Shown: in pieces, positions 1 to 64,000 of the stretch
Position numbering within the stretch: position 1 is the stretch's first letter
Layout of the letters: the number at the start of each line of letters is the position of its first letter
DNA from: Muribaculaceae bacterium Zag1
GTDB taxonomy: Bacteria > Bacteroidota > Bacteroidia > Bacteroidales > Muribaculaceae
Length of the DNA stretch: 64,000 nucleotides
Direction: 5' to 3'
NCBI GenBank assembly: GCA_002633115.1
Contig: NWBJ01000001.1
Location: forward strand, 1 to 64,000
Position numbers and translations under genes: made by a program
The notes under the pieces: generated by a model
Told to the model about the DNA's origin: nothing
Seen by the model: the letters and a program-made list of their open reading frames with translations, nothing else
Database searches by the model: none

Positions 1-1
1 T

Positions 2-1411
2 TCACAAAATTTTGGACACCCTACTCATTTGCTCACTTGCTTCTGAGAGTTTAGTTATTACTTCCTGGCTGCTCTTTTCAGAAGAAGCAGTCACATCCGA
101 CATAACTTTTTTCACTTCAGTTATAGTCTCGCTCATTGCAGTTGTAGCAAGGGCAATTTGCTCTTGCATTTTCTCCAAGGCTTTATCATTGCTGGTCGCC
201 GATGCACTGGATATGTCGGTGACGGCTTTCTTAACCTCATCTATTGTGGTTTGTAGAGTGGTAGAGATTTCACCCATATTTTTGGGGAAATCGCCCAAAG
301 ATTGAGAGGCGGTGGTCAATGTATTGGCAACTAACTCAAGCTGGTGGGAAGTATTTTCCGAAATGTTGTTCTTAAACTCATTCATCATCATGCTCATGCT
401 ATTCTCCAACTTATCCACCACTTGTTGTATCATATCTGTAGCAGGCGTAGCGATGCTCTCGGCCATTTGGTCGATATGCTCTACTATCGCACGGGTAGTC
501 TTATCTACATTCTCCATCAAGGGGAGAATCTTGCTCTGCATTTGACGCGAGAGAGTTTCATCAAAGCCATTGTTCAACTCTAATGCCAAATCTGTTGAGA
601 ATGATTTGAGTGCCTTGCTCTGCTCTTGATTCTCTTTCAGGATCTCGCGGATAGCATTAGAAATTTGCACATTTGCTCCCTCTTCGTTGGAATATGATAA
701 TTGCTGCCGAAGGACATCGATAAGGTTATTTCTTAAATTTGTCATCATCACCTCCTGACGATTGCCCAGCTCCTTAATGAGCTGTTTTTGGTCATTGCGC
801 ATATCCTCCATGGCCTTTTCCTGGTTCAATCGCGCCAAGGCAGCATCATCGATATAGTATTCCGAGTCTAATTTCTCGGTAACTTTGTGGAGGGCCTGAA
901 ACAGTTCATTACTCCACTTTTTATCCAAGAAAGAGAAAATCAAGGATAAAAACATTCCCAAAAGAGAAGTACTGAAGGCTGTTTCCATTCCATCCAAAAG
1001 AGTTTGAATGCTTTGTTGGATGGTCTCAGAGGTGGATACATCCAAACCTTTAATGCCCCAAGTTAACCCTAGAAAAGTTCCAAGGAGTCCTAATCCCACT
1101 AAAGTCCCTGAACCGATTCCCAATATTTTAAGATTTATTTTAAAGGCTTGGGTAACGGTATCCTCAGAAAGAATTTCAGAAGATGGATAATTGGTCTTAT
1201 CCTTACCATTATCATTAATGATAATAGTAAGGAAATAGGTTTCTACTAAAGTATCTAAAGGACTGGCTTTTAAGGTCTCAACGGTATTTGTGGCTTCTAC
1301 AGCCTTCTTTAAGACTCGTGAGGCCTTTAACAATCTCAAAGCCTCTCCTAAGAAGAGGAGGAACACTATGCCGATAAAAATCAGAGCTATTAGGGTGGAA
1401 GTAGCAGACAT
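2..1411 (-). CDS. MotA/TolQ/ExbB-type proton channel protein with long C-terminal coiled coil, ZorA-like (truncated by window edge)
   Basis: N-terminal TM, then GTLVGLGLLGTFLGLTWGIKGL...LLDGMETAFSTSLLGMFLSLIFS MotA/TolQ-type core and a >200 aa helical tail; ORF runs off the left edge. Confidence 0.7.
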   Translation of the reverse strand: MSATSTLIALIFIGIVFLLFLGEALRLLKASRVLKKAVEATNTVETLKASPLDTLVETYFLTIIINDNGKDKTNYPSSEILSEDTVTQAFKINLKILGIGSGTLVGLGLLGTFLGLTWGIKGLDVSTSETIQQSIQTLLDGMETAFSTSLLGMFLSLIFSFLDKKWSNELFQALHKVTEKLDSEYYIDDAALARLNQEKAMEDMRNDQKQLIKELGNRQEVMMTNLRNNLIDVLRQQLSYSNEEGANVQISNAIREILKENQEQSKALKSFSTDLALELNNGFDETLSRQMQSKILPLMENVDKTTRAIVEHIDQMAESIATPATDMIQQVVDKLENSMSMMMNEFKNNISENTSHQLELVANTLTTASQSLGDFPKNMGEISTTLQTTIDEVKKAVTDISSASATSNDKALEKMQEQIALATTAMSETITEVKKVMSDVTASSEKSSQEVITKLSEASEQMSRVSKIL

Positions 1412-1648
1412 TTTATATCAATACAAGATAGATTCTTCGTTTGGTGGTAATATTATTAGATTGATAGGCACAAAAGTACATAAAATTTTTCAAATTCCCT
1501 AAAATAGATTAAAAAATTTACACAAAGTGGTGTAGAAATCGGTGCGTCTCTCCTCTTTGTCCATTTGGGAACACATTGCGAAGGCGTAGAAAGCTGTCTG
1601 TACAGATAAAAAACGGCTTACTTACTCCTAAAGATTTCTGACTGCTGT

Positions 1649-1673
1649 GGTACAAGGGAACTTCCCTTGTACC
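1649..1673. repeat. 25-bp REP-like palindrome (GGTACAAGGGAACTTCCCTTGTACC)
   Basis: palindrome; family member of GGWACARGGGACNGTCCCYTGTWCC. Confidence 0.8.
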
Positions 1674-1688
1674 ACTCACCCTCCGTAT

Positions 1689-1805
1689 GGTACAGGGGAC
1701 GTTCCCTTGTTCCACTTTTACCTCCCTGGGTAGCACAATGCCATCGCGCTGAAATCCATCTATACAGAGGGGTTTTGGCGCGATTGCCCCTAAAGATTGC
1801 CAGGA
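1689..1805. repeat. REP palindrome plus ~90 bp conserved tail, copy A
   Basis: shares ggtacaggggacgttcccttgttccac...gggtagcacaa..atcgcgctgaaatc...gcccc..taa.gattgc with 3761-3875. Confidence 0.75.
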
Positions 1806-1820
1806 TAGGAAGCATCGGTT

Positions 1821-2253
1821 CTAAGCTTTCAACGAAAGCAAATCAAAGTACATGAGTCGGGTATTGAGATGCTCATCGGGCCCAATGCCAAATGTCATCC
1901 TCTCTTCCTCTTCTGTAGGGTATAGAAATTTGAAGCCATTCTGCTGGTAGAATCGCAATACATTAGAATCCCCAACTTCATTATATGCATCAACAACTAT
2001 AAATCGGCATCCACTCTTGTTATCTGGAGAGAAAAACCAACCTTTGATATAATCCAATATTTGGCTTCCTATGGAATGGCCTCTAAAGTCTTTGCCTACC
2101 CCTAACCTTCCTATAAGAATCGCTGGGTAACTGCGCGTTCGCTTAGAGTTTGGGATTTTGCGCTGAATCCTATTGCGAGTTTGTGATGAGATTAATGTCG
2201 GCATTTCCACAACAAAAACCTTTCAATGAGTTGCTATCCATTACTGGAAGCAT
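1821..2253 (-). pseudogene. GNAT acetyltransferase (TacT-type toxin family), internally deleted/frameshifted
   Basis: MLPVMDSNSLKGFCCGNADIN from ATG 2253, then frame change to ...TRNRIQRKIPNSKRTRSYPAILIGRLGVGKDFRGHSIGSQILDYIK...; the segment normally between the CGNxD motif and the acetyl-CoA loop is missing. Confidence 0.7.
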
Positions 2254-2263
2254 CTCCAAATCC

Positions 2264-2455
2264 TTAAGACTGAGACTGCTCACCACGCATGCGTTTTAAA
2301 CGTTCTTTGCCGCTATTGGCAATTTGCTTTATGTCCTCCATGGAGAAGCGTATTCGCTCTTTGCGAGGAGCTGACTCATTGGCCTCAGCCGCTTGAATGA
2401 ATCGTTCGGCTGCTGCGCCAGTCAATACCGGTATACTTCTTATTTCTAATGCCAT
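2264..2455 (-). CDS. small antitoxin-like protein (MALEIRSIPVLTGAAAERFIQAAE...) upstream of GNAT
   Basis: short ORF 11 bp upstream of GNAT start; N-terminus matches the ORF at 4286. Confidence 0.6.
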   Translation of the reverse strand: MALEIRSIPVLTGAAAERFIQAAEANESAPRKERIRFSMEDIKQIANSGKERLKRMRGEQSQS

Positions 2456-2533
2456 AACCTTAATTTTTTGATATGCAAAGTTACTAAAATTTATCCAATT
2501 ATACAACGCCCTATGGCCCTAATCGGTTTTTTC

Positions 2534-2558
2534 GGTACAGGGGACGTTCCCTTGTTCC
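2534..2558. repeat. REP-like palindrome
   Basis: ggtacaggggacgttcccttgttcc. Confidence 0.75.
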
Positions 2559-2574
2559 ACTATTATTCTATGGT

Positions 2575-2599
2575 GGTACAGAGGACGTTCTCTTGTTCC
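2575..2599. repeat. REP-like palindrome
   Basis: ggtacagaggacgttctcttgttcc. Confidence 0.75.
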
Positions 2600-3033
2600 A
2601 CTGTTATTCTATAGCAACTTCTGTCGTCAGTAGGCGGGCACCTCCCTGCCTTAGCTCTGGAGTGTTGATGCGAATGTCGCAATCCAAAACAAAGATATTC
2701 CCTCCTTCGGAGCGTATGACATTTTCATCGTGCATTAGTGCGCCTCTGCGCATTGCTGCTCTCTTTTGATGCTGCCGATTGGCGCAGTGAGGCAATCTGG
2801 GCTAACTTCTGCTCCCGCGAGTAGGGTTGCAATGACATGCGTTGAGCCTCCCTCTGAGCAGCCATGCTGTTCTGACGGTGAAAATCGTTTATATACAAGC
2901 CTGCCGACGATAAATTGTTCTGCATAAAAATCAAGTCTTTTAAGAGTGGATGGTCCTGAAATACCTTTACTTGGAATTAAAGGCATGCCAGGATTATGAG
3001 GACTCATGGCACGTATCGGCTGTGGGTCAAGAA

Positions 3034-3444
3034 TTACAGCATGCACATCCTTGCGCCTATTTGATTGAGAGCTTTTTTGATTTCCTGCAATCGTTTGGGG
3101 CTCGCCTTTTTGAGGCCGTAGATGTAATCATAAAGGCTCTTAGGCCTTAGGCCCATGTATTGGGCAGTAGCATCAACGTCGATCATAGGGAAGTTGTAAA
3201 AGATAAGGGCAACTTCATTATGGTGGTCGGATGTTTCATAAAAACTGGTGATGTGAATGTCTTCGTCGATATCTTCCCAACGCACTCCGTCGCCAAAGGA
3301 ATTTATCTTATAGGAATTCCTCTGCTCCTCTGTGGCTTCTTCCAATCTCGAGAAATCAGCCAGATTTCTATAGTACTTCCTCCCCTCCGAGGAGACCATT
3401 ACAATCTTGTCTCCCTCAAATCTTATTTCCTTAATTTTTTCCAT
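3034..3444 (-). CDS. DUF2442-like protein with C-terminal helical (HTH-like) region, putative antitoxin
   Basis: MEKIKEIRFEGDKIVMVSSEGRKYYRNLADFSRLEEAT...; directly downstream of DUF4160 gene. Confidence 0.6.
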   Translation of the reverse strand: MEKIKEIRFEGDKIVMVSSEGRKYYRNLADFSRLEEATEEQRNSYKINSFGDGVRWEDIDEDIHITSFYETSDHHNEVALIFYNFPMIDVDATAQYMGLRPKSLYDYIYGLKKASPKRLQEIKKALNQIGARMCML

Positions 3445-3448
3445 ATCC

Positions 3449-3685
3449 CTACTTCTTAAAATTCTCATTCCAAGCCTTCACAATATCTTCTCTATAGGTC
3501 TTTACCGTGCTCAATGCCTTTTTCACCTCCGACTTTTTAAGGCCATGATTGTAGACCAATTCGATCTTTGGATTGATTTCAATCTTAGCTTCCCCATCTC
3601 CATTGGTGACATGGACATGGATGGGGTCATGATCTCCTCCATAGAAGAAGAACCTCAGACCGAATATTTCAAAAAGTGTAGGCAT
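3449..3685 (-). CDS. DUF4160 family protein
   Basis: MPTLFEIFGLRFFFYGGDHDPIHVHVTNGDGEAKIEI. Confidence 0.8.
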   Translation of the reverse strand: MPTLFEIFGLRFFFYGGDHDPIHVHVTNGDGEAKIEINPKIELVYNHGLKKSEVKKALSTVKTYREDIVKAWNENFKK

Positions 3686-3760
3686 CTTAATCTTTTATTA
3701 GGTTTTGCAAATTTACTGCTTTTTGTCGGAAAATCCAATACCCCCTTCGTTTTTAAATGT

Positions 3761-3875
3761 GGTACAGGGGACGTTCCCTTGTTCCACTTCTTACCTCTCG
3801 GGTAGCACAAAGCAATCGCGCTGAAATCATTCTGGGCAGAGAGGGCTCGCCGCTGTTGCCCCCTAAGGATTGCTA
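3761..3875. repeat. REP palindrome plus conserved tail, copy B
   Basis: imperfect direct repeat of 1689-1805. Confidence 0.75.
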
Positions 3876-3947
3876 TAGGTGAGGGTTGAACCATTGGGGA
3901 GGGTCTGGGTGTTGTATTGGCATCCCTGAACTTCAAATCTTAGAGTT

Positions 3948-4193
3948 ATGTTTTGGTTTATCTTCACATCGATAATCGTGGGCGCGTTGGCTGGATTCAT
4001 TGCTGGCAAGCTCACCCGAGGCAGCGGCTTCGGCTTCTGGCTCAACCTCATCATCGGCATCCTGGGCGGTTTCCTGGGCTGGGTGCTATTCGCCATCATT
4101 GGGTTCCACGCCGACAGCATCTTGGCGCAGCTCATCGTATCCACCATCGGCGCCATCATCCTCCTCTGGCTAATCAACAAGATAAGGAAGTAA
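3948..4193 (+). CDS. GlsB/YeaQ/YmgE family stress-response membrane protein
   Basis: MFWFIFTSIIVGALAGFIAGKLTRGSGFGFWLNLIIGILGGFLGW. Confidence 0.85.
   Translation: MFWFIFTSIIVGALAGFIAGKLTRGSGFGFWLNLIIGILGGFLGWVLFAIIGFHADSILAQLIVSTIGAIILLWLINKIRK
3963..3989. repeat. 27-bp direct repeat, left copy (inside glsB-like gene)
   Basis: ttcacatcgataatcgtgggcgcgttg identical to 7588-7614. Confidence 0.9.
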
Positions 4194-4285
4194 TATGAGG
4201 GATCTTATAAAATATTTTACCTCATTGATTGTTATTCAAATTAAAAGAGTTATCTTTGCATTACAAACAATATATACTTGATATT

Positions 4286-4465
4286 ATGGCATTAGCAATA
4301 AGATCTATACCTACTCTCCACGGTGAGGCTGCTGAACGCTTCCTAAGGCTCGCTGAAGAGGCTGCGAAAGCTCCCAAAAAGGACTTCTCTAAACAAATAG
4401 AGGAGGGCAAGGCCATTCTTAGAAAGGCTAATGCTGCAAGGACATTCCCTGGTTCTACCAAGTAA
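4286..4465 (+). CDS. small antitoxin-like protein (MALAIRSIPTLHGEAAERFLRLAEEAAKAPKK...)
   Basis: homologous N-terminus to 2264-2455 ORF. Confidence 0.6.
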   Translation: MALAIRSIPTLHGEAAERFLRLAEEAAKAPKKDFSKQIEEGKAILRKANAARTFPGSTK

Positions 4466-4474
4466 TACAAACCC

Positions 4475-4816
4475 ATGATTGAATTTTCAAAAGAAGACAG
4501 AAAGGCAATAAAAAGCATCCTAAAGAAAGGGATATTGCGTCGGCATCACCAATGGATCGACGGCATCAACGATTTCACACATAGGCCCTATGCCGAAGAT
4601 GAAAACGCCTTTGACCGCTCCATGACCATTACAAAAATGTCGAAAGACTTTTTCCGCGAGGCCATGGAAATGGAGGAATTTTACCGTTCCTCTGAGAATC
4701 TGATGGGCATCGTCTCCCTCATGAATAGGGGTTTCCTCTTCACTTTTGATTTAAATAGCCTTTCGCCCGAAGCTCGCCAAACAATTATAGCCACCTACAA
4801 CACCCTCTGCAAATGA
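4475..4816 (+). CDS. uncharacterised 113-aa protein, putative toxin
   Basis: 9 bp downstream of the antitoxin-like ORF; no family recognised. Confidence 0.5.
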   Translation: MIEFSKEDRKAIKSILKKGILRRHHQWIDGINDFTHRPYAEDENAFDRSMTITKMSKDFFREAMEMEEFYRSSENLMGIVSLMNRGFLFTFDLNSLSPEARQTIIATYNTLCK

Positions 4817-4828
4817 AAATCAAATAAA

Positions 4829-4860
4829 TTTGTTTTATTTGGAAATAACCGCTAACTTTA
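4829..4860 (+). promoter_or_regulatory. Bacteroidetes-type promoter TTTG-N20-TAACTTTA
   Basis: TTTG 4829-4832, TAACTTTA 4853-4860. Confidence 0.5.
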
Positions 4861-4866
4861 CAATCG

Positions 4867-4961
4867 CAAGTGATGACGTACCCATAGGAGCTCTGTCGTC
4901 CTATGTGCACGTTAAAATGGACTTGGAGGCACCCATCGCGTGAAATGGGAGCCTCTTTTTT
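4867..4961 (+). ncRNA. candidate ~95-nt structured RNA
   Basis: hairpin ACGT..CATAGGA/TCCTATG..ACGT then terminator GAGGCaCCCAT-cgcgtgaa-ATGGGaGCCTC-TTTTTT. Confidence 0.45.
4926..4961 (+). terminator. intrinsic terminator
   Basis: 10-bp interrupted stem followed by T tract. Confidence 0.65.
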
Positions 4962-5158
4962 ATCTGCCACCCTGTCCCCAGTTCTCCAGGGACTGACCTT
5001 GAAACAGAAGACGCACCCTCTGAATTGTTCTTCCTCGTAGTACAAAGGCCCTATCGGAGGCTTTTTAATAATGAAATAATCGATTATACCTACTTTTTTA
5101 TCGAAAAATTACTCTACTTTCAAAATTTTTCTTTAGATTTGCCACAATGCGATGAGTT

Positions 5159-5401
5159 ATGGTAGCAATCAATCCACATATCAGCTATTGCGACAAGAAT
5201 TACAGCTGCGGATGGGGTTATCCCGGCATCGGAGCGGTGATGGTTACCTCGAAGACGCTGGAAGGAGTCAAGCGAGAGTTTGCTGCCGCCCTCGCCTTCC
5301 ACATCGAGGGCAGGCTCCACAACGGCGACCCGATGCCCCAACGGCTCCTCTCCAAGGATTACCGCATCGAATGGCCCAAGGGGCCAATTGGTTCTCAATA
5401 G
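5159..5401 (+). CDS. HicB-like antitoxin remnant (no HTH, no adjacent HicA)
   Basis: DKNYSCGWGYPGIGAVMVTSKTLEGVKREFAAALAFHIEG...DPMP. Confidence 0.5.
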   Translation: MVAINPHISYCDKNYSCGWGYPGIGAVMVTSKTLEGVKREFAAALAFHIEGRLHNGDPMPQRLLSKDYRIEWPKGPIGSQ

Positions 5402-5440
5402 CGATTCCTCGATCGAGGTGTCTGAGAAAAGATCTCTTTA

Positions 5441-5489
5441 ACATTCTTTAAGTCCGAATTATTGTCAATATTTCAAACTTAAAGAATGT
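5441..5489. promoter_or_regulatory. operator-like dyad upstream of abiEi
   Basis: ACATTCTTTAAGT...ACTTAAAGAATGT; third half-site overlaps abiEi start at 5608-5625. Confidence 0.6.
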
Positions 5490-5604
5490 CAATAAAATTC
5501 GTGAGTAGGAGCAAGAGGTATAAGTAAAAATTTGAGATGATTTTTCTAAGTTTTTTGGAGAATTGGAATAAAAGCACTAACTTTGTATCCAAATTATTGT
5601 CAAA

Positions 5605-6237
5605 ATGTCGGACTTAAAGAATGTTAATCACACTAGAGGCATAGGGACATTAACAAGCTGCATTACCCAGGAGGTAGCTTCCCATTCGCCTAATAGCATC
5701 TTCTTCAACAGCGATTTCGCTGATAAGGGGGATGCAGATGTGATACGCCACATCCTTGGGAAGCTCTGCCAACAAGGAATCTTGGTTAGAATTGCGCCTG
5801 GCATTTTTGTCAATCCTCAAATTTCAAAATTTGGCATGGTTCCCGTTACTCTTGAAGCTATAGCCTATGCCGTAGCAAAGCGTGACCATGTAGAGATTCT
5901 GCCTACTGGAGAGACTGCCCTGAATATTCTGGGACTTTCCACGCAAGTACCAATGAGAGCCGCCTATCTTACCACGGGATCTCCACGCAGCTTGAAAATA
6001 GGGAACAGGTCCATTAAATTTATCCGAGGAGTTCCCAGGAATTTTGCTTGCAACGGCCATCTAATGCCCCTAATCATACAAGCCCTTAAATCTATGGGGC
6101 GTGATAATGTTACAGAAGCCACAATAAGCCAAATCTCAAAAATCATTTCTGAAAGCGTAGACCCTCATCTGCTTGAAGATATGCTTTTGGCACCTCAATG
6201 GATACAGAAACTCATAAAACCTATGTTAAAACAATGA
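5605..6237 (+). CDS. abiEi: type IV TA AbiEi family antitoxin (DUF6088-like)
   Basis: winged-helix N-terminus, ILGKLCQQGILVRIAPGIFVNP; overlaps downstream AbiEii ATG (ATGA). Confidence 0.75.
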   Translation: MSDLKNVNHTRGIGTLTSCITQEVASHSPNSIFFNSDFADKGDADVIRHILGKLCQQGILVRIAPGIFVNPQISKFGMVPVTLEAIAYAVAKRDHVEILPTGETALNILGLSTQVPMRAAYLTTGSPRSLKIGNRSIKFIRGVPRNFACNGHLMPLIIQALKSMGRDNVTEATISQISKIISESVDPHLLEDMLLAPQWIQKLIKPMLKQ

Positions 6238-7252
6238 AGCATTGGCAACAATACACGTTAGAAGAACAACGAGAAATCCTTGAAATAGTTGCTGCCAAAA
6301 TCAATTTGCCTCTGGCAGCCGTGGAGAAAGATTGGTGGGTCGTATGACCCTGAAAGCCCTGGGAAGCACTGAGGCTGCTCCCCTACTGCTCTTCAAGGGA
6401 GGCACCTCACTTTCTAAGGGCTGGGGCCTTATCGATCGTTTTAGCGAGGATATCGATCTTGCCATCAAACGTGAAGGTAAGTTTGAAATATCCTCTACAT
6501 CAAAAAGCCAACGGGAAAGACTCCGTAAAATAAGCCGAAAATACATCGTTGAGGTTATGGCCCAGGAACTCGACTCCAACCTTTCTAATCTAGGAATGGC
6601 GAATTACTCAGTCGAAGCTATCACCACAAGACAAAACCTCGATGGGCATATCGTTGCCATAGATAGCGACAAAGACCCAACGGAGATCCATGTAAAATAT
6701 TCCTCTATAATTGGAGGGTTGCACAATTACATCACTCCAAGAGTGAAAATTGAAATCAGTTGTTTATCCATGCATGAACCGGCAATGGATCGTGAAATCA
6801 ACTCATACATCTCACAATCCATGCCTGAGGTAGATGAAGCAAAGGTGAGATTCAAAACTGTACTACCCTCACGAACCATGTTGGAGAAGATATTTCTTCT
6901 CAATGAAGAGTATACCAAAGACAAACCTCGTGTGATGCGCATGAGTCGCCATCTTTATGACTTGGAAAAATTGATGGACACAGAGTTCGGAGTAATGGCT
7001 ATTAGTGATTACAATCTCTATAAGGCAATCATAGAACATCGCCGCCATTATTATGCTCTAAAGTACTTTGATTATGATAGGCATTCTCCTTCCACTATAA
7101 CCATAGTGCCTCCAAGCAACATAATAAAGGAGTGGGAAGAAGATTACAAAAATATGGTGAGAAGTTTTATTTATGGCCCTTCGCTCTCTTTCCCTGAGCT
7201 AATAAACCGAATTGAGGAATTAGAAACTAGGATTCGAAAAATACGTCTTTAG
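6234..7252 (+). pseudogene. AbiEii nucleotidyltransferase toxin with N-terminal frameshift
   Basis: MKHWQQYTLEEQREILEIVAAKINLPLAAVEKDWWVV then stop; continues in another frame as MTLKALGSTEAAPLLLFKGGTSLSKGWGLIDRFSEDIDL. Confidence 0.8.
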
Positions 7253-7289
7253 GGGTTAAAGAAACGTCCTCTGTACTACACCACTTCTT

Positions 7290-7497
7290 ATGGTAACAAT
7301 TCACATATTGGATTTAAGGGTAAAAATTGCAGCTGCTATTGGGGGCATCCCGGCATAGGAGCGGTAATAGCCACATAGAGTGGCCCAAAGGCTCCGTTGG
7401 TTCTCTGGGAAACCAAATCCAGCAAGGAATCTGAGAATATATTTCCTTAACATTCTTTAAGTCCGAATTACTGTCAAAATGTCGGACTTAACGAATG
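7290..7497 (+). pseudogene. deleted second copy of the HicB-like / operator / abiEi-start segment
   Basis: blocks match 5158-5240, 5368-5400, 5420-5467 and 5600-5623. Confidence 0.75.
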
Positions 7498-8910
7498 CTG
7501 TTTTATCCGTTCAGGGTCGCAATTTGCGACCTTGAACGGATAAAACAGCTGGGCCAGCTGAAGAAAAATTTTTCCACACGAAATTTGTTCACATCGATAA
7601 TCGTGGGCGCGTTGAGGCTGATGAGGGGTGAGGGGGAGGATGCCTCGGAGCATCAGCGAGGCTTGGCCTATGAGCCATAGGTAGTGGTCGGGGCTTAGGC
7701 CCTCGTCGAGAGGGACAAATCGGCTCTCGCCCACTGGCACCTCTCGCGCCACCGGCATCACGGCTGTGCCCTCGTCGATCTCGTCAAACATCGCCACATA
7801 CACCATCTTGGCCCCTAGCCCAATGCACGCGCTGAGCTGCTGCCACAAGAAATCTCCCCCGAGCCTCGGGATCTGTCGGCTGTCGCCATGCCCAGGCATA
7901 TTGCGCCATGAGAATCCCGGAAAACACAGAGGGGCATAATCCACCCCGTGTTCCTCGGCCCACCGCATGTCGCCCTCAATGAGAGGCAAGAAACTCTCAT
8001 ATTCCTCCGGCCCATACCGCCCGACAAACCATGGCATCACCACATCGCACTGCTCTATCAGCCGATGCAGCTCTGGGTCGGGCAATGCGTCGCTGCTGAG
8101 CTGCCGCCACCCGGTGGGCACCCCAATCATTATGCTGTAGCCGCGCTCGCGCAGCCCGCCGATGATGGCCTGCGCCTCGGCATACCCATACCCGCGCCCA
8201 TCATCAAAGCCTATGCCCCATACCGCCACCAACGGTCGCCCTCGATGATAAAGGTATGACGGATTCCCGTCCCTGTCCCACAGGCCGTGGCGCTGAGCCA
8301 CCGTATCGAGGTCGCTAAGCAACAGCTGCTCCTCGCCCGGCCGCATCCCGCTCAGGTCGTACATCACAGCTATCGCTCGGCTATGGCGATTGGCTGCCTC
8401 CATCGCCGATGCCAACACCCGGTTGAAATGCCGCAACCCTTTGGGGGTGCGTATCTCGGTGATGAAGCGCTGCATGAACACGCCGTCAACACCGGCCTCC
8501 TCCATCCATCGGAAATGCGTCTCGACTGTCTCGGGGTCATACGATGAAAACAGTCGGGCATTCTCGCCCGAGGGCAGGGTGAAAGGCGATGGGTATGTCT
8601 TGTCATATTCCGTCACATCGGGCCAGAAATCGATGGTGCACGAGCCGGGGCGAAATCCGTCGTTGCCGTCATAATGGTGCCATCCGCGCTCTGCCCCATC
8701 GCCAGGAGTATTAAACCATCCCTGATATCCGGCCATGATCAAGCCTTGGTAGGTGTCGTACTGGCGCGATTCAGCCTGAGGGCTTAGGCTCGCTTCCCCA
8801 GCCATCGACAACAATGGCGCAAAGGCCAAGACGGCAGCGCGGCCCAAGAGCCAAGCTGCCGTGCCAATCGTTTTCTTAAAGTTTAGGTGTGATTGCATCA
8901 GCTTATACAT
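7474..8910 (-). CDS. GH99-like glycoside hydrolase (endo-alpha-mannosidase-like fold); C-terminal ~45 aa derived from the TA islet junction
   Basis: YQGLIMAGYQGWFNTPGDGAERGWHHY...DVTEYDKTYPSPFTLPSGENARLFSSYDPETVETHFRWMEEAGVDGVFMQRF. Confidence 0.8.
   Translation of the reverse strand: MYKLMQSHLNFKKTIGTAAWLLGRAAVLAFAPLLSMAGEASLSPQAESRQYDTYQGLIMAGYQGWFNTPGDGAERGWHHYDGNDGFRPGSCTIDFWPDVTEYDKTYPSPFTLPSGENARLFSSYDPETVETHFRWMEEAGVDGVFMQRFITEIRTPKGLRHFNRVLASAMEAANRHSRAIAVMYDLSGMRPGEEQLLLSDLDTVAQRHGLWDRDGNPSYLYHRGRPLVAVWGIGFDDGRGYGYAEAQAIIGGLRERGYSIMIGVPTGWRQLSSDALPDPELHRLIEQCDVVMPWFVGRYGPEEYESFLPLIEGDMRWAEEHGVDYAPLCFPGFSWRNMPGHGDSRQIPRLGGDFLWQQLSACIGLGAKMVYVAMFDEIDEGTAVMPVAREVPVGESRFVPLDEGLSPDHYLWLIGQASLMLRGILPLTPHQPQRAHDYRCEQISCGKIFLQLAQLFYPFKVANCDPERIKQHSLSPTF
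7497..7549. repeat. 53-bp dyad (26-bp arms)
   Basis: GCTGTTTTATCCGTTCAGGGTCGCAA-t-TTGCGACCTTGAACGGATAAAACAGC. Confidence 0.8.
7588..7614. repeat. 27-bp direct repeat, right copy
   Basis: identical to 3963-3989. Confidence 0.9.
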
Positions 8911-9178
8911 TTTGTCAAAAATTTATTTCTGATGCAAAATTACTCCCCACCCCTTAAAATTTCCCCTCATTCCCCCTTAATCCCCACTTAAAATCAAAAT
9001 TAATGAGAGTTTTGAAGTTAACATAATGGAATTTGCGGTTATCGCACCACGCGGGTGAATTCGGGGATTGAGTCGGGGGCGACGAGGACGTAGATGGTGG
9101 CGGGAGCCTCCTAGCCATCGGGGGTAGTGCTGAGAACATCGAAGACATATTCTGTGCCATCGGGGGTTGCCCTCATTT

Positions 9179-9203
9179 GGTACAGGGGACAGTCCCCTGT
9201 ACC
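9179..9203. repeat. REP-like palindrome
   Basis: GGTACAGGGGACAGTCCCCTGTACC. Confidence 0.85.
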
Positions 9204-9208
9204 AGACG

Positions 9209-10498
9209 TTAGGCCTCGCCGAGGTAGTCGAAGCCGAGGGCGGTGACGGTGCGCTCGATGTCGGAGGCGGGGCAAGAGCCGGTGACAGAGGCGGTTTTGG
9301 AGGAGAGGTCGACGGTGACGGCCTCAACGCCGGGGAGCTGGGCAATGCCTCGCTCAACTGAGGCCTTGCAGTGAGGACACTGCATGCCTTGGATTTTATA
9401 CGATCGTGTTAATTTATGGGTCATATCTATTATGTTATTGGTTTCTGATTCGCAATCGTGGCAATGGCAATGATGATGGCGCTTAGCGCCAATCCATTGA
9501 GGCACAAGGGCTATGGCGAGCATCACCGTGAGGGCTGCCGCGCTCACCAATTCAAGCCATGAGAGATGGCAATGGGCAGCCTCGGTGGGCATCGCTGCCA
9601 GTCGGCCGTAAAACCATGCCGAAGGCAACAAATAGTCGATCACGCAACCGATGGCGATGGCACTGAGCACGATAGTAGTGATGTAGATTGCCGCACTGCG
9701 CTTGCCCAGGGCGCGCGACACCACCGTGATCGAGGCGAAATTGGCAGCTGGGCCAGCCATCAGCAGCACGAAGGCCGCTCCGGGCGTCAACCCCTTAAGC
9801 ATAAGCGACAAAGCGATGGGTATCGACCCGGTGGCGCACACATACATCGGTATGGCAATCGCTACCACCGCCAGCATCGCCAAGATGGGATACTCCGCAG
9901 CGGCCAAGAATAGATGCTCGGGCACAAACACCGTGATGATTGCCGCTATCACCAACCCCACAACAAGCCACCCGCCGATGCTCTGCACCATGTCATAAAA
10001 TCCATAGCGCAACGCCTCGACAAATCGGCGCATAAATGGCTTCTTTTCTGACTCCTCGGCATGAGGCAGAGCGCAGTCATCGGCTGGAGCCTCTTCTTGC
10101 TCTTGCGCTTCCACTAAGCAGCCCCCCGCAAGCGAGGTTGCCAAGGCCGCAACGGGTCGCACTACGGCGAATGCCGGGCCGAGCAACGAATATGTTGCTG
10201 CAATCGAGTCCACGCCCGTCTGCGGCGTGGCAATCAGGAATGATGTAGAGGCCGCTCTCGATGCGCCATTGCGCCTCAGAGCCACAGCCGTGGGCAACAC
10301 TCCGCAAGAACAAAGCGGCAACGGTATGCCGAAAAGAGCCGCCTTGACCACCGAGCGCCACCCAGTGCCTGACAGATGTCGGCTCATCATGCGCTGCGGC
10401 ACGAATGCGTGGAGCAATCCCGCAATAAAAAATCCCAGCAAGATGTAGGGCGCCATCTCACCGAGCATGTATAATAGTGTGTTGAGTAATTCCGTCAT
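9209..10498 (-). CDS. SO_0444-type Cu/Zn efflux permease fused to C-terminal HMA domain
   Basis: IPLPLCSCGVLPTAVALRRNGASRAASTSFLIATPQTGVDS; C-terminal GMQCPHCKASVERGIAQLPGVEAV. Confidence 0.85.
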   Translation of the reverse strand: MTELLNTLLYMLGEMAPYILLGFFIAGLLHAFVPQRMMSRHLSGTGWRSVVKAALFGIPLPLCSCGVLPTAVALRRNGASRAASTSFLIATPQTGVDSIAATYSLLGPAFAVVRPVAALATSLAGGCLVEAQEQEEAPADDCALPHAEESEKKPFMRRFVEALRYGFYDMVQSIGGWLVVGLVIAAIITVFVPEHLFLAAAEYPILAMLAVVAIAIPMYVCATGSIPIALSLMLKGLTPGAAFVLLMAGPAANFASITVVSRALGKRSAAIYITTIVLSAIAIGCVIDYLLPSAWFYGRLAAMPTEAAHCHLSWLELVSAAALTVMLAIALVPQWIGAKRHHHCHCHDCESETNNIIDMTHKLTRSYKIQGMQCPHCKASVERGIAQLPGVEAVTVDLSSKTASVTGSCPASDIERTVTALGFDYLGEA

Positions 10499-10777
10499 AG
10501 AGGTCTTTGGTTTTTAGTCTTTGGCTTTTGGAAAAGTTACATTAAGTCTTTGGTTTTTAGTTTTTGGTTTTTGGAAATATTCCATTATTGACTGTATCTT
10601 TTTTCACTATACAAAGTTACTGCTAAAAACCCACATCGGCGTTGCACCTTTCCGCCTTTGATTTGCACAATTCACTACCTACCCACTTTTTGTTTTTGTG
10701 GTTAAGGACAAATTTCGTACTTTTGCACAGGTGTGGAGAAAACGTAAGCACATAAGCTCTACGTTACCACATCCTTA

Positions 10778-10891
10778 TATTACTTTTGACTTATTACTTT
10801 TGACTTATTACTTATTACTCATTACTTATTACTTATTACTCATTACTTATTACTTATTACTCATTACTTATTACTCCTTACTTATTACTTA
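10778..10891. repeat. heptamer-based tandem repeat (TTATTAC/TTACTCA), ~21-bp higher-order unit
   Basis: ttattacttattactcattac reiterated directly upstream of the AraC start codon. Confidence 0.85.
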
Positions 10892-10894
10892 TTT

Positions 10895-11446
10895 ATGCGA
10901 TTGAATATCAGAAATATGGTGTGCGAGAGGTGCGTGATGGCGGTGAGACAGATTCTCGCTGAGATGGGCGAACCGCAGGCTGAAATCGCGCTCGGTTGGG
11001 CCAAGATACCCACTGAGCCAACGCGACAATGGCTTGACGATTTTGACAAGCGCCTGCGCCAAATCGGCTTTGAACTGATCGAAGACCCGGAGGCGGCTCT
11101 GGTCGAGCAGATAAAGATAGCAGTACAAGAGCATGCCCGCAAGGACGGAGGCTGCAACCTCAATCTCTCGGCATGCCTCGAAGAGCATCTCCATCAAGAC
11201 TATCGGCGCCTGAGCCGCATATTCTCGGCTCGCGAGGGTCGCACAATCGAAAATTACATGGTGGCGCAGCGCATCGAGCGCGTCAAGGAGCTCATCAGCG
11301 AGGGCGTGCACACCATGACCGAGATAGCCTACCGCACCGGCTTCTCGTCGGTGGCTCACATGTCGCGTCTGTTCAAGCAATCGACCGGCATGACCCCTAC
11401 CCAATACCTCGACGTCCTCGACCGCTCTCCCATCGACAAAATCTAA
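10895..11446 (+). CDS. AraC-family regulator with N-terminal HMA-like CxxC domain
   Basis: MRLNIRNMVCERCVMAVRQIL...; EIAYRTGFSSVAHMSRLFKQSTGMTPTQY. Confidence 0.85.
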   Translation: MRLNIRNMVCERCVMAVRQILAEMGEPQAEIALGWAKIPTEPTRQWLDDFDKRLRQIGFELIEDPEAALVEQIKIAVQEHARKDGGCNLNLSACLEEHLHQDYRRLSRIFSAREGRTIENYMVAQRIERVKELISEGVHTMTEIAYRTGFSSVAHMSRLFKQSTGMTPTQYLDVLDRSPIDKI

Positions 11447-11450
11447 AACT

Positions 11451-11475
11451 GGTACAGGGGACAGTCCCCTGTACC
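11451..11475. repeat. REP-like palindrome
   Basis: GGTACAGGGGACAGTCCCCTGTACC. Confidence 0.85.
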
Positions 11476-11478
11476 AGT

Positions 11479-11649
11479 TTAATAGTCGTCGGGTTGGTCT
11501 TTTTCGCGGAGAAAGACTTCGTCGGGATTGATTTCGATTACACGGCGCTTGCTGTTGTAAATTCTCATCTTCTCAACAGCCCTGTACCAGAATGAGCCAG
11601 CCAGCGCTACGGCCATGCATCCCCAGAATATCAGTGTAGTGTATTCCAT
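11479..11649 (-). CDS. 56-aa small membrane protein (not in ORF track)
   Basis: MEYTTLIFWGCMAVALAGSFWYRAVEKMRIYNSKRRVIEINPDEVFLREKDQPDDY; one TM. Confidence 0.55.
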   Translation of the reverse strand: MEYTTLIFWGCMAVALAGSFWYRAVEKMRIYNSKRRVIEINPDEVFLREKDQPDDY

Positions 11650-11817
11650 AGTAGTGTGTTTTTTCTATTAAAAACACCCGGCATCGCCGATTTGTTGGGA
11701 TAAAGCCAGGGGAGGATGTCACATAAGCCTAAGCAAATGAGGATTTTAAAGATATATGTAACATTATTTCGTTAAAAAATTTTAGTAATTGATAAAAATG
11801 TTGTAATTTTGCGCTCA

Positions 11818-12010
11818 CTAATTGGTGCCCATTCTCCGAGGTGAATGGGTCAAAAGGGAATCAGGTGCAACGCCTGAGCAGACCCGCTACTGTATGTGGC
11901 ATAACTTACCGGACATCTAAAGCCATTGGGTGAAAAACTATTTTTTATTAGCCTGAGAAGGCGTCTGGTCAAGGTCACGAGCCAGGATACCTGCCAATTA
12001 GCGACATATT
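11818..12010 (+). promoter_or_regulatory. cobalamin (AdoCbl) riboswitch
   Basis: ggtgccc...aaaagggaatcaggtgcaacgcctgagcagacccgctactgta...gtca..gagccaggatacctgcc (B12 box). Confidence 0.92.
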
Positions 12011-12054
12011 TTTCAATAATCTCGAGGAATAGATTTTTTGAAATTCATATACGT

Positions 12055-13548
12055 ATGTTTACTATTTTCCCGGGTTTCCATATAGTGGATTCCCTACATG
12101 CCGCAAAAGCGGCTAAGCGATTCAAGACATCCCACTACATGAAGATGGTGGGGTGCATGCTCCTCTCTCTCGCTGTAACCCTATTGCCACTCGACATCTT
12201 CGGAATTGAGGGCCTCACAGTGATTGAACAGCGCGTAATTGCCCTATTCCTTTTCGCTGCTACCATGTGGCTCACCGAGGCTCTCCCGGCTTGGGGCACA
12301 TCTTTCCTCATAATCGTAATCATGCTGCTCACTATCAGTGATGCCAGCCTCGCCTGCTTTATGGTGGAGGTGCCCGCCGATGCCGAATATGGCCGTTTAG
12401 TGCCATACAAGAGCCTCATGGCTACCCTATCAGATCCAACCATCATGCTTTTCCTCGGCGGTTTCGTGCTCGCCATAGGCATGACCAAGACAAAATTTGA
12501 CCAATACATGGCCAAGGTGCTGCTCAAGCCCTTTGGCACACGCTCTGAGATGGTGCTGCTCGGCTTCGTCACCGTCACAGCCATATTCTCAGCCTTTGTA
12601 AGCAACACGGCTACCGCTGCCATGATGCTCACATTCTTGATTCCCGTGCTCAAGGTGATGGACGACGACCCTAAGGGTCGCATCGCCTTGGCTCTCTCAA
12701 TCCCCATCGGAGCCAATATCGGCGGCATGGCTACCCCCATCGGCACTCCTCCAAACATTATCGCCCTGGGTTACCTCAATGAAACTCTACACATACCCAT
12801 CACCTTTGGCGAATGGATGCTTAAGATGGTGCCACTCACCGCCTTCCTGCTTTTTGTAGGTTGGGTTGTGCTAAGAGTGATGTTCCCATTCAAGCATAAG
12901 CATATTCACCTTGAAATCGAGGGTGAACTCCACAAAGACAAGCAAACCTACGTAGTCATTGGCACCTTCATCGTCACCGTATTCCTATGGTGCTTCAGCG
13001 ATTTGCTTAAGCTTGGTCTTAATAGCTATATCATCGCCTTGATTCCAGTGGCATCATTCATCGTATCTGGCCTGTTTAGCCGACGCGACCTGGAGCAGAT
13101 CAACTGGGGCGTGCTCTGGATGGTGGCTGGAGGTTTCGCTCTCGGCGTAGCCCTCAACTACACACGCCTGAGCAGCCACTTGGTGCAAGCCATCCCCTTT
13201 GGTTCGTGGTCGTTTATGATTGTGATAGTAGTGGCAGTGCTGGTGTGCTACGGCCTAAGCAACTTTATCAGCAACTCAGCCACTGCGGCTCTGCTGGTGC
13301 CTATCCTCGGCGTGGTTGCCGGCGCTATGGCTACCGGAGCCTCAGCTGGCGACTCAATCCCAGTGAGAATGCTTGTTGCTATCGCTGTGGCCTCATCGAT
13401 GGCTATGGTGCTGCCCATCTCCACTCCCCCGAATGCCATCGCCCACTCGACTGGCATGATTGAGCAAAAAGACATGGTCAAGGTAGGCCTGATCATGGGC
13501 GTTGTTGGACTGGTGAGCGGAGTGGCTTGGCTGATGCTCGTATTTTGA
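12055..13548 (+). CDS. DASS/SLC13 family anion symporter
   Basis: 12-TM protein, SNTATAAMMLTFLIPV, ATPIGTPPNIIALG, SNSATAALLVPI. Confidence 0.88.
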   Translation: MFTIFPGFHIVDSLHAAKAAKRFKTSHYMKMVGCMLLSLAVTLLPLDIFGIEGLTVIEQRVIALFLFAATMWLTEALPAWGTSFLIIVIMLLTISDASLACFMVEVPADAEYGRLVPYKSLMATLSDPTIMLFLGGFVLAIGMTKTKFDQYMAKVLLKPFGTRSEMVLLGFVTVTAIFSAFVSNTATAAMMLTFLIPVLKVMDDDPKGRIALALSIPIGANIGGMATPIGTPPNIIALGYLNETLHIPITFGEWMLKMVPLTAFLLFVGWVVLRVMFPFKHKHIHLEIEGELHKDKQTYVVIGTFIVTVFLWCFSDLLKLGLNSYIIALIPVASFIVSGLFSRRDLEQINWGVLWMVAGGFALGVALNYTRLSSHLVQAIPFGSWSFMIVIVVAVLVCYGLSNFISNSATAALLVPILGVVAGAMATGASAGDSIPVRMLVAIAVASSMAMVLPISTPPNAIAHSTGMIEQKDMVKVGLIMGVVGLVSGVAWLMLVF

Positions 13549-13586
13549 GACAGTTTTTGGTTGTTAGTCTTTAGTTTTGGAAATAT

Positions 13587-14675
13587 ATGGATACCTATAT
13601 AGAAACTCCAGTCAGCTTCTTAAAGCCTGAATCCTTGATGCAAGCCATCGAGGATTACAATCGTCGAGCCATCACTATCGACGACTTGCGCCAAACCCAA
13701 GACCAAGCTGTAGCTACTCTGGTTGAGCAACAGCAACAGGCTGGCCTCTCTACCATCACCGATGGTGGACTGTACCGCATTCACGGCCTCCGCGACTTCT
13801 GGATAGAGCTCAATGGAGTAGAGGGGAGCTTGGTGCTTGGCGGCCATCTCTACCAGAATCAAAACGCAGGCGAGGTGATTCCAAAAATCACCGGTCGCAT
13901 CTCTGAGAATGTCCATAATAAAGTATATAAGTATTTGTCGTTCTTAACGGATAGGGTGGGGCAAAGCCAAATCGTGAGAGTTGACTTGCCCGCTCCTGCC
14001 CTATTTTTGCTCGATGCCCTGCGCAACGGTTGGGTGGAGGCTCCTGTATATAAGGATAACCTCGACCTTTTGATCCAGGACATCGCCGAGGCCTACAACG
14101 ACACACTCAAGCGATGCTACGAGCTGGGCTGCCGCCAAGCGTTGCTAATCGACCGCAGTTGGCAGCGTCTGAGCGATCCCGAGGGTTCGAAACGCTTGCT
14201 TGAGGGTGGCATTAATGTCGATGAATTGGCGCAACTTTTGCTTAAAGTCAATGAAATGGCTCTGGCCGAGCTGCCCGCTGATATGCGCACCACCCTGTAC
14301 GTGCCAGTGAATGTGCTGGTTGACGATGATTGCACCGAGGTGCTCAATGTGCTCTTCAGCCACCGCGAGGTTGATGCGTTCATGTTTGACTATCCTCTCA
14401 GCAACCCAGAGGCCATCTCGATGCTTAAGCATTTCCCAGCCGACCGCGAGCTGGTGCTTGGCATTGTCGATGCAAAGCATCCCCAGATAGAGAAGAACGA
14501 GACAGTGCGCTCCCGCCTGCAGCCGGCCATCGACATATTGCACCCCGAGCGCATAGGCATCACCACCATCGGAGGATTCCAGCCCGATCCGGGCCTCTAC
14601 GATATGCTGGCTTTCACCCCCGATGACCAATGGCACAAGATTGACCAGCTAAAAGACATAGCAACTACCAATTGA
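13587..14675 (+). CDS. MetE C-terminal-like (UROD/MetE fold) protein lacking zinc ligands
   Basis: STITDGGLYR..., DLLIQDIAEAYNDTLKRCYELGCRQALLIDRSW, IGITTIGGFQPDPG. Confidence 0.75.
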   Translation: MDTYIETPVSFLKPESLMQAIEDYNRRAITIDDLRQTQDQAVATLVEQQQQAGLSTITDGGLYRIHGLRDFWIELNGVEGSLVLGGHLYQNQNAGEVIPKITGRISENVHNKVYKYLSFLTDRVGQSQIVRVDLPAPALFLLDALRNGWVEAPVYKDNLDLLIQDIAEAYNDTLKRCYELGCRQALLIDRSWQRLSDPEGSKRLLEGGINVDELAQLLLKVNEMALAELPADMRTTLYVPVNVLVDDDCTEVLNVLFSHREVDAFMFDYPLSNPEAISMLKHFPADRELVLGIVDAKHPQIEKNETVRSRLQPAIDILHPERIGITTIGGFQPDPGLYDMLAFTPDDQWHKIDQLKDIATTN

Positions 14676-14676
14676 A

Positions 14677-15900
14677 ATGAGATATAATATACTATTTGCC
14701 CTGCTCTCACTATGCTGCCTCGGCGCTGCCGCCCAGCAGATGGGCGACTTTAAGTTTAAATTTTACGGCCGCGTGCGCGCCGACGTCTTCTACAATACCC
14801 GAGCCAACAACGAGACGGTTGATGGCATCTTCTACATGTATCCCAAGGATCATGACTATGACCCCGATGGCAAAGACCTGAACGCCACCCCTCAGGGCAG
14901 CATGTATATGCTATATACCCGCCTCGGCGTAGACATAGCCGGGCCAAAAGTCGGCGATGCCGTAGCTACCGCCAAGATCGAGATTGACTTTCGCGGCTCT
15001 GGCACCACCTACTCGGTGCCGCGCATCCGTCATGCTTATGTCAACCTGGATTGGGGCAAGAATGCTGTGCTGATTGGCCAGACTTGGCACCCGCTCTTTG
15101 GCGAGGTGTCGCCCTCGATGCTCAATCTCAGCACGGGCGCGCCGTTCCAACCATTCAACCGCTCGCCTCAGCTCCGCTATCGCTATACCTCGAGCGGGGG
15201 ATTCATGGGCACCCTAGCAACCATCTGGCAGATGCAATACACCAGCCAGGGTCCCGATGGCAAGAGCCACAACTATCTCAAGAATAGTTGCATCCCCGAA
15301 ATATACGCCAGCGTCGACTATAAAAAGGGACGCTGGATTGCCGGCGTGGGAGCCGAGTTGCTCTCGCTCAAGCCGCGCCAGTCGGCCACTGTCGATGGCG
15401 TAACATACAAGGTCAACGAGCGCGTAACCTCGGTCTCGGTCGAGGCCCATGTCAAATACAAGACTCCCGACTGGTTTATCTCAGGCAAGAGTGTTCTGGC
15501 CAACAACCTGACGCAATGCTCGATGCTCGGCGGTTACGGCGTAATCGAGACCAACAGCCACAATGGCGAGATGAAGTACACACCCTTCCGCCACTCGATG
15601 ACCTGGCTCAACTTTGTCTACGGCAAGAAATGGCAACCGGGCTTCTTCATCGGCTACCTTAAGAACCTCGGCACGGGCAAAGCTATCACCGGCCCCACCT
15701 ACGGCACCGGCCTCGATGTCGACCAGCTGCTCAGCACCAACTGGCAGATCAGCTACAACCTGCCCAACTGGAAGCTTGGCTTTGAGTTTGAGCCCTCAAC
15801 CGCTTGGTACGGCACCCTCAACCTCAAGGACGGCCACGTGCGCGACACCCACTCAGTCACCAACTACCGCTTCCTCGCCGTAGCAATGTACATCTTCTGA
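14677..15900 (+). CDS. outer-membrane porin-like protein (DcaP-like)
   Basis: signal peptide, FKFYGRVRADVFYNTR..., terminal FLAVAMYIF beta-strand. Confidence 0.7.
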   Translation: MRYNILFALLSLCCLGAAAQQMGDFKFKFYGRVRADVFYNTRANNETVDGIFYMYPKDHDYDPDGKDLNATPQGSMYMLYTRLGVDIAGPKVGDAVATAKIEIDFRGSGTTYSVPRIRHAYVNLDWGKNAVLIGQTWHPLFGEVSPSMLNLSTGAPFQPFNRSPQLRYRYTSSGGFMGTLATIWQMQYTSQGPDGKSHNYLKNSCIPEIYASVDYKKGRWIAGVGAELLSLKPRQSATVDGVTYKVNERVTSVSVEAHVKYKTPDWFISGKSVLANNLTQCSMLGGYGVIETNSHNGEMKYTPFRHSMTWLNFVYGKKWQPGFFIGYLKNLGTGKAITGPTYGTGLDVDQLLSTNWQISYNLPNWKLGFEFEPSTAWYGTLNLKDGHVRDTHSVTNYRFLAVAMYIF

Positions 15901-15911
15901 CCCCAGCATAG

Positions 15912-15965
15912 ACAGAAATAAAACCGTTGGGATGCCGATCGGCATCCCAACGGTTTTATTTCTGT
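15912..15965. terminator. 54-bp perfect palindrome, bidirectional terminator
   Basis: AGAAATAAAACCGTTGGGATGCCGATCGGCATCCCAACGGTTTTATTTCT between convergent genes. Confidence 0.85.
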
Positions 15966-15991
15966 ACCACCACTGAAGTGGTGGCTCGGGG

Positions 15992-16915
15992 CTAACGGCG
16001 GTGGAGGCGGGGGAAGAGGTGTCGGAAGCGGGTGAGGGGGCGAGTGATGTTGCCGCCGCCGATGATGACGGTCACGGCTGCGAGAATTAGGAAGACGCCA
16101 AAGACTTGGCGCAAGGAGAGCACGTCGCCAAAGACCGTGATGCCGAAAATCACTGCCACCACGGGCTCCAGAGCTCCGAGGATGGCCGTTGGCGTCGGGC
16201 CAATATATTGGATGGCCGAAGTGGTGCAAGCAAACGACACGATGGTAGGCAGCACCGCCAACGCCAAGATATTTCCCCAAAAATACCAATGTCTCGGAAG
16301 CAGCAGTTGCCTTTCATGCAAGAGCATCCCTCCGAAAATCAGTGCACCGATGATTAGCACATAGAATGTGACGGTAAGCGTAGGCATCTCCTTAAGCACC
16401 GGCCGATTGATGCCCACAATATATATTGCATAAGTCAGCGACGCCAGCATCACCAGCATGATGCCCATCATCGACAGCGACACGCCCGACACGGTGCGGT
16501 TGAGCAGTGCGATGCCGCATAGCACCACCCCGATGCATCCTATCGTCACGCCGCTGAGCCGCTCGCGATACACAAGGGTCATAATCAGCGCTACCATCAC
16601 GGGGTAGACAAACAGCAGGGTCGATGCCACCGACGAATCCATATAGTTGTACGAAGTGAATAGCCCGATCGAACTCAGCGCCAGCATCACGCCCATCACA
16701 ACGAGCATCGGCAGCTTGCGCGGCGCTATCTTGGGCGTGCGCCCTCGCACCGCCATCATCACCCACACCATAGGCACGGCAAACGAGTAGCGCAGAAACA
16801 GCACCGACGACACGTCCATGCCGTCGGCATACAGCGGTATGGCAAACAGGGGGTTGGTGCCATACGTTGCCGCCGCTATGGCACCCAATATGAATCCTTT
16901 GGTCTTATCTGTCAT
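15992..16915 (-). CDS. EamA/DMT family transporter
   Basis: MTDKTKGFILGAIAAATYGTNPLFAIPLYADGMDVSSVLFLRYSFAVP; 10 TM. Confidence 0.85.
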   Translation of the reverse strand: MTDKTKGFILGAIAAATYGTNPLFAIPLYADGMDVSSVLFLRYSFAVPMVWVMMAVRGRTPKIAPRKLPMLVVMGVMLALSSIGLFTSYNYMDSSVASTLLFVYPVMVALIMTLVYRERLSGVTIGCIGVVLCGIALLNRTVSGVSLSMMGIMLVMLASLTYAIYIVGINRPVLKEMPTLTVTFYVLIIGALIFGGMLLHERQLLLPRHWYFWGNILALAVLPTIVSFACTTSAIQYIGPTPTAILGALEPVVAVIFGITVFGDVLSLRQVFGVFLILAAVTVIIGGGNITRPLTRFRHLFPRLHRR

Positions 16916-17188
16916 AATCGATTTGCGATTTTCGGCTGCAAAGTTACGGAAATTTCCCATCCAATTTGTGAAATATCTCTATTTTATTTTCTCCACACCT
17001 TAGAATCAAAAGGCAGCGTGGTTGGCGGAGGCGCGTGTCTCTCACCCTCAGGGCTTAGGAATCGACAAAAAGGGAAATAGCCAACAAACTCTTGGCTCAT
17101 AAAATCCGATTTGTGGCCTTAATTGTCATAAATGAGGTGACAGGATTGGAATATTATGTTTATTTTTGCGCATTGAAACATCTGTATC

Positions 17189-20100
17189 ATGAAACGTATT
17201 TTCATCATCTCACTGTTGACAATATGCGGAGTGCTGCTTTGGGGGCGTCCTATAATCGACCAGCCTACCCATTGGCTCAATGTGCGCATCAACTCCTACC
17301 CCACCACCGTATTCTCAATCCTCGAGGATGACATGGGCATCATCTGGGTCGGCACCAACACCGGCCTATACAGTTACGACGGCTACGCTGTGCGCAAAGC
17401 CGCCATCTCTGCCCCCGAAGAATTGGCCAACGCCCATGTACATGGGATTGTGCAGCGAGGCAATCAATTATATCTCGCCAGCAACAATGGCCTAATCCGC
17501 TACGACATGGCCTCGGGCCAGATGGAGGCAGTGAGCCCCGATGGGCCGAGCGAAATCCGTTCGCTGTTGCTCCATGATGACGCCCTGTGGCTTGGTTCGC
17601 TCTACGGCCTTTACCAATATGATTTCTCCTCTGCCGAGACCAGCAAAATCGACGCTCCCTTGGCCCATGAGGCTATCTACGCTCTGCAAAAAGCCCCTCA
17701 AGGCCAAATCTATGTAGGCACATACAATGGCCTCAGTTGCTTTTATCCCTTGCTCAATCAATGGGCCGAGGTGACGCTGCCACCACACCTTAGCCATGGT
17801 AATATTTTTGTCAATTCCTTGGCCTTCGACCAGAAAGGCAAGACCTTATGGATAGGCACCGAGGGTGCCTTGCTGTCAATCGATACCGACAGCGAGAAGG
17901 TCACAGAGCATCCCCAATTCGAGTCTAATTCTATCAAATCAATAACCGCCAACCAAGCGGGCCAATTGCTGATTGGCACCGACAACGGCCTTTACATCCG
18001 CCATGAAGACGGAGAAATCGAGCTCTGCCGCCACGACTCGCGCCAATCCACCTCGATTGGCAACAATGTGGTGTGGACCATTTGCAACGACCATCAAGGA
18101 AATACCCTCGCCGGCACGGAAGATGGCATCTCGATTATGAACGATCATGAGCGCATCGAGAAGACGCTCATCAGCGACATTGCTGGCCAAGGCGATGGCA
18201 ATCAGGTGTATGATATGCTGCGCGACTCGCAAAACCGCTTGTGGATTGGAGGCAGCAATGGAGTTATTCTCCTTAATGCCGACGGAGCATCGACATGGTA
18301 TCAGCAAAACAATCCCAAATGGCCCATCTCTCACAATCGCATACGCCAAATCAAAGAAATGTCGGATGGCAGCATTTGGCTTGCCACCGACGGCTCGGTC
18401 AATTGGTGGAATCCTGCCACCGGGGAGATGCAAAATTATCGCATAGCCGACTCAACCAACCGCTACAACGCCAATTGGGCCTACAATATCGTAGAAGACA
18501 GCAACGGCATGTACTGGATAGGCAGCTATCTCGGCGGTCTGCTTGGGGTAGATGGCAAGAAACTGAAAGAATCAGGCGGCTACTGCATTGCCGACACTGC
18601 CATCAACCAATCCAACGGTCTTGCCAATGATTTTGTCAGCCAAATCTTGCCAGGCAAGGATGACAGCAAATGGGTATTGTCATTCCGCGACAGCACGGTA
18701 GTGCTGCTCCGCCCATCAATGCCGTCCAAATCAATAGACATCAAGGCTGCCACTGGGCATTTCCCAACAATAATCGCCACTGATGCCGATGGCAGCGTGT
18801 GGTGCGGTTTTGCTGGAGGAGTGTGCCAACTTTCGCCCGAAGGCGAAATACTCCAGACCCTGCTGCTGCCTGTCTTGAAACCAAAAAATGTCACCGCTCT
18901 CGCCAGTATCGGCCAGCAGCTTTGGCTCTCTACCATGACCGAGATGTGGGGTGTGGATAAAATCACCCATAAGGCCAGACTCTTGCCATTGCCGCAAGAA
19001 TCCTACACATGCATCTATCATGACGAACCCAATCGGCAAGTGCTGCTCGGTACTCTCGACGCCATCTACCGCGTTGACCCGATAGCAATCCAGCAGGTCG
19101 ACAAGGGCGACCACCATTTGCGCATTATGGATATTACTCTTGATGGAGAACCCATGCTCAAAGGAGATATTTACAGCTATATCAACACTCTGAGCGATAG
19201 CTCGGTAATAAACCTGCCGAGCGACTACCGCACACTGAGCGTTGAGGTGAGCGACCTCGACTTCCGCCACGATTTTCCAAGCCGCTATATCTATCAGATT
19301 GACAGCACCGACAATGCCTGGTCGATGCTCGACCAGGGCGCCTCGCGAATCGACTTGCCCAGATTAGGATACGGACAGCATACGCTGAAGCTAAAAGTTG
19401 CCGGCGGCAACGATGAGGTGCTCCTGCTCAACATCAATGTGGCTCGTCCGTGGTACATCACTTGGTGGGCTTTCGTGATTTACGGCGCGATATTGATAGC
19501 CATTGTGATAGCCATCATACTTTACTATCGCCGCAGAGGAGCCACGCTGACCGAGCGTACCGAGCGCGCCCTGATAATGGCTACTGTGCAAAATCGCATC
19601 TCTTTCCTTACAGATATGGCCCATGAGCTAAAGACGCCGCTCTCGCTCATAATGGGACCGGCCAGCCAATTGCTCCAAAAGGCAAAGGATCCAGCCTTGA
19701 AGAAGCAAATAGAAGGGATCTACAACAATTCCCTGAGATTGAGCACCCTGGTGCATCGCGCCGTGGAAATCAACCGCATGGAGAATACCGAACCTCGAGA
19801 AATCCTAATCACCTCGCGAGTGGATATGGCTGCCATGTGCCGCTCGGTGATTGACAGTTACCAACGCGCATTCCCTAACAAGCATTTCGTCTTTACCTGC
19901 GGGCAACCCCAAATTCCCATCACTGCCGACGCCTCAAAGATGGAATCGGTGGTCAACAATCTGGTGTCGAACGCTTGCAAATACACCGACGACAATGCTA
20001 CCATATCATGCTCGGTAGAGACCAGCGGCACCGACGTTATCATTACCGTGAGCGATGACGGAGTGGGCATTCCTGCCAACGAACAAAACCTGATATTCCA

Positions 20101-21085
20101 ACGCCTATTCCGTTCGGCCCGCACTGCCAACAAGCGCGAAGGCACGGGGATTGGCCTGTATTTGGTAAAGCAATATGTAGAGATGCACCATGGCACAGTC
20201 ACTGTGCAAAGCAAGGAAAATCAGGGCACTACCTTTGTGCTCTCCCTGCCTATCGACCAATCAGCAGAGGCGGAATCAAAGCCACAAGCAGCAATGCCCC
20301 AGATTGATGCTCAAGATTCGCGCCCAAGAATTCTCATCGTTGATGACAATTCAGAAATAGTGGGGTTCGTAGAGAACGTGCTCGCTGAGGATTATCAATG
20401 CGTCACTGCCTCGAACGGCAGGGCCGGACTGGCTGTAGCGGCCACCTTCCGACCCGACTTGATTATTGCCGACGAGATGATGCCGGTGATGAGCGGACTG
20501 CAGATGTGCAAGGAGCTGAAGAAAAACTCATCAATGTCATCAATCCCTATCATCTTGCTCACAGCCAAGGAGGACCCTGCCACCGAGGCTGCAAGCGTTG
20601 AGGCTGGCGTAGATATATTTATGACCAAGCCTTTTGATGCTACAGTACTCAAGCGCCGTGTCGCTCAATTGCTCAAATCCCGCGAGGCTCTTAAGCAACA
20701 ATTGCGCCTTGAGTCCCTGACAGCCCCCAAGCCAGTAGAGATTGAGAGTGTGCAGGAGAAACAAATGGCACAAATCACCGAGGTAATCGAGACCAACATA
20801 GCCGACCCCAACCTGAATGTGAATTACATCTGCGAGGCCACAGGGATTAACTCAAAGCAGCTGTACCGATTGATCAAGAAAGTCACTGGCACCACTCCGG
20901 TCGACTATCTGCGACAGATACGCCTCAGGAAAGCAGCCCTGCTGCTTGAACAGAAGAAATTTAATGTGTCGGAGGTGATGTATATGGTGGGATTTAGCAG
21001 CACGAGCTATTTCGCCAAATGCTTCCAAAACCAATACGGCAAGCTCCCTGCCCAATATGCCAAAGACAGCCCCACCGAAGTGTAG
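17189..21085 (+). CDS. hybrid two-component system (propeller sensor, HisKA, HATPase, REC, AraC HTH)
   Basis: propeller repeats, DMAHELKTPLSLIMGP H-box, GTGIGLYLVKQYVEMHHG, ILIVDDNSEIVGFVENVL, AraC HTH C-terminus. Confidence 0.95.
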   Translation: MKRIFIISLLTICGVLLWGRPIIDQPTHWLNVRINSYPTTVFSILEDDMGIIWVGTNTGLYSYDGYAVRKAAISAPEELANAHVHGIVQRGNQLYLASNNGLIRYDMASGQMEAVSPDGPSEIRSLLLHDDALWLGSLYGLYQYDFSSAETSKIDAPLAHEAIYALQKAPQGQIYVGTYNGLSCFYPLLNQWAEVTLPPHLSHGNIFVNSLAFDQKGKTLWIGTEGALLSIDTDSEKVTEHPQFESNSIKSITANQAGQLLIGTDNGLYIRHEDGEIELCRHDSRQSTSIGNNVVWTICNDHQGNTLAGTEDGISIMNDHERIEKTLISDIAGQGDGNQVYDMLRDSQNRLWIGGSNGVILLNADGASTWYQQNNPKWPISHNRIRQIKEMSDGSIWLATDGSVNWWNPATGEMQNYRIADSTNRYNANWAYNIVEDSNGMYWIGSYLGGLLGVDGKKLKESGGYCIADTAINQSNGLANDFVSQILPGKDDSKWVLSFRDSTVVLLRPSMPSKSIDIKAATGHFPTIIATDADGSVWCGFAGGVCQLSPEGEILQTLLLPVLKPKNVTALASIGQQLWLSTMTEMWGVDKITHKARLLPLPQESYTCIYHDEPNRQVLLGTLDAIYRVDPIAIQQVDKGDHHLRIMDITLDGEPMLKGDIYSYINTLSDSSVINLPSDYRTLSVEVSDLDFRHDFPSRYIYQIDSTDNAWSMLDQGASRIDLPRLGYGQHTLKLKVAGGNDEVLLLNINVARPWYITWWAFVIYGAILIAIVIAIILYYRRRGATLTERTERALIMATVQNRISFLTDMAHELKTPLSLIMGPASQLLQKAKDPALKKQIEGIYNNSLRLSTLVHRAVEINRMENTEPREILITSRVDMAAMCRSVIDSYQRAFPNKHFVFTCGQPQIPITADASKMESVVNNLVSNACKYTDDNATISCSVETSGTDVIITVSDDGVGIPANEQNLIFQRLFRSARTANKREGTGIGLYLVKQYVEMHHGTVTVQSKENQGTTFVLSLPIDQSAEAESKPQAAMPQIDAQDSRPRILIVDDNSEIVGFVENVLAEDYQCVTASNGRAGLAVAATFRPDLIIADEMMPVMSGLQMCKELKKNSSMSSIPIILLTAKEDPATEAASVEAGVDIFMTKPFDATVLKRRVAQLLKSREALKQQLRLESLTAPKPVEIESVQEKQMAQITEVIETNIADPNLNVNYICEATGINSKQLYRLIKKVTGTTPVDYLRQIRLRKAALLLEQKKFNVSEVMYMVGFSSTSYFAKCFQNQYGKLPAQYAKDSPTEV

Positions 21086-21253
21086 GGCGCAGTCGGTCGA
21101 AATGAGACAAAATTCCACCCGTGTCTTGGGGATTTCCTGATTTGTCTGTTTTGGGCCCTCGATTTTTGCTTTTGGTTTGTAGTTTTGCAACGTGAATTTT
21201 TCCAAATCTTTTATCACAATTCAATTCACCTGTAATGAAACCTACAAACAAAA

Positions 21254-22964
21254 CCCTTAACCTGTTTAATTCATACTCCCTATCACAAAAACTTCAAAAG
21301 GTTTCTTGACAGTGCCTAATCAGTGCTTTTGGAGGTGAAAAAAGGAAATGCGGTTCATTTTTCATTAATTCCACCCTGTTCTCCCATGAGGATGAGGACA
21401 GGCAAGGGCAATTTTACGGCATGCGGGCACGAATTATCGGCCAGCCATTGCGGGTTGGCTCCAATTTTTCAGATTTTGTTCGGAGAATATCTTTTAAGCT
21501 GACGAGAGCATGGCCTCGATTGCTCGCCTATGCCGATGATGCGGGGAAAGGCTGATTTTGATCTTTCCCTTAAAGGTCTTGACGTAGGCGGCGCTGAGCA
21601 TTATCTGCTGTATGAAACATTTGTTGGACATGCCCCTTCGTCCGACTGGCACCTTAAAAAGCTTCGTCTTCAGCATGTGAAGCACGACGTAGGCGGCAGC
21701 GTACATGAACAGCCGGAAGGTGTTCGCAAGGAACTTGTGGCAGGACATCTTGTCCCCGCGGAGCTCCTTCACACCGCGTATGTCCAGCTCGCAGTCGCCG
21801 CGCTGGCAATAGCTCAGGTAGCACGGCTTTGGCTCAAGGCTCATGTTGCTTGTCACGATGAAGCGGATGTTCTCGCCCATATCGGACACCTCCACCTTGC
21901 AGATCACGCGCTGCTCGTAAAGCCAGCTCTGGGCCCTGTAGGTGAAGGAGGCGTACGTCCTCACCAGGCGGTGCGTTTCGCTGTACTGCTCGCGGGCTCT
22001 TTCCATCTGCTTCGCTGCCCGTCCGAGCAGGATGCTGTTGGCGGCCAGCCCCGTGGTGAAGCTGACGTACTTCTTGTCGCGGGCCCAGTCCATGAACTCG
22101 TGGCAGCAGAAATGGCTGTCGCCTCGGAAGAGGATCTTTGTGTGGGGCCATGCGGCGTGCAGGGCAAGGATGAGCTTGATTATCAGCTTCCCAACGTTTA
22201 TGGACTTGTTGCGCCTGCCTGGCCTGAGCACCGGGAGGATGAGCTTTCCGGTGAGGCTCCCGAAAATCAGGAGCGGCATCAGGCAGTACTCCTTGTAATA
22301 GGCGTTGAACAGGCTCAGCTGCTGGGCGCCGAAGGTGTTGGTGTTGGCGTTGGCGTCGTCGAAGTCGAGTATTATGAACTTGGGAGGAACGTCGTAAGAG
22401 CGGATGAAGCAGTCGACGAACGCCTTGCCTATCGCTATCAGCTCCCTTGCGGTGATGCCGTTCTCAAGCCTGGTCATCGTGGGCTGGGAGCCCAGCTCCT
22501 CGCCGTCGGGCCTGAGGCCGCAGAAGAGCTTGAGCAGGCTGTCCTGGCGCAGAGCGTCGCAGTCGTTGGCGTCCTCGAAGCCGCATGCTATCTGGCCAAC
22601 CCTCTGGTGGATCAGGGAGTCTACGCTGTGGCGCACCAGATAAGGCGTCCGCGTGTCCTCGATGCAGGAAGCGATGTCGGAAAGGAACTTGTGTATGGCG
22701 GGATCGGCCTTTGTGAGCAGCAGCCCTCCCATGGAGGAGATGTCGGGAGCGTCGAAGCTGAGCTCAACCTTGGCTTTGTCTACGGTTCCCAGATCAAATA
22801 ATGTGGGAATTTTTTGGTCAGTCGAAGAATTTGTTGTAATTTTGCTCATGAAGACGTGGTATGGTTAATTTTGTATTGACACTTCAAAATTACAAAATCT
22901 TGCTGACATAGGCAAGTACCTCGTCTTTATTTTTTTGTTTAGTATGAATTATTCAAGTTAAAGG
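21254..22964. mobile_element. IS1380-family insertion sequence with imperfect ~24-bp terminal inverted repeats
   Basis: CCCTTAACCTGTTTAATTCATACT vs right-end reverse complement CCTTTAACTTGAATAATTCATACT; transposase inside. Confidence 0.7.
21494..22849 (-). CDS. IS1380 family transposase
   Basis: IILDFDDANANTNTFGAQQLSLFNAYYKEYCLMPLLIF, ILFRGDSHFCCHEFMDW, QRGDCELDIRGVKELRGDKMSCHKFLANTFRLFMYAAAY. Confidence 0.92.
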   Translation of the reverse strand: MSKITTNSSTDQKIPTLFDLGTVDKAKVELSFDAPDISSMGGLLLTKADPAIHKFLSDIASCIEDTRTPYLVRHSVDSLIHQRVGQIACGFEDANDCDALRQDSLLKLFCGLRPDGEELGSQPTMTRLENGITARELIAIGKAFVDCFIRSYDVPPKFIILDFDDANANTNTFGAQQLSLFNAYYKEYCLMPLLIFGSLTGKLILPVLRPGRRNKSINVGKLIIKLILALHAAWPHTKILFRGDSHFCCHEFMDWARDKKYVSFTTGLAANSILLGRAAKQMERAREQYSETHRLVRTYASFTYRAQSWLYEQRVICKVEVSDMGENIRFIVTSNMSLEPKPCYLSYCQRGDCELDIRGVKELRGDKMSCHKFLANTFRLFMYAAAYVVLHMLKTKLFKVPVGRRGMSNKCFIQQIMLSAAYVKTFKGKIKISLSPHHRHRRAIEAMLSSA

Positions 22965-22995
22965 GGCTTTCAAAGAGAAGAACCAGAGATTACCC

Positions 22996-23340
22996 TTACT
23001 CTTCAAGCAGATGCTGCACCTGATCGATGCTTAGGTTGGTGAGAGCAGCAATTTGCTCGATGGAAAGGCCCATTTTCTGTCCTCCTTTCACAATCTCCGC
23101 ATTACGTTTCTGAATCCCTTCTTTTATGCCTTCCACTCGCCCTTCTTCGCGGCCTCGCTCTCGCCCTTCCTCGCGGGCAGTATTTACTATATTTTGGCTA
23201 TCACGCATGCGCTTGAGGCTCATCTCGTAAGCCTGGTACTCCTCTTTCGACAGGTTGCTAACCTCGGCCTCTGAAAGAAACTTTGTCTTGAAACCGAAGT
23301 CGGTGAATGGGTTAATGTATCTTTCAGTGCACATAATCAA
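22996..23340 (-). pseudogene. Rpn/PD-(D/E)XK nuclease-family transposase with catalytic core deleted in frame
   Basis: ERYINPFTDFGFKTKFLSEAEVSNLSKEEYQAYEMSLKRMRDSQNIVNTAREEG: N-terminal motif joined directly to C-terminal motif. Confidence 0.7.
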
Positions 23341-23574
23341 TGGTTTTTAAGGGTTAGATTGCAAAGATACGACTAAAAATCCAAATATCAAAGAATCAAC
23401 TGGGTAAAGTGGTGAAAACCTATAGTAGCGCCCTAAGATTATCTTCGTTCTCTATAATTTTCATCATCTCGGCAGGAGAGAATGTTCTTTTTTGTCTGAT
23501 TTGTGCTTGATGATTGGGAAGAAATAAGTAATTTTGCAGTGTAAATTTACTATAGACAATATCATTTTCTGACC

Positions 23575-26115
23575 ATGAATATGACTGCTAAGATTCTGTT
23601 TGTCATTGCTGCAGCGGCTCTGGCCTTTACTGCCGAGGGGCGCAAGATAAAGCCCATTGAGGGCGCTTACTACGGCACTAACTATACAGTGCCATTCGCA
23701 CACGCCTATCGCGCCTTGGGCGAGCTCGGCGTTGACCGCAAGGAGGCCATCGATAGGGATGTCTATCACATGTCGCGCCTTGGATTCAATGGCTTCAGGT
23801 TGCACCTGTGGGATGTCGAGCTGAGCGACAGCGTAGGCAACCTCATCGAGAACGACCACCTCGACCTGCTCGACTATCTGCTCGCCCAGCTCGAAAAGCG
23901 AGGCATCAGCGTGATTCTCACCGCGCAAACCAACTTCGGCAACGGATACCCGGAGCGCAACACCGACCCCTACGGAGCTTATTCCTACCGCCACGACAAA
24001 TGCCTCGTGCACTCTGACGCCGATGCCATCGCGGCGCAGGAAAATTACATAGCCCAGCTCGTCAAACACGTCAATCCATACACAGGCCTAAGCTATGCCA
24101 AAGACCCTGCCATTATCGCTATGGAGATCAACAACGAGCCATGCCACGGCGATGATGCAAAGCAAGTGACCGAGTACATCAACGCCATGGCCCGGGCAAT
24201 GCGCAAGGCTGGGTGGCAGAAGACTGTGCTATACAATGTATCGCACAATCAACCGGTGGCCCACGCCTATTATGATGCCGATATCGACGGTACCACCTAT
24301 CAGTGGTATCCCCTAAATCTGGTAAGCGGCCATTCGCGCAAAGGCAATTTCATGCCGTTTGTCGACCAGTATGAGATACCCTTTAAAGAGATGCCCAATT
24401 ATGACAAGCTGTCGCGAGTGGTGTATGAGTTCGACCCCGCCGACAATATCCTCTCGTATATTTTTCCGGCTGCTGCCCGTACATTCCGCAAGGAGGGCTT
24501 CCAGTGGGCTACGCAATTCGCCTACGACCCTACCGACATGGCCTGGGCCAACACTGAATACCAAACCCACTATCTCAATCTCGCCTACACCCCCTCAAAG
24601 GCCATTGGCATGATGGTGGCAGCCGAGGTGATGCGCCAAGTGCCGGAAGGCGCCGACTATGGCAAATTCCCAGCTGATACGGTGTTTGGGCCATTCACGC
24701 TCAGTCCTAAGCAGGACTTGGCTATCCTCAACGACGGGCAGCGCTTTTACTACACTAATCCCACCACGACCAAACCGTCATCAATGGAAACGCTCCAGTC
24801 GGTGGCAGGAGTGGGTAGCAGCCCTGTAATACAATACGATGGCACGGGCGCATACTTTGCCGACCTGGTGGCTCCTGGGGTATGGCGCATCGAGGTGATG
24901 CCTGATGTGATGCTTACCGCCGACCCGTTTGGCAAACCCTCGCTGCAGCGCAGAGTAGGCGAGATTTTCTATAACGAGAGGCCAATGACTGTCAGTCTGC
25001 CAGGGGTGGAATCGGGATTCGCTGTACGCTCGATCAGCAATGGCACCAACGGAAAAGCTCAGGGCAATACCTTCACAGTGAGCCCTGGCGTCTATCTCAT
25101 TGGCACTGATGCCGATGCGCTGATGGCTTACTCACCCGACCAAACCTACGGCGACGGTCACAAGGCTATTGGCGATTACGCCGCACCGGCTGCCTCGCAT
25201 CCAGCTCTCGCCTATGCCCATGATGCCGCTAAGACGCATAGCGCCTCAGCGCCGCTTAAGCTGCAAGTCAAGGCCGCTGGTGAGGTGCCAGTGGATTCGG
25301 TGGTGCTGTATCCCGGTACAATATCCTATTGGAGAGCTAAAAACGACCTGCGTCGATTTTCCGACCTCGGATATGGCGATTTTGAATTGGTGGTCGATGA
25401 CCCGACTTCGCTGGGTTGGAACCGTCCTGCCGAGGTTGACTACAACATTGTGGTATGGCAAGGCGGAAAGGCTACGACCTATCCGCAAGGCAAGTCTGGC
25501 ACGCCGCTCGATTGGGACTATGACGAAAAAACCTCGCCGCGTTATTCGACTGAGTTATATTATCCCGGCTCACCGCTGCGTCTGCTCACGCCGAGCGCCG
25601 ACATGGACGGCAGCGAAATCTCTACCATCCCCACGCAGTGGGATGGCACAAGCTATCGCTATATCAAGGGTGGTCGCTTGGCCGATGACCGCCTTACAGC
25701 CTCCATCTATAATCCAGCCCAAGACACCCAACTGATTGCCCTTAAATATGTTGGTGACCTAATCGAAGGCCTCTCTGACATCCCAGAGGATGCCGAGGTC
25801 TGCATCGAGATTGCGGATGTCGAGGGTCTATCCTCGCTTGAACTCGCTCTCATCACCAATAATGGCCTAAGCTACAATGCGCAGCTGCCGCTGCAAGATG
25901 GGGTAGCACGCTTGCGCGTCTCTGACTTTACCCTCTCCCCCACGCTGCTCTGCCCCGAGCCATATCCGGTATTCCTTGGCCGCGTCTTCACCCCTGGCCC
26001 CGAGGCCCAATCAATACCCCTCCACCTCAACGCCCTCGAAAACATCCAACTCATCGGCCAATCCCACCCCTCCACCCCCGCCTCCTTCTCCCTCAAATCC
26101 CTCTGGATCGAGTAA
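23575..26115 (+). CDS. clan GH-A (GH5-like) secreted glycoside hydrolase
   Basis: signal peptide; GFNGFRLHLWDVELSD; DPAIIAMEINNEPCHGDD acid/base; VVYEFDPAD. Confidence 0.75.
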   Translation: MNMTAKILFVIAAAALAFTAEGRKIKPIEGAYYGTNYTVPFAHAYRALGELGVDRKEAIDRDVYHMSRLGFNGFRLHLWDVELSDSVGNLIENDHLDLLDYLLAQLEKRGISVILTAQTNFGNGYPERNTDPYGAYSYRHDKCLVHSDADAIAAQENYIAQLVKHVNPYTGLSYAKDPAIIAMEINNEPCHGDDAKQVTEYINAMARAMRKAGWQKTVLYNVSHNQPVAHAYYDADIDGTTYQWYPLNLVSGHSRKGNFMPFVDQYEIPFKEMPNYDKLSRVVYEFDPADNILSYIFPAAARTFRKEGFQWATQFAYDPTDMAWANTEYQTHYLNLAYTPSKAIGMMVAAEVMRQVPEGADYGKFPADTVFGPFTLSPKQDLAILNDGQRFYYTNPTTTKPSSMETLQSVAGVGSSPVIQYDGTGAYFADLVAPGVWRIEVMPDVMLTADPFGKPSLQRRVGEIFYNERPMTVSLPGVESGFAVRSISNGTNGKAQGNTFTVSPGVYLIGTDADALMAYSPDQTYGDGHKAIGDYAAPAASHPALAYAHDAAKTHSASAPLKLQVKAAGEVPVDSVVLYPGTISYWRAKNDLRRFSDLGYGDFELVVDDPTSLGWNRPAEVDYNIVVWQGGKATTYPQGKSGTPLDWDYDEKTSPRYSTELYYPGSPLRLLTPSADMDGSEISTIPTQWDGTSYRYIKGGRLADDRLTASIYNPAQDTQLIALKYVGDLIEGLSDIPEDAEVCIEIADVEGLSSLELALITNNGLSYNAQLPLQDGVARLRVSDFTLSPTLLCPEPYPVFLGRVFTPGPEAQSIPLHLNALENIQLIGQSHPSTPASFSLKSLWIE

Positions 26116-26133
26116 ACCTATCACTCTCCAATA

Positions 26134-26158
26134 TTTACTCCCCAAGTTGGGGAGTAAA
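26134..26158. terminator. palindrome TTTACTCCCCAAGTTGGGGAGTAAA
   Basis: perfect inverted repeat between convergent genes. Confidence 0.65.
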
Positions 26159-26167
26159 TAAAAAACT

Positions 26168-26192
26168 GGAACAAGGGACTGTCCCTTGTTCC
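26168..26192. repeat. REP-like palindrome
   Basis: GGAACAAGGGACTGTCCCTTGTTCC flanked by aaaact/agtttt. Confidence 0.85.
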
Positions 26193-26197
26193 AGTTT

Positions 26198-27676
26198 TTA
26201 GCGCATGTCGAAGAGGTAGATTGAGGGCGGGGCTGAGGCTTGGAGGACGCGGAGACGCACCTGGTTGGTGGTGTAGGGCTGCGACAATGAGATGGTTTTG
26301 CAGTCGCCCATGGGCTCGTCTCCGAGATAGATTGTGGTCCAATCCCCATTGTGATCGAGTGCATCGATGGCATAGCGCTGAATGCGATTGATGCGCTCAT
26401 TAGAGAATCCGTCGGCGCCCTGCTTGGAATCGCAATACTCAAATATGTTGATTTGGCTGATTGATTTCTCTGAGTCAAAATCGATTGTCAGCATTGGGGT
26501 CGTTTCAGTTGAGGCCCAGCGGGTCTGCATGCCTCCATCAACAGCTCGCATCGGCCCATACTCATCATAATTGTCATCCCACACGCTTGTAGCCGCGGCT
26601 GAGGCAACAGCCAAGGCAGCGGGGGCTTTTGGCAACGACTCGCCTTGCCGAATGCCCAATCGCTGCCCAAGCGAGATTATTGCGTCGGCCTCGTGAGAGT
26701 AGATTAGCCCTTGGGGTGAAGGCGGCACATTGATGAGCAGAGTATTGTCATTTGCGGTGCAGCGATAGAAGAGTTCGGCCAGTTCGTCCTGGCTGCGCAC
26801 AGGCATCGGCTGAGATTTCTGAAACCAATTCCACGCCTTGCTCAAGCAAATCGTATGTTCAAAGGGCAAGTAGTAAGATTTTCCATCGTAGAGATACTGC
26901 TTTTTATCCTTTGGATGGGCTATCTTGGGGTCCCAAAGTCGGAAGTCAACTGGGAAATATCGAGTGACGTATTTATTGTCCTCAATCATTTGGTCAGGCA
27001 AGATGTAGCAGTAGCCTCCTTCATCTCCTTCATGATCGGTGACATTTCCATTTACACCAATGGCGCACTGCGGCTGCAGCTTTTTCACTAAGGAGTATAG
27101 CTCTGGTAGGCGCCATTGGTCAGCCGGCTTATCCCAACCGCCGTCAAACCACAGCTCGCACACCTCGCCATAGTTGCTCATCAATTCGGTGAGTTGTCCC
27201 TCCATATATCGGATATAGTCAGCGAAGTCAGAGGATTGATAACTGGGCTCATGCCTATCCCAAAGAGAATAGTAAAGGGCGAATTGGAGGCCGTATTTTC
27301 GGCATGCGTCAGCTACTGCCCCTACCACATCGTTTTTCACCGGCGATGAGGCCACATCGTAGTCAGTGAGCGCGCTATCCCAGAGGCAGAATCCGTCATG
27401 ATGCTTGGCTGTGAGCACCACATAGCGGAATCCAGCGTCGCGAGCCACACGTATCCACTGGTCGCAATCGAGCTGTGTAGGGTTGTAGACCGAGGGCGGA
27501 GTCGTGCCGTCTGACCACTCAAGCCCGTTGAAGGTGTTGATGCCGAAGTGGATGAACATTCCATACCCTCGGTCAATCAGACGTTGTTGGCACTCGTTGG
27601 GCCGCGTCGACGGCTCAATAGCCATGGCCCTATGGCCAAGGCAGAAAAGGAGAATGAGGCAAAGATAATATTTCAT
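26198..27676 (-). CDS. GH29 alpha-L-fucosidase with C-terminal discoidin-like domain
   Basis: YGMFIHFGINTFNGLEWSDG, VLTAKHHDGFCLWDSALTDYDV, CELWFDGGWDKPADQW. Confidence 0.92.
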   Translation of the reverse strand: MKYYLCLILLFCLGHRAMAIEPSTRPNECQQRLIDRGYGMFIHFGINTFNGLEWSDGTTPPSVYNPTQLDCDQWIRVARDAGFRYVVLTAKHHDGFCLWDSALTDYDVASSPVKNDVVGAVADACRKYGLQFALYYSLWDRHEPSYQSSDFADYIRYMEGQLTELMSNYGEVCELWFDGGWDKPADQWRLPELYSLVKKLQPQCAIGVNGNVTDHEGDEGGYCYILPDQMIEDNKYVTRYFPVDFRLWDPKIAHPKDKKQYLYDGKSYYLPFEHTICLSKAWNWFQKSQPMPVRSQDELAELFYRCTANDNTLLINVPPSPQGLIYSHEADAIISLGQRLGIRQGESLPKAPAALAVASAAATSVWDDNYDEYGPMRAVDGGMQTRWASTETTPMLTIDFDSEKSISQINIFEYCDSKQGADGFSNERINRIQRYAIDALDHNGDWTTIYLGDEPMGDCKTISLSQPYTTNQVRLRVLQASAPPSIYLFDMR

Positions 27677-27768
27677 GGCTGCGCTGTTAATTTTTCAGTT
27701 GCAAAGTTAATGCTTTGCCTCCACTCCCCCTGCCACAATTGCGCCAAATTATGACACGAAATCGCTAA

Positions 27769-29088
27769 TTACATATCGGGGAGGGAGAGACAATCGTGGG
27801 AGAGGCGATAGCCCTGGAATTGGCGGGTGGATTTGAGGAAGATGTCAATCTTGGAGAGGAGGGCGCCTTCGTCATAACGAGAAGGGTTGCGCTTCACCTC
27901 ATAGAAATTGGCCCAACGATCCAGGTCGTTGGCAGCGATGATGTCAATCTCATTTTCGGTGCGCCTATCCCACCATCCGCCAATGCGAGTGCATTGCTGG
28001 CCCTCCATAAGTTTGGCGCGGAAGTAGTGCTCTAAGGCTATGCCTTGGAATGTTGACAAGTCGCGCTCGATGATTTTGCGCAGCTGCTCATAGGCTTGTA
28101 TCTCGAGTATGTAATTGTATTTGTATAGGAATCTGAACCAAAAAGACAGGAACATGTCTATTACCTGATATTTCACATTCTTGTTGGTCGAGGCCTGAAA
28201 CATGGGCAGCTTTTTAGCGATAAGTCCGTAGTCATTCTCGAGATTGGTAAGGTATCCTCCAATCTCTTTTCCTATCAGGTCTTCAATTTCTGCCCGGCTG
28301 GTGTTGCCAGAGGCTATAGCCGAGAGGATGGAAAAATACGTGTTGTAATCTTTGCCAAACTCCTCGAGCAACAGGAATTTGCCTTCGTTGAGGAATATTG
28401 AATCCTTCCTTACCACCTCCGCAATCATCTGCTTTGGGGAAGTGGCTCCGGCATCCATCAGAGTCTCAACGTATTTAGCTACACCGCCAGTCAGAGCGTA
28501 AAGCGTAAGCAGATCTTCAGGCATATAATTGGGCTTATAATCCTTAAGGATTTGCTTTAGCACCGAGGTGGTAAAGGGCATTACGGTAAGCATCCGGGTC
28601 TGACGGCTGTAGAGGGGCTCGTTGCGGTTAGAGAATATTTGAGTCATCAGGCGATAAATCGACCCGCTGGCCACCAGGTTTATACGAGAGCGACCTTTGT
28701 AGAGGTCCCAAACCCGCTGTATTTCACTGAATATGGCTGGATTTACGCGCAGGAACTCCTGAAACTCATCTATCACCAACGTAAAGGGGCGATTCTCTGC
28801 CACTTTCATCAGCGCCTCAAAAAGGGATGCGAAACTTTTAGGAGTACCCACTATGGGCATCCCCAACTTCTGCTCCATTTCCGTAGCAAAATCGATGCAA
28901 AGATCTTGCTCGGCCTTGCGAGCCACAAAGAAATACAGCATGGTCTCTTGCTCAAAGGCTCGAAGCATAAGCGTCGTCTTGCCGATGCGTCGCCGGCCAG
29001 TAAGTACAGTAAACTGAGCCTGCTCCTTAGATTTGAGAGCGGTATCTCTAAGAATTTCAAGTTCTTCTTCGCGGTCGTAGAATTTCAT
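27769..29088 (-). CDS. AAA+ ATPase of the archaeal-ATPase/DUF234 type
   Basis: LTGRRRIGKTTLMLRAF, FTLVIDEFQEFLRVNP, C-terminal DRRTENEIDIIAANDLDRWANFYEVKRN nuclease-like motif. Confidence 0.85.
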   Translation of the reverse strand: MKFYDREEELEILRDTALKSKEQAQFTVLTGRRRIGKTTLMLRAFEQETMLYFFVARKAEQDLCIDFATEMEQKLGMPIVGTPKSFASLFEALMKVAENRPFTLVIDEFQEFLRVNPAIFSEIQRVWDLYKGRSRINLVASGSIYRLMTQIFSNRNEPLYSRQTRMLTVMPFTTSVLKQILKDYKPNYMPEDLLTLYALTGGVAKYVETLMDAGATSPKQMIAEVVRKDSIFLNEGKFLLLEEFGKDYNTYFSILSAIASGNTSRAEIEDLIGKEIGGYLTNLENDYGLIAKKLPMFQASTNKNVKYQVIDMFLSFWFRFLYKYNYILEIQAYEQLRKIIERDLSTFQGIALEHYFRAKLMEGQQCTRIGGWWDRRTENEIDIIAANDLDRWANFYEVKRNPSRYDEGALLSKIDIFLKSTRQFQGYRLSHDCLSLPDM

Positions 29089-29105
29089 ATTAGTAAATGA
29101 TTAGA

Positions 29106-29159
29106 GTTCCGAAACGGCTGTTTCCGAAACGACCATTTCGGAAACAGCCGTTTCGGAAC
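29106..29159. promoter_or_regulatory. 24-bp perfect-arm dyad upstream of ATPase gene
   Basis: GTTCCGAAACGGCTGTTTCCGAAA-cgacca-TTTCGGAAACAGCCGTTTCGGAAC. Confidence 0.8.
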
Positions 29160-29192
29160 CACAAAGTTAGCAATTTATACTTTAAAATCCAA

Positions 29193-29242
29193 ACGGAATG
29201 GGTGGAAGTTAAAAGTATACTTTAAACTTCCACCCATTCCGT
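29193..29242. repeat. 50-bp near-perfect palindrome
   Basis: ACGGAATGGGTGGAAGTTAAAAGTATACTTTAAACTTCCACCCATTCCGT. Confidence 0.85.
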
Positions 29243-29268
29243 CATATTCCGTGGCTGTTAATTTGTGT

Positions 29269-29293
29269 GGAACAAGGGACAGTCCCTTGTTCC
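29269..29293. repeat. REP-like palindrome
   Basis: GGAACAAGGGACAGTCCCTTGTTCC. Confidence 0.85.
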
Positions 29294-29320
29294 ATTGGAG
29301 TAAAGGGCCCGAAAAAAACT

Positions 29321-29345
29321 GGAACAAGGGACAGTCCCTTGTTCC
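29321..29345. repeat. REP-like palindrome, probably terminator of dus
   Basis: aaaaaactGGAACAAGGGACAGTCCCTTGTTCCagtttttttt. Confidence 0.85.
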
Positions 29346-29352
29346 AGTTTTT

Positions 29353-30282
29353 TTATTTGAAGAGGTCGGTGACTGCGGATTGGTAGCGGGCGAGGGAGCC
29401 GGCTTTGTGGAGGGCTTTGGCGGCGCGATGGCCGATTTCGGGCTCGAGGTATTCCCAGAAAGGCTTGATTTTCTGCAGGATTTGGGCTTGGCCGCAGAGG
29501 GTGGATTCGTAGGCGGCAAGCAGGCGCGTGTGGAAGCGGTAGAGGTAGTCCATGCGCTTGTCGTGGTCCCACCCCTGAGCGCTGCGCCATTCGGCGCCAA
29601 GCGATGGACGAGCCAAGAAGCCGCGGCCCACCATTGCGCCTTTGAGTTGAGGATACGCCTCAAATACTCTGTTGATGTCCTCGGGTGAGAGCAAATCGCC
29701 ATTCCAAATCACTGGATTTTTCGACTCGGCGATGAATTCCCGCGCCTCCTCCTCGTATAGCTCACCTCCGTAGAGTTGCGAAGCGATGCGCGGATGCAGG
29801 GTGATATGGTCGAGGGGCAAGGAGTTGAGCGTGGGCATTAAGGCTCGCCACTCATCGGGCTTAGCCATGCCTACGCGCATTTTTATAGAATACCGGCAAT
29901 CAGGGTCAGCGCTGATGCGCTCGCCGATTTGCTCCATCAGCGGCAGATTGCTGATGACAGCCGCTCCGCGCCCTCGGCGCGTCTGCATGGGATACGGGCA
30001 ACCCAGATTGAGGTCAATGCGCTTCCAGCCCCGGTCGCGAAGCGCACGGGTGAGATGGTCAAACTCATCGACCGATTTGAAAATGATTTGCGGCACAGTG
30101 GGCGTACCGTCAAGTTGGGCTGTGTCTAATCGCGCCATATCTTGATGGCGCGGCGCGCCCTTCTCTATGCGGATAAAGGGCGTGTAATACCAGTCGGCCC
30201 CGCCGTAAATCTCGGCGTGGAATCTGCGATACAGGTGGTCGGCATAACCTTGCATCGGCGCGAAGTGCAGCTCCTTTTCCAT
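29353..30282 (-). CDS. dus: tRNA-dihydrouridine synthase
   Basis: APMQGYADHLYRRFH, RIDLNLGCPYPMQTRRGRGAA, SIKMRVGM, GAMVGRGFLARP. Confidence 0.92.
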   Translation of the reverse strand: MEKELHFAPMQGYADHLYRRFHAEIYGGADWYYTPFIRIEKGAPRHQDMARLDTAQLDGTPTVPQIIFKSVDEFDHLTRALRDRGWKRIDLNLGCPYPMQTRRGRGAAVISNLPLMEQIGERISADPDCRYSIKMRVGMAKPDEWRALMPTLNSLPLDHITLHPRIASQLYGGELYEEEAREFIAESKNPVIWNGDLLSPEDINRVFEAYPQLKGAMVGRGFLARPSLGAEWRSAQGWDHDKRMDYLYRFHTRLLAAYESTLCGQAQILQKIKPFWEYLEPEIGHRAAKALHKAGSLARYQSAVTDLFK

Positions 30283-30512
30283 AATCTCAATAGAATAAAT
30301 AGTCTATAAAGGTAACAACCCAACCCCGCGCTGGGTTGTAAGGCTCAATTGAATATGCAAGCAAGGGGATGAGACAATCTCTGACCACCATCGGTTTTTT
30401 GAGGATTTTTCACAAATAGATAAGAGAAAATAAAGGAAAAAATTGGTAACTTTGCACGCCGCATCGCCTGAGGGGTGGCGGCGAAGGTACCAATTTTTAT
30501 CCAATTGAAAGA

Positions 30513-31670
30513 ATGAAGATTCTCTTTCCTATAGCCATTGCCCTGCTCGCCTGCTGCGCTACGAGTTGCGCCACAAAGAGCACTAAAGAAAAGGAAGCTC
30601 CTGAATATCCAACACTTACGGTCGACCTTACCGACCGCACACTGATGAGCGACTACGCCGCCTCGGTGACCGGCCGACAGACGGTGGAGATACGCCCGCA
30701 AATCGACGGACTGCTCACCGACATACTGGTGCGCGATGGCGCCCCAGTGAGAATAGGCCAGGTGCTGTTTGAAATCGACCCGGCCCAATTCCAGGCTGCT
30801 TATGACATCGCTGAGGCCAACGTGCTCAGCGCCGAGGCCGCTGTGTCGACAGCCCAACTCGTACTCGATAGCAATACAGAACTATACCAGGAAGAGGTAA
30901 TCTCAGAATTCGAGCTCAATACCGCCAAAAACGAACTCGCCGAGGCCAAAGCCAAGCTCAAGCTCGCCAAAGCCGAACTCGAGAAAGCCGCTACCAACCT
31001 ATCCTACACCCAAGTGAAATCGCCGGTCAACGGCGTGGCCAGCATGATTCCCTACCGCGTAGGCGCTCTGGTCGGCCCCAACATCACCTCGCCGCTCGTC
31101 ACGGTTAGCGATGACAACGAAGTGTATGCCTATTTCTCAATGTCAGAAAATTCGCTGCTTGACCTGATCAGCCAATACGGTTCGCGCAGTAGCGCGATGG
31201 AGAAGATGCCAGAGGTGGAATTTCGCATGAGCAATGGCGACCTCTACCCCCACAAAGGCCGCATTGACGCTGTGAGCGGCACCATCAACAACAGCACTGG
31301 CGCAGTGACATTCCGCGCCGTATTCCCCAACCCGGACCGCTGGCTGCGCGATGGCGGCACTGGTTCGGTAATCATTCCCCAGACTTACGAGCAGTGCATC
31401 GTGATACCCCAATCGGCTACTTATGAGCTCCAAGACCGCAAATTTGTCTACAAAGTAATCGACGGCAAGGCATCGTCGGCCGAGGTGACAGTGCTGCCGC
31501 AAAGCAACGGCAAGGAATACCTCGTGACCAGCGGCCTCGAAGAGGGCGATGTGATAGTATCTGAGGGCGCCGGCCTGATCAAAGAGGGCACCGTAGTCAA
31601 TCCCAAGGCCAAGCCAGAAGCCGCCTCTGAGACAGCCGAGGCCGACCAAACTAAATCTGAGCAGTCATGA
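30513..31670 (+). CDS. RND efflux periplasmic adaptor
   Basis: lipoprotein signal, VEIRPQIDGLLTDILVRDGAPVRIGQVLFEIDP. Confidence 0.92.
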   Translation: MKILFPIAIALLACCATSCATKSTKEKEAPEYPTLTVDLTDRTLMSDYAASVTGRQTVEIRPQIDGLLTDILVRDGAPVRIGQVLFEIDPAQFQAAYDIAEANVLSAEAAVSTAQLVLDSNTELYQEEVISEFELNTAKNELAEAKAKLKLAKAELEKAATNLSYTQVKSPVNGVASMIPYRVGALVGPNITSPLVTVSDDNEVYAYFSMSENSLLDLISQYGSRSSAMEKMPEVEFRMSNGDLYPHKGRIDAVSGTINNSTGAVTFRAVFPNPDRWLRDGGTGSVIIPQTYEQCIVIPQSATYELQDRKFVYKVIDGKASSAEVTVLPQSNGKEYLVTSGLEEGDVIVSEGAGLIKEGTVVNPKAKPEAASETAEADQTKSEQS

Positions 31671-34600
31671 CCCTGAAGACATTTATCGACCGGCCGATAT
31701 TATCATGCGTGATATCGGTGGCAATAGTCTTGCTCGGTCTCATCAGCCTCTCGACCCTGCCGGTCGAGCAATTTCCCGAAATCGCACCGCCGACGGTGAG
31801 CGTCTCAGCCAGCTATTCCGGCGCCAACGCCGAGACGGTGCAGAAGAGTGTGATCGTACCTATCGAAGAGGCCATCAACGGCGTAGAAGATATGCTCTAC
31901 ATGGTATCTTCGGCCACCAACACCGGTTCGGCCAGCATCCAGGTCTACTTTAAGCAAGGCACCGACGGCGACATGGCCATGGTCAACGTGCAAAACCGTC
32001 TAGCCTCGGCTCAAGGCTTGCTGCCAGGCGAGGTGACTAAGAGCGGCGTGAATGTGCGCAAACGCCAGACCTCGCGCATCAAGACACTGGCCGTATACAG
32101 CCCTGATGGCACTTTCGACCAGAAATTTATCAGCAACTATCTGAAGATCAATATCGAGCCTCGCCTCTCGCGCATCGCCGGTGTGGGCGAAGTGGATGTG
32201 TACGGCGCCGACTACTCGCTGCGCATCTGGCTCGATCCCAGCAAGATGGCTCAGTATAAGCTGGTGCCATCCGACATCGCCAAGGTACTTGATGGCCAGA
32301 ATCTGGAATCCCCAACCGGCACATTCGGAGCAGAGTCAGAGAATACCTTCCGCTACACCCTCAAATATCGAGGCCGCTACGAAGAGGAGAGCGACTTTGA
32401 GAATCTGGTAGTGCGTGCCCTCCCCGACGGCTCTATCCTTAGGCTAAAGGATGTAGCCGAAATCGAGCTGGGCACAAAGTCGTACGACTACATCGGTTCG
32501 GTCAACGGCCACCCCGGCACCACCCTGATGATATCGCAGACCTCTGGCTCTAACGCCAACGAGATTATCAAGGCCATCGACAAGGAGGTGGAACAAATAC
32601 GCCAATCCCTGCCCAAAGGCATGGAGATTGTCGACCTGATGAGTACCAAGGACTTCCTCGATGCCTCAATCCACAATGTAATCAAGACGCTAATCGAGGC
32701 TATCATCCTCGTAGTGCTCGTGGTCTACCTCTTCTTGCAGAGTTTCAGGGCCACGATCATCCCCACCCTATCGATTGTGGTGTCGCTAATCGGCACGTTC
32801 ATATTCCTCAAGATAGCAGGGTTCAGCATCAACCTCATCACGCTATTTGCTCTCGTGTTGGTAATCGGTACGGTGGTCGACGATGCCATCGTGGTGGTCG
32901 AGGCGGTACAAGCCCAATTTGACAAAGGGGAGAAATCTCCCTACGAGGCCACTGTCAAGGGCATGGACGGCATCACAGCCGCGCTGCTCACCACCACCAT
33001 CGTGTTTATGGCCGTGTTCATTCCCGTGAGCTTCATGGGGGGCACTACCGGCACATTCTACACCCAGTTCGGCCTCACGATGGCTGTGGCAGTTGGCATC
33101 TCGCTGCTCAACGCCATGACCCTGAGCCCGGCGCTCTGCGCCTTGATGATGACGCCCCATGTGATTGAGGGGAAAAAGACATTCTCGGCCCGATTCCACA
33201 CCGCATTCAATGCCGGGTTCAATCGCCTTGTGCGCCGCTATACGGCGGGTGTGAAATTTATGTTCCGTCGCAAATGGATTACCGCCTTGCTTCTGATTGC
33301 CGCTGGCGGCAGCCTCTATTATATGATGGTGACCACCAAGACCGGCCTTGTGCCACAAGAGGACATGGGCTCGATCAATATCGACGTGCTCACAGCCGCT
33401 GGCACTAACCTGTCGGAGACTATGCAGGTGATGGAGGAGATCGACCGCCGCATCTGCGACCTGCCCCAAATCAAGGCTTATTCCCGCACTGCCGGCATGG
33501 GCACACTGAGCGGCGTGGGCTCGTCGGCTGGTTCGTTCAACATCCGCCTTAAGGACTGGAGCCTGCGCCAAGGACCGGAGGATGATATCAACTCGGTGAT
33601 GGATGAGATTTATCGCCGCACCTCCGACATCGTGGGCGCCCGCATCATCGTGCTGACCCGAGGCATGATTCCCGGCTATGGCGCTACGAGCGGTTTTGAG
33701 ATACACGTACAGGACCAGAAAGGCGGCAAGATCGAGGACCTGCAGCAGATTGCATACCGCATTATTGCCGAACTTAACCAGCGCCCCGAGATAGCGCGAG
33801 CGACTACATCATTCGACACCAAATATCCGCAATATCTCGTAGAGGTTGATGCCGCTACGGCTCTGCGCCACGGCGTAGAACCAGCCGATATCCTTAGCGC
33901 CCTCTCTGGCTATATCGGCGGTTCGTATGCCTCGAATATCAACCGTTTCTCTAAGCTGTACCGTGTGATGGTGCAAGCATCGCCCGAATACCGCCTTGAC
34001 ACCAAGGCCCTGGGCAACATATTTGTGCGCAACTCATCGGGCGATATGTCGCCCATCAGCCAATATCTGAAGCTGACGCGCGTCTACGGGCCACAGTCGC
34101 TGTCGCGATTCAACCTGTTCCCATCGATTCAGGTCAACGGCACCCCAGCCACTGGCTACAGCACCGGCGAGGCCATCCAGGCTGTGCGCGAGGTTTGCGC
34201 CGAGAATCTGCCCGTAGGCTACAGCTACGAGTTCGGCGGCATGAGCCGCGAGGAGGCCTCATCGGGAAGCTCTACGGTGTTTATCTTCATCGTGTGCGTG
34301 GTGTTTATCTACCTAATACTTTGCGCGCTCTATGAGAGCCTGTTTATTCCTTGGGCGGTGATGCTGTCGGTGCCTTTTGGATTGATGGGCAGCTTCTTGT
34401 TTGCCAAGATGTTTGGACTTGAGAATAATATCTACCTCCAAATCGGCCTGCTGATGCTCATCGGCCTATTGTCAAAGACCGCCATCCTGATGACGGAGTA
34501 TGCCTCAGATGGTCGCCGCAAGGGCCTGTCGATTATTCAAGCCGTGACATCGGCAGCGCAAGCGCGTCTGCGCCCTATCCTCATGACCTCGCTCTCGATG

Positions 34601-34786
34601 ATATTCGGCCTGTTGCCCTTGGCCTTCTCAAGCGGCGTAGGCGCCAACGGCAACATATCGATTGGCGTAGGCACAACGGGCGGCATGCTGGTGGGCACGG
34701 TGGCGCTGCTGTTTGTGGTGCCGGTGTTGTTTATTGTGTTCCAGACGCTCGAAGAAAAAGTGATGCCAAAACGTCAGAAATCATGA
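31667..34786 (+). CDS. RND efflux permease (HAE1/AcrB type)
   Basis: 1039 aa, MTLKTFIDRPILSCVISVAIVLLGLISLSTLPVEQFPEIAPPTVSV. Confidence 0.95.
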   Translation: MTLKTFIDRPILSCVISVAIVLLGLISLSTLPVEQFPEIAPPTVSVSASYSGANAETVQKSVIVPIEEAINGVEDMLYMVSSATNTGSASIQVYFKQGTDGDMAMVNVQNRLASAQGLLPGEVTKSGVNVRKRQTSRIKTLAVYSPDGTFDQKFISNYLKINIEPRLSRIAGVGEVDVYGADYSLRIWLDPSKMAQYKLVPSDIAKVLDGQNLESPTGTFGAESENTFRYTLKYRGRYEEESDFENLVVRALPDGSILRLKDVAEIELGTKSYDYIGSVNGHPGTTLMISQTSGSNANEIIKAIDKEVEQIRQSLPKGMEIVDLMSTKDFLDASIHNVIKTLIEAIILVVLVVYLFLQSFRATIIPTLSIVVSLIGTFIFLKIAGFSINLITLFALVLVIGTVVDDAIVVVEAVQAQFDKGEKSPYEATVKGMDGITAALLTTTIVFMAVFIPVSFMGGTTGTFYTQFGLTMAVAVGISLLNAMTLSPALCALMMTPHVIEGKKTFSARFHTAFNAGFNRLVRRYTAGVKFMFRRKWITALLLIAAGGSLYYMMVTTKTGLVPQEDMGSINIDVLTAAGTNLSETMQVMEEIDRRICDLPQIKAYSRTAGMGTLSGVGSSAGSFNIRLKDWSLRQGPEDDINSVMDEIYRRTSDIVGARIIVLTRGMIPGYGATSGFEIHVQDQKGGKIEDLQQIAYRIIAELNQRPEIARATTSFDTKYPQYLVEVDAATALRHGVEPADILSALSGYIGGSYASNINRFSKLYRVMVQASPEYRLDTKALGNIFVRNSSGDMSPISQYLKLTRVYGPQSLSRFNLFPSIQVNGTPATGYSTGEAIQAVREVCAENLPVGYSYEFGGMSREEASSGSSTVFIFIVCVVFIYLILCALYESLFIPWAVMLSVPFGLMGSFLFAKMFGLENNIYLQIGLLMLIGLLSKTAILMTEYASDGRRKGLSIIQAVTSAAQARLRPILMTSLSMIFGLLPLAFSSGVGANGNISIGVGTTGGMLVGTVALLFVVPVLFIVFQTLEEKVMPKRQKS

Positions 34787-36135
34787 AGCCACTCATCTCC
34801 ATACTCACCCCTCTGGCCACTTTGGCCTTGACAGCGTGCGGCCTCTACACCGAGGCTCCGCGCCCCGTCACGGAATATGATATCAACGAAATATGCCAGA
34901 TCGACAGCTTGGCGCCAACGATTGCTCGGCTCTCGTGGCGAGAAATGTTTCCGGACCCATACCTCACGGCTTGGATTGACAGCGGGTTGCGTGCCAATAC
35001 CGACCTGCGCAAGGCCCAGCTGCAAGTGGAGCAGGCCGAAGCCACGCTCCGTGCCTCGCGTCTGGCTTTCTTCCCCTCAGTGAGTGTTGGGGCGGATGGC
35101 ACTGCTGGATTCAATACTACCGACAAATTCACGATTGGTCCTTCGGCATCGTGGGAGGTCGACATATTTGGCAAGCAGCGCAATCTGAAGAAAGGAGCTG
35201 AAGCGGCCTACTATGGCTCGGAGGCGTATGCGCAAGCCGTGCGCACTCAGCTGATTGCCACCATCGCCAATAGCTATTACACCCTGCTGATGCTGGATGA
35301 ACAGCTCGATATCAGCGAGCGCACTATCAAGACGTGGGATGAGAACTTGCGCACGCTCCAGGCGCTGAAGCGCGCCGGACGCACCAACGAGGCGGCTGTG
35401 CTGCAAGCTCGCGCCAACCGCATGCAGGTCGAGGGCTCTGCTGTGACGCTGCGCAATCAGATCAATGAGCAGGAGAATGTAATGCGTTCTCTGTTGCTTA
35501 ATCCCGCGGCTGACTTGGCGAGAGGGCTGCTCTCTGAGCAAGAATTCCCGGATTCGCTCTCGGCTGGGGTGCCGCTATCGCTGCTTTTGAATCGTCCGGA
35601 TGTAAGGGAGGCTGCTTATGAGTTGCAGCGCTGTTTCTATGCCATAAATGTGTCGAAGGCGGCGTTCTATCCCTCGCTGACACTGTCGGGTAGTGCTGGG
35701 TGGACTACTTATGAAGGCACAACGGTGTCGAACGTCTCTGACTGGATTGCCAGCATAGCCGGGTCGATTGCGGCTCCGATTTTCAGCAAGGGCACCAACG
35801 AGGCCAATCTCAAGATTGCGCAGACTAATTACGAGGCGGCTTCGCTTGACTTCCAACAGACGCTCCTTGATGCCGGCATTGAGGTCAACAATGCCCTCTC
35901 TGACTGGCAGACGGCTCGCGAGCGTATCGCTCTCGACAAGAAGCAGGTGGTGGCCCTCAAGGGCGCTGTCAACACCACTCGTCTGCTGATGCGCAATTCC
36001 ACCACCAACTATCTCGAGGTGCTCACTGCCCAGCAGCGCCTCCTCGAGGCCGAGCTCTCCAAAACCTCCGACACATACGCCGCCATCCAAGCCATCATCT
36101 CCCTCTACCACTCCCTCGGCGGCGGCACCGAATAA
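34783..36135 (+). CDS. TolC-like outer membrane factor
   Basis: LRKAQLQVEQAEATLRASRLAFFPSVS; overlaps upstream ATGA. Confidence 0.92.
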   Translation: MKPLISILTPLATLALTACGLYTEAPRPVTEYDINEICQIDSLAPTIARLSWREMFPDPYLTAWIDSGLRANTDLRKAQLQVEQAEATLRASRLAFFPSVSVGADGTAGFNTTDKFTIGPSASWEVDIFGKQRNLKKGAEAAYYGSEAYAQAVRTQLIATIANSYYTLLMLDEQLDISERTIKTWDENLRTLQALKRAGRTNEAAVLQARANRMQVEGSAVTLRNQINEQENVMRSLLLNPAADLARGLLSEQEFPDSLSAGVPLSLLLNRPDVREAAYELQRCFYAINVSKAAFYPSLTLSGSAGWTTYEGTTVSNVSDWIASIAGSIAAPIFSKGTNEANLKIAQTNYEAASLDFQQTLLDAGIEVNNALSDWQTARERIALDKKQVVALKGAVNTTRLLMRNSTTNYLEVLTAQQRLLEAELSKTSDTYAAIQAIISLYHSLGGGTE

Positions 36136-36347
36136 TTCCATAAAGGTTATTAGGTAACACAGACTCCATACATCCCAATTTAGGGAAAAATTGTTTCTTC
36201 CTCACCAAGCTAAAACCGATTTTCTGTGAAACAATTGACCACACCATGGAAAAAGAAGATGAAAAGCGATGAGATGAGTGTAAATTATTGTTAATTACTA
36301 TGTATATTTAAAATACAGGTTTTATATTTGCATCATAATTTAAGATA

Positions 36348-36765
36348 ATGTATATGCAAATCATAAAACGTCAACTTCAGGAGAAGCTTCTCGGCATGGC
36401 GAGGAAGTTTCCTTTTGTCACTCTGACTGGTCCTCGCCAGTCAGGCAAGTCCACATTGGCACGGCTTTCCTTCCCAGACTATAAAAAGTTACTATAACCA
36501 AGGAATGCGTCCAGCGTTGGCATATTGGCGCGACAGCAATGGCCATGAGGTGGAGCTGATAGATTACACTGGAGGAGCAGCGCGTCCCTACGAGATTAAG
36601 TCTGGTTCTACCTATCAGTCATCCTATTTCGACAATCTCAAGAAATGGGGCCCCATGGCCAATGTGCCAGTAGATGACCGCACCGTAATCTATGCCGGTT
36701 CCACCCCTCTCTCCACCTCTCAAGGTCGCCTTCTCCCCTGGGTCCAATTATGCCATGCTATCTAA
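36348..36765 (+). pseudogene. DUF4143-type AAA ATPase with internal deletion
   Basis: LGMARKFPFVTLTGPRQSGKSTLARLSFPDYKKLL* (Walker A) then C-terminal AYWRDSNGHEVELIDYTGGAARPYEIKSGSTY. Confidence 0.8.
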
Positions 36766-36840
36766 TTCATTAGAATTGGAGGCGGTTTCTTTTCCTGAAA
36801 AGTTGACTTGAAAGAAAACACGTAAATTTCGTTATAATTT

Positions 36841-36930
36841 TAGGAACAAAAATTTGTGTATTTCTGGGTTTTAGGAACAAAAATTTGTGATTTTGTGGTG
36901 AAAATCGATTTTTAGGAACAAAAATTTATA
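36841..36930 (+). promoter_or_regulatory. three direct repeats TAGGAACAAAAATTTGTG
   Basis: 36841-36858, 36872-36889, 36913-36930 (last ends ATTTATA); immediately upstream of 36934 ATG. Confidence 0.75.
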
Positions 36931-36933
36931 ACC

Positions 36934-37590
36934 ATGCGTGAAATCAATCTGAATAGAGAGATACTCTTTGGATCCTCCGATCCAGAGGTTTCGCGCAGCA
37001 TTGCATCCTTAGTGGCTAAGGGCAAGATTAGGAAATTGGGTCCCAAAATTTACACGACCAATCTTATTGATGAGCCAGCTAATATCATAAGGCGCAATCT
37101 CATTGATATCCTTGGCAAGAGATATCCAGGCGCAGTCATCAGCCATCGCAGCGCCCATGAGATGCGTCCTACTTCCAAAGGGGAATTTTTCCTAACATCA
37201 ACGCGCAAGGCGCGAGTGACCGATCTGCCGGGGATTGTCATTAATATAGCCAAAGGACCTGCAGGACAACCAACGGATATTTCTTTCAATGGGCTCTTCA
37301 TTTCCAGCGAACATCGCTGGATGCTCGAATGCATGCAGTCGACACGCAAATCAGGGGATAGTTCAAAGGTTCTCCCTATCGAAAAAATCGAAAATCGTCT
37401 TGAAAAGATTCTCCTCATTGGAGGCAAGGATAGATTAAACGCTTACCGCGACCGACTGAAGTCCACGGCTAATGAATTGGGCTTCCAAAAAGAATTTGAC
37501 CGCATTAACAAGATAATCTCGACGTTGCTCAACACCCATTCGTCAAGCATTTTGACTACCAAATCACATCTCCTGGATTTTCCAATCTGA
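36934..37590 (+). CDS. AbiEi-like winged-helix protein, possibly the N-terminal half of an AbiEi-Fic fusion
   Basis: SRSIASLVAKGKIRKLGPKIYTTNL; ...RLNAYRDRLKSTANELGFQKEFDRINKIISTLLNTH then abrupt end. Confidence 0.6.
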   Translation: MREINLNREILFGSSDPEVSRSIASLVAKGKIRKLGPKIYTTNLIDEPANIIRRNLIDILGKRYPGAVISHRSAHEMRPTSKGEFFLTSTRKARVTDLPGIVINIAKGPAGQPTDISFNGLFISSEHRWMLECMQSTRKSGDSSKVLPIEKIENRLEKILLIGGKDRLNAYRDRLKSTANELGFQKEFDRINKIISTLLNTHSSSILTTKSHLLDFPI

Positions 37591-37778
37591 AATATTGCGG
37601 TAGGCATGGCTGAAGGAGATGCCCACCTTTACTATCTTCTTGCCAGAAGCAAGGTAAGGGATCGGGTAATCACGGGAGTCGATTTGGGCTAAAGCCTGAT
37701 CGGCAGTGCCATCAAGCTTAAATTCCATGACATAAACCGTGGTGGGGGTCTTTACCACCAAATCTATCCTACCGGTAT
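37564..37778 (-). pseudogene. C-terminal DUF1703/PD-(D/E)XK fragment of AAA-ATPase-like gene, interrupted by IS
   Basis: RIDLVVKTPTTVYVMEFKLDGTADQALAQIDSRDYPIPYLASGKKIVKVGISFS. Confidence 0.75.
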
Positions 37779-37780
37779 TA

Positions 37781-38509
37781 GAACCTGTTTAATAACAAAA
37801 GTTAAATAGAAAGGCCATCGAGCCTATCAATCAATACATTAAGTTTTTGGGTTGTTGAATAAGTGTATTGTTTAACCAATAAAATCCAAAAGCCATGTAC
37901 CAGACTGATTGACCGATGACCAAAAGAACTTTATTAGAAGAACAATTCCAATGGAGGATTGGCGTAGCAAGTACGACATATTTAGCATTCTGGATGCCAT
38001 CATTTACATTGACATCACAGGCTGCCAATGGAGGAATCTCCCCTCGGAATACCCCAAATGGCCCACTGTGTATTATAAGAAAGTCAAAGGCGTTAAAAGA
38101 CACATAGTTACCGACAAGAACGGTTGCATCCTTGCAGCCACTGCCACCAGCGCCAACTTCACGACTCCAAGGCTGCTTCCGTGCTCATGGCGCTCCTGTC
38201 GGCCCTGTATCCTGGAATCAAGACTGTTTATGCCGACTCTGGGTACAGGGGCATTCTGGGCAAAACTGTCCATGATTAATTGGGCCATAATGTCGAGGTA
38301 GTCCATTCTCATTACTCAGGCTCTGGGTTTATTCCAGCCAAGAAAAGATGGGTTGTGGAACGCACCTTCGCTTGGCTGGATCATTTTCGGAGGCTCTGCC
38401 GGAACTATGAAGGGACTTTGGCCTCTGCCAATGAGATGCTCATGGTAGCAGCAGTGGTTATGATGCTTCGGCCAGTTCCAAAATTTAACATCCATTATTA
38501 AACAGGTTC
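37781..38509 (+). mobile_element. 729-bp IS5-family insertion sequence, decayed, 3-bp TSD (TTA)
   Basis: terminal inverted repeat GAACCTGTTTAATAA / TTATTAAACAGGTTC flanked by TTA; transposase fragments ITGCQWRNLPSEYPKWPTVYY and KKRWVVERTFAWLDHFRRLCRNYE. Confidence 0.9.
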
Positions 38510-38609
38510 TTAATGCTCCATTCATTTCTTAAGGCATCCAAATCCTGTCGAGAGTCAATGATTAAGATTAGTGATTGGGAAAGAAGCCTAAAGGTGAAAT
38601 GATTTCTCG

Positions 38610-39617
38610 TCAGTTGTTTTTATTGATGAGGTTGACAATGACTTTAACCATCGTGTCTTTCTCTTCGGTGCGGCTCTCGGCAATCATCAGTGTGAGAGCC
38701 ACGAGAGTGTTGTCAGCTATTCGCTTGGAACCGTCCTCATTGTAGAGAATCCCGTTGCCGTTGAGAAACCAAAGGAAGAGCGTAGCGGCAATGCGTTTGT
38801 TTCCATCACTGAAAGAGTGATTCTTTGTGACGAGATATAGGAGCATGGCAGCTTTTTCCTCTACAGAAGGATAAAGGTCAATGCCACCGAATGTCTGATA
38901 TATCTGACCGATGGAACTTTTGAAAGAATCATCTTTCTCATTGCCGAACAAGTCGCTACCACCGAATTTGTGATGGAGCTCTCGGATTACCTCCATCGCA
39001 TTCTCGTAAGTGGCATGAAAGACTTCTTGCCCAGTAGTTTGCTCAATTGTCAGATTCTGATAATCGTAGCGGTCGAGCGTGTCTAAGGCATAGGTGTAAT
39101 CCACCACCACGTCCAGCAGAGAACGGCTGTCTTCGGTAAGTTTCTCTTGGTTCTGAATGGTGCGACCAAGCACCTTGACGAGCTGACTCAACTCGTCATA
39201 TTTCTGCGCAGTCATTCGCTCGTTGATGACATAACCTTGGAGAAGATATTGTTTCAGCACCTTGTTAGCCCAAATGCGGAATTGTGTGCCACGTTTAGAT
39301 TTTACCCGATAACCCACTGAAATAATCACATCAAGATTATAGAGGGTGGTTTCTGTTTTTTGTGTAAACCCTTCTCTACGCCCATAATCCTTGGCATGTG
39401 CAAATTTTACACATACCAAGGATTCTTCAAGTTCACCCTCCTTGAAGATGTTGGCGATGTGACGGCCTATGACAGTCCTATCTTTCTGAAACAATTCTGC
39501 CATCTGAGCTTGCGAAAGCCACACAGTCTCGTCTTGAAACTTAACGTCTATACTTGTTTCCCCGTCACTAGTCTGATAAATTACGATGCTATTTGTGAGT
39601 TCTTGTTTGTTTTCCAT
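38610..39617 (-). CDS. RhuM family protein with C-terminal Fic/Doc domain
   Basis: VWLSQAQMAELFQKDRTVIGRHIANIF; HSFSDGNKRIAATLFLWFL. Confidence 0.9.
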   Translation of the reverse strand: MENKQELTNSIVIYQTSDGETSIDVKFQDETVWLSQAQMAELFQKDRTVIGRHIANIFKEGELEESLVCVKFAHAKDYGRREGFTQKTETTLYNLDVIISVGYRVKSKRGTQFRIWANKVLKQYLLQGYVINERMTAQKYDELSQLVKVLGRTIQNQEKLTEDSRSLLDVVVDYTYALDTLDRYDYQNLTIEQTTGQEVFHATYENAMEVIRELHHKFGGSDLFGNEKDDSFKSSIGQIYQTFGGIDLYPSVEEKAAMLLYLVTKNHSFSDGNKRIAATLFLWFLNGNGILYNEDGSKRIADNTLVALTLMIAESRTEEKDTMVKVIVNLINKNN

Positions 39618-39749
39618 ATATTGCAGTGCAGTTCGAGTTCAAAAATCGACCGTTATATTTCCTAACTGCAAAGTTAGGAAACTTTCAAGAAGTTCCCTAT
39701 AAATTTTGAAGAAAGTTACACCATCCATAAATAATCAATCAAATTAAAA

Positions 39750-40067
39750 TTAAACAAAAATGTTTTTTTGCTTAATTGAGTCCTTACTTACCACTTTCCC
39801 TTTTAAATTGAGAATAATGCTTTTATTTCCAAAATCTGGTAACGTAAATTTCGTTACCACCTTTTCCCCTCGGAAATAAGCCTCAAGGGTGGACAACATG
39901 AGGCTCTTGCCGAATCGGCGAGGGCGTGACAAGAAAATGAAATCGCTAGTCCAAGTCAGTTCTGGAATGAAATGGGTCTTATCTACATACACGCAGCCTT
40001 TTTCACGGAGTTTTCTGAAACTCTGCAATCCAATGGGATATCTTACTCTTCCTGTCATCATAGCCAT
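39750..40067 (-). pseudogene. N-terminal fragment of AAA-ATPase-like (DUF1703) gene
   Basis: RYPIGLQSFRKLREKGCVYVDKTHFIPEL...FLSRPRRFGKSLMLSTLEAYFRG. Confidence 0.8.
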
Positions 40068-40127
40068 CCTATTTTGTATATGGCAAAGTTAACACTTTTA
40101 CTTTATTTCTCCAAATTCTTGGATAGA

Positions 40128-40256
40128 TGAAACAACCCCTACGGGGTAGGAAGGAGGGGGGAAGCCAATCTTGTCTATAAGAAACATCCCCTACTGGGCA
40201 AAGGAGGGCGGAGCAAATCTTAGCTATGTGAAATAATCCCTACGGGATAGAGTGGA
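40128..40256. repeat. three imperfect ~50-60 bp tandem repeats
   Basis: aaacaacccctacggggtagg.aggaggg..gaagccaatcttgtctat / aaacatcccctactgggcaaaggagggcggagcaaatcttagctat / aaataatccctacgggatag. Confidence 0.75.
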
Positions 40257-40438
40257 AGGTTATATTTTGAGGAAAAATTGGGGATTGGAGAAAAGTTGTG
40301 AAAGGTTTTTTTCGGATTTTCAGAATAAAGCATTAAATTTGCACATTAATCCCTTAAAGAGCGTGGAATAGGGGTTCGGGCCTACTCAAAACCCACAGGC
40401 TCGTGAGCACCTCACTCTCGCGCTGGATACCACAGAAT

Positions 40439-42700
40439 ATGGCTACAGAAGTGCAATATACCACCCCCGAAGAGGACCAGATGATTGAGGACGCCTTCCG
40501 CGACGTACTGGATGGTTATCTCAAGAGCAACCACCGCAAAAAGGTGGAGATAATAGAGCGTGCTTTCCAATTTGCCAAGGAGGCCCACAAGGGCATACGC
40601 CGGCGCTCGGGCGAGCCCTACATCCTCCATCCAATAGCCGTGGCCAAGATTGCCTCCCAGGAAATCGGCCTCGGCTCAACCTCGATTTGCGCCGCATTCC
40701 TCCACGATGTGGTCGAAGACACCGAATACACAGTCGAAGACATCGAGCGCCATTTCGGCAAGAAGATAGCCCAGATCGTGGCCGGCCTCACCAAAATCTC
40801 CGGCGGCATCTTCGGCGACAAAGCCTCGGCCCAGGCCGAGAACTTCCGCAAGCTCCTGCTCACCATGAGCGAGGACATCCGCGTAGTGCTCATCAAGATG
40901 GCCGACCGATTGCACAATATGCGCACCCTCGGCTCGATGGCCCCCAACAAGCAATACAAAATCGCCGGCGAGACCCTCTACATCTACGCTCCCCTCGCCC
41001 ATCGCCTCGGCCTGTTTGCCATCAAGACCGAGCTTGAAGACCTGGCATTCAAATATGAGCACCCCAACGCCTACGAGCGCATCTCAAAGCAAATCGCCGA
41101 ATCAGAGCAGCGCCGCTCAGAGGTGTATGCCGACTTTGCCGCTCCCATCAAGCGCCGCCTCGATGAGATGGGCCTCAAATACGATGCCAAAGCCCGCGTC
41201 AAGTCAGTCTACTCCATTTGGAAAAAGATGGAGACCAAGAAAATACCCTTCAGCGAGGTCTACGACCTATACGCCATGCGCATAGTCTTCGACTGCGACG
41301 ACCGAGCCAAGGAGAAGCAGATATGCTGGAACATCTACAGCGCCATCACCGACCTGTACCGCCTCCACCCCGAGCGCACCCGCGACTGGGTGTCAGTGCC
41401 AAAGGCCAACGGCTACCAGGCTCTGCACCTCACCGTGATGGGCCCCGACGGCAACTGGATTGAGGTGCAGATACGCTCGCGCCACATGGACGAAATAGCC
41501 GAAAAAGGCTTTGCCGCCCACTGGAAATACAAAATCGGCGAGGGCGACGAAGAATCAGAACTCTCGGTGTGGCTCAAAACCATCAAAGACATCCTCGACG
41601 ACCCCGAGCCCTCGGCTATCGATTTTCTCGACACCCTCAAGCTCAACCTTTTCGCCTCTGAAATTGTAGTGTTCACCCCCACTGGCGAACTCATCACCCT
41701 CCCTGCCAACGCCACAGTGCTTGATGTGGCCTTCTCGCTCCACTCCGACCTCGGCTCCCACTGCATCGCCGGCAAGGTCAACCATAAGCTCGTGCCAATG
41801 AGCACGCCCCTCAAGAGCGGCGACCAAGTGGAGGTGCTGACCTCGCAGCAACAGCAGCCACAGCCCGAATGGATCAACTATCTCGCTACCGCCAAGGCTA
41901 AGACCCGTCTGCGCAAAGCCCTGCTCAAGACGCGCCAGCCACTTATAAACAAAGGCAAGGAGAAACTTGATGCCTTCCTAAAAGAGAACGGCTTTGAGGA
42001 AAACAACCTGATAGCCACCAAGCTAATGGGAATGTTCCACGTGACAAACATGGACGAGCTATGTTACCAGCTTGGCAACGAAGAGATTGAATTTAACGAC
42101 TACGTGCTCAAGTCGCTCAAGCGAGCCAACGAGCGCTCATCAGCCTCATTCCTCAAAAAAATCCTGCGCATCGGTAAGACCTCGACCACCAAAGAGCCCG
42201 AAACAAAGGAGAAACCCAAAATCAACACCAAGGAGACATACGTACTCAAATATGACCAGCACGGGGCCAACTTCAAGATTGCCGACTGCTGCGCCCCTAT
42301 CCCCGGCGACGAAGTGATGGGATTTGTCGATGAGAACAACGAGGTCGTGGTCCACGCCCCGAACTGCCCTCGCGCCATGGTGCTCAAGTCGAGCTACGGC
42401 TCGCGCATCGTCTCGACCCGCTGGGAGACAGTCAACGGCAAATTCCTGGCCCATGTCCACATCGAGGGCATCGACCGCCACGGCATATTGCAAGAGTTGA
42501 CACAGATGATCTCAAACCAACTGGGCATGGGCATACGCAAACTCAACATCGAGGCCGAAAACGAAGTGTTCGGCTGCGAGCTGTGGGTGCGCGTAGCTGA
42601 TACCGTGGTGGTCGAAGACCTGTGTGCTAAAATCAAGAAAGTGGAAGGCGTGAAAGCGGCTACCCGCATCCAAGATTGGGAAAAAGTAACCGCCCAGTAA
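40439..42700 (+). CDS. bifunctional (p)ppGpp synthetase/hydrolase Rel
   Basis: HD, RelA/SpoT, TGS, ACT domains (HDVVEDTEYTVEDIERHFG, VSVPKANGYQALHLTV). Confidence 0.95.
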   Translation: MATEVQYTTPEEDQMIEDAFRDVLDGYLKSNHRKKVEIIERAFQFAKEAHKGIRRRSGEPYILHPIAVAKIASQEIGLGSTSICAAFLHDVVEDTEYTVEDIERHFGKKIAQIVAGLTKISGGIFGDKASAQAENFRKLLLTMSEDIRVVLIKMADRLHNMRTLGSMAPNKQYKIAGETLYIYAPLAHRLGLFAIKTELEDLAFKYEHPNAYERISKQIAESEQRRSEVYADFAAPIKRRLDEMGLKYDAKARVKSVYSIWKKMETKKIPFSEVYDLYAMRIVFDCDDRAKEKQICWNIYSAITDLYRLHPERTRDWVSVPKANGYQALHLTVMGPDGNWIEVQIRSRHMDEIAEKGFAAHWKYKIGEGDEESELSVWLKTIKDILDDPEPSAIDFLDTLKLNLFASEIVVFTPTGELITLPANATVLDVAFSLHSDLGSHCIAGKVNHKLVPMSTPLKSGDQVEVLTSQQQQPQPEWINYLATAKAKTRLRKALLKTRQPLINKGKEKLDAFLKENGFEENNLIATKLMGMFHVTNMDELCYQLGNEEIEFNDYVLKSLKRANERSSASFLKKILRIGKTSTTKEPETKEKPKINTKETYVLKYDQHGANFKIADCCAPIPGDEVMGFVDENNEVVVHAPNCPRAMVLKSSYGSRIVSTRWETVNGKFLAHVHIEGIDRHGILQELTQMISNQLGMGIRKLNIEAENEVFGCELWVRVADTVVVEDLCAKIKKVEGVKAATRIQDWEKVTAQ

Positions 42701-42730
42701 CATGAACCACTGTCCCCAAAACGATGTGTT

Positions 42731-44806
42731 ATGAAGCAAAAAATCCTCACTAACATATTCTTCACATTCATCGCCACTCTGGTGATCGTGTATTTCTTCC
42801 CCCACCTCGAGGTGAACCATTACAAATTCGAGGAGGGGCGCCCTTGGAATTACGCCAAGCTCATTGCGCCGTTTGACATACCAATCCTGCCCGACTCGGC
42901 CACAATCCTGTATGTGCGCGATTCGCTGAGCCGCACATTCGTGCCCGTGTTTGAGCGCGACCCCGAGGCTGTCAACACCGTCATCACTTCGCTTATGGCC
43001 CATTGGACCCAGGCCGATGCCAACGAGAAAGCCTCAGAATCCGAGGCTGCAATGCGCCGCAAGGCCGTGGCCTATCTGCGCTCGGCATACACCCGCGATG
43101 TCATTGACAACGAATACGGCGAACGCATCGATGCCGGTACCCTCCCCTCGATTCGCATCACCCAGTCAAACACTGTCAGGCCCAGCACCACATCGGGCAT
43201 CACTTATCCGGCCAAGATTCTCTCTGGCATGACCCACTCGCTCGGCACTGATTCAGTCCACGCCTGGGATTGGATTCACCACAACGGGCTGGAATCCATG
43301 CTCATACCCAATCTGCCCTACAGCCAGGAGACATCAGAGCGCCTGTATCAGAGCGACCTTGACCGCTACACGGCCATCAAGGGCGTAATCCAGCAGGGTC
43401 AGACCATTGTTGACAAAGGCACAGTAATCACCCCGCAGGATTACACCAACCTGCTCACCTACGAGCGCATGGTCGAGGAGGAGCTATCGGCTGGCGACCA
43501 CAGCCAGTGGCTGATGTGGCTCGGCCAATTCCTGTATGTGGCGGTAATCCTGACTTCGCTGCTGGTATTCCTATATTATAGCGCTCCCGATGTCTGGGCC
43601 GACCGCTCAGCCATCCTGTTCATACTGCTCTCCATCACCCTGTTCTTCCTCATTGGCATTGCCCTCGACGATTCATTGGGCATGGGCATATATTTGGTGC
43701 CGTTTGCCATCGTGCCGGTGCTGATGATCGTGTTCTTCGATGCCCCGACTGCCCTGTTCGTATCCTTGGCGCTTGCGCTGCTGTGCGGCGGCACGGTATC
43801 GTTCCCCTTGGAATTTATCATCCTGCAAATGATGGCCTCGATTGCCGCTATTTACACCCTCAAGGATCTGACCCAACGCTCCCAGCTGCTGAGGATGTCG
43901 CTGATGGTGATGGTGGCTTATATGCTCGGATATGTGGCTATTGAGCTGATGTTCAACGACTCATTCGAGGGTTGGCAATGGCGCATGGTTGTCTACCTGC
44001 TGGTGAGCGGCGCCCTCTCGTCAATAGCTTACATATTGATGGTAGCAGTCGAGCGCGTGTTCGGGTTCGTCTCGGCAGTGACCTTGATTGAGCTGGCCGA
44101 CACCAACAATCCGCTGCTGCGAGAGCTGTCGCAGGAGTGTCCCGGCACTTTCCAGCACTCCATGGCTGTGGGCAACCTGGCCACGGATGCCGCAATCAAG
44201 ATACACGCCAACGAGCAGCTCGTCCGCGCTGGAGCCATGTACCACGACATCGGCAAGATGAACAATCCCAACTTCTTCACCGAGAATCAGCGCGGCGTCA
44301 ATCCCCACGACAGTCTGCCGATCGAGCGCAGCGCCCAGATCATCATCGGCCACGTGGCCGACGGCTTGGCCCGCGCCGACAAAGCCGGACTGCCATCCGT
44401 GATCAAGGACTTCATAGCCCAGCACCACGGCCATGGCAAAGCCAAGTACTTCTACTACACCTACTGCAAGCAGCATCCCGGCGAGGAGGTCGATCCCGAG
44501 CCATTCACCTATCCCGGACCCAATCCGCAGTCGAGAGAGACCTCGCTGCTGATGATGGCCGATTCGGTCGAGGCCGCCTCGCGCTCTCTGCAGATCCATA
44601 CCCCCGAGGCTATCCGCGACCTGGTCAACAAGATTATCGACGGCCAAATAGCCGACGGATTGCACAACGAATCTCCCCTCCACTTCCGCGACGTGGGCAT
44701 CATCAAGGAGGCATTTATCCGCCGATTGATGACCATGTACCACTCGCGCATCGTATATCCCGAAGACCCCAACAAAAAAACCGAGCCCTCAGGAGACGAA
44801 CAGTGA
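42731..44806 (+). CDS. 7TM-HD domain phosphohydrolase (PgpH-like)
   Basis: ECPGTFQHSMAVGNLATDAA...YHDIGKMNNPNFFTENQ. Confidence 0.9.
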   Translation: MKQKILTNIFFTFIATLVIVYFFPHLEVNHYKFEEGRPWNYAKLIAPFDIPILPDSATILYVRDSLSRTFVPVFERDPEAVNTVITSLMAHWTQADANEKASESEAAMRRKAVAYLRSAYTRDVIDNEYGERIDAGTLPSIRITQSNTVRPSTTSGITYPAKILSGMTHSLGTDSVHAWDWIHHNGLESMLIPNLPYSQETSERLYQSDLDRYTAIKGVIQQGQTIVDKGTVITPQDYTNLLTYERMVEEELSAGDHSQWLMWLGQFLYVAVILTSLLVFLYYSAPDVWADRSAILFILLSITLFFLIGIALDDSLGMGIYLVPFAIVPVLMIVFFDAPTALFVSLALALLCGGTVSFPLEFIILQMMASIAAIYTLKDLTQRSQLLRMSLMVMVAYMLGYVAIELMFNDSFEGWQWRMVVYLLVSGALSSIAYILMVAVERVFGFVSAVTLIELADTNNPLLRELSQECPGTFQHSMAVGNLATDAAIKIHANEQLVRAGAMYHDIGKMNNPNFFTENQRGVNPHDSLPIERSAQIIIGHVADGLARADKAGLPSVIKDFIAQHHGHGKAKYFYYTYCKQHPGEEVDPEPFTYPGPNPQSRETSLLMMADSVEAASRSLQIHTPEAIRDLVNKIIDGQIADGLHNESPLHFRDVGIIKEAFIRRLMTMYHSRIVYPEDPNKKTEPSGDEQ

Positions 44807-44998
44807 AAAATAACCTCCCAAAGAGGCATTTTAAGTTAAAAAATCGTGTTTTTTTAAGATTTTCACCAAAATATTTGTCAGTGTTAGAAAAATGACGTAT
44901 TTTTGGGGATTATTCTTGACCGGTAACACTTAAAGACCCTCAACTTGCCTCAAATCGATTGAAAAATTAGAGAAAACCTATAAATTTAACATACCAAA

Positions 44999-46957
44999 AT
45001 GAGTTATCTTAAGTTTGATAAGAATCTACTCATCAACCTCGAACAGTCGCTGCCTAAAGAGATGCTGCGCACCAACTTCGCCGGGGCATACCATGCCACG
45101 ACACTCGTTGGGTGCAACACCCGCAAGCAACATGGCCTGCTCGTGATCCCCATCCCCGAGATGGGAAACAAGCCCCATGTGCTGCTGTCGTCGCTTGATG
45201 AAACTGTGATTCAACATGGAGCGCCCTTCAACCTGGGCATTCATCGCTACCAAGGCGGAGTATACAGCCCTAACGGGCACAAGTACATCCGCGAGTTTGA
45301 CTGCGAAAACGTGCCGCGCATGACCTATCGAGTTGGCGGAGTAGTCCTTACCAAAGAGAAGATTTTCATCTCACATGAAAACCGTATTCTCATCCGCTAC
45401 ACCCTGGTCGATGCCCACTCGGCCACTACGCTCCAGTTCCGCCCGTTCCTCGCTTTCCGCGAGAGCAATTCGCTCTGCATCGCCAACGATGCCATCAACC
45501 GCGAAATAATCCCCGTTGAGAACGGCGTGGCCACTTGCCTTTATCACGGATTCCCCACCCTGTACATGCAATTCTCACGCAAAGTCGAGTGGGTCGACAA
45601 TCCCAACTGGTACAAAAACATCGAATACATCAAGGATATGGAGCGCGGAGTGCCCTACACCGAGGATTTGTGGGTGCCCGGCTATTTCCAGCTCCCCATC
45701 AAGAAGGGCGAATCCATCATCTTCTCGGCCGGCGTCGAGCCTGTCAATCCCCGCTCGCTCACCAAGATGTATGAAAAGGAGATCATCTCGCGCACACCGC
45801 GCTCGAGCTTCTTCAACTGCCTGAAAAACGCTGCCAAGCAATTCTATCTCACCGACCAATACGGCCACTTCATCATCTCGGGCTATCCTTGGGGCACAAT
45901 CCTGGCTCGCAACACGATGATGGCTCTCCCCGGCCTCACTCTCGCCATCGACCACCGCAAGGACTTTGAGGAGATTATGGCCACAGCATCCGAGGCTCTG
46001 GTCAAATTCATGGAGAAAGGCGAACTCTCGCCCTTTATCCACGGCATCGACCTGCCCGACATCCCGCTGTGGTGCGTATGGGCTCTGCAACAGTACGCCA
46101 AGAATCTTGGCGATGATGCTACACGCGAGCGCTACATGCACCTCATCGCCCAGATGATCGACTACATACTCGACGGCGGCCATCCCAACCTGCGCGTCGA
46201 CCCGGACAACGGTTTGGTATCCACTCTGGGTGTCACCAGCCCCGTATCGTGGATGAACTCGCAGCTCAACGGTCGCCCCGTGATACCGCGCACCGGCTAC
46301 CTGGTAGAGTTCAATGCTCTCTGGTACAATGCACTGCGCTTCGCCGCTGCACTGGCCGAGCATGACCCGGAGATGGCCAACCGCGCCGAGCGCTGGACCG
46401 CCGCTGCCGACAAGATGAAACAGCCGTTCGTCGACACATTCCTCAACGATTACGGTTACCTATACGACTATGTCAACGGCACATACGCCGACCCGCAAGT
46501 GCGCCCCAACATGGTGGTTGCCATCGGCCTCGACTATTCGCCGCTCGACCGTCGCCAGCGCAAGGGCGTGCTCGACGTAGCTACACGCGAGCTGCTCACC
46601 CCCAAGGGATTGCGCACCCTCTCGCCTAAGAGCTATGGCTACCGGCCCCACTACCTCGGCTCGCCCGAGGAGCGCGAATTGGCTCTCCACCAGGGTCCGG
46701 CACGTCCTTGGCTCATCGGTTTCTACGCTGACGCTTACCTGCGCGTCTTCGGCATGAGCGGCGTCAGCTACATCGACCGCATGCTCATCGGCTTTGAGGA
46801 TGAGATGACCCAGGGCTGCATCGGTTCGCTCTCTCAGCTCTACGACGGCAACCCGCCTTACAGCGGCCGCGGAGCTATCTCTCACGCCACCAATGTGGCT
46901 GAAGTGCTGCGCACATCGCGCACTATCAAACGTCTAACACAAGATCACCATTTCTAA
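44999..46957 (+). CDS. glycogen debranching enzyme
   Basis: GYPWGTILARNTMMALPGLTLA, LRTLSPKSYGYRPHYLGSPEERELALHQGPARPWLIGFYADAYLR. Confidence 0.93.
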   Translation: MSYLKFDKNLLINLEQSLPKEMLRTNFAGAYHATTLVGCNTRKQHGLLVIPIPEMGNKPHVLLSSLDETVIQHGAPFNLGIHRYQGGVYSPNGHKYIREFDCENVPRMTYRVGGVVLTKEKIFISHENRILIRYTLVDAHSATTLQFRPFLAFRESNSLCIANDAINREIIPVENGVATCLYHGFPTLYMQFSRKVEWVDNPNWYKNIEYIKDMERGVPYTEDLWVPGYFQLPIKKGESIIFSAGVEPVNPRSLTKMYEKEIISRTPRSSFFNCLKNAAKQFYLTDQYGHFIISGYPWGTILARNTMMALPGLTLAIDHRKDFEEIMATASEALVKFMEKGELSPFIHGIDLPDIPLWCVWALQQYAKNLGDDATRERYMHLIAQMIDYILDGGHPNLRVDPDNGLVSTLGVTSPVSWMNSQLNGRPVIPRTGYLVEFNALWYNALRFAAALAEHDPEMANRAERWTAAADKMKQPFVDTFLNDYGYLYDYVNGTYADPQVRPNMVVAIGLDYSPLDRRQRKGVLDVATRELLTPKGLRTLSPKSYGYRPHYLGSPEERELALHQGPARPWLIGFYADAYLRVFGMSGVSYIDRMLIGFEDEMTQGCIGSLSQLYDGNPPYSGRGAISHATNVAEVLRTSRTIKRLTQDHHF

Positions 46958-46972
46958 TACCCCACAGACTAC

Positions 46973-48232
46973 ATGAAAGCTTTAATGTTCGGGTGGGAAT
47001 TCCCCCCTCATATCTTAGGCGGCTTGGGCACAGCCAGCTACGGCCTCACCAAGGGAATGTGGGAATGTGGCGACATGGATATCACCTTCGTCATCCCTAA
47101 GCCTTGGGGCGACGAAGACCGCTCATTCGCTCACATAATCGGCGCATCGCAGGTGCCAGTGTGCTGGCGCGACGTGAGCCGCGATTATGTGGAGAGCCGC
47201 ATCGGCAAGGTGATGAGCCCTGATCTCTACTTCAAGCTGCGCGACCACATCTACGCCGATTTCAACTATATGCGCACCAACGACTTGGGCTGCATCGAGT
47301 TCTCGGGCCGTTATCCCGACAACCTGCTTGAGGAGATCAACAACTACTCAATCATGGCCGGCGTGGTGGCTCGCACCATCGATTTCGACATCATCCACTC
47401 GCACGACTGGCTCACCTACCCGGCCGGCATCCACGCCAAGCAGGTCACCGGCAAGCCTCTGGTAATCCACGTGCACGCGACCGACTATGACCGTTCGCGC
47501 GGCAATGTCAACCCCACAGTGTTCGCTATCGAGCGCGACGGCATGCTCAACGCCGACCACATCATCACGGTCAGCAACCTTACTCGCCAGACTGTGATTG
47601 AGAAATACGGCATCGACCCCGCCAAGGTTACCACAGTGCACAATGCCGTGGTGCCATTGAGCGATGAGCTGCTCAATGTCGAGGTGCGCAAGCCTAAGGA
47701 GAAGGTTGTGACCTTCCTGGGCCGCATCACCATGCAGAAAGGTCCCGAGTATTTCGTCGAGGCTGCCGCCAAGGTGCTGAAGAACAACCACAACGTAAGA
47801 TTCGTAATGGCTGGTTCGGGCGATATGATGGACAAGATGATCAACCTGGCAGCCGAGCGCGGCATCGCCGATCGCTTCCACTTCCCAGGTTTCCAGAAGG
47901 GCAAGCAAGTGTATGAGATGCTCAAGGCGAGCGATGTCTACATCATGCCTTCGGTATCTGAGCCTTTCGGCATTTCGCCTCTCGAGGCTATGCAGATGGG
48001 CGTGCCCTCGATTATCTCTAAGCAATCAGGTTGCGCCGAGATTCTCAACAATGTGATCAAGACCGACTATTGGGACATCGATGCTATGGCCGACGCCATC
48101 AACTCGATTGTGTCCTACCCCGCAATGTATCAGACACTGCGCGAGGATGGTCTCAAGGAGGTTGCTCAGATCACCTGGGACAAGGCCGGCAAGAAAGTGA
48201 TTGACATCTACAACAAAGTCCTCAACAAGTAA
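46973..48232 (+). CDS. glycogen synthase/GT4 glycosyltransferase
   Basis: MKALMFGWEFPPHILGGLGTASYGLTKGM; FLGRITMQKGPEYFVEAA; PSVSEPFGISPLEAM. Confidence 0.93.
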   Translation: MKALMFGWEFPPHILGGLGTASYGLTKGMWECGDMDITFVIPKPWGDEDRSFAHIIGASQVPVCWRDVSRDYVESRIGKVMSPDLYFKLRDHIYADFNYMRTNDLGCIEFSGRYPDNLLEEINNYSIMAGVVARTIDFDIIHSHDWLTYPAGIHAKQVTGKPLVIHVHATDYDRSRGNVNPTVFAIERDGMLNADHIITVSNLTRQTVIEKYGIDPAKVTTVHNAVVPLSDELLNVEVRKPKEKVVTFLGRITMQKGPEYFVEAAAKVLKNNHNVRFVMAGSGDMMDKMINLAAERGIADRFHFPGFQKGKQVYEMLKASDVYIMPSVSEPFGISPLEAMQMGVPSIISKQSGCAEILNNVIKTDYWDIDAMADAINSIVSYPAMYQTLREDGLKEVAQITWDKAGKKVIDIYNKVLNK

Positions 48233-48381
48233 TAAGTCAAAAGGCAAAAGTCAAGAGTAGAAATTACCATTACTAGACCCAAGCCCAAAGGACTATCCGG
48301 ATAAAGGCAGTCGAGTGCCCCGAGGCTTCGCCTCGGTGGTCTCCTCTTCCAAAAACCAAAAACCAAAAACCAAAAAACGCA

Positions 48382-49839
48382 ATGAAAGCCATTTGTTTCA
48401 ACTTCGAAATACATCAGCCGATGCGCCTTAAGCGCTATACCTTCTTCGACATCGGCAACGACCACTACTACTATGATGACTTCCTCAACGATGACATCAT
48501 CACCCGCATAGCCGAGCGCAGCTACATGCCCGCTGCCCGCACCCTGCTCAAGATGATTGAGGAATACAAGGGCAAATTCCGCTGCTCTATCTCAATCACC
48601 GGCACCGCCATCGAGCAATTCGAGCAGTATGTGCCCGAATTTATCGAGCTGCTCAAGAAACTCGCCGACACCGGCAAGTGCGAATTCGTAGCTATGCCCT
48701 ACGCCAACTCGCTGGCCTCGCTCAAGGATCCCGAGGAATTTGCCAACCAGGTGCGCGTACATGCCGAGAAGATTAATGCTCTCTTTGGCGTACAGCCCAA
48801 GGTGCTCCGCAACACCGAGCTCATCTACAGCGACGAAATCGCTCCCCAGGTGCTCGCCATGGGCTACAAGGGCATCATGACCGAGGGCGCAAAGCACATC
48901 CTCGGCTGGAAGTCGCCCAACTATGTCTACAGCGCAGCCTCTGCTCCCAAGCTCAAGCTTCTGCTCCGCAACAGCAAGCTGAGCGAGGACATCGCAGCTC
49001 GCTTCTCCGACACCAACTGGGCAGCATTCCCCCTCACCGCCGACAAATACATGGATTGGATTGCCGCTACCCCTCCCGAGGAGCAGATCATCAATCTGTG
49101 GATGAATATCGAGACCTTCGGCGGTCTACAGCCCGCCGAGACTGGCATCTTCCAGTTCCTCGAGGCTCTGCCTCGCTTTGCTGCTGAGCGTGGCATCGAG
49201 TTCTGGACCCCGGCCGAGGCTATCAGCAAACTCAAACCCATTGGCGAACTGGTGGTTATGCACCCCATCTCGGCTATCGACGAGGCTCGCGACACCTCGG
49301 CTTGGCTTGGCAACAAGCTGCAAAACGAGGCTTTCGACAAGCTCTACAGCGTGGCTGAGCGCGTGCGCCTCTGCGACGACCGTCGCCTGAAGCAAGACTA
49401 CTGGTATCTGCAGGGTGCCGACAACCTATATTATATGTCGACCAAGCACTTTGCCGATGGCGCAGCCCATAGCATGTTCAGCCCCTACGAGACTCCGTTC
49501 CAGGCTTTCACCAACTACATGAATGTCCTCTCTGACTTCATCGTACGCGTTGAGGAGCAGTATCCCAGCTCAATCGAGAACGAGGAGCTCAACTCGCTGG
49601 TTAAGACCATCCGCAACCAAAGCCGCGAAATCGAGACTCTGCACAAGGAGATGGACACTCTGCGCAAGAATGCCGAGCAGTACAACATCGAGCACGCTCT
49701 GCGCGAGCCCAAGCCCGAGGAGAAGGCTGAAAAGCCCGCCAAGAAGGCCAAGGCCGAAAAGCCCGCCGAGGCTCCCGACGCTGAGCCCAAGCCCCGCAAA
49801 AAACCAGGCCCCAAGCCCAAAAAACCCGCCGAGGAATAA
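48382..49839 (+). CDS. GH57 alpha-amylase with basic Lys/Pro/Ala-rich C-terminal tail
   Basis: MKAICFNFEIHQPMRLKRYTFFDIG; tail EKPAKKAKAEKPAEAPDAEPKPRKKPGPKPKKPAEE. Confidence 0.92.
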   Translation: MKAICFNFEIHQPMRLKRYTFFDIGNDHYYYDDFLNDDIITRIAERSYMPAARTLLKMIEEYKGKFRCSISITGTAIEQFEQYVPEFIELLKKLADTGKCEFVAMPYANSLASLKDPEEFANQVRVHAEKINALFGVQPKVLRNTELIYSDEIAPQVLAMGYKGIMTEGAKHILGWKSPNYVYSAASAPKLKLLLRNSKLSEDIAARFSDTNWAAFPLTADKYMDWIAATPPEEQIINLWMNIETFGGLQPAETGIFQFLEALPRFAAERGIEFWTPAEAISKLKPIGELVVMHPISAIDEARDTSAWLGNKLQNEAFDKLYSVAERVRLCDDRRLKQDYWYLQGADNLYYMSTKHFADGAAHSMFSPYETPFQAFTNYMNVLSDFIVRVEEQYPSSIENEELNSLVKTIRNQSREIETLHKEMDTLRKNAEQYNIEHALREPKPEEKAEKPAKKAKAEKPAEAPDAEPKPRKKPGPKPKKPAEE

Positions 49840-49857
49840 TCCATAACCCTATCACCC

Positions 49858-49937
49858 CTTAGGCTTCCTAAGATGCCTATGATTCCTAAGTTTCCTAGGA
49901 TTCCTAAGCCTCCTAAGATTCCTAAGGCGCCTTAGAG
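49858..49937. repeat. imperfect 9-bp tandem repeat (consensus CCTAAGATT), ~8-9 units
   Basis: cttcctaagatgcctatgattcctaagtttcctaggattcctaagcctcctaagattcctaag. Confidence 0.85.
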
Positions 49938-49946
49938 CCACCCATA

Positions 49947-49984
49947 AATCCCGAGATGCCCCACGCATCTCGGGATTTTTCTTT
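49947..49984 (+). terminator. intrinsic terminator
   Basis: aatCCCGAGATGCcccacGCATCTCGGGatttttc. Confidence 0.85.
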
Positions 49985-49987
49985 GTA

Positions 49988-50049
49988 ATCACCGGATTTG
50001 AGATGGCGAAGAATTTTATTTTTGGGAAAAACGGTAACAAATTTGTCAA
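49988..50049 (+). repeat. 62-bp direct repeat, copy 1
   Basis: 59/62 identical to 59711-59772; contains ggtaacaaatttgtcaa. Confidence 0.9.
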
Positions 50050-50231
50050 CGCGGCCCGTAGGGTCGCCTCTGTAACCAATAAAAAATTTTAATATTTCGA
50101 GAAAATTTTTTAGATAAAAATTTTCAGAATCCAGAATTATTGCGTATACTTGCGGTGTCTCCTCACAATCATCCAATTATGCCGGATGAGGGGTTAATTT
50201 ATAACCGTCAACCAATGACTAATCCAAAAAT

Positions 50232-53066
50232 ATGAAAAGACTAACCCTCCTTGCCGCCACAGCCTCTCTGCTGCTGGCATCCTGCAGCGACGAAATCCGC
50301 ACTGAGGTCGCCAACCCCGGCCAAGAAGTGCAGGTGAGTTTCTCTGCCTCCCTACCTGAGCAGATGCTCAGCCGCGCCACCAACGTCAGCGACGGCACAA
50401 CCGCCAACAGACTCAACTACACAGTCTTCAAGGACTCAAAGGCGATTACTTCAGGCGATGTATCAGATGCTTTCCAAGACAAGAAAACCAAGTCACAAAC
50501 CGTGTCCCTGCCCCTAATCACTGGCGAGACCTACTCCATCGTTTTCTGGGCCGACAACTCAAGCAGTCCCTATAGCTATTCCGACGGCGTGGTGACAGTT
50601 GACTATGCCAAGGCTTATGCCAACGATGAGAATGCCGACGCATTCTTCGGCCAAGAACTTAACTACACAGTCACCGGTTCTGCCTCCAAAACTGTAACCC
50701 TCACCCGCCCCTTCGCCCAGATAAACTTTGGCACAACCAAGGCCGACTATGAGGCAGCCGTACTCTCTGGCCTTGACGCATCAGAATCAGCAGTCGCTAT
50801 TAAAACTCAGACCTACAAGACCTTTAATCTTATTGATGAATCAGTTGCGGATGCAGTTGATGAGGTTACATACCTTAATCTTACAACTCCCACCGACGAG
50901 GACGATCCATTCAGCCTTAATCCCGACCAACGCGCTGCGCTTACAGTCGATGGCACCGATTACGTTTACGTCGGCTACGCCTACGTGCTGACCCAGCCCG
51001 AAAACAAGGCTGAGAACATCACCACCGTGACCCTCACCCCGGTAAGCGCAGGCGAGACTGTACGGACGTACACCAACGTGCCCGTCAAGCGCAACTACCG
51101 CACCAACATTATTGGTAATCTGTTCACATCTTCAGTTGACTACACCGTCTTGATTGACCAGAATTACGTAGACGATATCAATGTTGAGGTTTGGGATGGC
51201 AGCATCGAGCAGCCTACTATTAGCGGTACCACAGTGCACATCGCCAATGCTGCAGAATTGGCTTGGTTGGCAGATTACGTGAACAATGCCACCGAGAAAG
51301 TGTCACGCGCAGAGGAAATTCCTTTTGATTTCTCCGGTTATACCGTAGAGCTGACCGAAGACATCTACCTCAACGATGAGCCTTGGACTCCAATCGGCCT
51401 CAACGCTGACAACGTACAGCGCAAGTTCAAGGGCACATTCGACGGCAAGGGCTACACCATCTACAACCTCCATGTCGAGCAAGAAGCGGCCTACCGCGCA
51501 GCCGGCCTGTTCGGTGCGCTTAACGGCACCGCCAAGGATTTCACCATCGACGGCGCATACGTCAACAGCCTGTCGAGCGGCAGTGCAACTGACAACGGCA
51601 TAGCTGTCGTAGCCGGTTCTATCTACGATGGAGGCACAATCGACGGCGTGACCGTCAAAAACGCCGAGGTTTACGGAAACCGCTATTGCGGAGGCGTGGC
51701 CGGATACACTTACGGCAACGTCACCAACTGCGCCGTTGATGGAATCACCATCGTTTGCACCCCTGACAACCTTACAGGCAGCTATGATAACGGCGACAAG
51801 GTCGGCGGTCTGGTGGGCTACTTCGTGGATAAGTCTACCTACGTCGTCGACAACTGCACAGTGAACAATGCCAAGGTGACAGGCTATCGTGACCTGGGCG
51901 GTCTGATCGGCTGCGCCAACAAGGCCACGTCGGTTAACAACTGCACCGTCTCCAACACCAAAATCATCCCATCGTCAACCAATGCTTACAGTGGCCACTC
52001 GGCAGGCGAAAACACTGACCTGATAGTGGGACGCCAAATCAGCGGACCCCTCCCCGCCTCCAACACCGCCGTCAATACCACCATCAACGTTACCACGTTC
52101 AACGGTGCGACATACGCTTATGACGACACGCCTTGGGACGGCGAGAGCACCCAAGAGCCTACAATCGACAGCGATGGCAACGTGATTGTCGCCTCCGCAG
52201 CCCAGCTCGCCGGCCTCGCCGCAATGGTCAATGCGGGCGAAGAGCTGTATCAGAAGGACGTCTACCTGCTGTGCGATGTTGACTTGGCGGGACACAACTG
52301 GACATCAATAGGCTGCGAAGCCAACAAGTTCGGCGGCAACTTCGACGGCCAGGGCCATACCATTAGCAACCTCTACATCAAGGACTCCATAGAGCCCGGT
52401 GTGTATGAGCAAAGCCAAAACTGCGGCCTGTTCGGTTGGGTAAGGCGCGAACGCAGATACTAGATAAAGAATTTCAATATCCACAATGCCGAGATCGTAG
52501 GCGCCTACGGACTGGGCGTAATCTGCGGCGAGCCACACATGTACACCTTCAGCGACATCACCGTCACTGGCAAAGTCATAGTGAAGGGTACTGCCAGCGT
52601 TGGCGGCATGTTTGGCTATTATTGCTACAGCAACCTTGCCAACCTCACCATGGAGGTCGATCCCGGCAGCTATGTTGAAGCCGAGGTGTACGTAGGCGGC
52701 ATAGTCGGCCACCGCACCGAGGGGACCCTTACTGCCACCAACCTCAAGTCTAACATCGATGTTTATGCCTCCAACGGCCAAGTGGGCGGCATAGCGGGCG
52801 TTGCCCTGTACAACAACCAGTACATCAACTGCTCGAGCAGCGGCGACGTGTATGTCGTAACCGACAGCGAAACCAAAAACTCAAAATACATAGGAGGCAT
52901 AATCGGCTCATGGTCGAGCGCTCAGGCCACAGTGACGCTTACCGGCTGCTCATACACCGGCACTCTGCATTACGTGCTTGCTGGCGAAGAGCAGACTCTC
53001 GATGATCCTCAGCAGCTTGCTGGCCCAACTTACAATTCTGGTACCGGAGAGCTGATAATCAATTGA
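50232..53066 (+). pseudogene. DUF6562 + GLUG-repeat surface lipoprotein, interrupted by in-frame TAG at 52461-52463
   Basis: LLLASCSDE lipobox; ORFs 50232-52463 and 52539-53066 are in the same frame. Confidence 0.8.
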
Positions 53067-53203
53067 CTCTAACCTTATTGCTTTGTCAGAAATTGTGTGT
53101 TTCTGACAAAGCGATAAGGGGTTATAATAAGGGGTTATAACCCATTCAGACATCGACATCCTGGAAAAACTGAATGGCATGAGCCGTTCTTCAACAAACC
53201 TAA

Positions 53204-54439
53204 ATGATCCGAAAAATCCTTGCATACCATGTAGTAGCTATATTGTGCTGCCTGTTGTCGCCTTGCTCGCTGTCGGCCGAGACAAGGCAGCTCGCCGTGT
53301 CCGTAGGCTTCCCGGTCAACAAGACCGAGCTGCTGCCCGGATTCGGCGACAACGCCGCGCAGCTCGCCCAGATGGAGGATTTCCTGAGCAACATTGACCC
53401 GGTGACGATCGACATCATACGCGTCGACGGCTACGCCTCGCCCGAGGGGCCGTACCGGCACAACCTGCGTCTGGCCGAGGGCAGAGCGCAGGCGCTGATC
53501 CGCTACATTGCCGAGCACACCGCCATCCCCGCCGAAAAGCTCGCCGTGGGCGAGAGTCATCTCTCATGGGAGGCCCTGCGTCCCCTGGTCGAGGAATCGG
53601 AGATGAAGGATGCCGACACCGTGCTGGCCCTGATCGACGTGGCCCTCGCCGACCAGGGCGAGGCCGCACAGCTCGACGCCATCGGGCGCCTGCAGCGCCT
53701 CAACTCGGGAGCCGCTTGGCGCGAGATGAAGCGCAAGCTGTTCCCCCAGATCCGCTACAGCCAGCTCAGCGTGGAAATCATCGACGAGCCGGAGCCTGAG
53801 CCAGTCATCGAGCCAGAGCCTGCCATCGAGCCAGAGCCAATAATCCAGCTGATCGACACGGTGGCCGCTCCGGTCACAGCCGCTGCCGAGCCCGAAATCG
53901 AATCCTACCGCCATCTCTACCTCAAGACCAACGGCGTGGGCTGGGCCATGCTCGTGAGCAACCTCGCCGTCGAGCTTGACATCGCTCCCCATTGGTCGGC
54001 GACGCTGCCGGTCTACTACTCCGGGCTCAACTTCTTCGGCCACAAGGTGAAATTCCGCACCTTCACCATCCAGCCCGAGGGGCGCTACTGGCTGCGCCAC
54101 GATGACGGAGGCAACCACGGCCTGTTCGTCGGCGCGCATTTCGGCCTCGGCTGGTACAACTACGCCATCAACGGCAAATACCGCACCCAGGACCACGACG
54201 GCAACACTCCCGCCATCGGAGGAGGCGTAGCCGTGGGCTGCCGCATGCGCCTGGCCGGGCGCTGGAGCCTGGAGTTCTCGGTCGGCGCCGGCGTCTACGA
54301 CGCCCGCTACGACAAGTATCTCAACGAGCAGAACGGAGCCCGCGTGGTCAGCGACCGGCACCGCACGTGGGTCGGCATCGACCAGGCTGCCGTCAGCATC
54401 GTCTACGCATTCCCTGTCAAGAAAGGAGGGGGCAGATGA
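53204..54439 (+). CDS. OmpA-like/DUF3575 outer membrane protein
   Basis: OmpA-like VDGYASPEGPYRHNLRLAEGRAQALIRYI; Pro/Glu linker; C-terminal beta-barrel. Confidence 0.85.
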   Translation: MIRKILAYHVVAILCCLLSPCSLSAETRQLAVSVGFPVNKTELLPGFGDNAAQLAQMEDFLSNIDPVTIDIIRVDGYASPEGPYRHNLRLAEGRAQALIRYIAEHTAIPAEKLAVGESHLSWEALRPLVEESEMKDADTVLALIDVALADQGEAAQLDAIGRLQRLNSGAAWREMKRKLFPQIRYSQLSVEIIDEPEPEPVIEPEPAIEPEPIIQLIDTVAAPVTAAAEPEIESYRHLYLKTNGVGWAMLVSNLAVELDIAPHWSATLPVYYSGLNFFGHKVKFRTFTIQPEGRYWLRHDDGGNHGLFVGAHFGLGWYNYAINGKYRTQDHDGNTPAIGGGVAVGCRMRLAGRWSLEFSVGAGVYDARYDKYLNEQNGARVVSDRHRTWVGIDQAAVSIVYAFPVKKGGGR

Positions 54440-55473
54440 AGCGACCGTTCCTTTGCGCTGCGCTGATGTCGCTGCTCATGCTGGTGTGCGGCTGCGTCCA
54501 CGAGTTCCCCAACGTCGAGGAGCCCGAGGTGGTGAGGCAGCCGGTGACCGTGCACCTGAGCTTCGACTATGAGATGCCGCCGTACCGCGACCTGCTGTAC
54601 GAGAACGGCGTGCTCACCTCGCGCACGGCGTCGGAGGAATACGATGCCCGCTACTACGTAGGCTTCTACATGGCCGCTGATGCCCGCGCCGCGGCATCGC
54701 GCGTGCCCGACGACATACAGGTCATCACGCGCGACGACATCAGCGAGCTCGGCTGCGACCTGGTCCTCGACATCCCCGAGGGGCCCCTGACGGTGATGGT
54801 CTGGACCGACTACGTGCTGCAGGGCACGACCGGCGACCTGCACTACAACGCCGACGACTTCGCGGCGATCTCCTTCAGCGACCCCTACGTGGGCAACACC
54901 GACATGCGCGACGCCTTCAGGGGATGCACCGAGTGCACGATCAGCCCCGAGGGAGGCGAGGAGATATGGGTCGAGATGCGGCGCCCGATGGCAAAGTACA
55001 AGTTCATCGCCACCGACTACGAGCTGTTCCTCTCCCGGGCCGAAGCCAGGGCTCGAGCCGAGGCAGCCCGCGCAGGGGACGACCCCGACGAGGTCACGGT
55101 CGACATCGACGACTACACGGTCCGAATCGTCTATCCCGGCTTCCTGCCGAACGTCTACAACATGTTCACCGACAAGCCCGCCGACGCATGCACCGGCGTG
55201 AGCTTCGAGTCAAAGATAGTGCCGCTCAGCGACGGCACGGCTGCGCTCGGCTTCGACTACGTGCTGGTCAACGGCGACGAGTCGCTGGTGACCGTGGCGG
55301 TGCAGATCTGGGACAAGCAGGGGCAGCTGGTGTCGGGCACAGAATCGATGAACGTGCCGCTGCAGCGCTCGATGCTCACCACGGTCTCGGCCGACTTCAT
55401 GACGCAGGAGGCGAGCGGAGGCGTGGGCATCTCGCCCGGCTTCAACGGCGAGTTCAACATCTACATCCAGTAA
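54436..55473 (+). CDS. DUF6562/fimbrillin-like (Mfa2/FimB-type) lipoprotein
   Basis: MKRPFLCAALMSLLMLVCGCVHEFPNVEEPEVV lipobox; ATGA overlap with upstream. Confidence 0.75.
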   Translation: MKRPFLCAALMSLLMLVCGCVHEFPNVEEPEVVRQPVTVHLSFDYEMPPYRDLLYENGVLTSRTASEEYDARYYVGFYMAADARAAASRVPDDIQVITRDDISELGCDLVLDIPEGPLTVMVWTDYVLQGTTGDLHYNADDFAAISFSDPYVGNTDMRDAFRGCTECTISPEGGEEIWVEMRRPMAKYKFIATDYELFLSRAEARARAEAARAGDDPDEVTVDIDDYTVRIVYPGFLPNVYNMFTDKPADACTGVSFESKIVPLSDGTAALGFDYVLVNGDESLVTVAVQIWDKQGQLVSGTESMNVPLQRSMLTTVSADFMTQEASGGVGISPGFNGEFNIYIQ

Positions 55474-55516
55474 ACTAACAAACAACCAAATAAACCAATA
55501 ACAAAACCCCAAAGAC

Positions 55517-58450
55517 ATGAAAAGATTAACCTATCTTGCCGCCGCAGCCTCTCTGCTGCTGGCATCGTGCAGCGATGAAATCCGCACGGACGTCGCCAAC
55601 CCCGGCCAAGAAGTGGAGGTCACCTTCTCGGCCTCCCTCCCCGAGCAGATGCTCAGCCGTGCCACCAACGTCAGCGACGGCACAACCGCCAACCGCCTCT
55701 GCTACACCGTGTTCAAGGGTGGTGCCGCGATTAGCTCTGGCACAGTAAACAATGCCTTCCAGGCAACCGCCAAGGCCGAAACCGTTTCGCTTCCGCTCAT
55801 CACCGGCGAGACTTACAGCATCGTGTTCTGGGCTGACAACGCAAGCAGCCCGTACAGCTATGACGAAGGCGTGGTGACAGTTGACTATGCCAATGCTTAT
55901 GCCAACGATGAGAATGCGGATGCTTTCTTCTGGGCCGAGAAAGACTACACAGTCACCGGCGCTGCGGCCAAGACTGTGACCCTTACGCGTCCCTTCGCCC
56001 AGATCAACTTCGGCACCACCAAGGCCGACTACGAGGCAGCCGTAAAATCGGGCCTTGACGTTACTGAATCGGCTGTCGCAATCAAGACCCAGACCTACAA
56101 GACCCTCAATCTTCTTGACGGCTCAGTAGATGGCAAAACAGAGACCGACGTGGTGACCTATGCCAATTGCACCACCCCTACCGACACCGATAATCCTTTC
56201 GGACTTACAAACGATGATCGCGCAGCTCTGACCGTTGAGGGAACCGATTACGTTTACGTCGGCTACGCCTACGTGCTGACCCAGCCAGAAGACAAGGCTG
56301 AGAACATCACCACAGTGACCCTCTCTCCCAAGAGCGCCGCAGAGACCGTCCGCACCTTCACCAACGTGCCTGTCAAGCGCAACTACCGCACCAACATCAT
56401 CGGCAACCTCTTCACCTCTTCGGTTGACTACACCGTCTTGATTGACAGCAACTACAAAGATCCCGATGAGAACATCAGCGTGATTACTTTCAAGGGCGTT
56501 GGCTACAAGGCCGACTATTCAGCATGGGACGGCACCAGCGCCGTTGCTCCCTACGTCAACGATGAGGGCGATGTGATCATCGCATCCGCTGCTCAGCTCG
56601 CCGGCTTCGCAGCCCAAACCAACGGCACTCTCAGCCGTAGCGAAAGCACTTTCACCGATGAGAATATCTACCTCCTCCTCGACGTTGACCTCGCAAGCCA
56701 GGAGTGGACTCCTATCGCAGCTGAGGCAGCCAACGCTTTCTCTGGCAATTTCCACGGCCTCGGACACACCATTTCTAACCTCAAGGTTACTAAAGCCACA
56801 CAGGTAGCTGGCCTCTTCGGCTGGTCGCACAACTGCAGCATCGATGACCTCAGAATCGTCAACGCTGAAATCAGCTCGCTGGACATCGCTACCATTACGC
56901 TTGGCGAGAACGATGGTCACGGCAACAAGAATAGCACTGGCGCAGCCGCTGTGCTTCTGGCTCACGAAGTGGGCTTGCAGTCAGTGGAATATCCCGGCAT
57001 CAGCAACATCACTGTATCTAACGCCACCATCAAGAGCCACCACTACGCAGGCGGCATCGTGGGCTGCTTCCAGCACTGGGGCGCAAAGACCTACATCCAG
57101 AATTGCAACGTCAGCGACCTGTCGATCACGCTTGAGTTTGAAGAAACTTCTGAGGGTTGGGACAACGCAGACAAGGCTGGCGGCATTGTTGGCCAAAGCG
57201 GCGCACTCGGCAGCAACGGTTCGGATGTCAACTACCTCAAGATTCAGAACAACACTGTCAACAATCTGACCATCATCGGTTATCGCGACCTCGGCGGCAT
57301 CATCGGTGGCACCAACAGCAATATCCATGTGCTCAACAATTCCGTCAACAATTCTACCATCAGCTTTACTTTCGGCACAGACGGGCAGAATTACAAGGGG
57401 CTCACCTCTCCCAAGAATGTAGGCAAGATTTGCGGCGCTGAACTTTCGACAATGGTAATATCCGGCAACGTAGCCAACAATGTGAGCGTGGGCGCCACCT
57501 TGGAGGCAACTCCCGAGACCTTAGGCGACATCCTCAAGGGCCTTACAACCGACGCAGTGATAACCCTTGCTCCTGGCGAGTACACATTTGACGGCACAAC
57601 TGGGAGCAAGAGCTGGGGAAGCAAATTCAAATCATGGGACTGGACTGAATATGCCACCTATGAAGGAATGGAAGTTTCCGTATACGAAAATTTCTATGAA
57701 GGTCAAAACATAACCCTTATAGGCAGCGGCACGGACAAGACCGTGTTCATCAACAGCGACGGTTACAAAGTTAATAGCGCCTATACCATTAGCCAAGGCG
57801 GCCTTGGTCATCAGGTTATGGTCAACAAGGCCAACATCACCTTCAAGAACATGCTCGAGATTGTGCGCTGGTACTCGATCATCGACGCTAAGAACGAAAC
57901 CCATGAAGGCTGCATCATTTGGGGCGAGGTTGATCCGCGTTCTGAGACTGTGACTTACAATAACTGCGACTTCTATACCACCGAGCGCAAAGAAACCATT
58001 AACGATAAGGAGTACTTTATCACCAGCGCCTATCAGGGCCCGATTGCTTACGGCATGTACTGCCGCACATTGAACTTCAACAATTGCAATTTCGAAGCCA
58101 ACCAAAACAAGGCCGTACAGGTATATGCTACCATGCGTCCTTATGTGCTCATTGACATCAATGCTACTGGTTGCACTCTCTCAGGAGGCGCAATTCAAGC
58201 AAGTTCCAAACAAACCCAGCGCGCATTCTTTGAGGTGCATGGCGATTGCTCAATCCATGGCAACATGAATCTCAGTGGTTGCTCAATCAATTCGGCTGAT
58301 ACCGCCAATTGGGGCGGAGGCCTTGTCTATGACGGTCCTTGGGCTAATGAAGGCGACACCTACTTCAATTTGACTATTGATGGATCGCCCTCTCATAGTG
58401 CCACATTTGTTGCTCCGGTTGATATTGTTTGGACAGGCGAATTCAAATAA
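55517..58450 (+). CDS. DUF6562 + GLUG/right-handed-helix-like surface lipoprotein
   Basis: N-terminal ~310 aa nearly identical to 50232 product, different C-terminal half. Confidence 0.8.
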   Translation: MKRLTYLAAAASLLLASCSDEIRTDVANPGQEVEVTFSASLPEQMLSRATNVSDGTTANRLCYTVFKGGAAISSGTVNNAFQATAKAETVSLPLITGETYSIVFWADNASSPYSYDEGVVTVDYANAYANDENADAFFWAEKDYTVTGAAAKTVTLTRPFAQINFGTTKADYEAAVKSGLDVTESAVAIKTQTYKTLNLLDGSVDGKTETDVVTYANCTTPTDTDNPFGLTNDDRAALTVEGTDYVYVGYAYVLTQPEDKAENITTVTLSPKSAAETVRTFTNVPVKRNYRTNIIGNLFTSSVDYTVLIDSNYKDPDENISVITFKGVGYKADYSAWDGTSAVAPYVNDEGDVIIASAAQLAGFAAQTNGTLSRSESTFTDENIYLLLDVDLASQEWTPIAAEAANAFSGNFHGLGHTISNLKVTKATQVAGLFGWSHNCSIDDLRIVNAEISSLDIATITLGENDGHGNKNSTGAAAVLLAHEVGLQSVEYPGISNITVSNATIKSHHYAGGIVGCFQHWGAKTYIQNCNVSDLSITLEFEETSEGWDNADKAGGIVGQSGALGSNGSDVNYLKIQNNTVNNLTIIGYRDLGGIIGGTNSNIHVLNNSVNNSTISFTFGTDGQNYKGLTSPKNVGKICGAELSTMVISGNVANNVSVGATLEATPETLGDILKGLTTDAVITLAPGEYTFDGTTGSKSWGSKFKSWDWTEYATYEGMEVSVYENFYEGQNITLIGSGTDKTVFINSDGYKVNSAYTISQGGLGHQVMVNKANITFKNMLEIVRWYSIIDAKNETHEGCIIWGEVDPRSETVTYNNCDFYTTERKETINDKEYFITSAYQGPIAYGMYCRTLNFNNCNFEANQNKAVQVYATMRPYVLIDINATGCTLSGGAIQASSKQTQRAFFEVHGDCSIHGNMNLSGCSINSADTANWGGGLVYDGPWANEGDTYFNLTIDGSPSHSATFVAPVDIVWTGEFK

Positions 58451-58536
58451 GCTTATCTCTCTTTAGGTCATGGGGGTTATGCCCCCATGGCTTTCATATC
58501 TGTACATAGGATTAACAACTGAATAACCATATCGCT

Positions 58537-59505
58537 ATGAACAAATTTGCTTACATGGCTGCTGCGATGGCACCATTGCTCTTCTGGAGCTGTTCGTCGG
58601 ATGGCGAAGACACTGCGCCGCAGGAACAGACGGCTGCCGTGACAGTGGCCTTGTCGCTCCCCGATGGGATGTCGTCGCGCGCCGTGAATGGCGACGGCAC
58701 CAAGGCCAACGACTTGTACTACACCCTATATGATGCCGACAAGGCCGCAGTGACAGCCTACACTGGAGTCAAGAAGGCCGACTTCTTCACCAACGGCAGC
58801 CTCCAAAACACCCTGACGCTGCAACTGGTGGTGGGCAAGACCTACTATCTGGCATTCTGGGCCCAGAATGCAGACGCTCCCTACACCTTCGACTGGAGCA
58901 ACGCCACTGTGTCGATGAACTATGAGGATGGCACTCCCGCCAACGCTGAGGCGAGGGACGCTTTCTTCAATTGGGCCACAGTCACAATGACTGGTCCGGA
59001 GACCATCTCTGTCGAACTGTACCGCCCGTTCGCCCAAGTCAACATCGGCACCAACGACTACAACGCAGCCGTGGCTGCCGGCACAACTGTCACCAAGACG
59101 GCTATCGAGATTACCGCCGACACCTACGCCACGCTCAACCTGCTCACTGGCGCGGCTTCCGACCCGGTGGCTGTTAAGTTCGGCCAAACCGCAATGCCTA
59201 CCGACGATAAGGGCTTCCCGACACAGGAGGATGCCAACGCCAAGGCTCCCGACACCGGCTGGACTTGGCTGTCGATGAATTACCTGCTGATGAATGCCGT
59301 AGATGCCACCAACAGCGGCGGCAACGAGGTTATTGGCAAGATCACCCTCTCGACCGACCAGACCGAGGACAAGGAGTACGCCAACATCCCCGTCAAGCGC
59401 AACTACCGCACCAACATCATGGGCACTCTGCTGACAGCTACCGCCGAGTTCATCGTCGAAATCAAGCCCGACTTTGATTCTCCCGACTTTGACGAAATCC
59501 AATAA
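58537..59505 (+). CDS. DUF6562 family lipoprotein
   Basis: LLFWSCSSDG lipobox; NIPVKRNYRTNIMGTLLTATAEFIVEI shared C-terminal motif. Confidence 0.8.
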   Translation: MNKFAYMAAAMAPLLFWSCSSDGEDTAPQEQTAAVTVALSLPDGMSSRAVNGDGTKANDLYYTLYDADKAAVTAYTGVKKADFFTNGSLQNTLTLQLVVGKTYYLAFWAQNADAPYTFDWSNATVSMNYEDGTPANAEARDAFFNWATVTMTGPETISVELYRPFAQVNIGTNDYNAAVAAGTTVTKTAIEITADTYATLNLLTGAASDPVAVKFGQTAMPTDDKGFPTQEDANAKAPDTGWTWLSMNYLLMNAVDATNSGGNEVIGKITLSTDQTEDKEYANIPVKRNYRTNIMGTLLTATAEFIVEIKPDFDSPDFDEIQ

Positions 59506-59576
59506 CCTGAGGGTGCAGGTATATTCCCTATACCTGAATAAGGTACCATAAAATATCTTTCTACAATCACGCACCC

Positions 59577-59611
59577 AATTCCAGGACGCTGAGTAAGCGC
59601 CCTGGAATTTT
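59577..59611 (+). terminator. terminator hairpin; right part forms 29-bp direct repeat left copy (59583-59611)
   Basis: AATTCCAGGaCGCTgagtaAGCGcCCTGGAATTttc. Confidence 0.85.
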
Positions 59612-59710
59612 CTTCTCTCCATCCTTTGTCAATTCCGAATTAATGCGTACATTTGCAGAGAAGAGAAATCAAATATCATGCCCTGGCTACAATATCAAGT
59701 ACTAAGGCTA

Positions 59711-59772
59711 ATCATCTGATTTGAGATGGCGAAGAATTTTATTTTTGGGAAAAATGGTAACAAATTTGTCAA
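59711..59772 (+). repeat. 62-bp direct repeat, copy 2, in promoter of AbiEi-like gene
   Basis: 59/62 identical to 49988-50049. Confidence 0.9.
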
Positions 59773-59827
59773 AAATTTTGTTTTATGACAAAAATGTACT
59801 ACTTTTGTAGCCAATATTGGATTATCG

Positions 59828-60565
59828 ATGGTTCGTAAAAACGACATATTATTATACGCCAACAACAATGTCCAATTCTCATATCGAGATCTTTACTCCT
59901 ATTTTGATTCGCAGGGCATTGAATACCAGCGCAGCTCCATCCTGACACGCCTAAAACGGCTTGTATGCGATGGAGTCCTCAAACGCGTTGGTACGGGCGT
60001 CTTATCCCTTGCCGACACCGTCTTGCCATCTTTCCAACCCGTCTTTACCACCGAGATGGAACAAATAGAGAAACTGCTCCATCATGCCTTTCCTCTGCTC
60101 GATATTTGCATCTGGCACATCGACGACATCAAGAGCATGTCCCATTACTTTGTAAATCTGGATATAATTTATATTGAAACTGAGCGTGACTCAGTAGAGA
60201 GCGTATTCAATTTTCTAAATGAGTGCATCACAGATAGGAAGGTGTTTATCTCCCCATCAAAAGAAGATTACCAGCATTACATCATTGGCGAACCGTCAAT
60301 CGTGGTCCGTCCTCTGATGAGCCAAGCACCAGTGAAAAAGTACGGAGACAAAAGCTTGCGCTCAAGCCTTGAAAAGTTGTTGGTTGAGGCTGTTTGCGAT
60401 GATGATTTTGAGGTTTGGCACGGATACCAGGCCTTGCGCCTCTACGACACCGCAATGGATCGCTATTCCGTCAATTTACCCCGCCTTATGAGATACGCCT
60501 CCCGGCGCAACCGTAAAGAAGAAATTTCAAAAATAATAGAAAACCGTCACAATATATACCAATGA
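59828..60565 (+). CDS. AbiEi-like antitoxin (DUF6577-like)
   Basis: winged-helix N-terminus, ILTRLKRLVCDGVLKRVGTGVLSL; overlaps the nucleotidyltransferase gene by 4 bp. Confidence 0.75.
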   Translation: MVRKNDILLYANNNVQFSYRDLYSYFDSQGIEYQRSSILTRLKRLVCDGVLKRVGTGVLSLADTVLPSFQPVFTTEMEQIEKLLHHAFPLLDICIWHIDDIKSMSHYFVNLDIIYIETERDSVESVFNFLNECITDRKVFISPSKEDYQHYIIGEPSIVVRPLMSQAPVKKYGDKSLRSSLEKLLVEAVCDDDFEVWHGYQALRLYDTAMDRYSVNLPRLMRYASRRNRKEEISKIIENRHNIYQ

Positions 60566-61626
60566 TTAAACCAGAGAGCCGATCTATAGAATGGATTGAG
60601 CATCTACGCACCATTCACCCTCACATCGACAAACAGTTGATTGAAAAGACTATTCGGGCATTCTCCCTCCTGGAAGCCCTCGCCATGACTGATTTACCCT
60701 TCTGCTTTAAGGGGGGCTCATGTACCATGCTCCACATGGGCACTACCCAAAGACTCAGCACTGATATAGATATTATTTGCCCTCCCGGTACCGATATAGA
60801 AAGCCGAATCGGCCAGTACGCCTCAGAGTACGGCTTCTATGATGTACAGTTAGTTGACCGCAAGTCAAAACACAACGTGCCCAAAACTCACGCCAAATAT
60901 TTCTATGAGGTGACATATCAAACACGAGCCTCCACCGACAAAGTGCTACTGGATGTGCTGTTCGAGGATCTCCACTACAAAAAGACTGTATACAAACCCA
61001 TCACCAGCCCATTCCTTTTGGAGCATGGGGAGAAAAAGAATGTGAGAGTTCCAGCCGTGGAGGATATTCTGGGAGATAAGCTCACTGCTTTTGCTCCCCA
61101 CACTACAGGAATCCCATTCTTCAAAATCCAATCATCGGCATTTGTGGAGATTGTTAAGCAAATGTTTGACATTGCTTCGCTGTTCGATTTAGCGGAGGAC
61201 TGGGACACTGTGGGTGAAACTTTCCGAAAATTCGCCATCATCGAACTCGGTTATCGCAATTTGGAGCAAACTACCTTTGCCCAAATATTAGAGGATGTGA
61301 TAGCCACTGCTGAATGCATAGCAATGAAAGGCCAGAAGAACCCAGAGGAGTTTGCATATCTCATGGAGGGAATCCGAGGTTTGGGCCATTTTGTTATATC
61401 CGGAAAATATACTTTGGATAGAGCAATCAAGGATGCCGGAAAAGCAGCCTACATAGCAGCTTCGCTCATGCATAACTCTATTCCTAATAGAAGATTTGTC
61501 GAAGTTAACCCTGATGAACTTAACAACCTGAACATCGGAAACTGTTTAAGTTCCAAACTAAACAAACTGAAGAAAAACAATCCAGAAGCCTTCTTCTATT
61601 GGTCATGTGTCGACCAACTTCTATAA
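60562..61626 (+). CDS. AbiEii-type nucleotidyltransferase toxin
   Basis: FCFKGGSCTMLHMGTTQRLSTDIDIICPPG GG...DID motif. Confidence 0.85.
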   Translation: MIKPESRSIEWIEHLRTIHPHIDKQLIEKTIRAFSLLEALAMTDLPFCFKGGSCTMLHMGTTQRLSTDIDIICPPGTDIESRIGQYASEYGFYDVQLVDRKSKHNVPKTHAKYFYEVTYQTRASTDKVLLDVLFEDLHYKKTVYKPITSPFLLEHGEKKNVRVPAVEDILGDKLTAFAPHTTGIPFFKIQSSAFVEIVKQMFDIASLFDLAEDWDTVGETFRKFAIIELGYRNLEQTTFAQILEDVIATAECIAMKGQKNPEEFAYLMEGIRGLGHFVISGKYTLDRAIKDAGKAAYIAASLMHNSIPNRRFVEVNPDELNNLNIGNCLSSKLNKLKKNNPEAFFYWSCVDQLL

Positions 61627-61629
61627 AGG

Positions 61630-61685
61630 AAAAAGGTAACAAAATTGTCAAATATTTAAATATTTGACAATTTTGTTACCTTTTT
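61630..61685. repeat. 56-bp perfect palindrome carrying operator-like GGTAACAAAATTGTCAAAT
   Basis: AAAAAGGTAACAAAATTGTCAAATATTT|AAATATTTGACAATTTTGTTACCTTTTT. Confidence 0.95.
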
Positions 61686-61738
61686 AATATTAAGAGGGAT
61701 TCTAATCACCAGCGGAGCCTATGGCCTAAGGGAGATTA

Positions 61739-61767
61739 AGGACGCTGAGTAAGCGCCCTGGAATTTT
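61739..61767. repeat. 29-bp direct repeat, right copy
   Basis: aggacgctgagtaagcgccctggaatttt identical to 59583-59611. Confidence 0.95.
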
Positions 61768-61795
61768 GTTTTGAATATTAATTGTGCATAAAAAT

Positions 61796-61826
61796 TTTGT
61801 GGAATAAAAAAATTCCCTTAAATTTG
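61796..61826 (+). promoter_or_regulatory. Bacteroidetes promoter TTTG-N19-TAAATTTG
   Basis: exact match to the primary sigma (ABfr) consensus spacing. Confidence 0.7.
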
Positions 61827-61888
61827 CCGTAGATTCCAACCGTATTAGCAGAGGCTGGGCGGGAGGGATTTAGACATAATAGAAAAAG

Positions 61889-62131
61889 CGTTTACTGACG
61901 CTATGTTTTGACTGTTTGAAACTTCGCAACTTTCACCACCTAGATCAAAACAAGCGCAACGGTAGATGTCCTAGGGATATGTCAACCCCGGTGTTGAGCC
62001 TTTGCGAGAAGGCTCGACATTGCCGCACATATCTTGCGTGGGCTTCTGCGTTGCTCGGCTATCTAGGTAAGGCAATGCGAAGGCCTCAAACAGTGGAGCG
62101 AGCAACAGGTAACAGCGACCCACGCTTTTTT
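61889..62131 (+). ncRNA. rod-shaped structured RNA, candidate 6S RNA
   Basis: six nested helices (see findings), central asymmetric bubble, ACGCTTTTTTT 3' end. Confidence 0.6.
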
Positions 62132-62184
62132 TCGTATCCACATGTAAACTGCCTCCCGGGGACGCTGGGCAGACAAAACAATAA

Positions 62185-62817
62185 ATGAACCGCATCATTA
62201 CCGCATTCTTTGCATTGCTGCTTCTAATCGGAGGCAGCTCATGCACTCATCGCTTGACTGATTTTACAATCATCTCTACGCGCAACGTCCCCCTTGGTGC
62301 CCATGCTGCAACTATCCAAAAAGCTGATGTCCGAGTAAAGGGTAAGGACACTGCTCACATGATCTTATTCCTACCGTTGGGAACTCCTAACATGAAAGAA
62401 GCCATAGACAAGGCAATGGACAAATATCCAGGAGCTATAGGTCTGGCTGACGGCGTAGTAAAAAGCAAATTCTGGAGCTGCTTCTTCTACGGCCAAAGCA
62501 GTTACATCGTAGAGGGAACTCCTCTCTATGAGGGAGATATCGATCACAATTCCCTCCAAAACCATGGACAGAACCAACCGATGCAGCAGAATACATATCA
62601 AACTCCAGCTCAACTGCCTGCTTCTAATCAGTATTCCCCACAGCAATCTCAATCAGATAATTTTACTATGCTGTTCTTCCATGAGGTGAAGAAGGGCGAC
62701 ACCTTGGGATCGGTAGCCGATACTTACGGCGTATCTGTAAAGGACATTATACTTTGGAATCAGCTTTCAAGCCAAGAGCTTGTACCTGGGTCAAAATTGA
62801 GAATTCTGGTGAGATAA
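62185..62817 (+). CDS. lipoprotein with C-terminal LysM domain
   Basis: GGSSCTH lipobox; VKKGDTLGSVADTYGVSVKDIILWNQLSSQELVPGSKLRI. Confidence 0.85.
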   Translation: MNRIITAFFALLLLIGGSSCTHRLTDFTIISTRNVPLGAHAATIQKADVRVKGKDTAHMILFLPLGTPNMKEAIDKAMDKYPGAIGLADGVVKSKFWSCFFYGQSSYIVEGTPLYEGDIDHNSLQNHGQNQPMQQNTYQTPAQLPASNQYSPQQSQSDNFTMLFFHEVKKGDTLGSVADTYGVSVKDIILWNQLSSQELVPGSKLRILVR

Positions 62818-62871
62818 CAAGAATTTCATTCCTTTTTGACAGGAAGGTTTGAATTTATCTAAATGAGGTGA

Positions 62872-62948
62872 CCAAGCATAATATTCCGCTTGCGATTCCC
62901 TAATGCTTTAAGTAACGAGCAAAGCATAGCGGAATATTATTGCCTGGT
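62872..62948. other. long stem-loop between lipoprotein genes
   Basis: AATATTCCGCT...ATGCTTT-loop-AAAGCATAGCGGAATATT. Confidence 0.6.
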
Positions 62949-63020
62949 TGTATTACCCTTTCATTATTTCTGTACATAAATTCTTCTGAATTATTGAATA
63001 ATTTCTACTCCTTGCCCCTT

Positions 63021-64000
63021 ATGAATAAGGCCCTAATACTCCTTATTGTATTTTTACATACTGCGTTACCTATCTTGGCCGACAAGAAGATGTCGACCAA
63101 GGACTTGTGGCGCGAGATACAGCAGAGCGAGGAATATATCTACGGCGTGGGGCAAGGAAGCACTATTAAGGATGCGAGCCAAATGGCGCTCGAGGAATTG
63201 GTGGCCTCCATCTCGACCAACGTAGAATCGAACTACAACTACCGCATAGCCAGCACCGACGGTGGGATCGAAGGCCCCACCTCGTCGGTCGACATCAACA
63301 GCATGGTCAAAACCTACTCGCGCATGACCCTCAGCAACACCAAGCAGCTCGTCCTGTCAGCCGAAAAAGACAAGATGCAGACCGTGGTGAGGTACATGAC
63401 TCGCGCCGACCTGCAAGAGATGTTCCGCAAGCGCGGCGAAAAGGTCAAGGAGTATGTAAAGATCGCGCGCCGCGCAGCCAAGAATGGCCAGGTCGACCGC
63501 GCCCTACGCAACTACTACTGGGCTTTGGCCCTCTTGGTCAGCTATCCCGATGGGAGCCAATTGCAAATCGATGATGACGATTTCAACTTGCAATACGCCC
63601 ACACCTGGATACCCACGCAGATGAAGGAGATATTCAAGCGTATCTCCCTCACCCCTGGCACACTGACCGAAGACACAGACCTTGGCGAAAAAATTCTGCC
63701 CATCACTGTCACCTATCAAGGCTCGCCGACGGATGAGATAACATTCTCATGCACAGATGGCAACATAGCCGAGGTTGGCCCCTTCACCCCTCGCGATGGC
63801 AAAGCCACGCTGTATCTGCCCATTGAGACACAGGAGAAGAAACTTATTGCCAACATCAGCTATTCCGGCAAGGCTGAATCAGCCATCGACCCCGAGCTCG
63901 CCGATGTGATAGATGCCGCTCAATTCTTGAAATTCAAGGAAGCAGAGCTGCCCCTGGGGCGCGCTATCGTTTCAGCCACTACAGCAAAGCAGCCAGTAAA
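63021..64000 (+). CDS. LPP20-like periplasmic/OM protein, truncated at right edge (not in ORF track)
   Basis: open frame MNKALILLIVFLHTALPILADKKMSTKDLWREIQQSEEYIYGVGQGSTIKDASQMALEELVASIS... to end of window. Confidence 0.75.
   Translation, partial: MNKALILLIVFLHTALPILADKKMSTKDLWREIQQSEEYIYGVGQGSTIKDASQMALEELVASISTNVESNYNYRIASTDGGIEGPTSSVDINSMVKTYSRMTLSNTKQLVLSAEKDKMQTVVRYMTRADLQEMFRKRGEKVKEYVKIARRAAKNGQVDRALRNYYWALALLVSYPDGSQLQIDDDDFNLQYAHTWIPTQMKEIFKRISLTPGTLTEDTDLGEKILPITVTYQGSPTDEITFSCTDGNIAEVGPFTPRDGKATLYLPIETQEKKLIANISYSGKAESAIDPELADVIDAAQFLKFKEAELPLGRAIVSATTAKQPV

Follow-up and report, generated by a model that had tools for sequence, protein, structure and literature searches.

Duplicated promoter fragment and candidate operators at both ends of an AbiE-type toxin–antitoxin operon in a Muribaculaceae genome

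AbiE modules are type IV toxin–antitoxin systems, described in Streptococcus agalactiae (PMC3985639) and, as Rv2827c, in M. tuberculosis (PMC7319586). Autorepression by the S. agalactiae antitoxin, AbiEi, at inverted repeats in its promoter is established; the protein binds single half-sites with a Kd of 10–30 nM, and one half-site suffices for repression where it overlaps the promoter (PMC3985639). In the literature compared here, AbiE autoregulation has so far been described at the promoter only. We analysed a related operon in a 64,000-nucleotide stretch of DNA from Muribaculaceae bacterium Zag1, referred to as the window, in which all features discussed below are given on the forward strand. 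The first gene of the operon, at 59828–60565, encodes a 245-residue antitoxin/repressor of Pfam family DUF6577 (PF20217, 1.4e-47) that matches PADLOC AbiEi over residues 2–241 (2.9e-60). The second, at 60562–61626, overlaps the first by 4 bp and encodes a 354-residue AbiEii nucleotidyltransferase toxin (PF08843, 5.7e-13; PADLOC AbiEii, 1.6e-118).

The operon resembles those of S. agalactiae and Rv2827c in pairing an antitoxin with a nucleotidyltransferase-like toxin, in the matches of both proteins to PADLOC AbiEi and AbiEii, and in the inverted repeats of the antitoxin promoter. Unlike in those systems, the antitoxin belongs to DUF6577, a family that we did not find named in the literature searched. 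The candidate operator is a short dyad with a core of 22–23 nt, as opposed to two 23-bp repeats, and a second full candidate operator lies 3′ of the toxin gene, with an orphan half-site elsewhere. A single-sequence structure model of the antitoxin was poor (pLDDT 40.6), and on the question of an N-terminal winged helix, profile searches returned matches to DNA-binding proteins at E values of 0.18–0.58 only. A search for related loci seeded with the antitoxin returned no relatives; DUF6577 loci were gathered by Pfam searches that covered relatives, the order and the family of the window, and 90 promoters were examined.

A dyad of the form NNCA-N14/15-TGNN with extended arms, scoring 10 or more, was found in 73 of the 90 promoters, against 1.6 expected from dinucleotide shuffles. 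As the search itself favours palindromes, it is the shuffle control that carries the evidence. By locus count, the half-site pairs were GGCA/TGCC (50), GTCA/TGAC (11), GCCA/TGGC (6) and ACCA/TGGT (3), and the two variable positions covary between loci. These dyads define a candidate operator for an entire unstudied antitoxin family, with half-sites that vary by lineage in matched pairs. In the window, the full dyad AACAAATTTGTCA-N14-TGACAAAAATGT lies at 59759–59797, with a 22-nt core (GTCA...TGAC) and a score of 11; most likely, the DUF6577 antitoxin binds this promoter dyad and thereby represses its own operon. A second DUF6577/AbiEii locus of the same genome (L116, G000:C106) has a promoter palindrome with 22-nt arms and the half-site pair ACCA/TGGT, and a partial additional DUF6577 copy lies near it.

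The upstream part of this promoter occurs a second time in the window. The first-pass annotation had reported near-identity of 49988–50049 and 59711–59772 at 59 of 62 positions and had tied the repeat to the AbiE-type promoter. Both observations hold; the gap-free repeat is two bases longer at its left end, with 61 of 64 bases (95%) identical between copy 1 (49986–50049) and copy 2 (59709–59772), the latter forming the upstream portion of the antitoxin promoter. The copies are in direct orientation, 9723 bp apart, and their edges are sharp, with no leftover similarity in the flanks on either side. By BLAST against the whole 4.46-Mb genome, the 64-mer occurs in two places only (E = 3.4e-27 and 2.8e-23), so it is not the dispersed genomic element that had been considered in the first-pass annotation. 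Its core, GGTAACAAAWTTGTCAA, has four mismatch-free occurrences in the genome, one in each copy and one in each arm of a palindrome at 61630–61685. The BLAST E values, together with a chance expectation of 0.12 per window for the core at up to three mismatches, rule out a fortuitous match. No full-length 64-mer was found in any of 195 relatives, the longest partial match being 27 nt; an exact internal 25-mer was absent from genome_contigs, from which records very near the window's genome are possibly excluded; and Rfam contained no known RNA element matching at the repeats.

The right end of copy 2 lies one base beyond the left arm of the dyad, at the border of arm and spacer. Copy 1 therefore carries one half-operator, GGTAACAAATTTGTCAA (50033–50049), without a partner arm; no right arm is found close by, and the region scores 2 as a dyad, compared with 11 for copy 2 and 14 for the palindrome at 61630–61685. 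The earlier annotation of the 3′ end of the repeat as putative operator sequence is supported, but the shared 17-mer represents only the left half of the operator, the full dyad spanning approximately 59759–59797.

Copy 1 is situated between two features that are also found in G006, a sister species of the same genus. On its left, a terminator hairpin and T-run (49946–49982), conserved in G006, follow a gene for a GH57 protein that is 99% identical in the two species; on its right, copy 1 abuts a REP-like element, GCGGCCCGTAGGGTCGCCTCTGT (50051–50073), to which a related element corresponds at the equivalent position in G006, and the same DUF6562 lipoprotein cluster follows. In G006, only 2 bp separate the terminator from the REP-like element and no 64-mer intervenes, such that the window differs by the 64-mer and a few bases. 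The 16-base core of the REP-like element has 27 genomic matches at up to two mismatches, against 2 for a reversed-pattern control; several are in inverted pairs and many are followed by GTAG, although the copy next to the 64-mer is not. In being short, palindromic, dispersed and intergenic, with inverted pairs common and GTAG ends in many copies, this neighbour of copy 1 resembles GTAG-tagged REP elements and REPINs (PMC3733652, PMC3116915). The likeness is confined to the neighbour: the 64-mer itself is limited to two copies.

Taken together, we consider it reasonably probable that copy 2 is native and that copy 1 is a lineage-specific duplicate, fused with the assistance of a hairpin to the edge of the REP-like element and of little effect on the lipoprotein genes. 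We read copy 1 as lineage-specific because G006 has the cluster and its core promoter yet neither copy 1 nor the operon; as the synteny comparison comprises one close relative having the site, a gain in the window's lineage is inseparable from a loss in G006. The direction of copying was probably from copy 2 to copy 1, judging from operator completeness and one distant homologue. The operator is complete at copy 2, and the first bases of copy 2, ATCATCTG, are closer than those of copy 1, ATCACCGG, to the one distant homologue that the left 46 bases have; it matches at 83%, comes from a different genus of the family (L131, G466:C39) and lies upstream of a gene closely related to the window's open reading frame at 44999–46957. 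In the proposed course of events, 64 bases from the upstream part of the operon promoter would have been copied non-tandemly and inserted downstream of the GH57 terminator, against the edge of the pre-existing REP-like hairpin. As to mechanism, breakpoint position is what we have to go on: since copy 2 breaks within a base of the arm/spacer border and copy 1 joins at a hairpin, it points to end joining with the help of a hairpin, or to template switching. Copy 1 has the appearance of a stray duplication of recent date, not of a control switch; the consequence for the lipoprotein genes would be little or none, and the antitoxin's real sites would be the dyad in the promoter and the perfect palindrome 3′ of the toxin gene.

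The repeat itself would be a minor rearrangement, but it led to this second, complete candidate operator. Three bases separate the toxin stop codon from the perfect 56-bp palindrome (61630–61685), whose half-sites and 14-nt spacer length are identical to those of the promoter dyad. Among the 66 loci with both module ends available, 7 had a promoter/3′-end pair scoring above the 99.9th percentile of non-cognate pairs, compared with 0.07 expected. Including two weaker cases, paired operators occur in nine loci (the window, G063, G100, G196, G248, G277, G407, G445 and G124); core lengths agree within eight of the nine, and spacer sequences mostly differ. On the antitoxin tree, the trait requires at least three changes among the rows scored (in a seven-member clade, in G124 and in the window), and four when all 92 rows are counted.

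Two other accounts of the 3′ palindromes were rejected. As mere terminators, they would not be expected to have arms that match the cognate promoter dyad and not those of other loci, and a T-run at or just beyond the end of the palindrome is seen at some of the nine loci only. Mismatches in the arms showed no clear bias towards an RNA-hairpin signature (10 G-T versus 5 A-C). As mobile repeats, they would be expected elsewhere, and genome-wide searches of nine relatives gave few matches beyond the module ends. The searches used a 23-nt pattern, to which the promoter copy of G248 does not conform, its core being 22 nt long. In the seven paired relatives, the only match beyond the module ends, with two mismatches, was in G407; G314 had one additional match with two mismatches, and in G260 a third site goes with a second copy of the toxin, located at the end of a contig.

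The simplest reading of these pairs is selection for antitoxin binding at both module ends, with repeated gene conversion between the ends as the alternative. We advance only tentatively, and on sequence grounds, a broader proposal: the second operator 3′ of the toxin gene would be a deliberate part of DUF6577/AbiEii modules, with the antitoxin binding at both ends, and orphan sites such as copy 1 and a dyad at 53082–53110 would be extra targets outside the module. If so, binding at both ends of the operon could serve looping, a roadblock to read-through, or protection or mobility of the unit, and binding at the 3′ palindrome would mean that autoregulation of a type IV toxin–antitoxin system involves both operon ends.

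The operon lies on a 2127-bp island (59612–61738) that is absent from the syntenic site in G006. The island is flanked by 29-bp direct repeats, AGGACGCTGAGTAAGCGCCCTGGAATTTT, of which the left (59583–59611) is part of a terminator and the right occupies 61739–61767; in G006 there is a single copy, followed by approximately 380 bp in which one reading frame looks ATPase-like on inspection of the sequence. Towards the left end of the island, 59625–59708 is a remnant with similarity to the promoter and initial codons of a G006 regulator gene, identified by eye as WYL-type. Another DUF6577 module, L205, has a longer flanking direct repeat that is terminator-like in appearance.

Toxin–antitoxin modules come and go at sites such as that of copy 1. 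The first-pass annotation had offered copy 1 as the scar of a former insertion, in which case a whole module would once have stood between the terminator and the REP-like element, and its deletion would have extended from the middle of the operator up to the edge of that element. In favour of this, copy 1 does correspond to the module's upstream end, and the cluster next to it has been rearranged between G006 and the window's genome. The antitoxin, the toxin and the 3′ palindrome are all missing at copy 1, however, and the repeat directly abuts the REP-like element. With no further module sequence left there, a scar fits less simply, requiring both an insertion and a deletion where a single duplication would do, and we regard it as unlikely.

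Regulation of the DUF6562 lipoprotein cluster in trans, by antitoxin bound to the half-site at copy 1, had also been put forward, and we judge it improbable. The left half-site is intact, and the cluster contains an extra dyad, TTTGTCA-N15-TGACAAA, at 53082–53110. As S. agalactiae AbiEi binds lone half-sites (Kd 10–30 nM) and can repress through them (PMC3985639), binding at copy 1 is possible and the half-site there need not be inert. The geometry differs, though, from that of AbiEi, which represses when it sits over its own promoter: copy 1 lacks the second arm, and the likely −7 box of the lipoprotein promoter, TATACTTG (50145–50152), lies approximately 95 bp further downstream. We take this box to match the consensus of Bacteroidetes promoters; it is nearly conserved in G006, where the core promoter is almost unchanged despite the absence of copy 1. 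Moreover, the first DUF6562/GLUG lipoprotein gene (50232–52463) is interrupted in both species. In the window, a premature in-frame stop after 743 residues cuts short a region extending to 53066 in which G006 reads on, and in G006 the gene is frameshifted early on. Distance from the −7 box, absence from G006 and interruption of the downstream gene together make cross-regulation unlikely.

That the two copies form a deletion-prone direct repeat, allowing phase-like loss of the 9.7-kb cluster by recombination, is physically possible given their orientation, identity and spacing, but is very improbable, as a 64-bp repeat is short for homologous recombination to be efficient, no single-repeat derivative was found among the genomes searched, and G006 retains the whole cluster without the repeat.

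Several further observations were made along the way. The exact dyad at 53082–53110, whose inner half-sites are the same as those of the toxin–antitoxin operator, is part of a palindrome with 20-nt arms (53073–53119) between the first lipoprotein gene and an OmpA-like gene, and approximately 100 bp around it are missing from G006. The N-terminal region of the DUF6562 lipoproteins is duplicated, with 50224–51158 and 55509–56446 being 80–88% identical. In other Bacteroidales, imperfect repeats such as ACACATTGGCAAG...CTTGCCAAAGAGT lie upstream, beside the DUF6577 modules L165 and L207, and resemble the repeats of cassette arrays. Elsewhere in the window, a cobalamin riboswitch (RF00174, 103.7 bits) occupies 11806–12012.
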